The notes under the pieces: model-generated | Database searches by the model: none | What the model was told of the DNA's origin: nothing | The model's input: the letters and a program-made list of their open reading frames with translations, nothing else | Assembly: GCF_005144475.1 (NCBI RefSeq) | Contig: NZ_SWJZ01000015.1 | Coordinates: 1-64,000, forward strand | From: Rhodobacter capsulatus | Lineage (GTDB): Bacteria; Pseudomonadota; Alphaproteobacteria; Rhodobacterales; Rhodobacteraceae | DNA: 64,000 nt | Direction of reading: 5' to 3' | Shown here: piece by piece, positions 1 through 64,000 of the stretch | How positions within the stretch are numbered: the stretch's first letter is position 1 | How the letters are laid out: each line of letters opens with the position of its first letter | Made by a program: the position numbers and the translations under genes

Positions 1-37
1 GGTGAATGGCGCAGCCAGAGGGGGGCAGAGCCCCCCT
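1..37. repeat. Edge-truncated copy of the palindromic intergenic repeat
   Basis: The window opens inside a G/C hairpin (six G at 20-25, six C at 31-36) preceded by ggtgaatggc. The same order, ggtgaatggc then a gggggg/cccccc hairpin, forms the right end of the complete copy near 11640-11690. The copy overlaps the stop codon of the neighbouring minus-strand permease gene, as expected of a terminator-like element. The rest lies outside the window. Confidence 0.6.
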
Positions 38-920
38 ACCCCCTCGCCCGCAAGGCCGCGGCCGAATAAAGCGCAAGCGCCCCCCAGATCATCGCAAAGG
101 CGATGGCATGCGCGGAGGTGAAGGGTTCGGCAAAGACCATGACCGCAACGGCGAATTGCAGCGTCGGGTTGAGATATTGCACCAGCCCGATCGTCGCCAT
201 CCGCACCCGCTGCGCGGCATAGGAAAACAGCATCAAGGGCCCGCCCGTCATCACCCCGGAAAAGGCCAGCATCAGCGAGGATCCGAGGTCGTCGCCGAAA
301 TGCCCCGAGCCCGGCACGCGACCGAACCAGCCGAAATGCGCCGCAGCCAGCACCAGCGCGGCCAGCGGCGCCAAAAGCACCACCTCGGCCAGGACCGAGA
401 CGACCGAGGGCACCGAAAGCTTCTTCTTCAGCAGCCCGTAAAGCCCGAAGGTCCCCGCCAGCATCAACGCGATCCAGGGCGCCGCGCCCAAGGCCCAGGT
501 CAGATAGCCCACCGCCGCCGCGGCGATCGTCACCGCCACCGCCTGCGCCCGCCCCATCCGCTCGCCGTAAAACACCATGCCCAGCGCCACCGCGACCAGC
601 GGGAAGATGTAATAGCCAAGCGAGGCCTCGACCGCGCGGCCGTTCTGCACCGACCAGATGAAGCCGAACCAGTTCAGCGAGATCACCACCGCCGCCCCGG
701 CGACGATCCGCAGGTTGCGCCCGGTGAGCGCGCGGGCAAGCATCGCCCAGTGCCCCTGCACCGCCACCACGGCGCCCAGAAACACCACCGACCAGAGCGT
801 GCGATGGGCCAGCACCTCCAAGGGCGGCACCTCGGACAAGGCCTTGTAATAGATCCCCGACAGACCCCAGACGCAGCAAGTCGCCACCATCGCGACAAAA
901 CCCTTCGTGGCGTCCTTCAT
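36..920 (-). CDS. rarD: RarD-type EamA/DMT-superfamily permease
   Basis: Predicted inner-membrane drug/metabolite-type transporter of 294 residues, the usual length for RarD. The protein starts MKDATKGFVAMVATCCVWG and consists of about ten hydrophobic helices. The PPLEVLAHRTLWS stretch after helix 1 and QYLNPTLQFAVAV near the end are characteristic of RarD proteins. The ATG at 920 is preceded by GGAG; an upstream in-frame extension is rich in Arg/Gly/Pro and looks non-coding. The gene diverges from tnaA, and its TAG stop sits in a repeat hairpin. Substrate unknown; RarD is named for chloramphenicol sensitivity in other bacteria, but that phenotype is not shown here. Confidence 0.88.
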   Translation of the reverse strand: MKDATKGFVAMVATCCVWGLSGIYYKALSEVPPLEVLAHRTLWSVVFLGAVVAVQGHWAMLARALTGRNLRIVAGAAVVISLNWFGFIWSVQNGRAVEASLGYYIFPLVAVALGMVFYGERMGRAQAVAVTIAAAAVGYLTWALGAAPWIALMLAGTFGLYGLLKKKLSVPSVVSVLAEVVLLAPLAALVLAAAHFGWFGRVPGSGHFGDDLGSSLMLAFSGVMTGGPLMLFSYAAQRVRMATIGLVQYLNPTLQFAVAVMVFAEPFTSAHAIAFAMIWGALALYSAAALRARG

Positions 921-1144
921 CCGTGTCTCCCCAGGCTCAAGACGGCCACAGAACCCCGCCCCGCCGCGCCCGTCAATCCCGATCCCACCGCCTGACTTGA
1001 CGGAACCGACGCGGGATGCGAAATTCGGCCTTGCAACCATCATGGGCGTCGAGCGCGGTCCGGGTCTCCGGGCAACCGCGACGCTGCGGCCCCATCGTGC
1101 GACGGTTGCCACGGGTATATGGGGCCATCGACAGGAGCCCCGCG

Positions 1145-2509
1145 GTGAAAACCATCATCGAACCCTTCCGCATCAAATCGGTCGAACCGATCCGCCTCAC
1201 CTCGCGCCCCGAGCGAGAACGACTGGCGCGCGCGGCGGGTTACAACCTCTTCGGCCTGCATTCGGATGACGTGCTGATCGACCTTCTGACCGACAGCGGC
1301 ACCGGCGCGATGTCGTCCTTGCAATGGGCGGCGGTGATGCAGGGCGACGAAAGCTATGCCGGATCGCCCAGCTTCTTCCGCTTTGAAGCCGCCGTGCAAA
1401 ACCTGATGCCTTTCAAGCACATCATCCCGACGCACCAGGGCCGCGCGGCGGAAGCGATCCTGTTCTCGATCTTCGGGGGCACGGGCAAGCGCATCCCCTC
1501 GAACACGCATTTCGACACCACGCGCGGCAATATCGAGGCCTCGGGCGCGATCGGCGACGATCTGGTGATCGCCGAGGGGAAAGACCCGCAAAACCTGCAT
1601 CCGTTCAAGGGCAACATGGATCTGGCGCGGCTCGAGGCCTATCTGGCCGAGCATCACGAAAGCGTGCCTCTGGTGATGATCACCATCACCAACAATGCGG
1701 GCGGCGGGCAGCCCGTCAGCCTGGCCAATATCCGCGCCGTCGCCGATCTGGCGCATCGGTATGGCAAACCCTTCCTCATCGACGGCTGCCGCTTTGCCGA
1801 AAACGCCTGGTTCATCAAGACCCGCGAGGAGGGGCAGGCGGAGCGCTCGATCCCCGAGATCGTGCGCGATTGCTTCGCGGTGGCGGACGGCATGACGATG
1901 TCGGCGAAGAAGGACGCCTTTGGCAATATCGGCGGCTGGCTGGCGCTGAACGACGATGATCTGGCCGAGGAGGCGCGGGGGCACCTGATCCGGACCGAGG
2001 GCTTCCCGACCTATGGCGGGCTGGCGGGGCGGGATCTGGACGCGCTGGCGCAGGGTCTGGTCGAGATCGTCGACGAGGATTACCTGCGCTACCGCATCCG
2101 CACGCATCAATATATCGTCGAGCGGCTGGATGCGATGGGGGTGCCGGTGGTGAAGCCCGCGGGCGGGCATGCGGTCTTCATCGACGCGCGGGCCTGGCTT
2201 TCCCATATCCCGCCGCTCGAATATCCGGGGCAGGCCTTGGCGGTGGCTTTGTATGAAATCGCCGGGGTGCGGTCCTGCGAGATCGGCACGGCGATGTTCG
2301 GCCGCCAACCCGACGGCTCGGAAAAGCCTGCGGCGATGGATCTGGTGCGGCTCGCCTTCCCGCGCCGGACCTATACGCAAAGCCACGCCGATTACATCGT
2401 CGAGGCCTTCGAGGAGCTGGCGGCAACGAAAGACGCCCTGCGCGGCTACCGGATCGTGAAGGAGCCGAAGCTGATGCGGCATTTCACCTGCCGCTTCGAG
2501 AAGCTCTGA
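1145..2509 (+). CDS. tnaA: Tryptophanase (tryptophan indole-lyase)
   Basis: PLP-dependent cytosolic beta-eliminating lyase, 454 residues: L-tryptophan to indole, pyruvate and ammonia. Visible are EPFRIKSVEPIR at the N-terminus, DLLTDSGTGAMS, the phosphate-binding THQGR (about 96-100) and SAKKDA with the expected PLP lysine at Lys256. The related tyrosine phenol-lyases carry an Arg in a MERG motif that binds the phenol-side substrate; here the equivalent reads CEIG as in tryptophanase, so tryptophanase is preferred. The GTG start at 1145 has AGGAG seven bases upstream and fits the family N-terminus; an earlier in-frame start would add about 43 non-homologous residues. Transcribed alone, followed by a structured repeat. 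I see no tnaC-like leader peptide. Confidence 0.9.
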   Translation: MKTIIEPFRIKSVEPIRLTSRPERERLARAAGYNLFGLHSDDVLIDLLTDSGTGAMSSLQWAAVMQGDESYAGSPSFFRFEAAVQNLMPFKHIIPTHQGRAAEAILFSIFGGTGKRIPSNTHFDTTRGNIEASGAIGDDLVIAEGKDPQNLHPFKGNMDLARLEAYLAEHHESVPLVMITITNNAGGGQPVSLANIRAVADLAHRYGKPFLIDGCRFAENAWFIKTREEGQAERSIPEIVRDCFAVADGMTMSAKKDAFGNIGGWLALNDDDLAEEARGHLIRTEGFPTYGGLAGRDLDALAQGLVEIVDEDYLRYRIRTHQYIVERLDAMGVPVVKPAGGHAVFIDARAWLSHIPPLEYPGQALAVALYEIAGVRSCEIGTAMFGRQPDGSEKPAAMDLVRLAFPRRTYTQSHADYIVEAFEELAATKDALRGYRIVKEPKLMRHFTCRFEKL

Positions 2510-2513
2510 GCTG

Positions 2514-2738
2514 GTTTCGGGCGGATCAGGAAAGGCACCGCCTTTCCCCGCCCGCGTGGGCAACGCCTGCCCCGGGGCCGTCAGCCCCAGGCGCGACAGA
2601 GGCCAGCGCCCAGCCCCGGCGGGCGAGAAGCGCCCGCCGGGGCTGGGCGGGCGCTGGCCGAGGGCCTTTGGGCCCCCGGCGGTCATGGGGCAACTGGTCC
2701 GCGTGGCTTCGGCAATGGCCTCAGCCAAGGAGAGGGCA
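2514..2738 (+). repeat. Structured multi-hairpin repeat, copy 1
   Basis: About 220 bp between tnaA and sodB that recurs at 63292-63510. Three hairpins are visible in order: ggaaaggc/gcctttcc with a 3-nt loop (2529-2547) inside an outer gggcgg/ccgccc pairing; a long stem around loop agaag (CAGCCCC plus GGCGGGCG against CGCCCGCC plus GGGGCTG) extended by ggccagcgcc/ggcgctggcc; and a short hairpin with loop tttg (about 2661-2675). The end carries tcggcaatggcctc, also conserved. In copy 2 the middle stem has different bases on both sides that still pair. Strand is assigned to match copy 2 beside the RAYT-like gene. Function unknown. Confidence 0.8.
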
Positions 2739-2743
2739 AAACA

Positions 2744-2769
2744 AAACCGGCCCCCGCAGGGGCCGGTTT
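2744..2769. terminator. Intrinsic terminator between tnaA and sodB
   Basis: Perfect 11-bp stem aaaccggcccc / ggggccggttt with loop cgca, followed by tctttc on the plus strand and by ttttgtttt on the minus strand. It can end sodB transcription from the right and tnaA transcription from the left. Confidence 0.85.
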
Positions 2770-2789
2770 CTTTCATCCGTCCATCCGCC

Positions 2790-3392
2790 TCACAGACGCG
2801 AGGCGACGTTTTCCCAGTTCACCAGCTTGTCGAGGAAGTTCGTGAGGTAAGCCGGGCGCTTGTTGCGGAAGTCGATGTAATAGCTGTGCTCCCAGACATC
2901 GCAGCCCAGAAGCGCGGTCTGCCCGAAGCAGAGCGGGTTCACGCCGTTTTCCGTCTTGGTGATCTTCAGCGCGCCGTCGGTGTCCTTCACCAGCCAGGCC
3001 CAGCCCGAGCCGAACTGGCCCGCGCCCGCGGCGGCGAAATCCTCCTTGAACTTCGCGACCGAGCCGAAGCTTTCCACCAGCGCCTTTTCCAGCGCGCCCG
3101 GCATCTTCTTGTCTTCGCCCGGCCCCATCATTTCCCAGAACTGCGCATGGTTCCAGTGCTGCGACGCGTTGTTGAAGATCCCCGATTGCGCCACGGCCCC
3201 GGCGCAATAGGTGCCCTTGATGATCTCCTCGACCGACTTGCCTTCCCACTCCGTGCCCGCGATCAGCTTGTTGCCGTTGTCGACATAGGCCTTGTGGTGC
3301 AGGTCGTGGTGATACTCGAGCGTCTCCTTCGACATGCCCAGCGCGGCCAGGGCATCATGGGCATAGGGAAGGGCGGGAAGTTCGAAAGCCAT
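2790..3392 (-). CDS. sodB: Superoxide dismutase, Fe type likely
   Basis: Cytosolic superoxide dismutase of 200 residues, full length for the Fe/Mn family. Metal ligands expected from the family are visible: His28 (YHHDLHH), His82 (WNH), Asp165 and His169 (DVWEHSYY). Gln78 in NNASQHW is at the position of the Fe-type second-sphere glutamine, so iron is the likelier metal, although cambialistic enzymes exist. ATG at 3392; a weak AGGATCG precedes it. Monocistronic, ending in a strong hairpin terminator. Confidence 0.95.
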   Translation of the reverse strand: MAFELPALPYAHDALAALGMSKETLEYHHDLHHKAYVDNGNKLIAGTEWEGKSVEEIIKGTYCAGAVAQSGIFNNASQHWNHAQFWEMMGPGEDKKMPGALEKALVESFGSVAKFKEDFAAAGAGQFGSGWAWLVKDTDGALKITKTENGVNPLCFGQTALLGCDVWEHSYYIDFRNKRPAYLTNFLDKLVNWENVASRL

Positions 3393-3502
3393 TTGAGCGA
3401 TCCTTTTACTCGGGTTCTGTTGCGACCAATTGAAGCACTGAACGCCCCAAGGTCAAGGGTTGACGGGTGATTTTCCCGCACAGCCCCTTCCCCGGGCGCA
3501 GA

Positions 3503-3679
3503 TCAGGGTTTCTTGGCCGCGTCCTTGCGCGCCTCGGCGGCCGCCTTCATCCGCGCGATCAGATCTTCTTTCGCCGCGCCCTTGCCGAAGGGGTTCTTTT
3601 CCGACCCCTTGGCATTGTGTTCGGAATGACGCGGATTGTTCTTGTCGGGCCGCGCGCCCCCGGATTTCGAATAGTCCAT
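3503..3679 (-). CDS. Small hydrophilic protein, unknown function
   Basis: 58-residue protein starting MDYSKSGGARPDKNNPRH and ending in KDAAKKP: very hydrophilic, rich in Lys, Ala, Asn and Gly, without membrane segment or signal peptide. The ATG at 3679 has a textbook AAAGGAG ribosome binding site, the main support for reality. It is followed downstream by sodB on the same strand after a 110-bp gap. I do not recognise a characterised family; disordered stress-type proteins look like this, but that is a guess. Confidence 0.7.
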   Translation of the reverse strand: MDYSKSGGARPDKNNPRHSEHNAKGSEKNPFGKGAAKEDLIARMKAAAEARKDAAKKP

Positions 3680-3735
3680 GCTGGATCTCCTTTGCCTCCG
3701 ATCTGCGGCAAGCCCGGCCGCAAGGCAAGCAAAAA

Positions 3736-3873
3736 GGGGGCGCCGCCCCCGCTTGCCCGTGCCGGGCAATTCACCCCCGGGATATTTGGCCCAAGGTGAA
3801 ACAAGACCGATTGCCTTTCACCTTGGGGCAAATATCCCGGGGGGAGTCCGCAGGACGGGGGGCAGAGCCCCCC
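3736..3873. repeat. Palindromic GGGATATTT repeat, complete copy A
   Basis: Composite palindrome downstream of soxG. Small G/C hairpins at both ends (3736-3750; 3857-3873) flank a long inverted repeat: cccccgggatatttggccca continuing to aggtgaaa (3774-3801) against tttcaccttggggcaaatat continuing to cccggggg (3816-3843). Other copies in this window: 1-37, 7735-7786, 11537-11691, 15144-15193 and 58108-58245. All lie at gene 3' ends, consistent with a bidirectional terminator or REP-like element. Confidence 0.85.
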
Positions 3874-3880
3874 TGCCCGG

Positions 3881-4435
3881 TCAGGAAAGCTCGCCCCCCG
3901 GGCGGGCCGAGACCTCGAGGATCCCCATCACATAGGCCGCGACCGAGCGGAAGCAGACGAGGCTGAGTTCCTCGCGGCCCGAGCGCCAGATCGCCGCCGC
4001 CACCTGCGCGGCGCGGGTGCGGCGCATCTCGCCCGGCTTCAGATTGGCGAAATCGACCGGGCAGAGCTTCATCAGCACCTGATCGGCCTTCGCCCCCGCA
4101 ATGGTGAAGCGCGCCCGGGCATCCGAAACGTTGGTCACCAGCGCATGTTCGGTGTGCAGCGAATGCGCAAGCCCCGCCGCCACCGCGGGCGCGTCGTCAT
4201 AGGAACACATCACCAGAAGCTCGTCGGGGCTCATCCAGGCGGTGCAGCGGCCCTTTTCGCCCGCGACGATCTCGCGGGCGCCCGGCAGTTTCAGCCCCTG
4301 CCCGGCCAGCGCGATCCGCGTCGCCGTCGCCGACAGATCGGCGCGCAGCGTCACCATGCCCGACAGCCCCGCCTCGGTCACCGTGGCGAAGCCGGCATGG
4401 CTTTCGCCCTTGAGTGCAGACACCGCTTCAGACAT
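3881..4435 (-). CDS. soxG: Sarcosine oxidase gamma subunit
   Basis: 184-residue gamma subunit of heterotetrameric sarcosine oxidase, last gene of soxBDAG. The sequence starts MSEAVSALKGESHAGF and shows the folate-domain-like pattern of SoxG (KLPGAREIVAG, RCTAWMSPDELLVMC, VTNVSDARARFTIAG). Its ATG (4435) lies inside the end of soxA, an 8-bp overlap that suggests translational coupling. Family knowledge assigns SoxG a structural role in the tetramer rather than catalysis. A complete palindromic repeat follows immediately and probably terminates the operon. Confidence 0.88.
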   Translation of the reverse strand: MSEAVSALKGESHAGFATVTEAGLSGMVTLRADLSATATRIALAGQGLKLPGAREIVAGEKGRCTAWMSPDELLVMCSYDDAPAVAAGLAHSLHTEHALVTNVSDARARFTIAGAKADQVLMKLCPVDFANLKPGEMRRTRAAQVAAAIWRSGREELSLVCFRSVAAYVMGILEVSARPGGELS

Positions 4436-7382
4436 CGGCTTTCTCCCCTGCCTTGTCGTAGAACACCGGATCGACGATCCGCGCCTGAATGACCTTGCCC
4501 GCGTCGGCGGGGAATTCGAGCACCTCGCCCATCCGCGCCGGGCCATGCCTGACCAGCCCCATGGCGATGCCCTTCTTCAGCATCGGCGAGAAATAGGTCG
4601 AGGTCACGCGGCCCTGCACCTTGCGCTGGCCGTTCTCGTTCACGCCCTCGTCCACCGCATAGACGCCATCGGGCAGAACCGAACCGTCGAGCGTCTCGAG
4701 CCCCACCAGCGTCCAGCGGTCCGGGTCGGTCATGTGCTTGCGCTCTTGCGCGCGCTTGCCCAGATAATCCGCCTTCTTCTTCGAGATCGCCCAGCCAAGG
4801 CCCAGATCCTGCGGGATCACCGTGCCGTCGGTCTCGTCGCCGATCATGATGAAGCCCTTTTCGGCCCGCATCACATGCAGCGCTTCGGTGCCGTAAGGCA
4901 TGACGCCGAATTCCGCGCCCGCGGTGTTCAGCGCTTCCCAGAACGCCAGCCCCATGTTCGCGGGGACCGCGATTTCATAGGAGAGCTCGCCCGAGAAGCT
5001 GATCCGGAACACCCGCGCCGGGAAGCCGCCAAGCGTGCCTTCCTGATAGGTCATGAAGGGCAGCGCTTCTTTCGAGACATCCATCCCGCCCAGCTTTTCC
5101 AGCAATTTCCGCGCCTTCGGCCCCACAACCGCGACCTGCGCATATTGCTCGGTCAGGTTGGCGGTATAGACCTTCCAGTCCCACCATTCGCATTGCAGCC
5201 AGTCTTCCATGTGGCCATGGATCCGGTCCGCGCCGCCCGAGGTGGTGTGGCACAGCCAGGTATCCTCGGAGAGCCGCACGACGACGCCATCGTCGATCAG
5301 GAAGCCGTTGTCCGAACACATCAGCCCGTAGCGGCACTTGCCCACCGGCAGGGTGGACATGAGGTTGGTATACATCATGTCCAGGAAGCGGCCCGCATCC
5401 GGCCCCTTGACCACGATCTTGCCCAGCGTCGAGGCATCGAGCAGCCCGACATTGGTGCGGGTGTTGACGATCTCGCGGTTGACCGACTCGCGGTGCTTTT
5501 CGCCCTTGCGCGGATAGGTATAGGGGCGGCGCCACAGGCCCACCGGCTCCCAATGCGCGCCCCGGGCCTGATGCCAGTCGTGCATCGGCGTCTTGCGCAA
5601 AGGCTGGAAGATCTCGCCGCGGGCTTCGCCGGTGATCGCGCCAAAGGAAATCGGCGTGTAGGGCGGGCGGAAGGTCGTCGTGCCGGTGGCGGGGATCTCC
5701 TGCCCCAAGGCCTCGGAGAGGATCGCCAGACCGTTGATGTTGCTCAGTTTCCCCTGATCGGTGGCCATGCCGAGCGTGGTGTAGCGCTTGGTATGTTCGA
5801 CCGAGGCGTAGCCTTCGCGCGCGGCCAACTGCACGTCGGACACTTTCACGTCGTTCTGATAGTCAAGGAAGGCCTTGAATTTTAAGGCTTCCGAGGCCTT
5901 GGCAGGCATCACCCAGACCGGCATCAGCGGCGCTTCGGCCTCGACTTGGCCCACCATGCCCGCTTCCGCGCAGATCGCGTCGAGCGTCAGATGGCCATTC
6001 GCGGCGCCCAGGGCCGCGGCGATCGGTTGGCCCTTGTCGCCGGTCGGCGGTTTCGCGGCATCGGGGCGGAACATCACCGCCGCCGCATCCCATTTCACCT
6101 TGCCGCCCGCATGGGAATAAAGATGCACGACCGGCGACCAGCCGCCCGACATCGCGACGCAATCGCAGTCGATCCGCTCGACCGCGCCGCCTTCGCCCGC
6201 GTGGCTGGCGATCTCGACCGCCTTCACCGCCTTCGATCCCTTGACCTTGGCAATGGCCCGGCCTTCGAGCACCTTGACGCCGCGTTCGCGCAGGGCTTCA
6301 ACCAGCGGCCCGGTCGGCGCCGGGCGGGCGTCAATGACGGCGGCCACCTCGAGCCCGGCGCCGAGCGCGCAAAGCGCGGTGCGGTAAGCGTCGTCGTTGT
6401 TCGTCACGACGACGATGCGTTTGCCCGGCGCGACGGCCCAGTTCACGATGTAATCGCGCACCGCCGAAGCCAGCATCACGCCCGGAATATCGTTGCCGGC
6501 GAAGGCCAGCGGCCGTTCGATGGCGCCGGTGGCGACCTGGGTGATCCCGGCGCGGGTGCGCCACAGGCGATGGCGCGGGCGGCCGTCGCCCGGGGTGTGA
6601 TCGGCGACGCGCTCATAGAGGATCGCATAACCGTGGTCATGCAGCCCGGCCACCATCGTCCGGGTCATCAGCCGGACATTCTCCATGCCTTCAAGGGCTT
6701 GCAGCGTGTTCTTGATCCAGGCTTCGGGCGTCTGACCGTCGATCAGGCCGCCATCCACCGGGGCGCGACCGCCCCAATGCGCGGTCTGTTCGGCCAGGAT
6801 CACCCGCTTGCCTTCACGGCCCGCCTTCAGCGCCGCGGCAAGACCGGCGACGCCGCCGCCCGCGACCAGCACATCGCAATAGGCATAGGCCTGTTCATAG
6901 CGGTCCGGGTCGGGTTTCGTCGGCGCCTTGCCCAGCCCCGCGGCGCGGCGGATGATCGGCTCGAACACGGAATGCCAGGCTTCGAGCGAATGCATGAAGG
7001 TCTTGTAGTAAAAGCCCGCGGGCATCAGCTTGTAGGCGAAGTCGTTCACCGCGCCGATGTCGAAGCCAAGGCTCGGCCAGTGGTTTTGCGACGTGGCCCA
7101 GGCGCCGTCGAACAGTTCCGTGGTGGTGGCGCGCTGGTCGGGCTCGTGGCGGTTGCCCTTGCCAAGGTTCACCAGCACGTTCGGCTCCTCGGCGCCCGAG
7201 GCGACCAGGCCGCGCGGGCGGTGGTATTTGAACGAGCGGCCCAGAAGCGTGCGGCCGGACCCCAGCAGCGCCGAGGCGAGCGTGTCTCCCGCAAAGCCCC
7301 GGGCTTTCGCGCGGTTGAACTTGAAGGCGAGCGGTTTGGAGCGGTCGATCAGACGGCCCCCCGAAGACAGACGATGGCTCAT
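4428..7382 (-). CDS. soxA: Sarcosine oxidase alpha subunit
   Basis: 984-residue alpha subunit, normal length. Order: N-terminal region with SHRLSSGGRLIDRSKPLAF and the SFKYHRPRG motif of SoxA; a dinucleotide-binding glycine motif VAGGGVAG (about 173-180) of the pyridine nucleotide-disulfide oxidoreductase fold; and a C-terminal aminomethyltransferase (GcvT-like) half with NVGLLDAST and GFIMIGDETDG. In the family this subunit binds NAD+ and tetrahydrofolate, transferring the methyl carbon of sarcosine to give 5,10-methylene-THF. Start at 7382 overlaps the soxD stop as ATGA. Functionally linked to the betaine oxygenase genes at 35-37 kb, which feed the same pathway. Confidence 0.95.
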   Translation of the reverse strand: MSHRLSSGGRLIDRSKPLAFKFNRAKARGFAGDTLASALLGSGRTLLGRSFKYHRPRGLVASGAEEPNVLVNLGKGNRHEPDQRATTTELFDGAWATSQNHWPSLGFDIGAVNDFAYKLMPAGFYYKTFMHSLEAWHSVFEPIIRRAAGLGKAPTKPDPDRYEQAYAYCDVLVAGGGVAGLAAALKAGREGKRVILAEQTAHWGGRAPVDGGLIDGQTPEAWIKNTLQALEGMENVRLMTRTMVAGLHDHGYAILYERVADHTPGDGRPRHRLWRTRAGITQVATGAIERPLAFAGNDIPGVMLASAVRDYIVNWAVAPGKRIVVVTNNDDAYRTALCALGAGLEVAAVIDARPAPTGPLVEALRERGVKVLEGRAIAKVKGSKAVKAVEIASHAGEGGAVERIDCDCVAMSGGWSPVVHLYSHAGGKVKWDAAAVMFRPDAAKPPTGDKGQPIAAALGAANGHLTLDAICAEAGMVGQVEAEAPLMPVWVMPAKASEALKFKAFLDYQNDVKVSDVQLAAREGYASVEHTKRYTTLGMATDQGKLSNINGLAILSEALGQEIPATGTTTFRPPYTPISFGAITGEARGEIFQPLRKTPMHDWHQARGAHWEPVGLWRRPYTYPRKGEKHRESVNREIVNTRTNVGLLDASTLGKIVVKGPDAGRFLDMMYTNLMSTLPVGKCRYGLMCSDNGFLIDDGVVVRLSEDTWLCHTTSGGADRIHGHMEDWLQCEWWDWKVYTANLTEQYAQVAVVGPKARKLLEKLGGMDVSKEALPFMTYQEGTLGGFPARVFRISFSGELSYEIAVPANMGLAFWEALNTAGAEFGVMPYGTEALHVMRAEKGFIMIGDETDGTVIPQDLGLGWAISKKKADYLGKRAQERKHMTDPDRWTLVGLETLDGSVLPDGVYAVDEGVNENGQRKVQGRVTSTYFSPMLKKGIAMGLVRHGPARMGEVLEFPADAGKVIQARIVDPVFYDKAGEKADV

Positions 7383-7702
7383 TTCCAGCCCTCCCAGCCC
7401 GGACGTTTCTCTTTGATTTTGGCGATCAGCTCGGCGGGCGGTTCGGAGGTCTGCGCCGGATAGGTGCCGAACACCTCCCAGGTGACGGTGCAGCGCGCGG
7501 CGAGGAACCACTTGCCGCAGCCATAGGCATGGCGCCAGCGTTCGAAATGCACGCCTTTCGGGTTCTTCCGGGCGAACATGTAGGTTTCGAATTCGGCATC
7601 GGTCGAGCCCGGTCCGAAACGCTTCAGATGCGCCTCGCCGCCGGGGGCCAGTTCGGTTTCCTCGACGGTGACGCCGCAGCAGGGGCAGGTCAGTGTCAGC
7701 AT
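7379..7702 (-). CDS. soxD: Sarcosine oxidase delta subunit
   Basis: 107-residue delta subunit. The N-terminal CPCCG and later GCGKW with HAYG provide the Cys/His set of the zinc-binding SoxD fold; THFERWRHAYGC-like spacing (GVHFERWRHAYGCGKWF) is typical. ATG at 7702 chosen because the family begins at MLTLTCPCCG; the longer reading frame runs into the adjacent repeat. It overlaps soxA by four bases (ATGA). Unlike the A/G junction, the gap to soxB is about 360 bp and holds a half repeat and a convergent small ORF. Confidence 0.93.
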   Translation of the reverse strand: MLTLTCPCCGVTVEETELAPGGEAHLKRFGPGSTDAEFETYMFARKNPKGVHFERWRHAYGCGKWFLAARCTVTWEVFGTYPAQTSEPPAELIAKIKEKRPGWEGWK

Positions 7703-7734
7703 GTCAGCAGGCCTTTGGCTGGGCAGGGCAGGCG

Positions 7735-7786
7735 CCGGGGGCTTCGCGCCCCCGGACCCCCGCGGGATATTTGGACCAAGGTGAAA
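7735..7786. repeat. Palindromic GGGATATTT repeat, half copy B
   Basis: A C/G hairpin (ccgggggc/gcccccgg, 7735-7755) is followed by one arm only of the long palindrome, cccccgcgggatatttggac then caaggtgaaa (7757-7786). The matching second arm is absent. It lies inside the sox gene set between soxB and soxD, so it may attenuate rather than terminate transcription. Confidence 0.75.
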
Positions 7787-7897
7787 GGGGGAAGCAGGGA
7801 TGCGCAACAGAACGCGGATACCTGTTAAGCCCCGCTAAAGCCTCGCAACCTTCTCGACGGAGTATGTCTTCCGAATCCTGCATTCGGGGAGCCCGAA

Positions 7898-8065
7898 GTG
7901 AAAAACTGGCGAGACATGGAAAGCTGGGGCCGCGCCCATCCCGATGAGGAAGTGCGCAGATGGGCCGTGCGGGCGTTCGAGTATCACGATATCTACGCCA
8001 TGAACGCGCTGCAAGCGGAGTTCGACTGGCAGTCCGATCCGAGGAACAAATGGTCCGCATCTTAG
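7898..8065 (+). CDS. Possible 55-aa protein convergent with soxB
   Basis: GTG-initiated frame encoding MKNWRDMESWGRAHPDEEV continuing to FDWQSDPRNKWSAS, 55 residues, rich in Trp, Arg, Asp and Glu. GGGGAG lies six bases before the GTG. The stop TAG (8063-8065) overlaps the soxB stop (8062-8064) tail to tail. Not recognised; the composition looks protein-like rather than like an antisense shadow, and no soxB coding sequence is overlapped beyond the stop. It could alternatively be a leftover of a larger gene. Confidence 0.4.
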   Translation: MKNWRDMESWGRAHPDEEVRRWAVRAFEYHDIYAMNALQAEFDWQSDPRNKWSAS

Positions 8066-9306
8066 TGCGCCACCCCGGCGGCGACGGATTCGTCGATGAA
8101 CTGGCCTTCCTTGAAGCGGTGCAGGCCGAATTCGGCGGCAAGCGGCGAATAGCCCTTGGCCACCAGCTCCGCCATCGCAAAGCCCGAGCCCGGAATCGCC
8201 TTGAAGCCGCCGGTGCCCCAGCCGCAGTTGACGAAGATGCCGTCCACCGGGGTTTTCGACAGGATCGGCGAGCGGTCGCCCGTCATGTCGACGATGCCGC
8301 CCCATTGCCGCAGCATCTTGAGCCGCGAGATCACCGGGAAGGTCTCGATCAGGGCGCGGGTGGTTTCCTCGACATGGTGCCACGAGCCGCGCTGCGAGTA
8401 GTTGTTGAAGCCGTCGGTGCCGCCGCCGATCACGAGTTCCCCCTTGTCGGATTGCGACATGTAGCCGTGCACGAGGTTCGCCATCACCACGACGTCGATC
8501 GTGGGCTTGATCGGTTCCGACACCCAGGCCTGCAGCGCCATCGATTCGATCGGCAGACGGAACCCCGCCATGCCCGCCAGCACGCTCGAATGACCGGCGA
8601 CGACGATGGCGAGCTTGCCGCAGTCGATCGCGCCGCGCGAGGTGTCGACGCCCACGACCTTGCCGCCCTCGGTCCGCACGCCGGTGACTTCGGTGTTCTG
8701 CAAAAGGTCCATGCCCATGTCGGAACAGGCCCGCGCATAGCCCCAGGCCACCGCGTCATGCCGCGCGGTGCCGCCCTTTTCCTGCAACAGCGCGCCCAGA
8801 ACCGGATAGCGCGGCCCGGCGATGTTCAGGATCGGCACCAGCTTCTTGACTTCCCTCGGCTCGATCCAGCGGGTTTCGACGTTTTGCAGGTTGTTGGCAT
8901 AGACCGTGCGCTTGTAGCCGCGCATCTCATGTTCCGACTGCGCCAGCATCAGAAGGCCGCGCGGGCTGAACATGACGTTGTAGTTCAGATCCTGGCTCAG
9001 CCCCTCGTAAAGCGAGCGCGCCTTTTCATAGATCGCCGCCGAAGGGTCCTGCAGGTAGTTCGAGCGGATGATCGTGGTGTTGCGCCCGGTGTTGCCGCCG
9101 CCGAGCCAGCCCTTTTCGATGATCGCCACATTCTTGATGCCGTGGACCTTGCCCAGGTAATAGGCCGTGGCGAGCCCGTGCCCGCCCGCCCCCACCACGA
9201 TCACGTCGTAGCGTTTCTTCGGCTCGGGCGAGGCCCAGGCCTTTTCCCAACCGCTGTGGTAGCGCAGCGCCTCGCGCGCCACGGCGAAGATCGAATAGCG
9301 TCTCAT
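8062..9306 (-). CDS. soxB: Sarcosine oxidase beta subunit
   Basis: 414-residue FAD/FMN flavoprotein of the DAO family: oxidises sarcosine to glycine, releasing H2O2. Visible: Rossmann motif VIVVGAGGHGLATAYYLG (about 35-52), GGNTGRNTTIIRSNY, and TARHDAVAWG around His183, the motif carrying the covalently attached FMN histidine in characterised beta subunits. ATG at 9306 has GAGAGAGGG upstream. First gene of soxBDAG; its promoter must lie in the 238-bp region shared with ccmI. The protein starts MRRYSIFAVAREALRYHSGW as family members do. Confidence 0.95.
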   Translation of the reverse strand: MRRYSIFAVAREALRYHSGWEKAWASPEPKKRYDVIVVGAGGHGLATAYYLGKVHGIKNVAIIEKGWLGGGNTGRNTTIIRSNYLQDPSAAIYEKARSLYEGLSQDLNYNVMFSPRGLLMLAQSEHEMRGYKRTVYANNLQNVETRWIEPREVKKLVPILNIAGPRYPVLGALLQEKGGTARHDAVAWGYARACSDMGMDLLQNTEVTGVRTEGGKVVGVDTSRGAIDCGKLAIVVAGHSSVLAGMAGFRLPIESMALQAWVSEPIKPTIDVVVMANLVHGYMSQSDKGELVIGGGTDGFNNYSQRGSWHHVEETTRALIETFPVISRLKMLRQWGGIVDMTGDRSPILSKTPVDGIFVNCGWGTGGFKAIPGSGFAMAELVAKGYSPLAAEFGLHRFKEGQFIDESVAAGVAH

Positions 9307-9544
9307 CTGCCCTCTCTCGCTTCGGGTTGGGGTGCCACAGGCTGTGCGCGCGCCCCGAGTCTGGCTGTTCCACCTTAGATGAACCGCCCGGAACCCCGAA
9401 AGCCCCCCCCATGCGGCAATCGGCAGCAAAAAGCGACATCGTTGACAAGAGCCGCAACACAGAGCCGTGAGACGGCCTTTCACGCTCTTGTCTCTTTCTG
9501 CACGGCGTCAAAAGCCTTATGGGAGATGCAGGATAGGAGACCCC

Positions 9545-10816
9545 ATGCTGTTCTGGATCATCTGCGCGACGCTGGTCGCCGCCATCGCCTTCGCCCTTGC
9601 CCTGACGCTGATCCGCCCGCGCGGCCAGGCCCAGCCCGCCGAGGCGCAGGATCTGCAGGTCTATCGCGCGCAACTGGCCGAGGTGGAGAAGGACCTTGCC
9701 CGCGGCGTGCTGAGCCCCGAGGAGGCGGCGCGGAGCCGGGTGGAAATCTCGCGCCGGCTGCTCGACGCGGACCGGGCGCTGCAGGCGGCGGTGACGGGGG
9801 GCGATGCGCCGCGGCGCGGCACGGTGGCGGCGGCGGCGCTGACCGTGGCGGCGCTGGCCGGGGCCTTCGCGATCTACGACCGGCTCGGCGCGGCCGGTCT
9901 GCCCGATGCGCCGCTGGCCAAACGGCTGGCCGGGGCGGAGGCGCTCTATCAGGCCCGCCCCGATCAGGCGGCGGCGGAAGCGACGGCGGCGGCCGAGCGC
10001 AAGGCCGCCGAGGCGCGGGCGGCGGCGGCGGGCAGCCCGGTGCCGCAGCCCGATCCGAAATACCTCGAGCTGATGGAGCGGTTGCGCCAGGCGGTGGCGT
10101 CGCGGCCCAATGATCCGCAGGGGCTGGCGCTGCTGTCGGAAAACGAGATGGCTTTGGGCAATTACCGCGCCGGATGGGAGGCGCAACGGCGGCTTGTCGC
10201 GCTCAAGGGCGACCGGGCCGAGGCGGCGGATTACACCCGTCTGGGCGAGCTGATGACCATCGCCGCGGGCGGGCTGGTGACGGCCGAGGCCGAGGCGGCC
10301 TTTGCCAAGGCGCTGGACAGGGATCCGAAAGACGGGCTGGCGCTGTTCTATGTCGGGCTGATGATGGGGCAGAACGACCGCCCCGACCGGGCCTTCAAGC
10401 TCTGGGATGCGTCCTTGCGCGTCTCGCCGCCCGAGGCGCCCTGGGTGGCCGAGATCGCGCAGGGCATCGACACGCTGGCCTGGCTCGCGGGCGAGCAGGA
10501 TTACACCGCGCCGCTGCCGGTGCCCGCGGGCCCCTCGGCCGAACAGATGCGGGCCGCCGAGGGCATGGCCCCTGCCGACCGTCTGGCGATGATCCGCGGC
10601 ATGGTCGAAAACCTGAACGCGCGGCTGGCGAACGAGGGCGGCAGCGCCGAGGATTGGGCGAAGCTGATCTCCTCGCTGCGGGTGCTGGGCGAGGCGGACC
10701 GCGCCGCGGCGATCGCCACCGAGGCGCGGACGAAATTCACCGGCCGCGCCGAGGATCTGGCGAAGATCGAGGCGGCGACGCAAACGCCCCTTGGCACGAT
10801 CGGAGCCGCGCCATGA
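9545..10816 (+). CDS. ccmI: Cytochrome c maturation protein CcmI
   Basis: 423-residue inner-membrane protein that presents apocytochrome c to the Ccm haem ligation machinery. The N-terminal helix (about 3-23), a charged cytoplasmic loop (EDLQVYRAQLAEVEKDLARG) and a second helix (about 92-112) match the two-helix N-part of CcmI; the rest is a periplasmic Ala-rich TPR region (YLELMERLRQAVASRPNDP, DPKDGLALFYVG). ATG at 9545 follows AGGAGACCCC. The stop overlaps the ruvX start (ATGA), so the two are coupled. High cytochrome c demand fits a photosynthetic or denitrifying lifestyle. Confidence 0.9.
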   Translation: MLFWIICATLVAAIAFALALTLIRPRGQAQPAEAQDLQVYRAQLAEVEKDLARGVLSPEEAARSRVEISRRLLDADRALQAAVTGGDAPRRGTVAAAALTVAALAGAFAIYDRLGAAGLPDAPLAKRLAGAEALYQARPDQAAAEATAAAERKAAEARAAAAGSPVPQPDPKYLELMERLRQAVASRPNDPQGLALLSENEMALGNYRAGWEAQRRLVALKGDRAEAADYTRLGELMTIAAGGLVTAEAEAAFAKALDRDPKDGLALFYVGLMMGQNDRPDRAFKLWDASLRVSPPEAPWVAEIAQGIDTLAWLAGEQDYTAPLPVPAGPSAEQMRAAEGMAPADRLAMIRGMVENLNARLANEGGSAEDWAKLISSLRVLGEADRAAAIATEARTKFTGRAEDLAKIEAATQTPLGTIGAAP

Positions 10817-11292
10817 TCTGCACCGAGATCCGCGATTTCGCGGGAGCGCTGCCGCGGGTGGGGGCGCTGGCCGGGCTGGATCTGGGCACGAAGACGATCG
10901 GGGTCTCGGTCTCGGACACGCTGCGGGGCATCGCGACGCCCCTGCGCACGATCCGGCGCGAGAAATTCACCCTCGACGTGGCGGATCTGATGAAGACGGT
11001 GGCCGAGCGGCAGATTGTCGGGTTCGTTCTCGGGCTGCCGGTGAACATGGACGGTTCGGAAGGGCCGCGGGCACAATCGACCCGGGCCTTCGCGCGCAAC
11101 CTTGAAAAGCTGACGCCGCTGCCGATAACCTTCTGGGACGAGCGGCTCTCGACGGTGGCGGCCGAACGCGCGATGCTGGAGGCCGATCTTTCCCGCAAGC
11201 GCCGGGCCGAACTGGTCGATCACGTCGCGGCGGGGTTCATTCTGCAAGGCGCGCTCGACCGCCTTGCGCATCTGGGGCGCGCGCATGGCTGA
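10813..11292 (+). CDS. ruvX: YqgF/RuvX family RNase H-fold nuclease
   Basis: 159-residue YqgF protein. GLDLGTKTIGVSVSD at the N-terminus and VLGLPVNMDGSEGPRA plus FWDERLSTVAAERAM are the canonical motifs with acidic catalytic residues of the RNase H-like fold. The family has been tied to pre-16S rRNA 5'-end maturation and called a putative Holliday junction resolvase; only the fold and motifs are seen here. Starts inside the last codons of ccmI and overlaps the following DUF1289 gene by 8 bp, forming a tight three-gene operon. Confidence 0.93.
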   Translation: MICTEIRDFAGALPRVGALAGLDLGTKTIGVSVSDTLRGIATPLRTIRREKFTLDVADLMKTVAERQIVGFVLGLPVNMDGSEGPRAQSTRAFARNLEKLTPLPITFWDERLSTVAAERAMLEADLSRKRRAELVDHVAAGFILQGALDRLAHLGRAHG

Positions 11293-11536
11293 CAACACGC
11301 CGGACAACACCGACGGGATCTGGAAACGGGCGGAAATCGACACGCCCTGCGTGAAGATCTGCCAGATCCACCCGACCGAGCGGCTTTGCATCGGCTGCCT
11401 GCGCACGCTGGACGAGATCGGCCGCTGGTCGCGCATGACCCCCGAGGACCGCCGCGCGGTGATGGCCGAGCTGCCCGCCCGCGCGCCGCGTCTGGCCCAG
11501 CGCCGCGGCGGGCGCGCCGCGCGACAACTGGAGTAA
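11285..11536 (+). CDS. DUF1289 small cysteine-cluster protein
   Basis: 83-residue protein with the DUF1289 cysteine pattern: TPCVKICQIHP followed by LCIGCLRTLDEIGRW, four Cys suited to bind zinc or an Fe-S cluster. The middle TLDEIGRWSRMTPEDRRAVM is the family signature. Function unknown. It overlaps ruvX by 8 bp and is the last gene of the ccmI-ruvX unit, followed directly by a palindromic repeat. Confidence 0.88.
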   Translation: MADNTPDNTDGIWKRAEIDTPCVKICQIHPTERLCIGCLRTLDEIGRWSRMTPEDRRAVMAELPARAPRLAQRRGGRAARQLE

Positions 11537-11691
11537 GGGGGGCGCTGCCCCCCCGTCCCTGCGGGACTCCCCCCGGGATATTTGCGCCAAGGTGAAAGCA
11601 GCGCCCCGGTTTCGTTTCACCTTGGCCGAAATATCCCGGGGGGTGAATGGCCGAGAGGCCAGAGGGGGGCAGCGCCCCCCTGCCCCGGCGG
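11537..11691. repeat. Palindromic GGGATATTT repeat, complete copy C
   Basis: Begins at the stop codon of the DUF1289 gene with a ggggggc/gcccccc hairpin. Main arms: cccccgggatatttgcgcca with aggtgaaa (11570-11597) and tttcaccttggccgaaatat with cccggggg (11614-11641). The right end, gtgaatggccgagaggccag then ggggggcagcgcccccc, matches copy E at the window start and, inverted, copy D. Confidence 0.87.
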
Positions 11692-11787
11692 TCCGTGGCG
11701 GCGCCTTGACGGGCGGGGGCGCGGGCATTAACCGAATTTGCAACAGATGCTGCGATCCTCGCCCAACCCTCGTTCCCCGGACCCGCC

Positions 11788-12783
11788 ATGACCGCCTCGC
11801 GTTCCCTGCCGCCTCAGGTCGTCCACGTCTATGAGGCCGATCTGATCTGGGTGACCTCGGGCGCCAATCAGGGCGACGGGCTTGATCTGGCCGCGCTGTG
11901 CCAGCCCGGCGACATCTATCAGCTCGAGCGCGCGGCGCGGCCGCTGCGGCTGCTGATCGCCGCCGATCCCGACACCGGGCAGCGCATCTGCGCGGGCTCG
12001 GAGCTGGGCGTCGAGGGCGACCGGATCGCCCTGCTGGCGCGGCATGTCTTCATCACGCCGGACGGCGACACGGTCGATATCCTGTTGATCCGGCACGAGG
12101 AAACGCAGATCTTCTATGCCCTGCCGCTGTCGCCGATCGCGCCGCGGGTCGATTACACGCTGCTTGAGGCCACCGACGATCCGGGCGATGTGCGGCTCTC
12201 GGACCTGGTCTGCATCGCCTTCACCACCGGCACGCTGGTCACCATGGCGGGCGGCGCGCAGCGCCCGATCGAGACGCTGGCGCCCGGCGACCGGGTGCTG
12301 ACGCGCGACAGCGGCCCGCAGCCGGTGCGGCTGGTGGCGCGCGCGACGCTGCGGGCGCTCGGCTCTTTCGCGCCGGTGGTGATTTCGGCGGGCACTTTGG
12401 GCAATGAAAGCGATCTGGTCGTCGCGCCGCATCACCGGGTGTTCCTGTATCGGCGCGGCGAGAAACGGCTGGGCGACACCGCGGAAATCCTCGTGCAAGC
12501 CAAGCATCTGGTCGACGGCGAACATGTCTGGCGCCGCGAGGGCGGCTATGTCGATTATTTCGCGCTCGTTTTCGACCGGCACGAGATCGTCTATGCCGAG
12601 GGCGTGCCGGTCGAAAGCCTGCAGGTGTCCGAGGCGACGCTGAAGCTGATGCCCGAGGAACTGTCGGCCGAGATCAAGGCCCGTCTGCCCGATCTGTCGC
12701 ACACGCCGCATTTCGGCACCGAGGCCGGGCGCGAGATGCTTGACCGCGTCGGCCGCGAGGCGCTGTTTCGCAAGAAGGACTGA
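11788..12783 (+). CDS. Hint-domain (Hedgehog/intein-like) protein
   Basis: 331 residues. N-terminal about 140 residues have no motif I recognise. From about 145, CIAFTTGTLVTMAGGAQRPI with ETLAPGDRVLTRDSGPQPVR is a Hint module start (Cys followed by GT.V.T..G...I..L..GD.V.T), and LVVAPHHRVFLY is the later His-containing block. A Hint domain of this stand-alone type is common in Rhodobacterales proteins of unknown role; whether it self-cleaves is not known. The conserved Cys (CIAF) and HHR histidines are present. Monocistronic, preceded by a repeat and a 95-bp possible promoter. Confidence 0.75.
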   Translation: MTASRSLPPQVVHVYEADLIWVTSGANQGDGLDLAALCQPGDIYQLERAARPLRLLIAADPDTGQRICAGSELGVEGDRIALLARHVFITPDGDTVDILLIRHEETQIFYALPLSPIAPRVDYTLLEATDDPGDVRLSDLVCIAFTTGTLVTMAGGAQRPIETLAPGDRVLTRDSGPQPVRLVARATLRALGSFAPVVISAGTLGNESDLVVAPHHRVFLYRRGEKRLGDTAEILVQAKHLVDGEHVWRREGGYVDYFALVFDRHEIVYAEGVPVESLQVSEATLKLMPEELSAEIKARLPDLSHTPHFGTEAGREMLDRVGREALFRKKD

Positions 12784-12795
12784 CCCTTTCGGCGC

Positions 12796-13014
12796 CTATT
12801 CCGCCGCAGGCCCGCAAGCGCAGCGGCCTTGCGGGCGCGCATGCGGATCGGTGCAATCGGCGCAGTCCCAGGCCCCCTCGCCCTCGGAACGGCACAGTTT
12901 CAGGTCCAGATGCTTCTCGCGATCCCTCGCGGTGAAAAGCGGCACCCCGCAATAGCGGCACAGAACCGTTTCGCGCACAGTCAAAGACCCGGCAGCGGGA
13001 TCGACCCTTGCCAT
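12796..13014 (-). CDS. Small zinc-finger-like protein
   Basis: 72-residue protein starting MARVDPAAGSLTVRETVLCRY. Cys/His pattern CRYCG, H in DREKHLDLKLC, then WDCADC and CACG suggests one or two zinc sites. An ideal AGGAGG lies six bases upstream of ATG 13014, on the strand opposite to its neighbours, so it is clearly an independent gene. It converges with the Hint-protein gene 12 bp away. Family not recognised; a nucleic-acid-binding or zinc-storage role is only a guess. Confidence 0.75.
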   Translation of the reverse strand: MARVDPAAGSLTVRETVLCRYCGVPLFTARDREKHLDLKLCRSEGEGAWDCADCTDPHARPQGRCACGPAAE

Positions 13015-13218
13015 GGCAGCCTCCTGTTCCCATCGGGGTCGGGCGCGTAAACGACCCCCGTCCGCCGAAGACAGGCTCCCCCACGAAGCCCGCCCGACGC
13101 TGGTCAAGGTTGGAACGATTCTACCCCCCGCGCCATGATGCGGATCAATTTGCCGCAGCCCGGGCGGGAAAAATCCGTCCTTCTTGCCCGCAATCCCGCC
13201 TTGCGGTAAAGGCCGCGC

Positions 13219-14814
13219 ATGAGCAACCGTGCCCCCCTCCCGCCCGAAATCGCCCGCCGCCGGACCTTTGCGATCATCTCGCACCCCGACGCCGGGAAAA
13301 CCACGCTCACCGAGAAATTCCTGCTGTTCGGGGGCGCGATCCAGATGGCGGGGCAAGTCCGCGCCAAAGGCGAGGCGCGGCGCACGCGCTCGGACTTCAT
13401 GAAGCTGGAACAGGAACGCGGCATCTCGGTCTCGGCCTCGGCGATGAGCTTCGATTTCCGGCACTATCGCTTCAATCTGGTCGACACGCCCGGCCACTCG
13501 GACTTTTCCGAGGACACCTATCGCACGCTGACCGCGGTCGATGCCGCGATCATGGTGATCGACGGGGCGAAGGGGGTGGAAAGCCAGACGCGGAAACTGT
13601 TCGAGGTCTGCCGGTTGCGCGATCTGCCGATCCTGACCTTTTGCAACAAGATGGACCGCGAAAGCCGCGACACCTTCGAGATCATCGACGAGATCCAGGA
13701 AAACCTGGCGATCGACGTTGCCCCGGCCTCCTGGCCGATCGGGATGGGGCGCGAGTTTGTCGGCTGCTACGACATCTTGCATGACCGGCTTGAACTGATG
13801 GACCGCGCCGACCGCAACCGCGTCGCAGAAAGCATCAAGATCGACGGGCTTGACGATCCGAAGCTGGCAGACCATGTGCCTGCCGACCTGCTGGCGAAGC
13901 TGCGCGAGGAAGTGGCGATGGCGCGCGAGTTGCTGCCCGCCTTCGACCGGCAAAGCTTTCTGGAAGGCCACATGACGCCGATCTGGTTCGGCTCGGCGAT
14001 CAATTCCTTTGGCGTCAAGGAGTTGATGGACGGCATGGGCGAATACGGCCCCGAGCCGCAGCCGCAAAAGGCGGCCGAGCGGCAGATCGCGTCGGACGAA
14101 ACCCCGGTCACCGGCTTCGTCTTCAAGGTGCAGGCGAACATGGACCCGAAGCACCGCGACCGCGTGGCTTTCGTGCGTCTGGCCTCGGGGCATTTCGAGC
14201 GCGGCATGAAACTGCAGCACGTCCGGACGGGCAAGCCGATGGCGGTGTCGAACCCGGTGCTGTTTCTGGCCGCCGACCGCGAACTGGCCGAGGAGGCCTG
14301 GGCGGGCGACATCATCGGCATTCCGAACCACGGCCAATTGCGCATCGGCGACGCGCTGACCGAGGGCGAAAAGCTGCGCTTCACCGGCATTCCGTCCTTT
14401 GCGCCGGAACTGCTGCAGGCCGTGCGCTCGACCGATCCGATGAAGGGCAAGCACCTCGAAAAGGCGCTGATGCAATTCGCCGAGGAAGGGGCCGCCAAGG
14501 TCTTCAAGCCGATGATCGGCTCGGGCTTCATCGTCGGCGTCGTCGGCGCGCTGCAATTCGACGTGCTCGCCAGCCGGATCGAGGTCGAATACGGCATTCC
14601 GGTGCGGTTTGAGAGCTCGCAATTCACCTCGGCGCGCTGGGTGCTGGGGCCGAAGGACACGGTCGAGAAACTGGTCAACGTGAACAAGCAGCATATCGCG
14701 ACGGACCACGATGGCGACATCGTCTTCCTGACCCGGCTGCAGTGGGACATCGACCGGGTGGTGCGCGACTACGAGGGCGTGAAACTGTCGGCGACAAAGG
14801 AAATGATGCAGTGA
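13219..14814 (+). CDS. prfC: Peptide chain release factor 3
   Basis: 531-residue class II release factor: a GTPase that recycles RF1/RF2 from the ribosome. G1 SHPDAGKTTLTEKFL, the effector segment MKLEQERGISVSASAM, G3 DTPGHSDFSEDTYR and G4 NKMD are all present; the RF3-specific C-terminal domain follows to the family's usual length. The leader 13015-13218 separates it from the divergent zinc-finger gene. No operon partner. Confidence 0.97.
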   Translation: MSNRAPLPPEIARRRTFAIISHPDAGKTTLTEKFLLFGGAIQMAGQVRAKGEARRTRSDFMKLEQERGISVSASAMSFDFRHYRFNLVDTPGHSDFSEDTYRTLTAVDAAIMVIDGAKGVESQTRKLFEVCRLRDLPILTFCNKMDRESRDTFEIIDEIQENLAIDVAPASWPIGMGREFVGCYDILHDRLELMDRADRNRVAESIKIDGLDDPKLADHVPADLLAKLREEVAMARELLPAFDRQSFLEGHMTPIWFGSAINSFGVKELMDGMGEYGPEPQPQKAAERQIASDETPVTGFVFKVQANMDPKHRDRVAFVRLASGHFERGMKLQHVRTGKPMAVSNPVLFLAADRELAEEAWAGDIIGIPNHGQLRIGDALTEGEKLRFTGIPSFAPELLQAVRSTDPMKGKHLEKALMQFAEEGAAKVFKPMIGSGFIVGVVGALQFDVLASRIEVEYGIPVRFESSQFTSARWVLGPKDTVEKLVNVNKQHIATDHDGDIVFLTRLQWDIDRVVRDYEGVKLSATKEMMQ

Positions 14815-14908
14815 CGGCCCCGCGCCGGAAGGCATGGCATGCGCGTTAAAGTTGTGTTAGACTGAGGATGCGACACAGCTCGCATGTCTGAACACTTTGG
14901 AGGATGCC

Positions 14909-15073
14909 ATGTCCGACGACGATGTGATGGACAAGAAACGTCAGAAAGCCGCCGACAAGATCATCACGCGGATGACCGAAGAGGGCGCGAGCCCCGGCGA
15001 CATCAAGATCCAGAAAAAGGCGAACAAGGACGCCTTCGGTCACGAAGGCGAATGTGACGCCGAAGCTGGCTGA
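14909..15073 (+). CDS. Small charged protein, unknown
   Basis: 54 residues starting MSDDDVMDKKRQKAADKIIT and ending HEGECDAEAG; acidic start, Lys-rich middle, no membrane segment. The ATG has GGAGG seven bases upstream and the gene is closed by a strong hairpin terminator eight bases after the stop, which together give good support despite the length. Not assigned to a known family. Convergent with dgt. Confidence 0.75.
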   Translation: MSDDDVMDKKRQKAADKIITRMTEEGASPGDIKIQKKANKDAFGHEGECDAEAG

Positions 15074-15080
15074 ACCCGGT

Positions 15081-15114
15081 GCGCCGTCCCCTCGCCCCGG
15101 GGGACGGCGCATTT
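15081..15114 (+). terminator. Intrinsic terminator of the 54-aa gene
   Basis: Perfect 11-bp stem gcgccgtcccc (15081-15091) / ggggacggcgc (15100-15110) followed by attttg. Located just after the small-protein stop codon. Confidence 0.88.
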
Positions 15115-15143
15115 TGCGACGCCGCCGCAAGGCTTGGTCAAGG

Positions 15144-15193
15144 GCGTATCTTACCCAAGAAACCCCATGCGTTTCTTCTTGGCGCAAATACGC
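15144..15193. repeat. Divergent palindromic element F (dgt/small gene)
   Basis: Inverted repeat gcgtatcttacccaagaaac (15144-15163) against gtttcttcttggcgcaaata ending cgc (15171-15193). The atttgcgccaag core of the GGGATATTT repeats is recognisable in the second arm, but the flanking G/C hairpins are missing. It lies ten bases from the dgt stop and probably terminates it. Confidence 0.6.
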
Positions 15194-15203
15194 GACTGCG
15201 CGC

Positions 15204-16352
15204 TCAGTCCTCGCCGAAGAGCCGGTGGTATTCCTGGATCGCGAACCGGTCGGTCATCCCCGCAACGTAATCGAGGACCGTGCGCGCCAGTTCGGAATTC
15301 CCCTTGGCCCGCGCGCGGGCGACATCGGCCTGCCAATCCTCGGGCAGAAGCTCGGGGCGCTCGAGGAAAAGCGGGAACAGCGCGTTCACGATCCCCGTCA
15401 CCCGCTTGCGTTCCACCACCACGGTCGGCGCGCGATACATGCGGGTGAACAGGAACCCCTTGATCGCCTTGATGTTCTGGTAAAGCGGCTTGGAAAACCG
15501 GATGATCGGCCCCTGCATCGCGCGGATCTCGTCGACATGGCGGGGGCGCAGGGATTCAAGCCGGTTCTTCGCCACCGCGATCACGTCTTCAACCATCACG
15601 CCAAAGACCCGCCGCAAGGCCTCGTGTCGGCGCCGCATCGGATCAAGGCCGGGGTAAAGCTTGTCCACCGTGGCGAAACACTCGCCCAGCACCGGCAATT
15701 CGCACAGGTCGGCTTCGGTGAAAAGCCCGGCGCGCAGGCCGTCGTGCAGGTCGTGGTGGTTGTAGGCGCAGTCATCGGCCACCGCGGCCACCTGCGCCTC
15801 GGCGCTGGCATTCGTCGTCAGTTCCAGATCCCATTGCGCATTGACCTCGGCCAGCGCGTAATTCCACGGCTGCTCGACCGGGCCGTTGTGCTTGGCGATG
15901 CCTTCAAGCGTCTCCCAGGTCAGGTTCAGCCCGTCGAAATCGGCGTAATGGCGTTCGAGCCGCGTCACGATCCGCAGCGCCTGCGCGTTGTGGTCAAAGC
16001 CGCCATAGGGCTCCATGAGCAGCGCCAGCGCATCCTCGCCGGTATGGCCGAAGGGCGGATGGCCCAGATCATGCGCCAGCGCCACCGCCTCGGCCAGATC
16101 GGTGTTCAGCCCCAGCGCCCCGGCGATCGTGCGCGCCACCTGCGCCACCTCGATCGTATGGGTCAGCCGGGTGCGGTAATAATCGCCCTCGTGTTCGACA
16201 AAGACCTGGGTCTTGTGTTTCAGCCGCCGGAACGCCGAGGAATGGATGATCCGGTCGCGATCACGTTGAAATGGCGTGCGGAAGGTGGAGTAACTCTCGG
16301 CATGCAGCCGCCCGCGGCTGGCCTCGGGATTGCAGGCATAGGGTTGCAGCAT
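15204..16352 (-). CDS. dgt: dGTP triphosphohydrolase (HD domain)
   Basis: 382-residue deoxyguanosinetriphosphate triphosphohydrolase-like protein: hydrolyses dNTPs to deoxynucleoside and triphosphate. HD-domain residues are visible: His65 in RLTHTIEVAQ, His94-Asp95 in LAHDLGHPPFGHTGE. The N-terminal ESYSTFRTPFQRDRDRIIHS and AFRRLKHKTQVF are signatures of the family. Start ATG 16352. Divergent from erpA across a 73-bp gap. In context of NrdD nearby (26 kb) it contributes to dNTP pool control, but no direct link is seen. Confidence 0.95.
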   Translation of the reverse strand: MLQPYACNPEASRGRLHAESYSTFRTPFQRDRDRIIHSSAFRRLKHKTQVFVEHEGDYYRTRLTHTIEVAQVARTIAGALGLNTDLAEAVALAHDLGHPPFGHTGEDALALLMEPYGGFDHNAQALRIVTRLERHYADFDGLNLTWETLEGIAKHNGPVEQPWNYALAEVNAQWDLELTTNASAEAQVAAVADDCAYNHHDLHDGLRAGLFTEADLCELPVLGECFATVDKLYPGLDPMRRRHEALRRVFGVMVEDVIAVAKNRLESLRPRHVDEIRAMQGPIIRFSKPLYQNIKAIKGFLFTRMYRAPTVVVERKRVTGIVNALFPLFLERPELLPEDWQADVARARAKGNSELARTVLDYVAGMTDRFAIQEYHRLFGED

Positions 16353-16425
16353 CTCTCACCTCACCTTGTCGCAGGGCATGCCCCCTCCTATACTCTAAAG
16401 GGAACAACAGAACAGGTCCAACCCG

Positions 16426-16755
16426 ATGCTTTTGCCGCCGAAAGTCACCCCCCGCGCCTTCGAGCGTCTGGCGAAACTGAATGCGAAGGAAGCCACGCCC
16501 AAGGCGCTGCGCGTCGCGGTCGAGGGCGGCGGCTGTTCGGGCTTCCAATATGACCTGAAGCTGGAGGAGGGGGCCGCCCCCGATGATCTGGTGATCGAGG
16601 GAGAAGGTCAGCGCGTGCTGATCGACCCGGTCAGCCTGCCCTTCCTGCAAGATGCGGTGATCGATTACACGCAGGAACTGATCGGGGCGCGGTTCGTGGT
16701 GCAAAACCCGAATGCGACGGCCAGCTGCGGCTGCGGCATTTCCTTTTCGATGTGA
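16426..16755 (+). CDS. erpA: A-type Fe-S cluster carrier (ErpA/HesB family)
   Basis: 109 residues, full length for an A-type carrier that delivers iron-sulfur clusters to apoproteins. The three conserved cysteines are present: Cys in EGGGCSGFQYDL and the paired Cys in SCGCGISFSM at the C-terminus. ErpA versus IscA cannot be decided with certainty from sequence alone; absence of isc genes beside it and the genomic position favour ErpA. Start ATG 16426, monocistronic. Confidence 0.88.
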   Translation: MLLPPKVTPRAFERLAKLNAKEATPKALRVAVEGGGCSGFQYDLKLEEGAAPDDLVIEGEGQRVLIDPVSLPFLQDAVIDYTQELIGARFVVQNPNATASCGCGISFSM

Positions 16756-17067
16756 CGGCCCCGGCGCGCGGCAAGGCGGGGCGGAGGTCGGACCGGGCCA
16801 CGCGCCATGATGCCAGGCGATTGCGCCGTCCCGAGACCGGGCCGCAATGCCTCCGCCGCATCGATCTGGCTTCTGCGCGATCTTGCGGCGGCGAGGATGC
16901 CGGTCAACGGCTTTGTGCCGGGCCATCGCCGGGGCGATCCGCAGCCGCGCTTTCTCTCTGACGAAGACGCCGATCTGGCACCACGGCTGCGCCAACAATC
17001 GCGGCGGGCAGCATGGGCAACACCGCAATGCGGCTTGACGGCGCGGGACTTCGCGGGCACCTTCGCC
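16756..17067. other. Intergenic stretch without a supportable gene
   Basis: 312 bp between erpA and the first cobalamin riboswitch. A 106-codon plus frame (from 16807) runs through it but extends into the riboswitch, lacks a convincing ribosome binding site and resembles no family I know. The promoter for the riboswitch transcript must lie near its right end. Confidence 0.5.
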
Positions 17068-17260
17068 CTGATGGTTCCCGGCCAAGCCACGCGCGGCCGG
17101 GTGAAAAGGGAATACGGTGAGGTGTAGGCATCAGCCGCCAAACCCGTAACTGCCCCCGCAACTGTAAGCGGCGAGCGCCCCCCGGCAACCACTGGCCCCG
17201 ATCGCGGGGCCGGGAAGGTGGGGGAAGCCAGGACCCGCAAGTCAGGAGACCTGCCATCAG
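17068..17260 (+). promoter_or_regulatory. Cobalamin riboswitch 1 (upstream of Btu-like ATPase)
   Basis: Closing stem ctgatgg (17068-17074) / ccatcag (17254-17260) is a perfect complement. In order inside: ggttcccggcc, gtgaaaagggaatacggtg, ctgcccccgcaactgtaa, ccactgg...gggaaggtggg, and the B12 box agtcaggagacctgcc (17240-17255). All are canonical blocks of the cobalamin riboswitch. It controls the B12-uptake remnant downstream. Confidence 0.96.
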
Positions 17261-17302
17261 CGTCATCAACCACCGGGCGGGGTGTCCCGGAAGGAGCATG
17301 CG

Positions 17303-17488
17303 ATGGATCTGCGCAAGCGGCGGCCTTTGGCCGGGCCGCAACTTTTTCGGGCGGCCGATGGCCGGTCCCCCGCCCCGGGTCGCGGGGCCCGGTCGGGATG
17401 TGCCCGCGCGCCAGTCGCCCGCCTTTCGTCCCCCCGACACGGCCGCCCCGTCGGCGGCGCCGGTCTTTGCGAAAGGACGACGCCGTGA
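17303..17488 (+). CDS. 61-codon ORF coupled to the ATPase gene
   Basis: ATG at 17303 with AAGGAG six bases upstream; encodes MDLRKRRPLAGPQLFRAADG and then an Arg/Gly/Pro-rich tail, stopping at TGA 17486-17488 which overlaps the GTG start of the next gene (GTGA). The peptide itself looks degenerate. It may be the remains of a former first gene of the operon, or a leader whose translation delivers ribosomes to the next start. No function assigned. Confidence 0.35.
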   Translation: MDLRKRRPLAGPQLFRAADGRSPAPGRGARSGCARAPVARLSSPRHGRPVGGAGLCERTTP

Positions 17489-18258
17489 CCGTGGTCGACC
17501 TCTCCGGGGTGTGCTGGGGGCCGAAGGGGCAGCCGGACCTGCTGTCGGAGATTTCCTTTGCCGTGCCCGAGGGGCAGATCCTGGCAATCTGCGGTGCGAA
17601 CGGGGTGGGCAAATCCGCACTCTTGCGGCTGATCTGCCGCCATCACGCGCCCAGGCGCGGCACGGTGCGGCTCATGGGCCGCGATCTGTGGCTGATGAGC
17701 GCGCCCGAGGCCGCCCGCGCGCTGGCCGCGGTGCTGCAGGACCAGCCGGGCGAATTCGGCCTGACGGTGCGGCAGATCGTGGCGCTGGGGCGGTTGCCGC
17801 ATCGGCGCGGCTGGGGCGCGGGGCTGGCCACGCCCGATGGTGCCGATGCGGCGCTTGTGCGCGCCGCGCTGGACCGGCTCGACCTGACGCGGCTCGCCAG
17901 CCGCCCCTTCGGCACGCTCTCGGGCGGCGCGCGGCAGCGCGTGCTGATCGCCCGGGCCTTGGCGCAGGAGCCGCGGGTGATCGTGCTTGACGCGCCGACG
18001 CCCGCTCTCGACATCTGCCAGCAGCGTGACCTTTGGACGTTGCTCCGGGGCCTCGGGCTGACGGTGATCACCACATTGCCCGACCTGACCTTGGCCGCCG
18101 ACGTCGCCGACCGGGTGCTGGTGCTGCACGAGGGCCGGCTTCTGGCCGATGGCCCGCCCGGGACCGCCCTGACCGAGACGGTGCTTTCCACCGCCTTCCC
18201 CGGCCAGGCGCAGATCGACCGCACCGGCGCAACCCCCGGTTTTTCCTTCCATCTTTGA
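17485..18258 (+). CDS. BtuD/FecE-like ABC ATPase, catalytically impaired
   Basis: 257-residue ATP-binding subunit of the FecE/BtuD type. Walker A GANGVGKS (37-44), Q-loop LQDQ and signature LSGGARQR are intact, but the Walker B block reads IVLDAPTPALD, placing Ala170 where the catalytic Glu belongs, and the H-loop reads TTLPDLT instead of a His-Asp pair. Such an ATPase should bind but not hydrolyse ATP efficiently. GTG start at 17485 is preceded by GAAAGGA. It follows cobalamin riboswitch 1 and is followed by a frameshifted permease remnant, with no intact permease or binding protein here. Best read as a decaying B12/iron-complex importer, though a regulatory nucleotide-binding role is possible. 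Confidence 0.75.
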   Translation: MTVVDLSGVCWGPKGQPDLLSEISFAVPEGQILAICGANGVGKSALLRLICRHHAPRRGTVRLMGRDLWLMSAPEAARALAAVLQDQPGEFGLTVRQIVALGRLPHRRGWGAGLATPDGADAALVRAALDRLDLTRLASRPFGTLSGGARQRVLIARALAQEPRVIVLDAPTPALDICQQRDLWTLLRGLGLTVITTLPDLTLAADVADRVLVLHEGRLLADGPPGTALTETVLSTAFPGQAQIDRTGATPGFSFHL

Positions 18259-18279
18259 GCTTTCCGAAAGGAAGCCCCG

Positions 18280-18420
18280 ATGATCGGCTTTGGGGGCCTG
18301 AGGATGCCGCATCTGGCGCGGCTGGTGCCCGGCCGCGCCCATGCGGGGCGGTGTTCCTGATCCTCGCCGATCTGGGCGCCCGCATCGTCCGCGTCTCGGG
18401 GGTTGCGTCGCGCTGCCCGG
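18280..18420 (+). pseudogene. Remnant of FecCD/BtuC permease
   Basis: Translation from 18280 gives MIGFGGLRMPHLARLVPGRA, which matches the conserved FecCD permease block GFVGL..PHLARL..G.DHR. After an internal deletion the homology resumes in another frame as FLILADLGARIVRV, the next conserved block of the same family (LLLADL.AR). The two pieces are out of frame, and nothing else of the permease remains. It directly follows the Btu-like ATPase, the usual position of an importer partner. Confidence 0.75.
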
Positions 18421-18429
18421 CCCCGTATG

Positions 18430-18444
18430 TGTTATATTATAACA
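18430..18444. promoter_or_regulatory. Zur box (zinc-responsive operator)
   Basis: Perfect 15-bp palindrome tgttatattataaca, the core of the bacterial Zur operator (TGTTATANTATAACA). It ends 14 bp before the CobW-family start codon and overlaps a potential -10 (tatatt), so binding should repress the gene when zinc is plentiful. Confidence 0.88.
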
Positions 18445-18458
18445 ATCACGAGGCCGCC

Positions 18459-19571
18459 ATGACCCGCATTCCCCTGACGCTCCTCACCGGTTACCTTGGC
18501 GCGGGCAAGACCACCTTGCTCAACGCGCTTCTGGCCGATGCTTCGGCGGGGCGGATCGCGGTGGTGGTGAATGAATTCGGCGATGTCGGGCTGGATCACG
18601 ATCTGATCATCGGCACGACCGAGGAAACCGTGCTGCTCGCCTCGGGCTGCCTCTGCTGCACGGTGCGCGGCGATCTGGTCACGGCGCTGGACGGGCTGCT
18701 CATGCGGCGCGCGGCCGGAGACCTGGCCTTCGAGCGCATCGTGATCGAGACCACGGGCCTGGCCGATCCGACGCCGATCCTGCACACGCTGGTCGTCGCG
18801 CCGCAGCTGGGCGGCAGGCTGCGGCTCGATGGCGTGATCACCGTCTGCGATGCGGTGAACGGGGCGGCGACGCTCGATGCCGGGTTCGAAAGCGTGCAAC
18901 AGGTGGCGATGGCCGATGTGCTGGTGCTGACAAAGACCGATCTGGCCCACCCCTTCGACATCGCCCGGCTGGAAACGCGGCTGGCGGCGCTTGCCCCCGG
19001 TGCCCGGCTTTTGCACGCCCGGCACGGCCGGGTGCCGCTGGCCGCACTTTTCGGCCACGGCGCCCCCGGGGCGGGCGGCACCCTGCCCGAGGCCGAAGCC
19101 TGGATCAAGGCGCCGCCGACCGCCCCGCAACCGCCCTTCCCCGCCCAGCGATCCGGCCCGCCTTCCGGCCCGACGCATGGGCTCTTCGGCCTTCCCGCCG
19201 CCAGACCGAGCCCGCAGACCGCGATGATGCCCCCCGCCCGCCATGACGACCGCATCACCTCGGTCTCGATGGTGATCGACACGCCGATCCACCCGGTGAT
19301 GCTCGACCTCTGGCTTGAGACGCTTCTGGCCACCCGGGGCGCGGAAATCCTGCGGCTCAAGGCGGTGCTCTGGGCCGAGGGGATCGACACGCCCTATGTG
19401 ATCCACGGCGTGCAGCATATCGTCGATCCGCCGGTGCGGCTGGCGCGCTGGACCGGCACCGACCGCAAAAGCCGCATCGTGATCATCGGGCGGGACCTGC
19501 CGCAACAGGCGCTGCGCGACAGTGTCGAGATGCTGCGGGCCGGAACGACGGTGCACCCGCTGACCGCCTGA
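18459..19571 (+). CDS. COG0523/CobW-family GTPase, zinc-regulated
   Basis: 370-residue G3E GTPase. Walker A GYLGAGKTTLLN (11-22), the metal-binding CLCC motif (64-67), ETTGLADP and the G4 motif TKTD are present, with a C-terminal CobW_C domain ending ...DSVEMLRAGTTVHPLTA. CobW itself acts with cobaltochelatase, but COG0523 proteins downstream of Zur boxes are zinc chaperones (ZNG1/ZigA/YciC type). The Zur operator 14 bp upstream decides for the zinc branch despite the adjoining B12-uptake remnants. A Pro-rich linker around residues 205-250 is longer than in many members. Start ATG 18459 with GAGG at five bases. Confidence 0.85.
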   Translation: MTRIPLTLLTGYLGAGKTTLLNALLADASAGRIAVVVNEFGDVGLDHDLIIGTTEETVLLASGCLCCTVRGDLVTALDGLLMRRAAGDLAFERIVIETTGLADPTPILHTLVVAPQLGGRLRLDGVITVCDAVNGAATLDAGFESVQQVAMADVLVLTKTDLAHPFDIARLETRLAALAPGARLLHARHGRVPLAALFGHGAPGAGGTLPEAEAWIKAPPTAPQPPFPAQRSGPPSGPTHGLFGLPAARPSPQTAMMPPARHDDRITSVSMVIDTPIHPVMLDLWLETLLATRGAEILRLKAVLWAEGIDTPYVIHGVQHIVDPPVRLARWTGTDRKSRIVIIGRDLPQQALRDSVEMLRAGTTVHPLTA

Positions 19572-19584
19572 GGCCCGGGCCGCC

Positions 19585-21021
19585 TCAGGTCGCGTCGAAA
19601 CGAAACAGCGCCAAGGAGCGTTCGCGTTCGTTCACCTGCAACGGCCGGTTCACCGGGGCATGGGCGCGGGCGGTGCAATCGGCGCGTTCGCACAGATAGC
19701 AGTTCAACCCGATTTCCACCGGCCGGGTGCGGGCCAGGTCGATCCCCTCGGCATAGATCAGCCGCGGCGCATAGGCGACATCGCAACCGAGCCCGATCGC
19801 CAGCCGCTGCGCCGGGGCGCCATGCGTGCCCCCCGCCCGCGTCACCGTGCGCGCCACGGAAAAATAGCTGGCGCCTTCGGGCATGCGGATCACCTGCGTC
19901 TGCACCCGGTCGGGCATCTCGAAGGCGGCGTGGATGTTCCAAAGCGGACAGGTGCCGCCAAAGCGCGAAAACGGAAACCGCCCGGCGCTGAAGCGTTTCG
20001 AGAGGTTCCCCGCCCGGTCCACCCGCACGAAAAAGAACGGGATCCCCCGCGCGCCGTCGCGTTGCAGCGTCGACATCCGATGCGCGGTCTGCTCGAAACT
20101 GGTGCCGAAGCGATGCGACAGAAGCTCGATGTCGTAGCGGTGCGACTCGCAGCTGGCCAGAAACCGGCCGTAAGGCATCATCAGCGCCGCGGCGAAGTAA
20201 TTCGCGAGACTCACCCGCATCAGCGCCGCCGCCGCGGGATCATCGAGCCCCGCCTCGGCGATCAGCCGCGCCAGGATCGGTTCCTGCTCCAGACTGGCCA
20301 GCAGCACGCCGATCTGAAAGCGGCGGCTGGCTTGCCCGAGCAGTTCCGAGAGCAGCAATTCCCGCCGCTCGGGGTCATAGCGGCGCAGCTGGCCCCGCAT
20401 CACCTCGGCCGGGTCGATCCGCACCGTCACCCCATGCGCCGCCAGCCGCCCGGTCAGCGCCAGATGCGGCTCGTGCCGGTGCGGGGCCAATTCGTCCGCC
20501 AGATCCTCGGCGGCGCGGTCCAGCGCGTCGACATGGTTGCGCCGGGCGTAAAACCAGGCCCGCACCGCCTCGACCGGGCGCGAGGTCTCGCCCAAAGCCT
20601 CGACCTTGTCACGGTCGGTCAGCGGGTTCTCCTCGGCCATCGGCGCCAGCACGGCGGCCCGATGCGCCGCCTGCAACCGCACGAAAGCCGCCGCGATCCG
20701 GGGCGAGGCCTGCAACACCGCCTCGATCTCGGCGCGGGGAACGGCATCGGCCCCGGCGGCGGGCGTCTTCAGCGCGGCGGCGAACTCGGCGGCCAGCTGC
20801 GCATCCGCGGCGGGCGAGAGTTCCGAGATGTTCAGATCATAAACCTCGGCCAGCCGCATCAGCAGCTTGACCGAGGCGGGGCGCTGATCGGCCTCGATCA
20901 GGGTGATGTAGCTCGCCGAGACCCCCAGTTCCGCCGCCATCTGCGCCTGCGTCAGCCCCAGCGACTGCCGCAGCACCTTCAGCCTTTGCCCGATGACCAG
21001 CTTTTCCGCCCGCGGCGCCAT
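19585..21021 (-). CDS. ScfR-family transcription regulator (RamB-like)
   Basis: 478-residue short-chain fatty-acyl-CoA-responsive regulator. N-terminal XRE helix-turn-helix (about 10-65: LKVLRQSLGLTQAQMAAELG, SASYITLIEADQRP), a central IrrE/DUF955-like domain with HRFGTSFEQTAHRMSTLQR and IPFFFVRVDRAGNLSKR, and a C-terminal DUF2083-type domain with paired cysteines (NCYLCERADC). The family includes RamB, PccR and MccR. Divergent from malate synthase and isocitrate lyase, so control of the glyoxylate shunt is likely; acetyl-CoA would be the logical ligand. Its start codon lies within an inverted repeat, suggesting autoregulation. Confidence 0.85.
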   Translation of the reverse strand: MAPRAEKLVIGQRLKVLRQSLGLTQAQMAAELGVSASYITLIEADQRPASVKLLMRLAEVYDLNISELSPAADAQLAAEFAAALKTPAAGADAVPRAEIEAVLQASPRIAAAFVRLQAAHRAAVLAPMAEENPLTDRDKVEALGETSRPVEAVRAWFYARRNHVDALDRAAEDLADELAPHRHEPHLALTGRLAAHGVTVRIDPAEVMRGQLRRYDPERRELLLSELLGQASRRFQIGVLLASLEQEPILARLIAEAGLDDPAAAALMRVSLANYFAAALMMPYGRFLASCESHRYDIELLSHRFGTSFEQTAHRMSTLQRDGARGIPFFFVRVDRAGNLSKRFSAGRFPFSRFGGTCPLWNIHAAFEMPDRVQTQVIRMPEGASYFSVARTVTRAGGTHGAPAQRLAIGLGCDVAYAPRLIYAEGIDLARTRPVEIGLNCYLCERADCTARAHAPVNRPLQVNERERSLALFRFDAT

Positions 21022-21057
21022 GTGACAATCCTTACAGATTTTCCGCCTGTCACATGA
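21019..21057. promoter_or_regulatory. Inverted repeat at the regulator start, likely operator
   Basis: catgtgaca (21019-21027) and tgtcacatg (21049-21057) form a perfect 9-bp inverted repeat with 21-bp spacer; a further gtgaca half lies at 21063-21068. One arm covers the ATG of the ScfR-family gene. Placed between the regulator and aceB, it is a good candidate for its binding site. Confidence 0.55.
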
Positions 21058-21177
21058 CGAAAGTGACAGAACAACCCAATGCTTTCAAACACATAATGCA
21101 CATGCGGCATAACATTACTAGCCTGACTTCACCCGAGTCACCCGGCGGCCCGAAGCCCCGCCCCCGAAAGGAACCCC

Positions 21178-22800
21178 ATGTCGCTGGATTGCCCATCCCC
21201 CACCGCCCCGCCGCTGGTCCTGCGCAACCTTCCCGGTCAGGATCTTGTGCTGACCCCCGAGGCGCTGGCCTTTCTGGCCGAGCTGCAGACCCGGTTCGGC
21301 ACCCGCATCCATGCGCTGATGCTGGCGCGGGCCCGGCGGCAGGCGCGGATCGACGCGGGCGCCCTGCCCGATTACCTGCCCGAAACGAAAGAGATCCGGC
21401 AGGGTATCTGGGAGGCCGCGCCGGTGCCCGAAGCCCTGCGCGATCGTCGGGTGGAGATCACCGGCCCGGTCGAGCGCAAGATGATGATCAACGCGCTCAA
21501 TTCCGGGGCGCGGGTGTTCATGGCCGATTTCGAGGATGCGACCGCGCCGAGCTTCGGCAATATCCTCGCCGGCCATCGCAACATGCTGGATTACCGCGAC
21601 GGCACGCTGGCGTTCGACGATCCGAAGACGGGCAAGAGCTATCGCGTCGGCGCCGATCCGGCGGTCCTGATCGTACGGCCGCGCGGGCTGCACATGGCCG
21701 AGGCGAATGTGCTGCTGGCCGGGCAGCCGATCTCGGCGGCGCTCTTTGATTTCGGCCTGACGCTGTGGCATTGCGGCCGGGCGCTGGCGGCCAGCGGGCG
21801 CGGCCCGTTCTATTACCTGCCGAAGCTGGAAAGCCACCACGAGGCGCGGCTGTGGAACGAGGTCTTCGTCTTTGCCCAGGATCGCGTCGGGCTGGCGCGG
21901 GGCACGATCAAGGCGACGGTGCTGATCGAAACCCTGCCCGCCGCCTTCGAGATGGACGAGATCATCTGGGAGCTGCGCGCGCATATCGCCGGGCTGAACT
22001 GCGGGCGCTGGGATTATATCTTCAGCTACATCAAGACCTTGCGCAACCACAAGGATTTCACCCTGCCCGACCGCGCCGAGGTGACGATGGACCGCGCCTT
22101 TCTGGCCAGCTATGCGGCGCGGCTGGTGAAGGTCTGCCACCGGCGCGGCATTCACGCCATGGGGGGCATGGCGGCGGCGATCCCGGTGCGCGGCGACCCC
22201 GAGGCGAACGCCCGCGCCTTTGCCCAGGTCCGCGCCGACAAGCTGCGCGAGGTGGGGATGGGCCATGACGGCACCTGGGTCGCCCATCCCGATCTGGTGC
22301 CGGTCGCGATGGCGGTCTTTGACGCCGAGATGCCGGGGCCGAACCAGATCCGCATCCCGCGCCAGGCCTGGCGGATCGAACCGGCGATGCTTCTGCGCCC
22401 GCATGAGGGCCGGGTGACCGAGGCGGGTCTGCGCACCAACATCTCGGTGGCGCTCGACTATCTGGCGGCCTGGCTGTCGGGGCGCGGCGCGGTGCCGATC
22501 CGCAACCTGATGGAGGATGCGGCCACGGCCGAGATCTGCCGCGCGCAGCTCTGGCAATGGCGCCATCATGGCGTTTCGGTGGCGCTTGCGGCGGGCGGCA
22601 GCCGGGGGGTGAGTTCTGACTGGCTGGGCGAACTGGTGCAGCAGGAGATCGGCGCCGTGCTGGAGCGGATCGGGGCGAACGCCTTTCACCGCGGCCATTA
22701 CGCCGCCGCCGCGCGGCTGCTGCTGGAGGCCGCCACCGCCGAAACCCTGCCCGATTTCCTCACCACCGCCGCCTATGCGGTTTTGAACGCGCTCGACTGA
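21178..22800 (+). CDS. aceB: Malate synthase A
   Basis: 540-residue malate synthase of the A isoform: glyoxylate plus acetyl-CoA to malate. Typical stretches: ITGPVERKMMINALNSGA, FMADFEDATAP, LPKLESHHEARLWNEVF, TIKATVLIETLPAAFEMDEI and FSYIKTLRNHKDF. ATG at 21178 with GAAAGGA upstream. First of two glyoxylate-shunt genes, divergent from the ScfR-type regulator. Presence of both shunt enzymes argues against exclusive use of the ethylmalonyl-CoA pathway. Confidence 0.95.
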   Translation: MSLDCPSPTAPPLVLRNLPGQDLVLTPEALAFLAELQTRFGTRIHALMLARARRQARIDAGALPDYLPETKEIRQGIWEAAPVPEALRDRRVEITGPVERKMMINALNSGARVFMADFEDATAPSFGNILAGHRNMLDYRDGTLAFDDPKTGKSYRVGADPAVLIVRPRGLHMAEANVLLAGQPISAALFDFGLTLWHCGRALAASGRGPFYYLPKLESHHEARLWNEVFVFAQDRVGLARGTIKATVLIETLPAAFEMDEIIWELRAHIAGLNCGRWDYIFSYIKTLRNHKDFTLPDRAEVTMDRAFLASYAARLVKVCHRRGIHAMGGMAAAIPVRGDPEANARAFAQVRADKLREVGMGHDGTWVAHPDLVPVAMAVFDAEMPGPNQIRIPRQAWRIEPAMLLRPHEGRVTEAGLRTNISVALDYLAAWLSGRGAVPIRNLMEDAATAEICRAQLWQWRHHGVSVALAAGGSRGVSSDWLGELVQQEIGAVLERIGANAFHRGHYAAAARLLLEAATAETLPDFLTTAAYAVLNALD

Positions 22801-22923
22801 TGGACCCGATCCCGCTTTTTTCGCCCTTTGGCGGCCCGATCCCCGAAGCTTGCCTGAGACCCTCGGCGCAACCTTTTCCCGCTTCCCCCAACCCCCGGGC
22901 AGAGCCCGTCGAAAGGAAACATC

Positions 22924-24534
22924 ATGAAGAAAAGACAGACTTTTTCGGAAATCCGGTCCGCTATCCTGTGCCGCTACCCCTGCGGGGTCACGCCGGGTGG
23001 CGTTGCGGTCGATGACATCGTGCAGCTGCGGCTGCAAAACACCTGGGACACGCATCTGGACATCGCGCGGGCGATGGCCGGGGTGATGCGCGCCGACATG
23101 GCGGCCTATGACGCCGATCCGACGCAATTCACCCAATCCCTCGGTTGCTGGTCGGGCTTTCACGCCCAGCAGATGATCAAGGCGGTGAAACGGCTGCGCG
23201 GCACGGCACGCGGCACCTATGTCTATCTCTCGGGCTGGATGGTCGCCGGTCTGCGCAACCGTTGGGGCCATCTGCCCGATCAGTCGATGCATGAAAAGAC
23301 CGCCGTCGCCGATCTGATCGCGGAGATCTACACCTCCTTGCGGCAGGCCGACGAGGTGGCGATGAACGATCTCTTCAAGGCGCTGAAGGCCGCGCAGACC
23401 GAGACCGAGCGGCAGGCGGCGATTGCGGCGATCGACGGTTTCGAAACCCATGTCGTGCCGATCATCGCCGATATCGACGCGGGCTTTGGCAATGAACATG
23501 CGACCTATCTTCTGGCGAAAGAGCTGATCAAGGCGGGTGCCTGCTGTCTGCAGATCGAAAACCAGGTCTCGGATGCCAAGCAATGCGGCCATCAGGACGG
23601 CAAGGTGACGGTCCCGCGCGAGGATTTCATCGAGAAACTGCGCGCCTGTCGGCTGGCCTTCGAGGAGCTGGGGGTGGAGGACGGGGTGATCGTCGCCCGC
23701 ACCGACAGCCTTGGCGCCGGTCTGACGCAGAAGGTGCCGGTGTCGCAGCGCCCGGGCGATCTGGCGGCCAACTACCTCAAATGGCTGGCGACCGAGCCGA
23801 TCAGCGCCGAAAACCCGATCCGCGAGGGGGAACTGGCGCTCTATCAGAACGGCGCTTTCGTCAAGCCGCAGCGGCTGGCGAACGGGCTGTTCCCGTTCCG
23901 CCCCGGCACCGGCCGCGCCCGGGTGGTGGAAGATTGCATCGCCTCGCTGACGCTGGGCGGCGCCGATCTTTTGTGGATCGAGACCGACACGCCGAATGTC
24001 GATGAAATCGCCGGGATGGTGGCGGAAATCCGCAAGGTCGTGCCCGATGCGAAGCTGACCTACAACAACTCGCCCAGCTTCAACTGGACGCTGAACCTGC
24101 GCAAGCAGGTGCGCGCGCAGTGGCTGGCCGAGGGCACGATCACCGAGGACGCCTATCCGAACGGCCCCGAGCTGATGAAGCCCGACTATGACGACACGCC
24201 CCTGGGCCGCGAGGCCGATGCCTGGCTGAAGGCCTTCCAGACTGACATCGCGACGCGGGCGGGGGTGTTCCACAACCTGATCACCCTGCCCACCTTCCAT
24301 CTGACGGCGAAATCGATGGATGAACTGTCGCGCGGCTATTTCGGCGACGACAAGATGCTGGCCTATGTCGCCACGGTGCAGCGCGCGGAAATCCGCGGCG
24401 GCGTCTCGGCGGTGAAGCATCAGCACGAGGTCGGCTCGGATCTGGGCGACACGTTCAAGGAGATGGTCGCGGGCGATCGCGCGCTCAAGGCGGGCGGGCA
24501 TGCCAATACGATGAACCAGTTCGCGGCAGAGTAA
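22924..24534 (+). CDS. aceA: Isocitrate lyase
   Basis: 536-residue isocitrate lyase splitting isocitrate into succinate and glyoxylate. The catalytic motif reads KQCGH (219-223, Cys221), one of the two known forms of K(K/Q)CGH. Metal and substrate segments VVPIIADIDAGFGN and LTYNNSPSFNW are present. ATG 22924 preceded by GAAAGGAAACATC. Spacing of 123 bp from aceB could hold a secondary promoter, but co-transcription is likely. At its 3' end it converges with the AppA-like gene. Confidence 0.95.
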   Translation: MKKRQTFSEIRSAILCRYPCGVTPGGVAVDDIVQLRLQNTWDTHLDIARAMAGVMRADMAAYDADPTQFTQSLGCWSGFHAQQMIKAVKRLRGTARGTYVYLSGWMVAGLRNRWGHLPDQSMHEKTAVADLIAEIYTSLRQADEVAMNDLFKALKAAQTETERQAAIAAIDGFETHVVPIIADIDAGFGNEHATYLLAKELIKAGACCLQIENQVSDAKQCGHQDGKVTVPREDFIEKLRACRLAFEELGVEDGVIVARTDSLGAGLTQKVPVSQRPGDLAANYLKWLATEPISAENPIREGELALYQNGAFVKPQRLANGLFPFRPGTGRARVVEDCIASLTLGGADLLWIETDTPNVDEIAGMVAEIRKVVPDAKLTYNNSPSFNWTLNLRKQVRAQWLAEGTITEDAYPNGPELMKPDYDDTPLGREADAWLKAFQTDIATRAGVFHNLITLPTFHLTAKSMDELSRGYFGDDKMLAYVATVQRAEIRGGVSAVKHQHEVGSDLGDTFKEMVAGDRALKAGGHANTMNQFAAE

Positions 24535-24610
24535 ACCAAAGGGAGGATAGATGCGCCGTGCCGCCCCACGACCCCGGGGCGGCCGGATCTGCTCCGGTCC
24601 GCCCCGGCGC

Positions 24611-25741
24611 TCAGGCGAAGAGGCCGGGCACGGCGCCCTGCGGCCCGGCGCCGATCAGCGTCGCCAGGCTGCCCATCGCCGCCCAGTCGAGACCTTGCAC
24701 CGGCGCAAGCCCGGCGCGATGACGCAGCAGCGCCAGCCGTTCCGCACACTCCGCAAGCGGGCCCGAAGCCAGACCGCCGCGCAGGACCCGCCGCTCGGGC
24801 AAGGCCTGACGCAGCTGCGCAACCAGCTGTGCAGAGCGCCCGTCGGCGGTCTCGGCAGCCATCCGCGGACCGGTCACGATCACCACCGCCCCGGCCTCGT
24901 CGCGCAGGCTGGCCAGAATGTCGCCGGTCTCGGGCTCAAGGATCACCCGCACCGACAGCCCCGCCAGCCGCAACAGATCCGCCTTCAGGATCGTGCCGAT
25001 CATCTCGGCCTGCCCGGGCGGCAGCACGAGGCAGACGCGCCCGCGCGGATCGAGCGGCTGCGACGGCCGCCCCGCCCGCTGCAACAGGCTGTTGAGCCGG
25101 GTCTGCGCCAGAGCCCCCTCGGCAAGGCCGATGGCGGCGGCGTCCCGCATCTGACCCAGCCGCTGCAGGCAGGCCTCGACAAACCCGGCCCGCGCCTGCA
25201 GATCGTCGCGCGCCGTCACCGGCAAGGCCGGCTCGGCATCGCAATCCAGCAGCCGTTCGACGAAATCGGGCACCCGGCGCAACAGATCGGACTGCGCAAA
25301 GGATCCCAGCGCATGGTCCTGGGACAGATCGTCGAACACCGGCATCGCCAGCCGGAGGAGGTCTTCCTCGGGGCTCCAGGCCGCCCCCGCGCACAGGCGG
25401 GCCGCGTGCCGATGCACCACCGCGTGGAACAGCGGCCAGCGGGCAAACCGGCGCGCGTCGGTCCACCCGGCGGAGAGAAGCCGCACATCTTCCGGCACGG
25501 TGTCGGGCGCAATCTGCGCCATCGCGGCGCAAAGCTGCGGGCCGGGCCCTTCGATCCACTGCAGCCAGCCGTCCGTCGCCGCGACCGCGGCCCCGCTCAG
25601 CCCAAGATCGCCCGGCAGGGCCGCAAGATCGTGCCGGATCGACCCGCCCCGCCGCGCCCCCGCCCCCTCGGCCGTCCTGCCGATCAGAACCGCCCGCAGA
25701 AGCCGCGACCGGCCTCCCGAAACATCCGCCCTCGTGCCCAT
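24611..25741 (-). CDS. AppA-like protein: eroded BLUF plus SCHIC-like domain
   Basis: 376 residues, not a standard enzyme. Residues about 13-105 resemble a BLUF domain (DGWLQWIEGPGPQL with the flavin-site Gln, ARRFARWPLF with a conserved Trp), but the photoactive Tyr position reads IGRT and the Asn-bearing helix is shortened. A helical middle follows (about 140-235). Residues about 238-340 (VCLVLPPGQAEMIGTILKAD...) align by eye with the haem/cobalamin-type SCHIC domain of AppA/PpaA/AerR, with Gln where the haem-ligand His of AppA sits and no DxHxxG. The gene is controlled by cobalamin riboswitch 2. A redox/tetrapyrrole signalling role is inference. ATG 25741 with AGGAGGGCAGGGACC upstream. Confidence 0.6.
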   Translation of the reverse strand: MGTRADVSGGRSRLLRAVLIGRTAEGAGARRGGSIRHDLAALPGDLGLSGAAVAATDGWLQWIEGPGPQLCAAMAQIAPDTVPEDVRLLSAGWTDARRFARWPLFHAVVHRHAARLCAGAAWSPEEDLLRLAMPVFDDLSQDHALGSFAQSDLLRRVPDFVERLLDCDAEPALPVTARDDLQARAGFVEACLQRLGQMRDAAAIGLAEGALAQTRLNSLLQRAGRPSQPLDPRGRVCLVLPPGQAEMIGTILKADLLRLAGLSVRVILEPETGDILASLRDEAGAVVIVTGPRMAAETADGRSAQLVAQLRQALPERRVLRGGLASGPLAECAERLALLRHRAGLAPVQGLDWAAMGSLATLIGAGPQGAVPGLFA

Positions 25742-25852
25742 GGTCCCTGCCCTCCTCGGTCATGCCTGAACAGGGCGGGGAAATGGCGACACGAAAAAAG
25801 GCGGCGGGCCTTCGGCGTCACGTCCCCCCGGTGCACCCCGCCCGAAACGTCT

Positions 25853-26032
25853 GCGATGGCAGGTCTCCTGGCTTGCGGGTCATCGCGCCCCCGGACCTTC
25901 CCGGGTCGGTGACCCAGTGGCATTTCCGGCGTTGCTCGTCGCTCACAGTTGCGGGGGCAGCCGCGGCCTTGCCCCGAAAGGCGCACCGCATTCCCTTTTC
26001 AGGCGCAGCCCGGAAGACGGCGCCACCATCGC
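25853..26032 (-). promoter_or_regulatory. Cobalamin riboswitch 2 (AppA-like gene)
   Basis: Minus-strand element closed by gcgatgg/ccatcgc (25853-25859 with 26026-26032). Reading the minus strand: tgaaaagggaatgcggtg, ctgcccccgcaactgtgagc, gccactgggtc, gggaaggtc, and the B12 box agccaggagacctgcc. The leader continues 111 nt to the AppA-like start and includes a tttttt run after a GC-rich segment, a possible terminator. Confidence 0.95.
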
Positions 26033-26206
26033 CGCAAGAATGAAAGCAACCGGCGGCGCTGTAAAGCGGGTTTGCGCCCCCGAAGGGCCGTTGCGCGGCA
26101 CTCGGTCGCAGGGCGCAGCGGCGCAATCGCCTGTCTGCACTGGCCCCGGCGGGCCTTGGGGCACGGGCGGCGGCAGCCGCGGCGGCCGCAAACGGAAAGC
26201 TACATG

Positions 26207-26235
26207 TTGACAGGAAGCGCCAATTGATTGCTATA
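26207..26235 (+). promoter_or_regulatory. Sigma-70-like promoter for riboswitch 3/nrdD
   Basis: ttgaca (26207-26212), 17-bp spacer, gctata (26230-26235), in the only AT-rich patch between the two divergent riboswitches. Expected transcription start is a few bases before riboswitch 3. Confidence 0.6.
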
Positions 26236-26242
26236 TCGTGAC

Positions 26243-26407
26243 GCTCTGGGTCTTGTGGTTCCCCCGCAAGCCAAGAGGGAAGCCGGTGCGATTCCGGCGC
26301 TGCCCCCGCAACTGTAAGCGGCGAGCGCGGCTGATCATGCCACTGGGCCCCGGCCCGGGAAGGCCAGCCAAGCTGTGACCCGCAAAGCCAGGAGACCTGC
26401 CCGGAGC
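26243..26407 (+). promoter_or_regulatory. Cobalamin riboswitch 3 (nrdD operon)
   Basis: Closing stem gctctggg/cccggagc (one G-U). Internal blocks ggttcccccgc, gagggaagccggtgcgattc, ctgcccccgcaactgtaa, gccactgggcc, gggaaggcc and B12 box agccaggagacctgcc (26386-26401). It should switch off the B12-independent anaerobic reductase when cobalamin suffices for a class II enzyme, a known logic for this riboswitch. Confidence 0.96.
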
Positions 26408-26514
26408 CTTGATGACCACCGCTGGCGGAGGGCCTTGCGGGGGCGCTTTCGGACCCGTTGCCCGGGGCCGTTTCGCGTTCCCGTCCCTGCAAAGGCCCAA
26501 GGACGAGGACCGCG

Positions 26515-28545
26515 ATGCCGATCGCCGAAGACCTTTTGACCGCCCCGGAGGGCTTTGCCACCGTGCGCAACCGGCAGGGCGCGCTTGTGCCCTTTGACGC
26601 CCGCCGCATCGTCGCGGCGCTGGCGCGGGCGGGCGATGCCAGCGGCGACTTCGGCAGGGCCGAGGCGCGGCGGCTGACGCAAGCCGTGCTCGACCGGCTG
26701 GCGCTTCTGGCCCCGTCGAGCCCCCCCGATGTCGAGACGATCCAGAACACCGTCGAGGCGGTTCTGGCCGATACCGCCCATCTTGCCACCGCCCGCGCCT
26801 ATGCGGTCTACCGCGAGCAGCACGCCCGCCTGCGCGAGGACAACCGGGTGATGATCGATGTCGAACGCTCGGTCAGCGAATATCTGGAACGCTCCGACTG
26901 GCGGGTGAATGCCAATGCCAATCAGGGCTATTCGCTGGGCGGGATGATCCTGAACATCTCGGGCAAGGTGACGGCGAATTACTGGCTCAGCCATGTCTAT
27001 CCGCCCGAGGTCGGCGCGGCGCATCGGGAAGGCGATCTGCATATCCACGATCTCGACATGTTCGCGGGCTATTGCGCGGGCTGGTCGCTGCGCACGCTTT
27101 TGCACGAGGGGCTGAACGGCGTGCCCGGTGCGATCGAATCCGCCCCGCCCGCGCATCTGTCCAGCGCGCTGGGGCAGATCGTCAACTTTCTGGGCACGTT
27201 GCAGAATGAATGGGCGGGGGCGCAGGCGTTTTCGTCCTTTGATACTTATCTCGCGCCCTATGTGCGGATTGACGGGCTGAGCTATGCGCAGGTGCGTCAG
27301 GCGATGCAGGAATTCATCTACAACCTCAACGTCCCCTCGCGCTGGGGCACGCAGACGCCCTTCACCAACCTGACCTTTGACTGGACCTGCCCCGAGGATC
27401 TGCGCGATCAGGTGCCGGTGGTGCAGGGCCGCGAGCAGGGCTTCACCTATGGCGATCTGCAGGCCGAGATGGACCTGATCAACCGCGCCTATATCGAGGT
27501 GATGACGGCGGGCGATGCCAAGGGGCGGGTCTTCACCTTCCCGATCCCCACCTACAACATCACCCCCGATTTCCCGTGGGAGAGCGAAAACGCGGACGCG
27601 CTGTTCGAGATGACGGCGAAATACGGCCTGCCCTATTTCCAGAACTTCGTGAATTCGGAATTGCAGCCGCATATGGTGCGCTCGATGTGCTGCCGGTTGC
27701 AGCTGGACCTGACCGAGCTGCTCAAGCGCGGCAACGGGCTGTTCGGCTCGGCGGAACAGACCGGATCGCTGGGCGTCGTCACGCTCAATTGCGCGCGGCT
27801 GGGATATCTGCACCGCGGCGACGAGGGCGAGCTGATGGTGGCGCTCGACCATCTGGCGCGGCTGGCGCGCACCAGCCTTGAAATCAAGCGCAAGGTGATC
27901 CAGCGCCATATCGATGCCGGGCTGTTCCCCTATACCAAGCGCTACCTTGGCACGCTCAGGAACCACTTCTCGACGCTGGGCGTGAACGGGCTCAACGAGA
28001 TGGTGCGCAATTTCACCAAGGATGCCGAGGATATCACGACCGAGGCGGGCAAGGCGCTGGCCTTGCGGGTGCTCGACCGGCTGCGGGCGCAGATGGTGGC
28101 GTTTCAGGAAGAAACCGGCCATCTTTACAACCTTGAAGCCACCCCGGCCGAGGGCACGACCTATCGCTTCGCCCGCGAAGACCGCAAGCGTTTCCCCGAT
28201 ATCCTGCAGGCGGGCAGCCCCGAGCAGCCCTATTACACCAATTCCTCGCAGCTGCCGGTGGGCTTCACCGATGACCCGTTCGAGGCGCTGGCGCATCAGG
28301 AGGCGTTGCAGGCGAAATACACCGGCGGCACGGTGCTGCATCTTTACATGGGCAGCCGGATTTCCTCCGCCGAAGCCTGCCGCAAGCTGGTGCGCCGGGC
28401 GCTGACCAACTTCCGCCTGCCCTATATCACCGTCACCCCCACCTTCTCGATCTGCCCGAAACACGGCTACATCGCGGGCGAACACGAATTCTGTCCGACC
28501 TGCGATGCCGAGCTGATCGCGAAGAAACGCGCCTGCACCTGCTGA
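26515..28545 (+). CDS. nrdD: Anaerobic ribonucleotide reductase, catalytic part without glycyl loop
   Basis: 676-residue class III ribonucleoside-triphosphate reductase core. N-terminal ATP-cone (VRNRQGALVPFDARRIVAAL), then the barrel with SDWRVNANANQGYSLGGMIL, GDLHIHDLDM, YNLNVPSRWGTQTPFTN and the zinc-site end CPKHGYIAGEHEF, CPTCDAEL. The protein stops at KKRACTC without the RVxGY glycyl-radical motif that normally ends NrdD; that motif is on the next ORF (28563-28751), in a different frame with its own ribosome binding site. ATG 26515. Controlled by cobalamin riboswitch 3; activated by NrdG encoded two genes on. Confidence 0.93.
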   Translation: MPIAEDLLTAPEGFATVRNRQGALVPFDARRIVAALARAGDASGDFGRAEARRLTQAVLDRLALLAPSSPPDVETIQNTVEAVLADTAHLATARAYAVYREQHARLREDNRVMIDVERSVSEYLERSDWRVNANANQGYSLGGMILNISGKVTANYWLSHVYPPEVGAAHREGDLHIHDLDMFAGYCAGWSLRTLLHEGLNGVPGAIESAPPAHLSSALGQIVNFLGTLQNEWAGAQAFSSFDTYLAPYVRIDGLSYAQVRQAMQEFIYNLNVPSRWGTQTPFTNLTFDWTCPEDLRDQVPVVQGREQGFTYGDLQAEMDLINRAYIEVMTAGDAKGRVFTFPIPTYNITPDFPWESENADALFEMTAKYGLPYFQNFVNSELQPHMVRSMCCRLQLDLTELLKRGNGLFGSAEQTGSLGVVTLNCARLGYLHRGDEGELMVALDHLARLARTSLEIKRKVIQRHIDAGLFPYTKRYLGTLRNHFSTLGVNGLNEMVRNFTKDAEDITTEAGKALALRVLDRLRAQMVAFQEETGHLYNLEATPAEGTTYRFAREDRKRFPDILQAGSPEQPYYTNSSQLPVGFTDDPFEALAHQEALQAKYTGGTVLHLYMGSRISSAEACRKLVRRALTNFRLPYITVTPTFSICPKHGYIAGEHEFCPTCDAELIAKKRACTC

Positions 28546-28562
28546 CCCCAAAGGAGACCAAG

Positions 28563-28751
28563 ATGAACAAGCCGCTGACACAGACAGACCTGGACACCGC
28601 CATGGTGCTTGACGATGCCGAACGCACCCGCTGCGAGATCTGGACGCGGGTGATGGGCTATCACCGGCCGATGGCCTCGTTCAACACCGGCAAGAAGGGC
28701 GAGGCGGCCGAGCGGGTCTATTTCTCCGAAGCGCGGGCGCATCTTGGCTGA
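28563..28751 (+). CDS. Separate glycyl-radical domain of NrdD (62 aa)
   Basis: 62 residues ending in ERTRCEIWTRVMGYHRPMAS followed by FNTGKKGEAAER: the RVxGY motif (radical glycine Gly32) with RP..FN.GKK..E...R is the C-terminal radical loop of class III reductases. AAAGGAG lies seven bases before ATG 28563, 17 bp after the nrdD stop and in another frame, so it is expressed as its own polypeptide unless frameshifting or a sequencing error joins them. It overlaps nrdG by 8 bp. Probably docks on NrdD like the YfiD/GrcA spare part does on pyruvate formate-lyase. Confidence 0.8.
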   Translation: MNKPLTQTDLDTAMVLDDAERTRCEIWTRVMGYHRPMASFNTGKKGEAAERVYFSEARAHLG

Positions 28752-29361
28752 GCTGGCGCTCTCGGGCCTGGTGCGGCACTCGGCCTGCGACTGGCCGGGG
28801 GAGCTGGTGGCGGTCCTGTTCACCCAGGGCTGCCCGTGGTCGTGCCGCTATTGCCACAACCCCGACCTGATCCCGGCCGGGGCGGGAACCCTGCCCTGGT
28901 CGGAGGTGCGGGCTTTTCTGCAAAGCCGCCGCGGGCTGCTGGACGGGGTGGTGATCTCGGGCGGCGAGCCGACCTTGCAGGCCGCCCTGCCCGAGGCGCT
29001 GGCCGAGATCCGGGCGATGGGCTTTCGCACCGGGCTGCACAGCGCGGGCCCCTACCCCGAGCGGCTGGCGCGCGTGCTGCCGCTTCTGGATTGGGTGGGC
29101 TTTGACGTGAAGGCGCCCTTTGCCGAGTATCCGCGCGTGACCGGCGTGCCCGGATCGGGGCTGCGGGCGCAGGAAAGCCTGCGGCTTTTGCAGGCAAGCG
29201 GCGTCGCCCATGCGTTGCGCACGACGGTGCATCCGCTTTTGCTCGGCCCCGAGGATCTGGACCGGATCGGCGCCGATCTGGCCGAAATGGGCCTGCCGAT
29301 GCCACAGGTGCAACGCTTCCGCGCCGCGGGCTGCATCGACACCGAACTTTGCGCAGGCTGA
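28744..29361 (+). CDS. nrdG: Anaerobic ribonucleotide reductase activase
   Basis: 205-residue radical SAM enzyme that installs the glycyl radical on NrdD. CPWSCRYCHNP holds the CxxxCxxC motif for the 4Fe-4S cluster; VVISGGEPTLQ and VGFDVKAPF are later radical-SAM blocks. The only suitable start is TTG at 28744, inside the end of the preceding 62-aa gene; no ATG exists before the Fe-S motif, so coupling to upstream translation is likely. Ends 12 bp before the convergent ScfR-type regulator. Confidence 0.92.
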   Translation: MAELALSGLVRHSACDWPGELVAVLFTQGCPWSCRYCHNPDLIPAGAGTLPWSEVRAFLQSRRGLLDGVVISGGEPTLQAALPEALAEIRAMGFRTGLHSAGPYPERLARVLPLLDWVGFDVKAPFAEYPRVTGVPGSGLRAQESLRLLQASGVAHALRTTVHPLLLGPEDLDRIGADLAEMGLPMPQVQRFRAAGCIDTELCAG

Positions 29362-29373
29362 GCGCTTCGCCCC

Positions 29374-30759
29374 TCACTCCGAACCGGAATAGGGGGCGAA
29401 GCGGGTTTCCTCGGGGCGCAGCCGCAAGGGCTTGCCCAGCGTCGGAAAGGCGCGCTGCGGGCAATCGGCGCGCTCGCAGAGCTTGCAGCCGGGGCCGATC
29501 TTCGTCGCCAGATCGGGCGCGCGCAGGTTCAGCCCGCGCGCATAGACCAGCCGGTCGGCATGCGCCAGATCGCAGCCCAACGCCACGGCAAACCGCTTTT
29601 GCGGGGCACCGAAGCCGCCGCCGCCCTGCCGCACCTGCCGCGCGATCCACAGATAGCTGCGCCCGTCCGGCATCTGCGCCACCTGCCGCAAGATCTCGTC
29701 CGGGCGGGAAAACGCCTCGTAGATGTTCCACAGCGGGCACGACCCGCCGATGCGGGAAAAATGGAAATCGGTGGCCGATTGCCGCTTCGAAATGTTGCCC
29801 GCCCGGTCCACCCGGATGAAGAAGAACGGCACGCCGCGCGCCTCGGGCCGTTGCAGGGTCGACAGCCGGTGGCAGACGGTCTCGAAGCCGACACCGAAGC
29901 GGCTGGCCAGCAGCTCGATATCGTAAGACAGCGCCTCGGCCGCGGCCAGAAAGGCGCGATAGGGCATGATCAGCGCCCCCGCATAATAATTCGCCAGCCC
30001 CACCCGCAGCAGCGCCTGCGCCTCGGGGTCCAGCTGCGTCGCCGCGCAAAGCCGCGCCATCAGCCCGCCCTGTTCCGATAGCGCCAGCTGCGTCGCGATC
30101 TGGAACGCCTGCTGGCCGGGCGTCAGATGCGCGCCCAGATGCAACAGCCCCGCCCCGGGCTCGAACCGGCGCAGCGTGCCGCCCTCGGCATGGACCACCC
30201 GGATGCCGTGACGGCTGGCAAGACGTTCGGCCAGGGCCTGCGTCATCCGCCCCGCAGGCAGATCCGCCCCCACCGCCTCGGCTGCGGTGTCAAGATCGGG
30301 CACATGGTTGCGCCGCTCGTAGAACCAGTCGCGGACCGCTTCGAAGGCCGCGGGCGTCGCGGACGGCGCAGGCGCGCTGATCTGCCCCGCAAGCGCATCG
30401 GCCCGGTCGGACAGATCGCGCAGCCGCGCCTGCATCGCCACGATCGTGCGCGCGACGGCAGGCATGTTCGCCGCGATCTCCCGCACCTCGGCCAGGCTCG
30501 CCCCCGCGCCCTGATCGGCCAGCGCCCCGCGCAATTCGGCGATCAGCCGCGCCTCGTCGGCATCCGAAAACAGCTGCACATCCAGCCCGAAGGCCGCATT
30601 GAGCTTGAGCAGCACCGGCACGGTCAGGGGGCGCTGATTGTTCTCGATCTGGTTCAGATAGCTTGGCGAAATGCCCAACGTGCGGGCCAGGCTGGCCTGC
30701 GTGATCCCGCGGTCCTCGCGCAGCCGTTTCAGCCGCACGCCCATGAATGCCTTTGCCAT
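29374..30759 (-). CDS. ScfR-family regulator (MccR-like)
   Basis: 461 residues, paralogous to the regulator at 19585-21021: XRE helix-turn-helix (LRRLREDRGITQASLARTLG-like, SPSYLNQIENNQRP), IrrE/DUF955-like core (FGVGFETVCHRLSTLQRP, VPFFFIRVDRAGNISKRQ) and C-terminal CKLCERADC. Divergent from thioesterase and prpDCB, so by analogy with MccR it probably activates the 2-methylcitrate cycle in response to a propionate-derived acyl-CoA. ATG 30759 sits inside tandem TTYGC-type half-sites, pointing to autoregulation. The MccR name is inferred from position only. Confidence 0.85.
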   Translation of the reverse strand: MAKAFMGVRLKRLREDRGITQASLARTLGISPSYLNQIENNQRPLTVPVLLKLNAAFGLDVQLFSDADEARLIAELRGALADQGAGASLAEVREIAANMPAVARTIVAMQARLRDLSDRADALAGQISAPAPSATPAAFEAVRDWFYERRNHVPDLDTAAEAVGADLPAGRMTQALAERLASRHGIRVVHAEGGTLRRFEPGAGLLHLGAHLTPGQQAFQIATQLALSEQGGLMARLCAATQLDPEAQALLRVGLANYYAGALIMPYRAFLAAAEALSYDIELLASRFGVGFETVCHRLSTLQRPEARGVPFFFIRVDRAGNISKRQSATDFHFSRIGGSCPLWNIYEAFSRPDEILRQVAQMPDGRSYLWIARQVRQGGGGFGAPQKRFAVALGCDLAHADRLVYARGLNLRAPDLATKIGPGCKLCERADCPQRAFPTLGKPLRLRPEETRFAPYSGSE

Positions 30760-30776
30760 CTTCGCAACCTTCGCAA
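30751..30776. promoter_or_regulatory. Tandem half-sites, likely ScfR operator
   Basis: Three 9-bp units in a row: tttgccatc, ttcgcaacc, ttcgcaatt (30752-30778), the first covering the regulator start codon. Further copies of the pattern occur at 30791 (cttcgcat) and as an inverted repeat cctttgc/gcaaagg at 30849-30869 just before the thioesterase gene. ScfR regulators are known to bind TTTGCAAA-like sequences. Confidence 0.55.
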
Positions 30777-30875
30777 TTTACGGCGTCATCCTTCGCATAA
30801 TCACGCCTTATCAATAGTTTACCAGAAATCAGAATACAGGGAAGTATCCCTTTGCCAATCTTGCAAAGGTTTCTC

Positions 30876-31274
30876 ATGTCCCCCGCCCCCTCCCCCCGGC
30901 TTCCCTCCTGTGCGCCGCCGACCGTTCTGGTCGAGATGATCTTTCCCGATCAGGCGAACCATTACGGCACGCTGTTTGGCGGCCATGCGCTGGCGCTGAT
31001 GGCGCGGGCGGCCTTTGTCGCCGGCTGCCGCCGCGCCGCGGGGCCGGTGGTGATGGCGCGATCCGAGCGGGTGGATTTCGCCACCCCGATCCGGGTCGGC
31101 GAGATGCTGGAACTGCGCGCCGAGATCCTGCGCGAGGGGCGCAGCTCGATGACCGTGGCGGTGCGGGGCATCGCCCAGCCGATCGGCCCCGGTGCCCCCC
31201 GCCCGGCGCTAGACGGACAATTCGTGATGGTCGCCGTCGATGCCGATGGCCGCCCCCGCCCGCTGGTTTTTTGA
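30876..31274 (+). CDS. Acyl-CoA thioesterase, hotdog fold
   Basis: 132 residues. [19 protein letters not shown] is the signature of YciA/BACH-type acyl-CoA hydrolases, and [20 protein letters not shown] the second hotdog block. ATG 30876 after AAAGG. It lies 29 bp before prpD and probably shares its promoter; hydrolysis of excess propionyl-CoA or related acyl-CoA would suit the neighbourhood, but substrate is inferred. Confidence 0.85.
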
Positions 31275-31303
31275 AAATTGACGACAAGACAAGGAAAGTC
31301 CCG

Positions 31304-32815
31304 ATGAAGACCCATGACCTGCGCAGCTACCGCTCGGCCGAGATCCTGCCGCGCGCCGACCAGCTGGCCTGGAAGATTGCCGAAGTCGCCGCCGACCCGG
31401 TGCCGGTGCAGCCCGAGGTGACCGAGATGATCATCAACCGGATCATCGACAATGCCGCCGTGGCCGCCGCCTCGGTCGGGCGCCGTCCCGTCGCCTCGGC
31501 CCGGGCGCAGGCTTTGTGCCACCCGATGCGGCGCGGCGCGACGATCTTCGGGATGCCGCACGGCACCCGGGTCTCGCCCGAGTGGGCGGCCTGGGCGAAT
31601 GGCACGGCGGTGCGGGAACTGGATTTCCACGACACTTTCCTTGCCGCCGATTACAGCCATCCGGGCGACAACATCCCGCCGATCCTGGCGGTGGCGCAGC
31701 ATTGCGGGCGTTCGGGCGCCGAGCTGATCCGGGGGATCGCCACGGGCTATGAAATCCAGGTCGAACTGGTGCGCGGGATCTGCCTGCATGAGCACAAGAT
31801 CGACCATATCGCCCATCTCGGGCCCTCGGCGGCGGCGGGGATCGGCACGCTGCTGACCCTGCCCGCCGAGGTGATCTATCAGGCGGTGCAACAGGCGTTG
31901 CATGTGACCACCACCACAAGGCAAAGCCGCAAGGGCGAGATTTCGAGCTGGAAAGCCTTTGCCCCGGCCTTCGCGGGCAAGATGGCGATCGAGGCGGTGG
32001 ACCGCGCCCTGCGCGGCGAGGGCGCCCCCAGCCCCGCCTGGGAGGGCGAGGACGGCTTCATCGCCTGGATGCTGTCGGGCCCCGAGGCGCGTTACACCGT
32101 CCGCCTGCCCGGCCACGGCGAGCCGAAACGCGCGATCCTTGACACCTACACCAAGGAATATTCGGCGGAATATCAAAGTCAGGCGCTGATTGATCTCGCC
32201 CGCCGCCTTGGGCCGCAGATCGGCGATCTTGCGCAGGTCGAAAGCATCGTCATCCACACCTCGCATCACACCCATCACGTCATCGGCACCGGCGCCAATG
32301 ATCCGCAGAAGATGGACCCCGATGCCAGCCGCGAGACGCTGGACCATTCGATCATGTATATCTTTGCCGTCGCGCTGGAGGATGGCGGCTGGCACCATGT
32401 CCGCAGCTATGCCCCCGAACGCGCGCACCGGCCCGCGACACTGGCGCTCTGGCACAAGATCTCGACCGTCGAAGACCCGGACTGGACGCGCCGCTATCAT
32501 GCCCGCGACCCGAAGCAAAAGGCCTTTGGCGGCCGCGTGGTGGTGACGTTGAAGGACGGGCGGCAGATCGTCGACGAGCTGGCGCTGGCCGATGCCCACC
32601 CCGATGGCGCCCGGCCGTTCCGGCGCGAGAATTACGTGCGCAAGTTCCTGACCCTGTCCGACGGCATCCTGAGCGGCGCGGAACAGACCCGCTTTCTGGA
32701 TGCGGCGGAAAACCTGGCCGATCTGCCCGCCGACGGGCTCGGTCTTTTGAATTTCACCGTGGCGGCCGATCAGCTGGGCGCGCCGCGTCCGCGTGGCATC
32801 TTTGATTGGGAATGA
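31304..32815 (+). CDS. prpD: 2-Methylcitrate dehydratase
   Basis: 503-residue MmgE/PrpD-family enzyme, 2-methylcitrate to 2-methyl-cis-aconitate. Family segments: [41 protein letters not shown] and [23 protein letters not shown] 31304 after AAGGAAAG. First dedicated gene of the propionate pathway, followed directly by prpC and prpB. Confidence 0.94.
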
Positions 32816-32825
32816 GGGGGAAACC

Positions 32826-34001
32826 ATGTCCGGTTCGATGATGAAACCGAAGAAATCCGTGGCCCTGTCGGGGGTTGTGGCGGGCAATACCGCGCTGTGC
32901 AGCGTCGGCCAGACCGGCAATGACCTGCATTATCGCGGCTTCGACATTCTCGACATCGCCGAGACCTGCGATTTCGAGGAAGTGGCGCATCTGCTGATCC
33001 ATGGCGCCCTGCCGACGCTGGCGGAACTGGCGGCCTATCGCGTCAAGCTGCGGGCGCTGCGCGGGCTGCCGCTTGCGGTGCGCCAGACGCTCGAGGCGAT
33101 CCCGGCCGCCGCGCATCCGATGGATGTGCTGCGCTCGGGCGTCTCGGCCTTGGGCTGCGTGCTGCCCGAGGCCGCCGATCACAACACGCCGGGCGCGCGC
33201 GACATCGCCGACCGGCTGATCGCCGTGCAGGGCTCGATGCTGCTCTACTGGTATCACTTCGCGCAGAACGGGCGGCGCATCGAGGTCGAGACCGAAGACG
33301 ACAGCATCGCCGGGCATTTCCTGCATCTGCTGCATGGCCGCCCGGCGGGCGAGGAAGCGGTGCGGGCGCTGCACACCACGCTCAACCTTTATGCCGAGCA
33401 TGAATTCAACGCCTCGACCTTCACCGCGCGCACCATCGCGGGGACCGGATCGGATCTTTATTCCTGTATCGCGGGCGCCATCGGCGCGCTGCGCGGGCCG
33501 AAACACGGCGGCGCGAATGAACAGGCTTTCGAGATCCAGAAGCGTTACACCAGCCCCGACGAGGCCGAGGCCGATATCCGCGCAAGGGTGGCCGCGAAAG
33601 AGGTGATCATCGGCTTTGGCCATCCGGTCTATACGATCGCCGATCCGCGCAACGCGGTGATCAAGCAGGTGGCGCGGCGGCTGGCGCTGCACCATGGCGC
33701 GCTGCGGATGTTCGACATCGCCGAGCGGATCGAACAGGTGATGGCGGACACCAAGGCGATGTTTCCGAACCTCGACTGGTATTCGGCGGTCTCCTATCAT
33801 CAGCTGGGCGTGCCGACGCTGCTCTTCACGCCGATCTTCGTCATTGCCCGCAGCGCGGGCTGGGGGGCGCATGTGATCGAGCAACGGCTGGACGGCAAGA
33901 TCATCCGCCCCTCGGCCAATTACACCGGCCCCGAAACCCGGGCCTTCCTGCCCCTCGAAGCCCGCGGCGGCCTTTTGGCGGCCCCCAAACGGACGGAGTG
34001 A
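32826..34001 (+). CDS. prpC: 2-Methylcitrate synthase
   Basis: 391-residue citrate-synthase-family enzyme condensing propionyl-CoA with oxaloacetate. Citrate synthase signatures: [25 protein letters not shown], and [13 protein letters not shown] with the catalytic His. Short start without the N-terminal extension of hexameric citrate synthases and the position between prpD and prpB decide for methylcitrate synthase. ATG 32826, 10 bp after prpD. Confidence 0.94.
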
Positions 34002-34004
34002 CCC

Positions 34005-34916
34005 ATGCCCTATCTGATCGGCTCCGATCATCCCGAAGCGCCTGCGGGGGCGCGGTTTCGCGCGGCCCTGGCCCGGCCCGGCATCCTGCGCCTGCCCGGC
34101 GCGCAGAACGGCATGGCCGCGCTGCAAGCGAAAGCCGCGGGGTTTCAGGCGCTCTATCTGTCGGGGGCGGCGATGTCGGCCTCGATGGGCCTGCCCGATC
34201 TGGGCATCCTGACGGTGGACGAGGTCGCCTTTTTCATCCGCCAGATCGCCCGGGCCTCGGGGCTGCCGCTCTTGGTCGATGGCGACACCGGCTATGGCGA
34301 GGCGCTGAACGTCATGCACATGGTCCGGGTGTTCGAAGAGGCCGGGGCGGCGGCGGTGCATCTGGAAGACCAGCTTTTGCCAAAGAAATGCGGCCATCTG
34401 AACGACAAGAAACTGGCGAGCCCGGCCGAGATGGCGGCGAAGGTCGCGGCGGCGGTGCGGGCGCGGCGGCATCTGGTGGTGATCGCGCGCACCGATGCGG
34501 CCGCCGCCGAGGGGATCGAGGGGGCGGTGGCGCGGGCGAAGCTTTATGTCGAGGCCGGCGCCGATGCGATCTTCCCCGAGGCGCTGACCTCGGTCGAGAT
34601 GTTCCGCGCCTTCCGCGCCCGGCTGCCCGGGGTCAAGCTTCTGGCGAACATGACCGAATTCGGCCGCACCCCGGCCCTGACCGCGGCCGAGTTCGAGGAA
34701 CTGGGCTATCAGATGGTGATCTGGCCGGTGTCCTCCCTGCGGGTGGCGAACCGCGCGCAGGAACGGCTTTACACCGCGCTTGCCCGCGACGGCGCCACCA
34801 CCGCGCTTCTGCCCGAGATGCAGACCCGGGCAGAGCTTTACGCCACGCTCGGCCTTGCGGCTTTCGAGGCGCTGGACGCCTCGATCGCGCAAAGCGTGTT
34901 GCCGAGCGTGGGGTGA
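34005..34916 (+). CDS. prpB: 2-Methylisocitrate lyase
   Basis: 303-residue isocitrate-lyase superfamily enzyme producing pyruvate and succinate from 2-methylisocitrate. Catalytic KKCGH at 127-131; YLSGAAMSASMGLPDLG and VDGDTGYGEALNVM are typical PrpB blocks. Starts 3 bp after the prpC stop, so translation is coupled. Last gene of the operon, converging with gbcB. Confidence 0.94.
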   Translation: MPYLIGSDHPEAPAGARFRAALARPGILRLPGAQNGMAALQAKAAGFQALYLSGAAMSASMGLPDLGILTVDEVAFFIRQIARASGLPLLVDGDTGYGEALNVMHMVRVFEEAGAAAVHLEDQLLPKKCGHLNDKKLASPAEMAAKVAAAVRARRHLVVIARTDAAAAEGIEGAVARAKLYVEAGADAIFPEALTSVEMFRAFRARLPGVKLLANMTEFGRTPALTAAEFEELGYQMVIWPVSSLRVANRAQERLYTALARDGATTALLPEMQTRAELYATLGLAAFEALDASIAQSVLPSVG

Positions 34917-34929
34917 CAGGGGGGGGCGG

Positions 34930-35979
34930 TCAGATCTCGACCGCCACCTTGCCCGAAGGCCGCGAACAGCAGGCCAGAATGTAGCCCGCGGCGATATCGT
35001 CTTCGGAGATGCCGCCGTTGTGCAGCATCTGCACCTCGCCCGCGGTCTTTCGCACCTTGCAGGTGCCGCAAAGGCCAAAGTTGCACCCCGACGGGATGTT
35101 CAGCCCCGCCCGTTTCGCCGCCGCGAGCACGGTTTCGCCGGGCGTGCAGGCGGTGCTGACACCCGAGGCGGTGAAACTGATCTCGGCGGCCTCGGTCGCC
35201 TCGGGCACCGTTTCGGGCGCGGTCTCGGGCGGGCCGAAGCTTTCCTGATGATACTTCGCCATGTCGAAGCCCAGCGCCGCGAGGCTGTCCTTCACCCCGC
35301 GCATGAAGGGCTCGGGGCCGCAGCAGAACACCTCGCGGTCCAGATAGTCAGGCGCCATCAGCCCCAGCATGATCTGGTTGAGCCGCCCGCGAAAGCCGTG
35401 CCAGACGCTGAAAGGCTCGACCTCCTCGACGGTGAAGCGCAACTGCAACCCCGGCACCCGCGCGGCGAATTGTTCAAGGCGCGGCCGGAAGATGATGTCG
35501 GAGGGCCGCCGCGCCGCATGGACAAAGACGATGTCGGGCATCTCGCCGCTGTCCCAGGCCCAGGTGGTCATCGACATCATCGGCGTGATGCCGGAACCGG
35601 CCGAGATGAACAGGTATTTCCGCGCCGGATGCTGGCGCAGGCTGAAATCGCCCGCAGGCCCATGCGCCCGCAGCCGCATGCCCGGCTTCAACTGCTCGAT
35701 CAGCCAGCGCGAGCCGACCGATCCGGGCTGCGCCTTCACCGTGACCGACAGCGACAGGGGCCGCGAGGGCGAGGACGAGATCGTATAGGTCCGGCTGACC
35801 GGCTGGCCCGGCACCGGCAGATCCAGCGTCAGGAATTGCCCGGGCAGGTAGTCGAACCACGCGCCCGAAGGCGCGCGGAAGGTGATCGTGGCGGTATCGG
35901 CGGTTTCGGGCACCACCATCGCGCATTCGAGCGGCTCGGCGTCACTCCACGGCGCGCTGGCCCAGTTGATCCGGCTCAT
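34930..35979 (-). CDS. gbcB: Reductase of a betaine-type Rieske monooxygenase
   Basis: 349 residues: FAD domain with RTYTISSSPSRPL (63-75), NAD(P) domain with SAGSGITPM (126-134) and VFCCGPEPFM, and a C-terminal plant-type 2Fe-2S domain with Cys299, Cys304, Cys307 and Cys337/338. This order (FNR-like then 2Fe-2S) is that of GbcB, which feeds electrons from NAD(P)H to GbcA. Located 4 bp after gbcA. Glycine betaine is the probable substrate, but related Rieske demethylases of other quaternary amines cannot be excluded. Confidence 0.85.
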   Translation of the reverse strand: MSRINWASAPWSDAEPLECAMVVPETADTATITFRAPSGAWFDYLPGQFLTLDLPVPGQPVSRTYTISSSPSRPLSLSVTVKAQPGSVGSRWLIEQLKPGMRLRAHGPAGDFSLRQHPARKYLFISAGSGITPMMSMTTWAWDSGEMPDIVFVHAARRPSDIIFRPRLEQFAARVPGLQLRFTVEEVEPFSVWHGFRGRLNQIMLGLMAPDYLDREVFCCGPEPFMRGVKDSLAALGFDMAKYHQESFGPPETAPETVPEATEAAEISFTASGVSTACTPGETVLAAAKRAGLNIPSGCNFGLCGTCKVRKTAGEVQMLHNGGISEDDIAAGYILACCSRPSGKVAVEI

Positions 35980-35983
35980 CGCA

Positions 35984-37219
35984 TCACTCCGCCGCCAGCG
36001 GCGGGTCGAGCCGCGCCTGAAGCGTGCCGCAATACCAGTCGACGAACTGGATCACGCCCTCTTCCTGCAGCGTCGAATAGGGGCCGGGCTCATAGGCGGG
36101 CGAGAGAATCCCGGCCTGATTTTCCTCGACCACCTGCCGGTCCTCGTCATTCGTCGCCGTCCAGACCTCGGTCAACTCGGTCAGGTCGTAATCGACCCCC
36201 TCGACCGCATCGCCGGGCACAAGCCAGGTCGTCGTCACCTCGGTCTCGGTGGCCGAGATCGGCAGCACCCGGAAGACGATCGCATGATCGGCCAGGAAAT
36301 GGTTCCAGGTGTTCGGATAGTGGAAGAAGAGCAGGCTTCCGGCATCGTTGAAGGGCATCTCGCCCAGCCGCTTGCCCTTGACCGCAGCCTTGGTGCTCAT
36401 CGTGTAGCTTTCGGCGCCGTTGAGCAGCGGAATGCGGGCCAGCCGCCATTGCATCTGCGGATGATGCACGAAGCGCGAGGGCAGACCCGCCGCCTCACAC
36501 CGCGCCCAATGCGCCAGAATATCGGGGCTGGCGGCCTCGGGGCCCTCCATCGCGGTCATGCGCGGATTGTCGGAATAGGTCCGGCAGAGCGAGGGATGCG
36601 AGCCGCCGCAGTGATAGCATTCGCGGTTGTTCTCGATCACCAGCTTCCAGTTGCCCTTCTCGATGATGGTCGAGGTATGGGCGACGCGAGCCTGTTTCAG
36701 CCCGGCAGGCAGCAGATAGCGGCCCAGAGTGCCCGCCAGATCGGCGATGGCGGGCGGCACCTCGGCCAGACAGATGAAGACCATCCCGCCGATATCGACG
36801 CAATGCACCTTCTTCAACCCATGCGCGGCGGGGTTGAAATCTTCCTGCATGTCCTTGGCCCAGAGCAGTTTTCCGTCAAGGTCATAGGTCCATTGATGAT
36901 AGGGGCAGACAAGCTTCGGGCTGTTGCCCATGGTCTTGGCGCAAAGCCGCTGGCCGCGATGGCGGCAGACGTTGTGAAAGGCGCGGATCATCCCATCGCC
37001 CCCGCGCACGAGGATCACCGGATAGGCCCCCACCTGCAGCGTGGCGTAATCGCCCGGCTTGACCAATTGGCAGGCGGGAATGGCGAAGAGCCACTCGCGG
37101 TAGAAGACCTGCGTCAGATCGGTCTGAAAGATCCCCGGATCGCAGTAAAAGGGCTGCGGCAGGGAATGGTCCTTGCGCCGTGCGGCGAGCTGCGCACGGA
37201 TGTCGGATGCGTTCGGCAT
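35984..37219 (-). CDS. gbcA: Rieske oxygenase, glycine betaine monooxygenase-like
   Basis: 411-residue oxygenase expected to demethylate glycine betaine to dimethylglycine plus formaldehyde. Rieske cluster ligands Cys85/His87 (CRHRG) and Cys105/His108 (CPYHQW); mononuclear iron region ENNRECYHCGGSHPSLC with His203 and His208. ATG 37219 with GAGGTGCAAG upstream. Unusually, it stands behind cobalamin riboswitch 4. With soxBDAG elsewhere in the window it provides both ends of the betaine-to-glycine route; a dimethylglycine demethylase is not seen here. Confidence 0.87.
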   Translation of the reverse strand: MPNASDIRAQLAARRKDHSLPQPFYCDPGIFQTDLTQVFYREWLFAIPACQLVKPGDYATLQVGAYPVILVRGGDGMIRAFHNVCRHRGQRLCAKTMGNSPKLVCPYHQWTYDLDGKLLWAKDMQEDFNPAAHGLKKVHCVDIGGMVFICLAEVPPAIADLAGTLGRYLLPAGLKQARVAHTSTIIEKGNWKLVIENNRECYHCGGSHPSLCRTYSDNPRMTAMEGPEAASPDILAHWARCEAAGLPSRFVHHPQMQWRLARIPLLNGAESYTMSTKAAVKGKRLGEMPFNDAGSLLFFHYPNTWNHFLADHAIVFRVLPISATETEVTTTWLVPGDAVEGVDYDLTELTEVWTATNDEDRQVVEENQAGILSPAYEPGPYSTLQEEGVIQFVDWYCGTLQARLDPPLAAE

Positions 37220-37248
37220 CTTGCACCTCACTTGCCCCTGCCTCCCCG

Positions 37249-37277
37249 CAAGGGCTGGTTGGATGGATGAGCCCTTG
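37249..37277 (-). promoter_or_regulatory. Hairpin between riboswitch 4 and gbcA
   Basis: caagggct (37249-37256) and agcccttg (37270-37277) form a perfect 8-bp stem in the gbcA leader, 30 nt before the start codon. No U-run follows, so it is more likely part of the expression platform (hiding or exposing the gbcA ribosome binding region) than a terminator. Confidence 0.5.
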
Positions 37278-37288
37278 GGCCCGGCGGT

Positions 37289-37459
37289 CTCGGGGCTGGT
37301 TTCCGGGCTTGCAAAGCGTGCTGTCGCACCCGGGCGCGGCCCCTTCCCGGACCCGGGGTCCAGTGGCCTTGCCGTCCCTCATTGCTTACCGTTGCGGGGG
37401 CAGCGCCGGTCTTGCACCGGCTTCCCAATTCTCCCGGCCTTGCGGACGGGCACCCTGAG
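37289..37459 (-). promoter_or_regulatory. Cobalamin riboswitch 4 (upstream of gbcAB)
   Basis: Minus-strand element closed by ctcgggg/ccctgag with one G-U. Blocks on the minus strand: gggaagccggtgcaagaccg, ctgcccccgcaacggtaagc, gccactggacc, gggaagggg and a slightly deviant B12 box agcccggaaaccagcc. The next gene on that strand is gbcA, 70 nt on. Its 5' end lies 72 bp after the metH stop, so transcription could come from a promoter in that gap or from metH read-through. Confidence 0.92.
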
Positions 37460-37531
37460 GCCTTCAGCCTGACAGATTGTCGCAGAGGGCGCGCGCCAAA
37501 AACGACGCGCTGTCCACGCTTTCAGACAGGA

Positions 37532-40258
37532 TCACGCGGCCACCGAAGCGGCGGCGGGTGCGGCCGACCCCAGCACCGGGGCCAGCCAGCGCTGCACCTC
37601 GGACAAAGCCATACCCTTGCGCGCGGCGTAATCGGCGGCCTGATCCTGCTCAATGCGCGCCAGACCGAAATAATAGGCCTCCGGATGGCCGATATAGAGC
37701 CCCGAGACGGAAGAGCCGGGCCACATCGCCATGCTGTCGGTCAGCGTCACGCCGGTCGCGGCCTCGGCCCCAAGCAGCCGGAACAGCGTCAGCTTTTCGG
37801 TGTGGTCGGGCTGGGCCGGATAGCCGGGCGCGGGGCGGATGCCGCGATAGGGCTCGCCCATCAGCTGATCGGGGGCGAAGCTTTCCTCGGGCGCATAGCC
37901 CCAATAGTCGCGGCGCACCCGCTGATGCAGGGCTTCGGCCAGCGCCTCGGCGAACCGGTCGGCCAGCGCCTTGACCATGATCGCGGAATAATGGTCATTG
38001 GCGGCGTCGAACCGCGCGGCGATCTCGGCTTCCTCGGGGCCGGCGGTGACCACGAAACCGCCCAGATAATCGCGCACCGTGCCCGCAGGCGCGACGAAAT
38101 CGGCCAAAGCCACATTCGGGCGGCCCTCGCGCTTGCCGGTCTGCTGGCGCAGGGTGAAGAAGGTGGCCAGATCCTCGGTGCGGTCCTCGCCGGTGTAAAG
38201 CCGGATATCGTCGCCCTGCGCATTCGCGGGCCAGAACCCCACCACGGCGCGCGGCGTGAACCAGCGTTCGGCAATGATCTGCGCCAGCATCGCCTGCGCA
38301 TCGGCGAACAGCGACCGGGCGGCTTCGCCCTTTTGCGCGTCCTCCAGAATGCGCGGATAGACCCCCTTCAATTCCCAGGCGTGAAAGAACGGCGTCCAGT
38401 CGATGAACCGCGCCACCTCGGCCAGATCCCAGTCGTCAATCACGCGCGGGCCGAAAAACTGCGGCGCGGGAACGACATAGCCCGACCAGTCAAGCCGCAG
38501 CGCATTGGCCCGGGCCACGGCCAGCGGCAGCCGCACCTTGGCGGCATCGTCGCGGGCATGACGGGCGGCGATGTCGAGATAGTCCGCGCGGATCTGCGCC
38601 CGGGTGGCGTCCTTTTGCGTCGGGCTGAGCAGCGCCCCCACCACCCCCACCGCCCGGCTGGCATCGAGCACATAGACCGCCTGCCCGCGGCTGTAGGCGG
38701 GGGCGATCTTCACCGCCGTATGCACTTTCGACGTGGTCGCCCCGCCGATCAAAAGCGGAATGTCAAACCCCTCCCGCTCCATTTCCGCGGCCAGATGCAC
38801 CATCTCGTCAAGGCTTGGCGTGATCAGCCCGGAAAGCCCGATCGCATCGACCTTTTCGGCCCGCGCGACCTCAAGGATCTTTTGAGGCGGCACCATCACG
38901 CCCAGATCGACGATCTCGTAATTGTTGCACGCCAGAACGACGCCGACGATGTTCTTGCCGATGTCATGCACATCGCCCTTGACCGTCGCCATCAGGATCT
39001 TGCCTGCGGTCTCGCGCCCTTCGCCGCCGCGCGCGGCCTTCTCGGCATCCATGTAGGGCAGCAGCACGGCGACCGCCTGTTTCATCACCCGCGCCGATTT
39101 CACCACCTGCGGCAGGAACATCTTGCCCGCGCCGAACAGGTCACCCACCACATTCATCCCCGCCATCAAGGGGCCTTCGATCACATGCAGCGGGCGTTCG
39201 GCCAGCTGCCTTGCGGCCTCGGTATCGGCCTCGATGAACTCGGTGATGCCGTTCACCAGCGCATGTTCCAGCCGCTTGTCCACCGGCCAATCGCGCCAGG
39301 CCAGATCGCGGGTCTTTTCCTCCCGCGCGCCGCCGCGAAACTTTTCCGCCACCTCCAGCATCCGCTCGGTCGCGGTGCCGCCCGCTTTCGGCGCGCGGTT
39401 GAGCACCACATCCTCGCAGGCCTCGCGCAGCTCGGGGTCGATCTGGTCGTAAACCACCAGCTGCCCGGCATTGACGATGCCCATATCCATCCCCGCGCGG
39501 ATGGCGTGGAACAGAAACACCGCATGCATCGCCGCGCGCACCGGTTCGTTGCCGCGAAAACTGAACGACAGGTTCGACACCCCGCCCGAGACATGGGCAT
39601 GGGGCAGATTGGCCCGGATCCAGCGCGTGGCCTCGATGAAATCGACGCCGTAATTGTCGTGTTCCTCGATCCCCGTCGCCACGGCGAAGACGTTCGGGTC
39701 AAAGATGATGTCCTCGGGCGGAAAGCCGATCTCCTCGACCAGAATGCGATAGGCCCGGGCGCAGATGCTGGTCTTGCGGGCGAAACTGTCGGCCTGCCCC
39801 TGTTCGTCAAAGGCCATCACCACCACCGCCGCGCCATAGGCAAGGCAGAGCGCCGCGTGATGGCGGAAGATCTCCTCGCCCTCCTTGAGGCTGATCGAAT
39901 TGACGACGGGCTTGCCCTGCACGCATTTCAGCCCGGCCTCGATCACCTCCCATTTCGAGCTGTCGATCATCAGCGGCACCCGGGCGATGTCGGGCTCGGC
40001 GGCGAGCAGGTTGAGAAAGGCGACCATCGCCGCCTGACTGTCGATCAGCCCCTCGTCCATGTTGATGTCAAGGATCTGCGCGCCGTTTTCCACCTGATCG
40101 CGCGCCACATCGAGCGCGGCAGCATAGTCCCGCGCCACGATCATCTTGCGGAAGCGGGCCGAGCCGGTGACGTTGGTCCGCTCGCCGATGTTCACAAACG
40201 GAATATCGGGCGTAAGCGTGAAGGGCTCCAGCCCCGACAGGCGCAGATAACGGCTCAT
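37532..40258 (-). CDS. metH: Methionine synthase, folate/B12/SAM-activation part
   Basis: 908-residue C-terminal piece of B12-dependent methionine synthase. Order: pterin (CH3-THF) domain from the N-terminus ([19 protein letters not shown]), B12 cap and Rossmann domain with GDVHDIGKN (428-436, cobalt-ligating His431), and activation domain with [12 protein letters not shown] (about 807). The homocysteine domain is on the preceding gene; start ATG 40258 overlaps its stop as ATGA. Two-gene MetH is known in several alphaproteobacteria. Uses 5-methyl-THF, into which one-carbon units from sarcosine and betaine degradation can flow. Confidence 0.95.
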
Positions 40259-41292
40259 GGCAGGGCCCTCGGCGGGAAAGATTGCACGGCGTTTGCGATG
40301 GCGCGGATGTGATCGGGCGTGGTGCCGCAGCAGCCACCCACCACATTCACCAGCCCCTCGCGGGCGAAGTCGGCCACCTGCGCGGCGGTCTGGTCGGGGG
40401 TTTCGTCATATTGGCCAAAGGCATTCGGCAGCCCGGCATTGGGATAGGCGCAGATCGCGCAGCTGGCCACGCCCGCGAGTTCCGCCAGATGCGGGCGCAT
40501 GGCGCTTGCCCCCAAAGCGCAGTTCAGCCCGACGGTGAAGGGCCGGGCATGGGCCACGGAATGCCAGAATGCGGTCGGCGTCTGCCCCGACAGCGTGCGC
40601 CCCGAAGCATCGGTGATCGTGCCGGAAATCATCACCGGCAACCGCTCGCCGCGCTCGGCAAAGGCTTCGAAACAGGCAAAGATCGCCGCCTTGGCGTTGA
40701 GCGTGTCAAAGATCGTCTCGATCAGCAGGATATCGGCGCCGCCCGCGATCAACCCGCGCAGCTGCTGGCCGTAAGCCGTGCGCAGATCGTCGAAGGTGAC
40801 GGCGCGGTAGCCCGGGTCGTTCACATCGGGCGAGAGCGAGGCGGTGCGGTTCGTCGGCCCCACGGCGCCCGCGACGAAGCGGCGCCGCCCATCGGTGGCC
40901 TCGGCGCGGTCCATCGCCGCCCGCGCCACCCGCGCCCCCGCCGCGTTCAGATCGAACACCGCGCCTTCCAGCCCGTAATCGGCCTGCGCGATGGTGGTGG
41001 CGGAAAAGGTGTTGGTCTCGACGATATCCGCCCCCGCCATCGCATAGCGGAAATGGATCTCCTCGATGGCCTCGGGTTGGGTCAGCACCAGCAGATCGTT
41101 GTTGCCCTTTTGCGGATGATCCGTCGCGTGACGACAGGCGCAGCCCGAGCCATGGCCCAGAAAGTCGTCTTCGCTCAGGCCAAGCTGCTGGATCTGGGTG
41201 CCCATGGCCCCGTCAAGGATCAGGATCCTTTCGCGAGAAAGGGCGTCAAGCTCGGCATAGGCCGGCGATCGGGGCAAGTTTTGGGTCACCAT
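40255..41292 (-). CDS. metH: Methionine synthase, homocysteine-binding subunit
   Basis: 345-residue homocysteine S-methyltransferase domain of a split Met[12 protein letters not shown] at about 25-35, zinc-ligand cysteines in GLNCALG and in [11 protein letters not shown] near the C-terminus. ATG at 41292 follows GGAGACTGTG; an in-frame upstream extension has no homology. Overlaps the second metH gene by four bases, so both products should be made in equal amounts. A MetR-type palindrome lies 75 bp upstream. Confidence 0.95.
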
Positions 41293-41366
41293 CACAGTCT
41301 CCGCAGGACGCCGAGCAGATAGACCACAAGTCATCTCGCATCAAATTCATATTCGTCAGCACGATT

Positions 41367-41381
41367 ATGAAATAATTTCAT
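41367..41381. promoter_or_regulatory. MetR-like operator upstream of metH
   Basis: Near-perfect palindrome atgaaataatttcat in the otherwise AT-rich metH upstream region. It fits the TGAA-N5-TTCA consensus of MetR, the LysR-type activator of methionine synthase genes. No metR gene is in the window. Confidence 0.6.
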
Positions 41382-41435
41382 GTCCGCAACTTGCGGAGGT
41401 TCCGGAGCGCAGGCCATGCCGGTCGCAGCAGGGGT

Positions 41436-41790
41436 TCAACGCGACGCGGCCATGGCTGCGGGGCCCGGCGCGGCGTCGACGTTTGGCCCTGCTTCGGCGG
41501 GCGGAATATTCCCGATCGGCTTGGGCAGGCGGCGATTGTTGAACCCGTCGAGTCATTCGAGCGTTGCAAAGGCGACGGCCTCGAAGCCGCGCCACGGGCC
41601 GCGACGATAGAGGACCTCGGCCTTGAAGATGTGGGGGGCATGGCCCCGGTGGGCCGCACAAGCCGCGAAAGGGGGGATCGTCCTGGCCACCGAAGGGTCG
41701 ATGCCGACCTTGGCCAGCCGCCCGATGTCTTTGATCGACAGCGATTGCGCTCCGCGGTCGGAATGATGGACCAGCCCCGGCGCGGGGGGC
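41436..41790 (-). pseudogene. IS3-family transposase remnant (3' part of orfB)
   Basis: Minus-strand translation shows blocks of IS3 OrfB: LVHHSDRGAQSLSIKDIGRL, then FKAEVLYRRGPWRGFEAVAF, LDGFNNRRLPKPIGNIPPAE and AMAASR before a stop. The segment that should carry the catalytic Glu (around DNALAETING) is scrambled, and a TGA replaces the usual Trp before LDGFNNRR. No inverted ends or orfA are visible. An old, inactive insertion. Confidence 0.82.
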
Positions 41791-41800
41791 GAGCCTTCTC

Positions 41801-41974
41801 AAGGCCTCAAACCTGCCACTGACGGAAATAGCGGCGGCCGCGCGGCGCCTCGTCAAGGAAAGCGGTGAAATGCCGCCCGACGAGATGACACGGGCGATCG
41901 CGCGTCTGTTGGGATTCCAACGTGTCGGAACCGATCTGGCGCAGGCGATCGGGGAGGTGCTGGAGAGCCTGTGA
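41801..41974 (+). pseudogene. 3' remnant of a DUF3320-type gene
   Basis: The frame ending at 41974 reads LTEIAAAARRLVKESGEMPP, then DEMTRAIARLLGFQRVGTDL and AQAIGEVLESL before the stop. This pattern (acidic start, RAIARLLGF.R.G..L..AI...L) resembles the DUF3320 domain at the C-terminus of large helicase-like proteins. No start or upstream part exists; the IS3 remnant abuts it on the left. It is a truncated gene relic. Confidence 0.6.
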
Positions 41975-42147
41975 CGGCCGCAAAATCAGGTTCGGTCGGA
42001 CACAAGGAATCTGCCCGATGGGCTTCCTGCAGGCCCCCGCCTGAAAAGGGGGCCGGGTGCGCGATGCGGAAATCAAGATATGGAAAGGGCACCCATCGGG
42101 CGCCCAATATGTAGACCTCGGTGAGAACTCTAGTCTTTTCTACACCC

Positions 42148-42459
42148 TCAATGCGTCCAGTTTGCCCGGCGGTTCGTCGCGAAATTCTCGCCGTAGCCCA
42201 TCGGCCGGATGTTGACCGAGCGCTTGTGACCCTCGGTCACCGTGTAGTCCAGACCCCGCGCCTTGGCGAAAGCCTCCGCCGCCGCGCGGCTGTCGAACTT
42301 CAGACGCACCTGCGCCTGGGTGTCGTCCGTGCCCGTCCAGCCCATCAGCGGGTCCAGATTGCGGGCATCGGCCTGCAGAAAATCAAGATACCAGAGCTTC
42401 GTTTTCGCCTGACCGGATTGCATGGCATTGCGGGCCGGTTGGTAGATGCGTGCGCGCAT
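42148..42459 (-). CDS. NDUFS4-like accessory subunit of complex I
   Basis: 103-residue protein of the ETC complex I subunit family (NDUFS4 homologue). Typical blocks: [53 protein letters not shown] and the C-terminal [12 protein letters not shown]. In alphaproteobacteria this subunit is encoded apart from the nuo operon and stabilises the peripheral arm, on the cytoplasmic side. Monocistronic, divergent from uvrB. Confidence 0.93.
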
Positions 42460-42826
42460 GGGATCCCCCTTTGTCTTGCCCCAGTCCTAGGCCGATCCGA
42501 CAAAAAATTCAAGCTCTGCATACAATGGTGTGCAGAAGGCGACGCGACGTTGACCGATCCGGCAGGGGTTTGGGATCTGCGGGAAGGGGTGCTACCGGCC
42601 GGGCTTGGGGAGCGAGGGGTGGGGGTGGTGCCCCGGCCGGTAGCCAATCGCTGCTTGCCTGAACAATATGCGAACACGCGCGATCAAAAGCAAGCGCAAA
42701 ATATCCATAAGGTCATGTTTTGCATCGAAAAAATACGTCCACGCCTTAACCTTCGCTTAACATCTGCAGCAATCCCTTGAAAGAGAACGAAAAGGGACCG
42801 ACATTGGGGCGGATCAAGGAGGCCCC
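42460..42826. other. Divergent control region of the complex I subunit and uvrB
   Basis: 367 bp without a gene. Contains an inverted repeat tctgca/tgcaga (42515-42536) near the complex I gene, an AT-rich tract 42660-42780 (uvrB promoter) and the LexA box. Nothing else is recognised. Confidence 0.6.
42661..42675. promoter_or_regulatory. LexA (SOS) box of uvrB
   Basis: gaac-aatatgc-gaac, that is GAAC-N7-GAAC, the reverse complement of the alphaproteobacterial LexA site GTTC-N7-GTTC, 152 bp before the uvrB start. Predicts SOS induction of uvrB. Confidence 0.85.
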
Positions 42827-45010
<2,184 letters not shown>

Positions 45011-45019
45011 CCCCCTGCC

Positions 45020-46324
45020 CTAGCGGCCGACGCTGACATAGCCCTCGAAGCCCGCCTTTTTCGCATCCCTGGCGGAATAGATGTTGCGCAGATCGGCCAT
45101 GCGGGGCGTGGTCATCTTCTTTGCCAGTTTCTTCAGATCGAGGGCGCGGAATTCGTTCCACTCGGTCAGCAGCACCAGGCAATCGGCCTTCTGCGCCGCC
45201 TTGTAGGCATCGTCCATCCAATGCACGCCGGGCAGCATCTGCTGCGCCTCGCGCATGCCCTGCGGATCGACGGCGCGCACCTTCGCCCCCGCCCCGATCA
45301 GCGCGGGCACGATCGTCAAGGACGGCGCGTCGCGCATGTCATCGGTGTTGGGCTTGAAGGTAACCCCCAGAACGGTAATGGTTTTGCCATTCACCGAGCC
45401 GTCGCACAGATCGACGATCTTGTCGATCATCCGCCGCTTCACCTCGTCATTGACCTTGATCACCGTCTCGGTGATCTGCATCGGCACGGCGTGATCCTGC
45501 CCCATCCGCGCCAGCGCCTGCGTATCCTTGGGGAAGCACGAGCCGCCATAGCCCGGCCCGGCATGCAGGAACTTGTTGCCGATCCGGCCATCCAGCCCCA
45601 TGCCGCGCGCCACTTCCTTGACATCGGCGCCGACCTTTTCGCACAGCCGCGCGATCTCGTTGATGAAGGTGATCTTCGTCGCCAGGAAGGCGTTGGCGGC
45701 GTATTTGATCATCTCGGCGGTTTCCAGATCGGTGTAAAGCACCGGGAATTCGCGCAGGAAGAGCGGCCGGTAGACCTCGCCCATCACCTCTTTCGCCCGC
45801 TCCGAGGAAACGCCGACCACCACCCGGTCGGGACGCATGAAATCGTCGATCGCCGCGCCCTCGCGCAGGAATTCCGGGTTCGAGGCGACGTCGAATTCCG
45901 CCTCCGGCCGGGCCTTGCGGATCACCTGTTTCACCGCGCGGTTGGTGCCGACAGGCACCGTCGATTTCGTCACCACCACAGTGTAGCCGGTCAGCGCCGC
46001 GGCGATTTCTTCGGCCGCCGCCATCACATAGCGCAGATCGGCATGGCCGTCGCCGCGCCGCGTCGGCGTGCCCACCGCGATGAAGACCGCCGCCGCGCCA
46101 TCGACCGCCGCCGCCAGATCGCCGGTGAACGACAGCCGCCCCGCCGCCACGTTCTTCGCCATCAGCGCGTCCAGGCCGGGCTCGTAAATCGGCACCTCGC
46201 CCTGCAACAGGCGCTCGATCTTGGCCGGATCCTTGTCGACGCAGACCACGTCATGCCCGAAATCGGAAAAGCAGACCCCGGACACCAAACCGACATAGCC
46301 GGTGCCGATCATCGCAATCTTCAT
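45020..46324 (-). CDS. ugd: UDP-glucose 6-dehydrogenase
   Basis: 434-residue NAD-dependent enzyme: UDP-glucose to UDP-glucuronate for surface polysaccharides. Rossmann motif MIGTGYVGLVSGVC at the N-terminus, STVPVGTNR, NPEFLREGAAI, and the catalytic Cys in GPGYGGSCFPKDTQAL. ATG at 46324 preceded by AAAGGACTTGCG. Upstream lie exported capsule-type proteins, consistent with exopolysaccharide production. Confidence 0.96.
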   Translation of the reverse strand: MKIAMIGTGYVGLVSGVCFSDFGHDVVCVDKDPAKIERLLQGEVPIYEPGLDALMAKNVAAGRLSFTGDLAAAVDGAAAVFIAVGTPTRRGDGHADLRYVMAAAEEIAAALTGYTVVVTKSTVPVGTNRAVKQVIRKARPEAEFDVASNPEFLREGAAIDDFMRPDRVVVGVSSERAKEVMGEVYRPLFLREFPVLYTDLETAEMIKYAANAFLATKITFINEIARLCEKVGADVKEVARGMGLDGRIGNKFLHAGPGYGGSCFPKDTQALARMGQDHAVPMQITETVIKVNDEVKRRMIDKIVDLCDGSVNGKTITVLGVTFKPNTDDMRDAPSLTIVPALIGAGAKVRAVDPQGMREAQQMLPGVHWMDDAYKAAQKADCLVLLTEWNEFRALDLKKLAKKMTTPRMADLRNIYSARDAKKAGFEGYVSVGR

Positions 46325-46638
46325 CGCAAGTCCTTTCGTCGTGACATGGCAAAATTCGATGCCCCAAGGCACGAAGTCAATCCGCCCCTTGTCAAGCCGC
46401 GGCGAAAGTTTGCAACTGGCCGGAAAACGGCGCCTTTTTGCACCCTTTGCAGAGCGCTGCAGGCGCGATGCCGCCGTGCAGCATCCAATCGCCCGCAAGG
46501 GGGTGCGAAAGTGCAACACTTTGGGGGACCCTTATGGAACCGGTCAAGAATTCCCCTTTGCATTTAGCGGCTCATATGCTTTTCTCGCCATGATGCTGCC
46601 GGGCTTGGCGGCTCTCTACAGCAATGACGGAGATTGAC
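46325..46638. other. Divergent promoter region ugd / small exported protein
   Basis: 314 bp without a gene. It holds several ttgca/tgcaa-type motifs (cttttttgcaccctttgcag-like around 46430-46452; gtgcgaaagtgcaac at 46502-46516) of unknown meaning and an AT-richer part 46530-46580 suitable as promoter for the small gene. Confidence 0.45.
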
Positions 46639-46824
46639 ATGAAAAAGATCGCTACCATCGCCCTGGCCCTCGGCCTCTCGGCTTCGACCGCTTTCGCTGG
46701 CGGCTACACCGCTCCGGTCGTCGAATCGACCCCGGTCGTCGCCGGCACCTCGTCGTCGAACGCCGGCATCCTGATCCCGGCTCTGCTGCTCGTCGGCGTG
46801 GCCGTGGCCGCTTCGTCGAACTGA
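46639..46824 (+). CDS. Small secreted/membrane protein, GfcA/YjbE-like
   Basis: 61 residues: signal peptide MKKIATIALALGLSASTAFA, then a Thr/Ser/Val-rich mature part and a hydrophobic stretch NAGILIPALLLVGVAVAASS at the C-terminus. ATG 46639 with GGAG upstream; codon choice is strongly biased (gctctgctgctcgtcggc) and a strong terminator follows, both signs of high expression. GfcA/YjbE proteins of capsule operons have this general build and the neighbours are GfcB/GfcD-like, but assignment is by context. Confidence 0.65.
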   Translation: MKKIATIALALGLSASTAFAGGYTAPVVESTPVVAGTSSSNAGILIPALLLVGVAVAASSN

Positions 46825-46850
46825 GTTCGACGATCAGGCTTGCCTGATAC

Positions 46851-46885
46851 GGCCGGAAAGCGCAAGCTTTCCGGCCTTCTTCTTT
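46851..46885 (+). terminator. Intrinsic terminator of the small exported gene
   Basis: Stem ggccggaaagc/gctttccggcc with loop gcaa followed by ttcttcttt. Confidence 0.9.
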
Positions 46886-46941
46886 GCGCCGACCGCCGCG
46901 CCGGACAGAAGACCGATCCCCCAAAGACCGATCAGACGACA

Positions 46942-46967
46942 AAGGGGCGCCCCGCAGGGCGCCCCTT
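46942..46967. terminator. Hairpin terminator of the yjbHF pair
   Basis: Perfect stem aaggggcgccc/gggcgcccctt with loop cgca, 32 bp beyond the yjbF stop codon; the minus strand continues tttgtcgtc. Probably ends the leftward transcript. Confidence 0.7.
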
Positions 46968-46999
46968 GTCATGTCGATCCCGCGGCGTCGCGCGCGGGG

Positions 47000-47689
47000 T
47001 CAGTTGCGCAGCGACTGCAGGGTCAGATAGCCCAGCCGCGGCCCGATCCATTGCCGCGAGGACAGCACCGTCCCCGCCCCCGAGACGATATAGCTGTTGT
47101 CGAACTTGAAGCCGTAGCCCTCGCAATGCACGGCCACCGGCGTCCCCTCGAACCGCATCCCGGCGAAATCATAGCCGGTGGGCGCGGCGGTGCCGGTCCG
47201 GCAGTCCAGCGGCAGCGGCCGTTCCTTGCCCAGCCCGTCCAGATAACGCAGCTCGATCTTCAGCTCGGTCGTGCGCCGCCCCTGCACCGCGCCGATCAGC
47301 GGCCCGATGTCGGACGACATCAGATCGTTGCCGAAGCCGCGGGTGCCCGCCAGCACGCCGCCACGGGTGATCACCCCCTGCCCCGAGGGCGAGAGCCAGG
47401 TCCGCATGCCGTTGTTCTCGCCGCGCAGCCCGAAGACCGAGGTGGATTTCGTCGCCTCGAGCGAGACCAGCATCACCGGCCCCGGATTGGCCGCCAGCGC
47501 CTCGCGCGCGATCACCTGCGGATCGGGGGCAGCCCCCTTCGGCCCGCGATGGAGCAGCCCGCGCAGCAGCGCCTTCACCTCGGCCGTCGCCTCGCGCCCG
47601 GTTTCCAGCCGGGTCTGATCCGTGCCGCAAGCCGCAAGCCCGGCGACGAGCGCCAGCGCGGCCAGGACGGCCCGACGCCTGTTCGTCAT
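47000..47689 (-). CDS. YjbF/GfcB-family lipoprotein
   Basis: 229 residues. Lipobox LAAC in MTNRRRAVLAALALVAGLAACG marks a lipoprotein. The mature part, with VSLEATKSTSVFGLRGENNG, TWLSPSGQGVITRGGVLAGTRGFG and TAAPTGYDFAGMRFEGTPV, matches the YjbF/GfcB family of group 4 capsule and exopolysaccharide operons. ATG 47689 overlaps the upstream YjbH-like stop as ATGA, so the pair is coupled. Function inside the family is unsettled; export or modification of polysaccharide is suspected. Confidence 0.8.
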   Translation of the reverse strand: MTNRRRAVLAALALVAGLAACGTDQTRLETGREATAEVKALLRGLLHRGPKGAAPDPQVIAREALAANPGPVMLVSLEATKSTSVFGLRGENNGMRTWLSPSGQGVITRGGVLAGTRGFGNDLMSSDIGPLIGAVQGRRTTELKIELRYLDGLGKERPLPLDCRTGTAAPTGYDFAGMRFEGTPVAVHCEGYGFKFDNSYIVSGAGTVLSSRQWIGPRLGYLTLQSLRN

Positions 47690-49881
47690 CGCCAGAATCT
47701 CCCCCATTCGTTGTAAAGCGAGCCGGTCTGCGCGCCGTGAACGGTGTCGAACAGTCGCCCGTCGATATCCAGCCGCGCGCCGCCATCGCGTTGCAGCGGA
47801 CGGATCGTCGTCTTCAGCGTGTTGACCGAAGGCTTGCCGGTGCTCCAGGCGACCGGAATGGTCAGGCGGATGCCCTTGTCGAACGAGCCCTCGCCATATT
47901 CCTCGGAAGACATGTCGGTGATCGTCGCGAAGGCGCCGACCTTCCAGCCGTTCTCGAATTCGCGGTCCAGCTCGACCGTGCCGCCCCAGTCCTGCGCCAG
48001 ATAGCGGCCGACATGCAGCTCGCCGACATAGCCGCTGCCGAAATCGTAATAGGCCGAGACATGGCCGGTGGCGGTGTCATAGTCCTGAAAGCCGAAATGC
48101 TGGTCGAAGTCGCGCTGCTTCACCCAGTTCGCCTCCAGCCCCAGCGCCAGACGGCTGTCGACGGGTTTCCACAGCATCTCGCCGGAAACCCCGCCATACA
48201 TCCGTTCCAGATAGCCCACCGTCACCCGCGAAAAGACATTGGGCAGCGGCTGGCCGTAATGGCTGAGCGTCAGATATTGCAGCGCCAGATCGCCCTCGCG
48301 CTGATACTCGACCAGATCCGAGCGCACATGCTGCACCTCCGAATCCGAGACCCGGGTGGAATTGTCGAGGTTGCCCACGACCTTCTGCCGGACAAGGCCC
48401 GACATCACGAACCCGGGGGCAAGTTCGAATTTCGCCGAAAGCTGGGCGCCGAAATCGGCCCGCAGCGGATTGTCGGGATCGAAGATCGAGGCCTCGGCAT
48501 AGGGCATCAACCCCCAGCGGAAGCGGGGGTAAAGATCGGCGGTGCGGACCTGCGCCGGATCATGCGCGTCCGCCGCGGTGATCGTGGTCGAGGGCAGGAT
48601 ATCGAGCGCGCGGGTGTTTTCCAGCCGCTCCAGATCGCGGCGATGGAAGGTGACCGAGGAAATCGCCAGACCGCGCTCGACCGAGGTGATGGTGATGGTT
48701 TCAACCGAGGGCGGCAGCGCGCGGGTCGCGGTCCGGGCGGCATGGCCGATTGCCTGCGGCTGCGCGCCATAGGTCATGTTGCGGATGCGCAGCTCGGCCC
48801 GCGTCGCGGAAAGCGACATCGATTCCAGCACCTGCCCGTCCTTTTCCAGCGCCTGCGCCAGCGCGCCCTGAATCGCGGGCTGCGCGGTCGGATCCTGGCT
48901 CCAGGCGCCCGACCAGCCCAGCCGGTCGGCGGACACCGGCGGGCGCGGCTGCACCGGCAAGGGCGCACGCTCGATGCCCGAGGCGAAGGGCGGCTCTTGC
49001 GGGCTGATGGCGCGGGTGATCTGGAAGCCGAACTTGTCGCCATGCATGTAGAAGAACTGCATGTGGGTAAAGGCGCCAAGCTGGTAATCGGCACCGATGT
49101 TGACCGAGGTGCGCCGCTCCCACTCGCCATTGGGCGGGCTGTCGGCGGTTTCCTTTTCATAGGCGTCCGAGGAATATTCCGCCTTCAGCGTCAGCCGGTC
49201 GGTCATCGCGTAAGACAGGCCGAAGAAGGGCGCGATATCGCCGCGGAACCAGTTCTTGCCGTTGAACTGCCCGCCGGTCGAGCCGTAGTCATACTCGGGC
49301 CGCGTCCCCATCGAGGCGATCGAGCCATGCGAGCCAAGCCGCCCCCAGCCCAGACCGCCCGAGACCCGCAGCCGGTCGCCAAAGCTTTTCGTGGCGACGA
49401 TATATTCCGAGGAATAGACCCCGGTGCCGACGAAATCGTTCATCCCCACCGCGACGGCGGGACGATAGCGCCCCTCCTCCAGCATCTGCCAGCGGATGTC
49501 GAAGGACCGGTCGTAAAGCGCGGTATAGGCGCCGGTTTCCTTGTCGTCGTCGTCCTTGACCGGCATCAGCCCGGGCACGCGCGAATAGCGGAAGGCGCCG
49601 ACCAGCGAGGGGGCGATCTGAAAGGTCAGCGTCGCGCGCGAGGTGCCGTCATCAAGCACCGTCAGACCGATGCCCAATTCGCCATCGGGGAACATCTCGG
49701 CCGTGGGCATGTCGAGCACGCCGGGCATGCCGAAGGTGTTGCGCGTCTTGCCGACCAGCGGATCGGCCAGCGCGGGCGCCGCCCCCAGGGCCGCGGCAAG
49801 AACGACAAGGCTTGTGGCCGACAACCAGCGGCCAAGGCCGGATTTTCCCGGTTGCGGCATGGGCGCAATCGCAGTCTGCAC
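47686..49881 (-). CDS. YjbH/GfcD-family outer-membrane protein
   Basis: 731 residues. Signal peptide ends ...VLAAALGAAPALA; the mature protein opens DPLVGKTRNTFGMPGVLDMP as YjbH proteins do, and the rest is rich in alternating beta-strand patterns expected of an outer-membrane beta-barrel (for example VSAYYDFGSGYVGELHVGRY). Terminal Trp-Arg rather than Phe. I choose GTG 49881 because GGGAGA lies seven bases upstream; ATG 49860 is an alternative. Likely secretes or anchors a surface polysaccharide together with the YjbF-like lipoprotein. Confidence 0.82.
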   Translation of the reverse strand: MQTAIAPMPQPGKSGLGRWLSATSLVVLAAALGAAPALADPLVGKTRNTFGMPGVLDMPTAEMFPDGELGIGLTVLDDGTSRATLTFQIAPSLVGAFRYSRVPGLMPVKDDDDKETGAYTALYDRSFDIRWQMLEEGRYRPAVAVGMNDFVGTGVYSSEYIVATKSFGDRLRVSGGLGWGRLGSHGSIASMGTRPEYDYGSTGGQFNGKNWFRGDIAPFFGLSYAMTDRLTLKAEYSSDAYEKETADSPPNGEWERRTSVNIGADYQLGAFTHMQFFYMHGDKFGFQITRAISPQEPPFASGIERAPLPVQPRPPVSADRLGWSGAWSQDPTAQPAIQGALAQALEKDGQVLESMSLSATRAELRIRNMTYGAQPQAIGHAARTATRALPPSVETITITSVERGLAISSVTFHRRDLERLENTRALDILPSTTITAADAHDPAQVRTADLYPRFRWGLMPYAEASIFDPDNPLRADFGAQLSAKFELAPGFVMSGLVRQKVVGNLDNSTRVSDSEVQHVRSDLVEYQREGDLALQYLTLSHYGQPLPNVFSRVTVGYLERMYGGVSGEMLWKPVDSRLALGLEANWVKQRDFDQHFGFQDYDTATGHVSAYYDFGSGYVGELHVGRYLAQDWGGTVELDREFENGWKVGAFATITDMSSEEYGEGSFDKGIRLTIPVAWSTGKPSVNTLKTTIRPLQRDGGARLDIDGRLFDTVHGAQTGSLYNEWGRFWR

Positions 49882-50016
49882 GAGGATCTCCCAAATCTTT
49901 TCCCCGTTATACCCGTTTTCCGTTTCGAGACGAGAGCGAAACGCAGCGATTGTGGCAGGAATGTGGGGGAATGGCAGGAAAGCCGCAACCTGTGGGGGAT
50001 GCCGCCAAGGGTGGTG

Positions 50017-50042
50017 GCCCGGCGGCATCGAAGCCGCCGGGC
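50017..50042 (-). terminator. Hairpin at the end of the TRAP/GS/ALDH/ADH operon
   Basis: Perfect stem gcccggcggc/gccgccgggc with loop atcgaa starting eight bases after the ADH stop. No clear U-run, so termination may be Rho-assisted. Confidence 0.6.
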
Positions 50043-50049
50043 GCCGCGC

Positions 50050-51204
50050 TTACATGCAGGCGTCGAACAGCGCGCGGGTGTTTTCGCGCGTCATCGGGAT
50101 CGGGTTGCCGCCGCAGGAGGGATCTTCCAGCGCCATCTCGGTCAGCATCTCCAGATCTTCCGGTTTCACACCCATTTTCGTCAGCGTTTCCGGGATCTTG
50201 AGCTCCGCATTCAAGGCCACCACGGCGGCGCGGAAGCCGTCAAACCCGCCCGGGATGCCGATATAGGCGGCGGCTTTCTCGATCCGCTCTTCGATGGCGG
50301 CGCGGTTGTAATCCAGCACCATCGGCATCACGCAGGCATTCGTCGTGCCGTGATGGGTGCCGTAAACCGCGCCCACGGGGTGGCTCAGCGAATGGATCGC
50401 GCCAAGGCCCTTCTGGAACGCCACCGCCCCCATCGCGGCGGCCGACATCATATGGGCGCGGGCCTCGATATCCTGCGGGTCCTTGTAGACCTTGGGCAGG
50501 TTTTCAAAGACAAGCCGCATCCCTTCCAGCGCGATGCCCTGCGACATCGGGTGGTAGAAGGGGCTGCAATAGGCCTCGAGGCAATGCGCCAGCGCGTCCA
50601 TGCCGGTGCCCGCGGTGATGAAGGCGGGCATGCCCACCGTCAGCTCCGGATCGCAGATGGTGACCGCGGGCATCAGCTTCGGGTGGAAGATGATCTTCTT
50701 CTTGTGGGTGACGGAATTCGTCAAAACGCCTGCGCGGCCGACTTCGGACCCCGTCCCCGCCGTCGTCGGCACGGCGACGATCGGTGCGATCTTCGTCGCG
50801 TCCGCCCGGGTGTACCAGTCGTCCACATCCTCCAGATCCCAGACCGACAGATCCGGCCGTTGATCGGCCATCAGCGCGATCATCTTGCCCAGATCCAGCG
50901 CCGAGCCGCCGCCGAAACAGATCACCCCGTCATGGCCGCCCGCCTTGTAGACGGCGATGCCCGCGGCCATGTTGCCCTCGTTAGGGTTCGGATCGACCTC
51001 CGAGAACACCGCCCGGCCAAGCCCGCCCTTGTCCATCACATCAAGGGCTTGCGCGGTGATCGGCAGGCTGGCCAGCGCCTTGTCGGTGACCAGCAGCGGC
51101 TTCTGGATGCCCACCGCCTTGCAATGCTCGGCCAGCTCCGCGATCCGGCCGCAACCGAATTTGATCGGCGTCGGGTAGTTCCAGTTTCTGTTCGGAACGC
51201 TCAT
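50050..51204 (-). CDS. Iron-containing alcohol dehydrogenase
   Basis: 384-residue type III alcohol dehydrogenase. NAD-binding GGGSALDLGKMIAL and the metal-binding region with GTGMDALAHCLEAY, HSLSHPVGAVYGTHHGTTNA are present; metal ligands Asp/His are in place. ATG 51204 overlaps the ALDH stop as ATGA. Last gene of an operon with TRAP transporter, GS-like enzyme and ALDH; probably oxidises an alcohol intermediate of the imported compound. Confidence 0.9.
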   Translation of the reverse strand: MSVPNRNWNYPTPIKFGCGRIAELAEHCKAVGIQKPLLVTDKALASLPITAQALDVMDKGGLGRAVFSEVDPNPNEGNMAAGIAVYKAGGHDGVICFGGGSALDLGKMIALMADQRPDLSVWDLEDVDDWYTRADATKIAPIVAVPTTAGTGSEVGRAGVLTNSVTHKKKIIFHPKLMPAVTICDPELTVGMPAFITAGTGMDALAHCLEAYCSPFYHPMSQGIALEGMRLVFENLPKVYKDPQDIEARAHMMSAAAMGAVAFQKGLGAIHSLSHPVGAVYGTHHGTTNACVMPMVLDYNRAAIEERIEKAAAYIGIPGGFDGFRAAVVALNAELKIPETLTKMGVKPEDLEMLTEMALEDPSCGGNPIPMTRENTRALFDACM

Positions 51205-52589
51205 TTCGTCACCTTCTTCAGATGGTAGGATTTCGGCCGGGTGACCGAATGGTAGCCAAGGGCCGACAGCGCCGCGCCGCGGCCGGTGTCCTTGCAGCCG
51301 GTCCAGCACAAGGCCGGGTCCAGATAGTCGCAGCGGTTCAGGAAGACGGTGCCGGTCTCGATCCGCGCGCCGATGGCGGCGGCGCGCTCCACATCCTGCG
51401 TCCAGAGCGAGCAGGTCAGACCGTAAGGGCTGTCATTCATCGCGGCGATGGCTTCTTCGTCATTGGCAACCGGCATGATGCCGACGACCGGGCCGAAGCT
51501 TTCCTCGCGCATCACCCGCATTTCGTGGTTCACATTCACCAGGATCTGCGGGGCCAGATAAGCGCCGCCGTCGTCTTCCGGAAACAGCGCGGGGTCGATC
51601 AGCGCCGTCGCCCCCTCGGCGATGGCTTCGGCCACCTGCTCGCGCACCACATGGGCAAAGCGCTTGTGCGCCATCGGGCCCAGCGTCGTCGCCTGATCGA
51701 AAGGATTGCCCAGTTTCAAGGCCTTGACCCAGGCCACCGCCTTTTCGACGAAAGCGTCATACAGGCTTTCATGCACATAGATCCGCTCGATGCCGCAGCA
51801 GCATTGCCCGGCGTTGAACATCGCCCCATCCATCAGGCTGTCGACCGCCGCGTCCAGATCGGCGTCGTCCATCACATAGCCCGGATCCTTGCCACCGAGT
51901 TCAAGGCCCAGCCCGGTAAAGGTGCCCGCCGCCGCGCGTTCGATCGCAGCACCACCGCCCACCGAGCCGGTGAAGTTGACGAAGTTGAAGGCGCGGTTCT
52001 GCAGCAGGGATTCCGTCACATCATGCGTCAGATAGACGTTCTGGAACACGTCCTCGGGAATGCCCGCTTCGGTGAAGGCCTCGACCAGACGCTCGCCCAC
52101 CAGCATGGTTTGCGTGGCGTGTTTCAGAACGACCGTGTTGCCCGCGATCAGCGCCGGAACCAACGTGTTGATCGTGGTCAGATAGGGATAGTTCCACGGC
52201 GCGATGATGAAGACGACGCCCACGGGTTCACGCGCAAGCATGCGGCGGAAGCGGTCACTGTCTTCGACCAGCGTCGGCGCCAGCGTCTTGCCCGCGATCT
52301 CGGCCATGTAATTCGTGCGCTCGTTCACGCCGCCGAATTCGCCGCCAAAGCGCGTCGGGCGGCCCATCTGCCAGGCCAGCTCCTCGACCACGCGGTCTTT
52401 CATGTCATTGAGCCGCGCCACCCCGGCCTTGACCAGCGCGATGCGGTCTTCAAGCGGACGCGCCGCCCAATCGGCCTGCGCCGCCCGGGCGCGCGCGGCA
52501 ACCGCCTCGGCCTCGGCCAGCGACAGCGCCGGGCGCTCTGCATAAACCCGCCCATCCACCGGCGAGATACATTGGATCATCTTCGTCAT
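51201..52589 (-). CDS. Aldehyde dehydrogenase
   Basis: 462-residue NAD(P)-dependent aldehyde dehydrogenase. FIIAPWNYPYLTTINTLVPA, LELGGKDPGYV and the catalytic Cys in NAGQCCCGIERIYV are the classic blocks; EESFGPVVGIMPV and the C-terminal FLNRCDYLDPALCWTGCKDTG follow. In puu-type pathways an ALDH follows gamma-glutamylation and amine oxidation. Start ATG 52589, 40 bp after the GS-like gene. Confidence 0.92.
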   Translation of the reverse strand: MTKMIQCISPVDGRVYAERPALSLAEAEAVAARARAAQADWAARPLEDRIALVKAGVARLNDMKDRVVEELAWQMGRPTRFGGEFGGVNERTNYMAEIAGKTLAPTLVEDSDRFRRMLAREPVGVVFIIAPWNYPYLTTINTLVPALIAGNTVVLKHATQTMLVGERLVEAFTEAGIPEDVFQNVYLTHDVTESLLQNRAFNFVNFTGSVGGGAAIERAAAGTFTGLGLELGGKDPGYVMDDADLDAAVDSLMDGAMFNAGQCCCGIERIYVHESLYDAFVEKAVAWVKALKLGNPFDQATTLGPMAHKRFAHVVREQVAEAIAEGATALIDPALFPEDDGGAYLAPQILVNVNHEMRVMREESFGPVVGIMPVANDEEAIAAMNDSPYGLTCSLWTQDVERAAAIGARIETGTVFLNRCDYLDPALCWTGCKDTGRGAALSALGYHSVTRPKSYHLKKVTK

Positions 52590-52629
52590 GTCGACCTTCC
52601 TTTGGGGCGCCGTCGCCCCCGTGAACCCG

Positions 52630-53994
52630 TTACGCCCGCTCGAAGCCGCGGTGCCGTTCCCAATCGGTCACGACGCGCAGGCTTTCCTCGATCTCCCAGC
52701 GCGCGGCGTGATAATAGTGTTCCACCACATCTGCCCCCAGCGCCTGCGCGAGGAAAGCGGAATCCTTCAGCGCCTCGGCCGCCTCGATCAGCGAGCGCGG
52801 CACCTCGGGCGCGGTCTCGGACTGATAGAGATCGCCGTTCACCGGGTTGCCCGGATCGAGCATCTGTTCGATCCCTTCAAGCCCCGCCGCCAGAAGCGCC
52901 GCACAGGCCAGATAGGGGTTCAGATCGGCGCCGCCGATGCGGCATTCGACGCGGACGGATTTGGTGTTCTCGCCACAGATGCGATAGCCCGCGGTGCGGT
53001 TGTCCAGCGACCAGACCGCCTTTGTCGGCGCGAACATGCCGACGCAGAAGCGCTTGTAACTGTTGACATAGGGCGCCAGAAAGACCGAAATCTCGCGCGA
53101 AAACGCCAGCTGCCCGGCGAGGAAATGCCGCATCACCGCGCTCATGCCATGTTCGGCGGCAGGATCGTGAAAGGCGTTTTGGCCATCCTTCCAGAGCGAC
53201 TGGTGAATGTGGCTCGACGACCCCGCCTTGCGGTGATCGTATTTCGCCATGAAGGTCACGCTGGCGCCGTGTTGTTGCGCGATTTCCTTCACCCCAAGCT
53301 TGATCAGGCTGTGCATGTCGGCGGTGTCAAGCGCGTCGGAATATTTCGCGTTGATCTCTTCCTGACCGGCCTCGGCCTCGCCCTTCGAGCATTCGATCGG
53401 GATCCCCGCGCCGTAAAGCTTGTTGCGGATGTCGCGCATGATCTTTTCATCCCGCGCCGAGCCCATCAGGTTGTAATCGACATTGTAGCGCGCCATCGGC
53501 GTGGGCAGCGGATAGCCCGCATCGAACAGCGCCGGGAAGCTTTCCTCGAACAGGAAGAATTCCAGTTCCGTCGCCATCATCACGTCAAAGCCCATGGCTT
53601 TCGCCCGCTCGATCTGCCGCTTCAAGACCGTGCGCGGCGCATGGGCGACCGGCGCATGGGTGTGATGGTCAAGCAGATCGCACATCACCAAAGCCGTGCC
53701 CGGGGCCCAGGGAATGGTGCGCAAGGTCGCCATGTCGGGCTTCATCACATAGTCGCCATAGCCGCGCGACCAGCTTGACGCCTTGTAGCCCGGCACGGTG
53801 ATCATCTCCATGTCGGTGGCCAGCAGATAGTTGCAGCAATGCGTTTCCTCATGCGCGCTTTCGAGGAAATGCGCGGCATGGAAGCGCTTGCCCTGCAATC
53901 GGCCCTGCATGTCGCAGAGGCAGGTGATGACGGTGTCGATCTCGCCGCTGGCAACGGCTTTCTTCAGCGCGGCAAAGGTCAGGTTTGCGGGCAT
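52630..53994 (-). CDS. Glutamine synthetase-like ligase (PuuA/gamma-glutamylamide type)
   Basis: 454 residues with glutamine synthetase fold. TELEFFLFEESF, the metal/ammonia-site region GQEEINAKYSDAL and the Mg-ATP block AGSSSHIHQSLW are visible, as is NRTAGYRICG. The sequence belongs to the group containing gamma-glutamylputrescine and related synthetases rather than housekeeping GlnA (shorter N-part, no Tyr adenylylation loop recognised). Operon context with TRAP importer, ALDH and ADH suggests gamma-glutamylation of an imported amine. ATG 53994 after GAGGAGGAGAGAG. Confidence 0.82.
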   Translation of the reverse strand: MPANLTFAALKKAVASGEIDTVITCLCDMQGRLQGKRFHAAHFLESAHEETHCCNYLLATDMEMITVPGYKASSWSRGYGDYVMKPDMATLRTIPWAPGTALVMCDLLDHHTHAPVAHAPRTVLKRQIERAKAMGFDVMMATELEFFLFEESFPALFDAGYPLPTPMARYNVDYNLMGSARDEKIMRDIRNKLYGAGIPIECSKGEAEAGQEEINAKYSDALDTADMHSLIKLGVKEIAQQHGASVTFMAKYDHRKAGSSSHIHQSLWKDGQNAFHDPAAEHGMSAVMRHFLAGQLAFSREISVFLAPYVNSYKRFCVGMFAPTKAVWSLDNRTAGYRICGENTKSVRVECRIGGADLNPYLACAALLAAGLEGIEQMLDPGNPVNGDLYQSETAPEVPRSLIEAAEALKDSAFLAQALGADVVEHYYHAARWEIEESLRVVTDWERHRGFERA

Positions 53995-54047
53995 CTCTCT
54001 CTCCTCCTCGGGCGGGGAAAGGCCGGGGCTGCCCCCGGCCCCACCGA

Positions 54048-55079
54048 TCAGTAGCGATAGGGCACGCCGGCCTTGACCATCGTGTCGTTGTATTTCTTGA
54101 TGATCTCGACCACCTTTGCCTTGAGCGGGCTTTCCGCGGCGATCTCGTCCCAGAACTTCGTCGCGGCCTCCTCGATCTTCGCGTAATCCTCGGGCGGAAG
54201 CGAGGTCAGCGTCATGTCGGCGCCCTCGACGCGCAGCTTGGCTTCGCCCGCCCAATACCACCATTGGCGGCGGTAATGCGACTGGTCGAAACAGGTCTGC
54301 ATCAACGCCTGCAGATGCGGCGGCAGGGCATTCCAGCGCTCCATATTGGCGAAGAAATGCCCGATCCAGGCGCCCGAGATGTTGTTGGTCAGGAAATAGG
54401 GCGCGACCTTCGACCAGCCCGAGGTGTAATCCTCGGTGATGCCCGACCAGGCCAGACCATCGAGCTCGCCCGTCTGCAGCGCCACTTCGACATCCTCCCA
54501 GGGCAGCGTCACCGGGATGACGCCGAATTGCGCCAGGAAGCGCCCCGCCGTCGGGAAGGTGAAGACGCGCTTGCCCGAAAGGTCAGCGAGCGACTTCACC
54601 GGCTCCTTCATGTTGAAGTTGCACGGATCCCAGGACCCCGCCGAGATATGCTTGATGCCGACCTTGGCGTATTCTTCCTTCCAGATCTGATCGAGCCCCC
54701 ATTCGTTGAACAGCGCGGGCACATCGAGCGAATAGCGCAGCGCAAGCGGGAAATAGCCGCCAAAGACCGTCACCTCGGTCGGGCTGGCCATGCTGTCATC
54801 ATCCGACTGCACCGCATCGATGGTGCCGTTCTGCATCGCGCGGAACAGCTCGCCCGTCGGCACCAGCTGGTCCGAGGTGTAAAGCTCGATCTCCATCTGG
54901 CCATTGGCGATGGTGTTGAAGGCGTCGATCGCCGGTTTCACCACCTGCTCGGCCAGCACCGTGCCGGCATAGGTCTGCAACCGCCACTTGATCGGCGCCG
55001 ATTGCGCCAGCGCCGGGGTCGCAAGACCCGCCGCAACACCCATCGCGCCGGTGGTGAGGAACGTCCGTCTGGTCGTCAT
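54048..55079 (-). CDS. dctP: TRAP transporter substrate-binding protein
   Basis: 343 residues. Twin-arginine-type signal TTRRTFLTTGAMGVAAGLAT ending in ALAQSAP, then a DctP-family periplasmic binding protein (IKWRLQTYAGTVLAEQVVKP, DDDSMASPTEVTVFGGYFPL, GELDGLAWSGITEDYTSGWS). The dimeric subgroup with aromatic YRRQWWYWAGEAKL occurs in carriers for keto acids and other organic acids. Ligand unknown. ATG 55079 after AAGGAGAGAGAA. Confidence 0.92.
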   Translation of the reverse strand: MTTRRTFLTTGAMGVAAGLATPALAQSAPIKWRLQTYAGTVLAEQVVKPAIDAFNTIANGQMEIELYTSDQLVPTGELFRAMQNGTIDAVQSDDDSMASPTEVTVFGGYFPLALRYSLDVPALFNEWGLDQIWKEEYAKVGIKHISAGSWDPCNFNMKEPVKSLADLSGKRVFTFPTAGRFLAQFGVIPVTLPWEDVEVALQTGELDGLAWSGITEDYTSGWSKVAPYFLTNNISGAWIGHFFANMERWNALPPHLQALMQTCFDQSHYRRQWWYWAGEAKLRVEGADMTLTSLPPEDYAKIEEAATKFWDEIAAESPLKAKVVEIIKKYNDTMVKAGVPYRY

Positions 55080-55126
55080 TTCTCTCTCCTTGTTGCGTTG
55101 ATGCCCCATTTTCGGGGTCGTTCGTG

Positions 55127-56452
55127 TCAGCGCCCCAGCATCGCCTGCGGCAGCCAGAGCGCGATTTGCGGAAACACCATGATCAGCACAAGCGTCAGCA
55201 GCATCACCAGAACGAAGGGCCAGACCGAGCGGTAGATCACCGGCAGCGTATATTCGGGCGGCGCCAGCGCCTTCATCAGGAACAGGTTATAGCCAAAGGG
55301 CGGCGTGAGGTAAGCGATCTGACAGGTGATGGTATAAAGCACGCCATACCAGATCAGATCGAAGCCGAGCGCCTTGGCAAGGCTGACATAAACCGGCGCG
55401 ACGATGACCAGCATCGCGGTATCGTCCAGAAACATCCCCATGATCAGGAAGCTGACCTGCATCAGCACGAGGATCTGCCAGGGCTCCAGCGCCAGATCCT
55501 TGGTGAAGAAGGTCTGGATCGAGCGCCCGGCGCCCAGGCCATCGAAGACCGCGCCGAAACTCAGCGCCGCGGTGATGATCATCATGAACATCACGGTGAT
55601 CAGCAGCGTCTGTTTCGTCGCGGTTTCCAGCACAGGCCAGCTCATCCGGCCCTTCGCCCAGGCGACCAGCACGGTGGCCGCGACGCCGATCACCGAGGTC
55701 TCGGTCAGGCTGGCCCAGCCGTTGACAAAGGGCACCATCATCGCGACGAAGATGAAGACGGGCAGCAGACCCGCCCGCAGCAGGCTGAACTTCTCGGCCC
55801 GGGTGATCGCGGCGCGTTCCTCGGCCGACATCCGCGGCGCCAGCGACGGGTTGGCCCAGGTCCGGATGACGATATAGACGATGAACAGCGCCGCCATCAA
55901 AAGCCCCGGCATGATCCCGGCCAGCCAGAGGTTCGACACCGGCTGGCGCGCGATCATCGCATAAAGCACCAGCACGACCGAGGGCGGGATCAGGATGCCA
56001 AGGCTGGAGCCCGCCTGAATCACGCCGGAAATCATCAGCTTGTCGTAGCCGCGCCGCTGCAACTCGGGCAAGGCGATGGTGGCGCCGATCGCCATGCCCG
56101 CCACCGAAAGCCCGTTCATCGCGGAAATCAGCACCATCAACAGCACGGTGCCGATGGCCAGCCCCCCCGGCAGCGGCCCGAACCAGACGTGAAACATCCG
56201 GTAGAGATCCTCGGCCAGCCGGGTTTCCGACATCACATAGCCCATGAAGACGAACATCGGCAGCGTCAAAAGCGCGGTCCATTTCATCAGCTTCATCACC
56301 GCCGAAAAGCCCATGTCGGCGCCGCCATCGCCCCAAAGCGTCAGCGCCGCGACCACGGCGACGATGCCGATGGCGCCAAAGACGCGCTGCCCGGTCAGCA
56401 TCATCAACAGCATCGACGAGAACATCAGCGCGGCAATCGTGTTGTAATCCAT
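55127..56452 (-). CDS. dctM: TRAP transporter large membrane subunit
   Basis: 441-residue DctM protein with about 12 hydrophobic segments. GGLAIGTVLLMVLISAMNGL, SSLGILIPPSVVLVLYAMIA and LTPPFGYNLFLMKA are hallmark DctM blocks. ATG 56452 shares one base with the dctQ stop (TGATG). Sodium-dependent secondary uptake with DctQ and DctP is the family mechanism. Confidence 0.95.
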   Translation of the reverse strand: MDYNTIAALMFSSMLLMMLTGQRVFGAIGIVAVVAALTLWGDGGADMGFSAVMKLMKWTALLTLPMFVFMGYVMSETRLAEDLYRMFHVWFGPLPGGLAIGTVLLMVLISAMNGLSVAGMAIGATIALPELQRRGYDKLMISGVIQAGSSLGILIPPSVVLVLYAMIARQPVSNLWLAGIMPGLLMAALFIVYIVIRTWANPSLAPRMSAEERAAITRAEKFSLLRAGLLPVFIFVAMMVPFVNGWASLTETSVIGVAATVLVAWAKGRMSWPVLETATKQTLLITVMFMMIITAALSFGAVFDGLGAGRSIQTFFTKDLALEPWQILVLMQVSFLIMGMFLDDTAMLVIVAPVYVSLAKALGFDLIWYGVLYTITCQIAYLTPPFGYNLFLMKALAPPEYTLPVIYRSVWPFVLVMLLTLVLIMVFPQIALWLPQAMLGR

Positions 56453-56958
56453 CAGAGTTTCACTCCGCGCAGGGTGGCCACATCGCGGATCAGCAGCGAA
56501 ACGGCCTGCAACAGCATCAGCCCGAAGCTCAGCGTGATGATCGACTTGATCGGCCACAGCACCGGGCGCCAGGCGGTCGGATTTCGTTCCGACATTTCAA
56601 AGGAATAGACGGTGCTGTCAAAGGCGCCATACAGCATCACGCCCAGATAGAACATCAGACAGAAGACGGTGAAGACATCGGTCAGCGCCTGTCCCTTGCG
56701 CGAGAAGCGACCATAGATCAGGTCCATCCGCACGTTCACATCGGTCTGCAACGCAAAGGGCGCGCCCAGCATGTAATAGGCGACCAGCGTGAACTGCGCC
56801 ATCTCGAGCGTCCAGAGCGCCGGGACATGCACGGCCTTCGTCACCATCGAGACGATCATGATCGCCATGATGAGATAGAGCAGATACATGGCGAACCGGC
56901 CGACGCGCCGGTTCACCCCGTCAATGAAATGCACATAGGCGACAAGCACACGGGGCAT
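56452..56958 (-). CDS. dctQ: TRAP transporter small membrane subunit
   Basis: 168 residues, four predicted helices, with the DctQ pattern (NVRMDLIYGRFSRKGQALTDVF, ERNPTAWRPVLWPIKS). ATG 56958 has GGAGG seven bases upstream; in-frame upstream sequence is non-coding in character. First gene of the operon, divergent from the RpiR-type regulator. Confidence 0.92.
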   Translation of the reverse strand: MPRVLVAYVHFIDGVNRRVGRFAMYLLYLIMAIMIVSMVTKAVHVPALWTLEMAQFTLVAYYMLGAPFALQTDVNVRMDLIYGRFSRKGQALTDVFTVFCLMFYLGVMLYGAFDSTVYSFEMSERNPTAWRPVLWPIKSIITLSFGLMLLQAVSLLIRDVATLRGVKL

Positions 56959-57221
56959 CAGGCGGCCTCCTTCGTTGCACGCGGTTGCATCGGCGCCGCA
57001 GCAGGCCGGATCCGGGCGCTGCGGTCCGCCGCCGCGCATCCCGTGATGACGACCGCGCCTTTTGTCGGTTCTTTCACCCTGGCTCCCTGGTCTTGACGGC
57101 GATTCTGCGATCTCCTGTCGTGCAGGCTTGACCGGACGCAAGAAACTGTCAACTTCATTTCAGGGGAAGCAATTCTGTTACAATCTGTTCGGCAAGGGCG
57201 AACCGCCCGTGCCGCAGCGAG

Positions 57222-58103
57222 GTGCCCGTTTTGGCGGCAGGCAAGGCCACGATCGAGGAGCAATTGCGCCAGGCGATCGACACGATGACGCGCGCGGAAC
57301 GGCAATTGGCGGGCCATGTGCTGCGGCATTATCCGGTGGCGCTGCTCGGCTCGGTCACGCAGCTGGCGCGGGCGGCGCAGGTCAGCTCGCCCACGGTGGT
57401 CCGGCTGGCGCAGAAGATGGGCTATGGCGGCTATCCGGGGCTGCAGGGGGCGGTGCGCGACGAGCTGGAAGCGCGGCTGGAAGGTCCGATCTCGAAGCAC
57501 GACCGCTGGTCGGCGCAGGCGCCGAAAGCCCATGTGCTCAATCGCTTCGCCGATGCGGTGCTGGGCAATCTGCAGGCGACGCTGGCCCAGATCGACCAGC
57601 AGGATTTCGACGCGGCGGCGCATCTGATGGCGGATCCGGCGCGCAAGGTCTTTGCGACGGGGGGCCGGATCACGCTCGCTATGGCGGAATATTTCGTCAC
57701 CCACATGAAGGTGATCCGCCCCGAGGTGGAACTGCTGATGCCGGTCTCGAACGCCTGGCCGCCCGCGCTGCTGGAGATGCGGCCGGGCGATGTGCTGTTG
57801 GTCTTCGACATCCGCCGCTATGAGAACAACGTGCTGCAACTGGTTGAAATGGCTTCCGAACAAGGGGCCGAGGTGGTGCTGGTCACCGACCCCTGGATCA
57901 GCCCCGCGGCGGCGCATGCGCGCTATCGGTTCTCGGTTCAGGTCGAGGTGCCCTCGGCCTGGGACAGCACGGTGGCGATCCAGCTTCTGGTCGAGACGCT
58001 GATGGCGGCGGTGCAGGATCTGACCTGGCAAAGCACCGCAGAGCGGATGGCGCGGCTGGAAGCACTTTACGAACGCGCGCGGTTCTTTCGCGGCCGCAAG
58101 TAA
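57222..58103 (+). CDS. RpiR-family transcription regulator with SIS domain
   Basis: 293 residues: N-terminal RpiR helix-turn-helix (TMTRAERQLAGHVLRHYPVA, LARAAQVSSPTVVRLAQKMG) and C-terminal SIS domain (ARKVFATGGRITLAMAEYFV, MRPGDVLLVFDIRRYENNVL). Divergent from the TRAP/GS/ALDH/ADH operon and therefore its likely regulator. SIS domains usually bind phosphosugars, which does not match an amine-type operon, so the effector is uncertain. GTG start at 57222; a palindromic repeat follows the stop. Confidence 0.88.
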   Translation: MPVLAAGKATIEEQLRQAIDTMTRAERQLAGHVLRHYPVALLGSVTQLARAAQVSSPTVVRLAQKMGYGGYPGLQGAVRDELEARLEGPISKHDRWSAQAPKAHVLNRFADAVLGNLQATLAQIDQQDFDAAAHLMADPARKVFATGGRITLAMAEYFVTHMKVIRPEVELLMPVSNAWPPALLEMRPGDVLLVFDIRRYENNVLQLVEMASEQGAEVVLVTDPWISPAAAHARYRFSVQVEVPSAWDSTVAIQLLVETLMAAVQDLTWQSTAERMARLEALYERARFFRGRK

Positions 58104-58107
58104 GAAA

Positions 58108-58245
58108 AGGGGGGGGGCGCTGCCCCCCTCTTGGCCTCTCGGCCAATTCACCCCCCGGGATATTTGAAGCAAGATAAATGAAAGCCGCAGATCGTGCTTT
58201 TATCTTGCCCCAAATATCCCGGGGGTGCGGGGGCAGCGCCCCCGC
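58108..58245. repeat. Palindromic GGGATATTT repeat, variant copy D
   Basis: Between the RpiR gene and the convergent potA-like gene. Same order as copies A and C, but the inner part of the arms is gaagcaagataaa (58166-58178) against tttatcttgccc (58199-58210) instead of ccaaggtgaaa/tttcaccttgg. Both sides changed and still pair, which supports selection for the hairpin. Confidence 0.87.
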
Positions 58246-58247
58246 CC

Positions 58248-59290
<1,043 letters not shown>

Positions 59291-59294
<4 letters not shown>

Positions 59295-60073
59295 CGCGGG
59301 GCCTTGTCGTGTTTGGTGAACCGGGTGACGAGCTGGATCAGCCCCATGCAGGCCCAGGTGATGATGAAGGCGATGGTGGCGAGCGCGAAGGGCTCATAGG
59401 CGCGGTTGGCCCCCATCAGTTGCAGATAGGGCCCGAAGGCCGGGCGGTCCAGAAGCGCCGCAAGGGTGAATTCGCCCATGACGATGGCAAAGGTGACGAA
59501 GGCGCCCGAGAGCACCGAGACCAGCACATTGGGCAGGATCACCCGCGCCAGGATCGTGCCCCAGCCCGCGCCCAAGGATTGCGCGGCTTCCGTCAGGGTC
59601 GCCACGTCGATGGTGCGCAGCCCGGTGTCGATGGCGCGATACATGTAGGGCAGGCTCAACGTCGCATAGCCGAACAAAAGCAGCAGGTTGGTGCCCGATG
59701 TGGAGCCGGTCAGCGGCAGCCAGCTTGAGGTGTTGTAAAGCCGGATATAGCCGAAGACGATGACGATGGCCGGGATCACCAGCGGCAACAGCGTGACGAA
59801 TTCGATCACCGGGCGCCAATGCGGCAGCTTGAGGCGCACCCAGAACGCCGTCGGCACCACCAGCACGACGCCGAAGACGATGGTCAAGACCGCCATCAGC
59901 ACCGAATAGCTGAAGGTGTCGCGAAAGCGCGGATCGGCGAAGACGACACGGTAGGCCTCAAGACTGTATTCGCCGCGCGTCATCGAGAGCGAGAATTCGA
60001 CAAGCCCCACCAGCGGCAGGATGAAATAGGCCATGCCCAGCAAAAAGATGGCCCAAGCGGCGGCGGTCTTCAT
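59291..60073 (-). CDS. ABC importer permease (PotC-like)
   Basis: 260-residue inner-membrane permease with six helices and the EAA loop EAAQSLGAGWGTILARVILP that docks the ATPase. ATG 60073 overlaps the stop of the upstream permease (ATGA). PotC/PhnV-type by order and length; substrate not deducible. Confidence 0.92.
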
Positions 60074-60963
60074 TTCAGCCACCTTTCCGACCGCATCCGC
60101 AGCCAGATGTACAGGATGTTGGCCAGCGCGGTGATCAGGATCATGCCAAAGGCCATCGCATAGCCCAGATGCGGATTGCCCAGCACGTCGCCGCGGATCT
60201 GCGCAAACAGCATGATCGGCACGATGTTCAGGCTCGATCCCGTCAGCGCGATGGCGGTGGCGACCGCGCCAAAGGCATTGGCGAACAAAAGCGCGAAGGT
60301 GCCCAGAAGCGACGGAAACAGGATCGGCAAGGCGACCGAGGTCCAGTATTGCGTCGCGGTGGCGCCCAAGCTTTGCGCCGCCTCGCGCCATTCGCGCTTC
60401 AGCCCGTCAAGCGCGGGGGTGATGATCAGGATCATCAGCGGGATCTGAAAGAAGATATAGGTGATCGTCAGGCCCCAGAACGACAGGATGTTGAAGCCAT
60501 AGGCGCGCAGGTTGATGCCGAATTCGGTGCGCAGCCAAACGGTTACAAGGCCAAGCGGCCCGAGCGTCGCCAGAAAGGCGAAGGCGAGCGGCACCCCCGC
60601 GAAGTTCGAGGCGACGCCGGAAAAGGTCAGCAGCGGCGCGCGGATGACCCGCGGCAGCCCGCCCAGCACCATCGCGGCGGCCATCAGAAAGCCGATCAGC
60701 GCGCCCAGCGCCGCCGAGGCCACGGAAATCTTGATCGAGATCCAGTAGCTCGCCAGGATCGAGGGGGTGAAGAGCCCGATCAGGTTTTCAAAGGTGAAAC
60801 TGCCATCGGCGCGTTGAAAGGCGCCGATCACGATCTTCATCGTCGGCGCGATCAGGAAAAGCCCGACGAACAGCGCGAAGGGAACGAGGCCCAGCCAGGC
60901 AAGGCTCAACCGTCGGCGAGACGGGGCGGCCGGGGGGGCGGCAGAGGGGGATGTGTCGGTCAC
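60070..60963 (-). CDS. ABC importer permease (PotB-like)
   Basis: 297-residue permease with a Pro/Ala-rich cytoplasmic N-terminus, six helices and EAA loop REAAQSLGATATQYWTSVAL. GTG 60963 is chosen (AAGGG upstream); an earlier frame start would add an Arg-rich stretch over the intergenic hairpin. Coupled to the next permease by ATGA. Confidence 0.88.
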   Translation of the reverse strand: MTDTSPSAAPPAAPSRRRLSLAWLGLVPFALFVGLFLIAPTMKIVIGAFQRADGSFTFENLIGLFTPSILASYWISIKISVASAALGALIGFLMAAAMVLGGLPRVIRAPLLTFSGVASNFAGVPLAFAFLATLGPLGLVTVWLRTEFGINLRAYGFNILSFWGLTITYIFFQIPLMILIITPALDGLKREWREAAQSLGATATQYWTSVALPILFPSLLGTFALLFANAFGAVATAIALTGSSLNIVPIMLFAQIRGDVLGNPHLGYAMAFGMILITALANILYIWLRMRSERWLK

Positions 60964-61034
60964 GGCGGCCCTTGGTCGAGAGCGGGAAAACCGCCCCCGG
61001 GATCCCCGGAGGCGGCGCAGATCTTTCAAGCCGA

Positions 61035-62132
61035 TTATTGGACGTTGGCGCCCACGACCTTGTCCCAGCCCTCGGTGACGGCGGCCTTGTTGGCGGCCTG
61101 CTCGTCAAGGCTCGGGAAATAGGCCTTGGCATAGGCGTCGGCCGGGGGCAGCGCCGCCAGCAGGTCAGCCGGAACCTTGCCCGCCGCCGACATCGCGTTG
61201 AAGCGCGCCGGGTGGCAGTAGCCCTTCAGCCAGAGGTTCTGACCTTCATCCGAATAAAGGTATTCCATCCAGAGTTTCGCGGCATTCGGATGCGGCGCAT
61301 GGGCCGAGATCGCCTGCACATAGACGCCCGCCAGAACGCCGGTCTGCGGCACGACCACCTCGACCGGCGGGTTGCCCTTGAGCGTGTCACGCGCCGACAG
61401 CGCGTTATAGTCCCACATCACGACGATCGGCGTGGCACCTTGCGCCAGCGTGCCCGCCTTGCCGATGACCGGCACGAAATTGCCCGCGTCGTTCATCGCC
61501 TTGAAGTAATCGAGCCCCTTGGCCCCGGCTTCGGCCCCGGCCTTGCCGCCATTGGCCAGACCCGCGGCCAGAACCGCGAGGATCGCCTGGTTCGAGGCGC
61601 GCGGATCGCCCGCCAGCGCCACCTGTCCGGCGTAATCCGATTTCAGCAGATCGGCCCAGTCGGCGGGCGGGGTCGGCACCAGATCCTTGTTCACCATGAA
61701 GGACATGACGCCATAGTAATCGCCATACCAGTAGCCGTCGGCATCCTTGATTTCGGCCGGGATCTCGTCCCAGGTCGAGACCTTGTAGGGCTGGATCAGC
61801 CCCTCTTCCTTGGCCTGCGGGCCGAACGACAGGCCGACGTCGATCACGTCGGGGGCCTGCGGGCCGGTGTTGCCCTTGTTGGCGCGAATCGCCTCCAGCT
61901 CGTCGGCCGAACCGGCGTCGGGGTTCAACTCGTTCACCTTGATGTCGGGATACTTGGCCTTGAAGCCCTCGATCACCGCCCCGTAACCACACCAGTCATG
62001 CGGCAGCGCGATCGTCGTCAGCTGACCCTCGGCCTTGGCGGCAGCTTCGATCGCGGCCAGATCCTCGGCGTGAACAAGCGCCGTCGTGGCCATCAGCAAA
62101 GCCGCACCGGCAAGGACGTGCATCGGTTTCAT
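61035..62132 (-). CDS. ABC importer substrate-binding protein
   Basis: 365 residues: signal peptide MKPMHVLAGAALLMATTALV ending HAED, then a type 2 periplasmic binding protein (family 6-like: AKAEGQLTTIALPHDWCGYG, VNELNPDAGSADELEAIRAN, YYGVMSFMVNKDLVPTPPAD, VVMWDYNALSARDTLKGNPP). Related proteins bind iron(III), polyamines, thiamine or phosphonates; the ligand cannot be told here. First gene of the operon, separated from the permeases by 71 bp containing a GC hairpin that may limit read-through. Confidence 0.9.
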   Translation of the reverse strand: MKPMHVLAGAALLMATTALVHAEDLAAIEAAAKAEGQLTTIALPHDWCGYGAVIEGFKAKYPDIKVNELNPDAGSADELEAIRANKGNTGPQAPDVIDVGLSFGPQAKEEGLIQPYKVSTWDEIPAEIKDADGYWYGDYYGVMSFMVNKDLVPTPPADWADLLKSDYAGQVALAGDPRASNQAILAVLAAGLANGGKAGAEAGAKGLDYFKAMNDAGNFVPVIGKAGTLAQGATPIVVMWDYNALSARDTLKGNPPVEVVVPQTGVLAGVYVQAISAHAPHPNAAKLWMEYLYSDEGQNLWLKGYCHPARFNAMSAAGKVPADLLAALPPADAYAKAYFPSLDEQAANKAAVTEGWDKVVGANVQ

Positions 62133-62424
62133 CTGTCTCTCTCCCCGTTATCGGAAGGTTGGGCCCACTATGGGCACCAGCCAGCACCTAGGCGCGTTCT
62201 GTGACAGTCTGTTGACAGCCAGGCCCCCGGCGGTCGGTCGTGGCCGACAGCGAAAGACTTGCCCGAAAACCAGCCGCTTGCAACATTTCTGTTATCGATC
62301 CGTCACATTCAGCCGGAACGCGAGCTTGCCGCTGCGGCAGGTCGCGCAAGCCCTGCTGCGGGGGGTGGATTTTTCGGGCAACTGCGTCATTCTTGAACTT
62401 GAGCAAACCGAATGGGAGGATGAA

Positions 62425-62742
62425 ATGGCCGAGATTACCAAGGATTTCACCGGGCAGACGGTGATCTGCACCTTCGAGATGACGCCCGCGACGGCGATCG
62501 AGCTGATGGAGGCGCTGCAATCGGCCTATGCCGACTGCATCAGCAAATCGGCGGGCTTCATCGGTGCGGGGCTGCACATGAACGATGCCCACACCCGCAT
62601 CGCCACCTATTCGAAATGGGAAAAGCGCGGCGATTATCAGGCGATGCTGCGCAGCCCCGAGATGATCACCCGCAATCGCCACATCGCCACGCTCTGCCGC
62701 AGCTTCGAGCCGGTGATGTATGAGGTCGCGGCCGATTTCTAG
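62425..62742 (+). CDS. ABM-like dimeric alpha/beta-barrel protein
   Basis: 105 residues. FTGQTVICTFEMTPATAIEL, AGFIGAGLHMNDAHTRIATY and KWEKRGDYQAMLRSPEM fit the antibiotic-biosynthesis-monooxygenase/dimeric alpha-beta barrel fold. Good GGGAGG site before ATG 62425. Divergent from the ABC importer, with which it may share regulation. Enzymatic role unknown; the family includes haem-degrading and quinone-forming oxygenases. Confidence 0.75.
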   Translation: MAEITKDFTGQTVICTFEMTPATAIELMEALQSAYADCISKSAGFIGAGLHMNDAHTRIATYSKWEKRGDYQAMLRSPEMITRNRHIATLCRSFEPVMYEVAADF

Positions 62743-62808
62743 GTCCGAACCGGCCCTGATTCCGGCCCGATTCAGATTTCGTTAACCCTGTGGGCGCAGG
62801 ATCGTTGC

Positions 62809-63273
62809 ATGAGCATCATGGACCGATTCCCGCTTCCGGGGCAGACCCGGTTCTTCACGCTCCGCCTGGCGCGGGCCGGAAGCTGTCTGCTTGTCGATCA
62901 CATCGAAGACCTGCGGGCCGCCTGGGCCGCGATGGTGGCGGATCACCCCACGGTCTGCGGCGCGATGGTGGTTCTGCCCGATCACCTGCATGCGGTGCTG
63001 ACACTGCCGCCGGGGCCGCGGGCGGTGTCGGTGCGCTGGTCGCAATTGCGCCGCGATTTCGCGGGCCGTGTGGCGCCCGAGGCGCCCGAGACGGTCTGGC
63101 AGCCCGAGATCCTGATCGAGCCACTGCCGGATGCGACCGCGGTGAACCGCGCCCTGGCCTTCTGCTGGGAGGCGCCGGTGCGGCTGGGTCTGGCGACGCA
63201 TCCCGAGGACTGGCCCTATTCCTCGCTGCACCGCGATCTGCGGATTGCCGCAAGGCGGCGGTTGGGGGTCTAG
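62809..63273 (+). CDS. REP-associated transposase-like protein (RAYT, Y1 family)
   Basis: 154 residues, short for the IS200/RAYT group. HUH motif VVLPDHLHAVL (His59, His61) is present, as is the C-terminal DWPYSSLH typical of RAYTs. In the preceding helix, where the family has Y-I-H-x-N-P-V, this protein reads FCWEAPVRLGL, so the catalytic Tyr appears replaced by Phe118 and Asn-Pro by Ala-Pro. The structured repeat copy 2 starts 19 bp after its stop. Either a domesticated or a decaying single-strand DNA endonuclease. ATG 62809; no strong ribosome site. Confidence 0.75.
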   Translation: MSIMDRFPLPGQTRFFTLRLARAGSCLLVDHIEDLRAAWAAMVADHPTVCGAMVVLPDHLHAVLTLPPGPRAVSVRWSQLRRDFAGRVAPEAPETVWQPEILIEPLPDATAVNRALAFCWEAPVRLGLATHPEDWPYSSLHRDLRIAARRRLGV

Positions 63274-63291
63274 GCCCCCTGCCCTTCCCCC

Positions 63292-63510
63292 CGGTTTCGG
63301 GCGGATCAGGAAAGGCACTGCCTTTCCCCGCCCGCATCGCCACGGGGTCACAGGACCGTTTCCCCAAGCCTGACAGAGGCCCGCCCCGACCTCGCGGGCG
63401 AGAAGCGCCCGCCAGGTCGGGGCGGGCGCTGGCCGGGACGCTTTGGCGCCCCGGCAGTCCGGGGACGGCTGTTTCGCATGACCTCGGCAATGGCCTCGGT
63501 CAGGGCGACC
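63292..63510 (+). repeat. Structured multi-hairpin repeat, copy 2
   Basis: Second copy of the element at 2514-2738. Identical start ggtttcgggcggatcaggaa and ggaaaggc/gcctttcc hairpin (loop act versus acc). Middle stem here is CCGACCT/AGGTCGG plus GCGGGCG/CGCCCGC around the same agaag loop, where copy 1 has CAGCCCC/GGGGCTG: compensatory changes on both sides. The third hairpin also differs but pairs (ggacgc/gcgcc around tttg). End tcggcaatggcctc conserved. Lies between the RAYT-like gene and nadE. Confidence 0.82.
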
Positions 63511-63527
63511 GCGGCCGGGGCCCAGAC

Positions 63528-64000
63528 TCAGACGGTGTCCCGCCAGCGGTTCACCATCGGATAGCGCCGATCGAGCCAGAACGCCCGTGTCGTCAGCCGC
63601 GGCCCGGGCGCGGACTGGAAGCGCTTCCATTCCGAAACATAAAGCAGATGCTCGATCCGCTTCACCGTGGCGCGCTCAAACCCGGCCGCGACGATCTCCT
63701 CGACCGATTGATCGCCCTCGACCAGACGCTCCAGAATCGCATCCAGCACCTCATAGGGCGGCAGGCTGTCCTGATCCGTCTGGTTCTCGCGCAGCTCGGC
63801 CGAGGGCGGCTTGTCGATGATCGCGACCGGAATGATCTCACCCGCGGGCGCCTGCATCCAGGGCCGATGCGTGGCGTTGCGCCAGCGGCAAGTCTCGAAG
63901 ACGCGGGTTTTATACAGGTCTTTCAGCGGGTTGTAGCCCCCCGCCATGTCGCCGTAGATGGTGCAGTAGCCCACCGCCACCTCGGATTTGTTGCCGGTGG
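63528..64000 (-). CDS. nadE: NAD+ synthetase, C-terminal part (cut by window edge)
   Basis: The gene runs in from the right edge; 157 codons are visible. TGNKSEVAVGYCTIYGDMAG, NPLKDLYKTRVFE, IPVAIIDKPPSAELRENQTD and LPPYEVLDAILERLV are the C-terminal blocks of the NadE synthetase domain (NH3-adding, ATP-dependent, cytosolic). Whether an N-terminal glutaminase domain is present cannot be seen; the C-terminal style (RRYPMVNRWRD) is that of the glutamine-dependent form. The stop at 63528 is 18 bp from the structured repeat. Confidence 0.93.
   Translation of the reverse strand, partial: TGNKSEVAVGYCTIYGDMAGGYNPLKDLYKTRVFETCRWRNATHRPWMQAPAGEIIPVAIIDKPPSAELRENQTDQDSLPPYEVLDAILERLVEGDQSVEEIVAAGFERATVKRIEHLLYVSEWKRFQSAPGPRLTTRAFWLDRRYPMVNRWRDTV

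What the first reader, a model, noticed from the sequence alone, without database searches (positions are those of the whole stretch)
2514..2738. Undescribed ~220-bp multi-hairpin repeat with covarying stems
Two copies (here and 63292-63510), 60 kb apart, share start, hairpin order, loop agaag and end motif, but the long central stem differs in sequence on both sides while keeping pairing (CAGCCCC/GGGGCTG versus CCGACCT/AGGTCGG). A third hairpin covaries too. Conservation of structure over sequence suggests a functional RNA or a structured single-strand mobile element rather than chance similarity. I know no named family that fits.
Basis: seen in the sequence. Interest (0 to 1): 0.8.

Follow-up and report, generated by a model that had tools for sequence, protein, structure and literature searches.

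The report
Long REP-like palindromic repeat of Rhodobacter
A 210-base DNA hairpin element sits in about forty gaps between genes of this Rhodobacter, and in closely related strains the same gap often holds a different copy pointing the other way, which known repeat families do not obviously explain.

Summary
The two window copies belong to a family of at least 41 dispersed copies in this genome, a Rhodobacter of the capsulatus group, with strongly covarying stems (66 double-change cells against 17.6 in shuffles). Copies sit between genes, mostly at gene 3' ends by a heuristic. No Rfam family matches.

I read it as REP/REPIN-like mobile DNA, only partly like known ones: about 210 bp, no GTAG tag, and one copy 24 nt behind the genome's only detected REP-associated tyrosine transposase (RAYT) homologue. 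That protein models as E. coli TnpAREP but lacks the catalytic tyrosine while under purifying selection. That it, or its ancestor, spread the element is inferred, and there is evidence against it: three other genera carry the element without a detected RAYT.

The most surprising result comes from 38 sites compared in three close genomes. Nearly every site stays occupied, but at most sites tenants differ. Where there are two different tenants they face opposite ways at 21-25 sites and the same way at 1. No near-identical donor copy was found. I know of no described process that does this; its cause is unresolved.

The parts
2518..2728 (+). Element copy 1 (the finding)
   Evidence: Aligned with 35 other own-genome copies; conserved edges CGGGCGG and GG[CT]CA; 5' pattern hit at 2518
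2518..2554 (+). 5' hairpin with a 4-nt one-sided bulge (ATCA here)
   Evidence: Helices 1 and 2; pair 23-33 is GC 24, CG 8, AU 3 of 36
2601..2659 (+). Long central stem-loop
   Evidence: Helices 3-5; 3 pairs with changes on both sides
2660..2678 (+). Third hairpin (GAGGGCCTTTGGGCCCCC)
   Evidence: Helix 6; 4 pairs with changes on both sides
2705..2726 (+). 3' hairpin
   Evidence: Helix 7; pair 209-228 is GC 19, AU 16 of 36
62809..63273 (+). RAYT/TnpAREP homologue, 154 aa, HUH kept (DHLH), catalytic Tyr position is Phe118
   Evidence: NCBIfam NF047646 81.6 bits against cut-off 80; PDB 4er8 E 3e-47 with an 11-sequence profile, Foldseek TM 0.84
62781..62787 (+). GTTAACC upstream of the RAYT start, CtrA-box-like (name recalled)
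   Evidence: A TTAACC word lies upstream of most RAYT genes of the family that I looked at
63298..63502 (+). Element copy 2, 24 nt after the RAYT stop codon

Best explanation
The repeat is a non-autonomous, structured mobile DNA element that works like a REPIN. Its folded single strand was recognised by an HUH (RAYT/TnpAREP-type) protein and inserted into gaps between genes, preferentially behind stop codons. Shown: a dispersed family, conserved folding, element-free sites in a relative, and a RAYT homologue beside one copy. Inferred: that RAYT was the mobiliser. Today's RAYT lacks the catalytic tyrosine and most residues that read the GTAG tag but is kept by selection, so it probably now binds rather than cuts, or uses another nucleophile. 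Copies are old (star-like divergence). Tenants of fixed sites are nevertheless exchanged, and an exchange nearly always reverses orientation. My guess at the cause is insertion of a second copy beside the resident on the opposite strand, as in inverted REP pairs, followed by loss of the resident; this last step is speculative. My odds: mobile DNA element 0.75, RAYT as past mobiliser 0.4.
For: At least 41 copies between genes, structure conserved with compensation. Context by GC-frame ORFs: 20 convergent, 14 co-directional, 3 divergent, 3 undetermined of 40 (a rough heuristic, some calls overlap the element, no baseline computed). Element-free orthologous sites: 14 of 38 in G009, 1 of 38 in G012, 0 of 38 in G010; at L027 in G009 and L029 in G012 only one flank was found, and L003 in G009 holds other DNA, so these three are less sure. 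One G009 site keeps a 16-nt piece of the element's 5' end, 0 of 200 shuffles; the other 12 anchored sites show nothing clear (best 12-16 of 200). The element lies 12-24 nt (hit edges) behind the RAYT in the 4 genomes of the group, on the RAYT's strand in 2 and on the other in 2. Only those 4 of 18 genus genomes carry many copies (at most about 13 places scored per genome; a few others give single or short hits). Tyr-positive RAYTs of two other genera are followed by their own repeats: G027 about 92 bp, 34 copies with the one at the gene; G035 a short hairpin, 11 further matches of 25-41 nt. RAYT dN/dS among the four genomes is 0.11-0.35 (NG86) and 0.05-0.18 (YN00).
Against: The RAYT lacks Y115 (F118 here), and E100, H101, R104 of E. 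coli TnpAREP become I103, E104, P107. The RAYT-adjacent copy is one shared site of about 40, so by my rough, uncomputed estimate its position has a 1-2% chance of arising by accident, and the four genomes are not four independent events. G067, G245 and G029 carry full or long relatives of the element but no RAYT hit, and G005 one copy without RAYT. None of the six RAYT loci checked in other genera (G218, G282, G206, G287, G027, G035) shows the element in the fetched flanks (up to 1.5 kb; cut by a contig end in G206). Seven of nine further RAYT genes have no comparable repeat directly behind them. No GTAG tag was seen at the element's foot (by eye). No recent copying is visible.
Confidence: 0.5

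Rival explanations
1. A host-functional structure: a bidirectional 3'-end element of convergent genes (RNA stabiliser, terminator aid or protein-binding site) whose presence, not sequence or direction, is under selection.
For: Near-complete occupancy of 38 sites in G010 and G012 while sequence and orientation change; placement behind stop codons and between convergent genes; orientation would be neutral between convergent genes.
Against: 14 of 38 sites without the element in G009; no T-run at the element's own hairpins and a separate terminator-like hairpin behind copy 1 (by eye); sites were chosen because G000 has the element; no transcript data.
Confidence: 0.2
2. An old mobile element spread by an enzyme other than the RAYT, now a relic; the RAYT neighbour is coincidence.
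For: Elements without a RAYT hit in G067, G245, G029, G005 and RAYT without the element nearby in the six loci of other genera checked; tyrosine lost; star-like divergence, nearest paralogue median 89-91% in each of four genomes.
Against: No candidate enzyme found: Pfam Y1_Tnp gave 0 of 11 genomes, though that model also misses the RAYT itself, so this is weak; folding and bulge resemble REPs; two other RAYTs of the family do have repeats directly downstream.
Confidence: 0.27
3. Chance similarity of two GC-rich hairpins.
For: Only that GC-rich genomes make many hairpins; the central stem alone gives short hits in other genera.
Against: 40 copies, most of them full length, E down to 1.4e-58 besides the query itself; covariation controls.
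Confidence: 0.01

Closest known systems
REPINs / BIMEs with RAYT (P. fluorescens, E. coli)
   Same: Hairpin DNA between genes, many copies, compensatory stem changes, RAYT gene next to a copy
   Different: About 210 bp and several unlike hairpins instead of two inverted 20-50 nt REPs; no GTAG tag; RAYT lacks the catalytic Tyr; other genera carry the element without a RAYT hit
TnpAREP of E. coli (PDB 4er8)
   Same: Fold, HUH motif, W97-Q98 (W94-Q95 in E. coli), D-W-P-x-S region
   Different: Y115 to F118; GTAG-reading E100/H101/R104 not kept
TIR families of TIRYTs (PMC3733652, section 16 read)
   Same: Non-GTAG repeat families linked to Y1-type proteins
   Different: Element found on one side of the gene only; terminal inverted repeats around the gene were not searched for specially
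GTAG REPs beside the RAYT genes of G218 and G206 (same bacterial family)
   Same: Lie beside RAYT genes
   Different: Typical GTAG-tagged palindromes (GTAGGGTGGGTGG, by eye), unrelated in sequence

Membership tests
REP/REPIN | High-copy palindromic repeat between genes | tested here: met
   41 to 48 copies found per genome in the capsulatus group, below the hundreds usual for REPs
REP/REPIN | 5' GT[AG]G tetranucleotide at the hairpin foot | tested here: not met
   No such conserved bases at either edge in the 40 aligned copies (by eye)
REP/REPIN | 20-50 nt unit, or two such units inverted | tested here: not met
   One unit of about 210 bp with unlike 5' and 3' hairpins
REP/REPIN | Flanks a RAYT gene of the same genome | tested here: met
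   4 of 4 genomes of the group, one shared site, downstream side only; not in the 6 RAYT loci of other genera checked
REP/REPIN | Mobilised by the RAYT | not testable with these tools
   Needs an assay
RAYT/TnpAREP | Profile match and fold | tested here: met
   NF047646 81.6 against 80; three of the four group members pass the cut-off and G010 misses it (77.4); 4er8 TM 0.84
RAYT/TnpAREP | HUH motif | tested here: met
   DHLH in all 5 sequences (four of the window group and G014)
RAYT/TnpAREP | Catalytic Tyr in YxxNP | tested here: not met
   F, F, A, A, L in the five
Rfam RNA family | Match above gathering score | tested here: not met
   Only four cobalamin riboswitches elsewhere in the window; two hits far below gathering score at the element

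The most novel reading that the evidence does not exclude
A repeat family whose chromosomal sites are fixed but whose tenants are exchanged for unrelated copies in obligatory opposite orientation, by a strand-specific single-stranded DNA process involving a tyrosine-less HUH protein that has been kept by selection. One version is that both strands of a site can receive a different copy, so that the two daughter chromosomes inherit opposite tenants.
Probability: 0.2. Interest if true: 0.88.

Novelty: new variant of a known kind. Interest (0 to 1): 0.66.

Why it matters
How REP elements move and what domesticated RAYT proteins do is still open. Here is a long, sequence-distinct relative in Rhodobacter, a tractable laboratory genus, with a single detected RAYT homologue that is catalytically crippled on paper yet conserved. 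The opposite-orientation rule is a sharp statistical signature that any transposition or recombination model must reproduce, and it can be checked at once on other sequenced R. capsulatus strains.

Tried and rejected
Functional RNA family: no Rfam hit. Outer closing stem made by the spacers on either side of the element: no more pairing than shuffled partners, rejected. Orientation bias along the G010 main contig: no pattern by eye. In-situ inversion of the same copy: rejected as the general cause, since inverted tenants average 84.4% identity, same-way tenants 93.0%, unrelated copies 84.2%; 6 of 58 inverted pairs reach 88.5% and could be exceptions. Recent copying from another site: not seen; of 41 tenants without a same-way orthologue (two of them fragments that could not be compared) none has a match above 94.3% at another site, also after adding 23 further loci (two of them short pieces, 74 and 36 nt) and two contig-end copies, and derived tenants do not share longer exact words with same-genome copies (the list of derived tenants was set by hand). 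HR gene conversion: would keep orientation, so it does not fit (reasoning only). Independent random insertions: would give as many same-way as opposite unrelated pairs, which is not seen. Ancestral inverted dimers with loss of one half: fits the two-allele pattern, but the 38 sites show single elements; a cluster with an inverted copy exists in another genus (G287). Elements on phages or plasmids: no match at E 1e-5, blastn. Not done: covariance-model search (only BLAST and pattern scans), the second structure job, VIA alignment, a terminator scan. Papers: PMC6006769 abstract, sections 8 and 12, section 15 part 1, and passages; PMC3733652 section 16 and passages; PMC8266576, PMC3116915 and PMC8632094 passages only; other titles seen in search listings only.

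Full report
OBSERVATION. A BLAST search of the window's own genome (G000, 4.22 Mb, 170 contigs) gives 40 distinct copies after removing self-palindromic and second-piece rows; only 40 candidates were scored. The strict 5'-hairpin pattern finds 36 places, one of them a further copy. I aligned the 40 with flanks and used 36 for structure (L037-L040 left out). The order of parts is constant in these: a 5' hairpin CGGGCGG-NNNN-GGAAAGGC/GCCTTTCC-CCGCCCG with a one-sided bulge, a hypervariable spacer, GACCG, a long central stem, a third hairpin and a 3' hairpin ending GG[CT]CA. Covariation exceeds both controls.

IDENTITY OF THE GENOMES. The RAYT homologue found by name lies at the same contig position as in G012 (R. 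capsulatus DSM 1710), and the contig length of the R. viridis JA737 hit equals that of G009:C4. The G010 main contig (3,738,958 bases) matches my recollection of R. capsulatus SB 1003; this was not checked.

THE NEIGHBOUR. The ORF 62809-63273 passes the NCBIfam cut-off for REP-associated tyrosine transposase by a small margin (81.6 against 80) and has no Pfam hit above cut-off (SnoaL at E 0.16). A profile of 11 sequences (window protein and ten relatives) finds E. coli TnpAREP (4er8) at E 3e-47, and an AlphaFold model (mean pLDDT 86.9) matches it best (TM 0.84). The catalytic Tyr115 corresponds to Phe118 here; the column is F, F, A, A, L in the window protein, its three close orthologues and G014. 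Residues that read the GTAG tag (listed in PMC6006769, section 12) are mostly changed (read off the alignment). dN/dS among the four closest genes is well below 1. It is the only hit in its genome with the protein and with NF047646; Pfam Y1_Tnp finds nothing in 11 genomes, but it misses this RAYT too. Quentin et al. (PMC6006769, section 8) kept only proteins with both motifs for their functional sample, so such a lineage would have been left out there.

LINK BETWEEN THE TWO. In the four genomes of the group a copy lies 12-24 nt (hit edges 19, 14, 12, 24) behind the RAYT stop codon, but this is one shared site among about 40. Within the genus only these four of 18 genomes have many copies. In other genera the link breaks. 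Among 248 genomes (three candidates scored in each) full or long relatives of the element occur in G218, G067, G245, G287 and G029, weaker ones in G206 and G282. Of these G067, G245 and G029 have no RAYT hit, and G005 has one copy and no RAYT hit; G218, G287, G206 and G282 have one, Tyr-positive in G218, G282 and G206 but not in G287. None of the six RAYT loci examined in other genera shows the element in its fetched flanks, and two are beside GTAG-type REPs instead. Conversely, behind the Tyr-positive RAYTs of G027 and G035 lies a different repeat, while the other seven genomes of that call, two of them Tyr-positive (G026, G028), show no comparable repeat. In the 394-genome pattern scan 40 genomes had a match, 31 of them a single one; the reversed-pattern control also hits 35 genomes by my count, so single matches mean little.

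SITES AND TENANTS. For 38 of the first 40 own-genome copies (two at contig ends left out) I located the orthologous site in G010, G012 and G009 by flank searches (the RAYT-adjacent site also) and fetched it. Occupied: 38 of 38 in G010, 37 of 38 in G012 (at L029 only one flank was found), 24 of 38 in G009, one of these (L031) a fragment. Nine sites were looked at in alignments and six in printed junctions. Among G000, G010 and G012 there are 112 pairs: 54 in the same orientation, 48 of them at or above 88.5% identity, and 58 inverted, 52 of them below it; unrelated copies average 84.2%, 95th percentile 89.0%. Below the cut there are thus 52 inverted and 6 same-way pairs (53 and 8 at 89.5%, 56 and 11 at 90.5%); pairs of one site are not independent. 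At the level of 37 sites, over three cut-offs, 7 sites hold one tenant, 22-25 two in opposite orientation, 1 two in the same orientation and 4-7 three; one-sided binomial p 4e-7 to 3e-6. That count treats every inverted pair as two tenants; if inverted pairs above the cut are merged as possible in-situ inversions, 21-22 sites are opposite and 1 the same, p 3e-6 to 5e-6. At the six sites printed, the spacers up to the stop codons differ between opposite tenants (by eye). Tenants without a same-way orthologue have no near-identical source among the copies compared (best 94.3%).

READING. The family behaves as old, REP-like mobile DNA. The tenant exchange is established as a pattern for these three genomes, not as a mechanism. 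The best guess, insertion of an inverted second copy beside the resident followed by loss of the resident, explains constant occupancy and reversal but not the lack of recent donors; import from unsampled strains could supply donors (R. capsulatus makes a gene transfer agent; recalled). The ancient-dimer model explains old alleles but not the absence of dimers. A host 3'-end function would explain occupancy but not the reversal.

PRIOR ART. No paper on this repeat turned up in the listings of searches of the held open-access library; subscription papers, including early R. capsulatus sequencing papers, are not covered, so I do not claim it has never been seen. Compensatory changes in REPIN hairpins and RAYT-adjacent clusters are described in PMC3116915 (passages read).

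Recounting changed some numbers (G035 matches, copy numbers, hit edges), added the merged-pair test and compared 25 further copies.

Noticed in passing
window 62781-62787 and upstream of RAYT genes in most of L041-L053, and L213, L214, L216: A GTTAACC or TTAACC word lies just upstream of most RAYT starts looked at in this bacterial family (not exactly so in L048), in L050, L052 and L213 as TTAA-N7-TTAA, like a CtrA box (name recalled); this suggests shared control.
   Followed up: partly
window 17055-17272, 25841-26045, 26231-26418, 37277-37472: Four cobalamin riboswitches in one 64-kb window, two of them back to back.
   Followed up: no
L209 (G287 C20, about 44503-45315): Cluster of three related elements, two direct with their flanks repeated and one inverted, in a genus outside Rhodobacter.
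   Followed up: partly
L046, L047 (G001, G013): RAYT homologues that have lost both the HUH and the Tyr motif yet keep an open frame.
   Followed up: no
L049 downstream (G027): A repeat of about 92 bp in 34 copies, one directly behind a Tyr-positive RAYT, probably a REPIN family.
   Followed up: no
L094 (G009): An element-free site that keeps 16 nt of the element's 5' end, the only clear remnant among 13 anchored element-free sites.
   Followed up: yes
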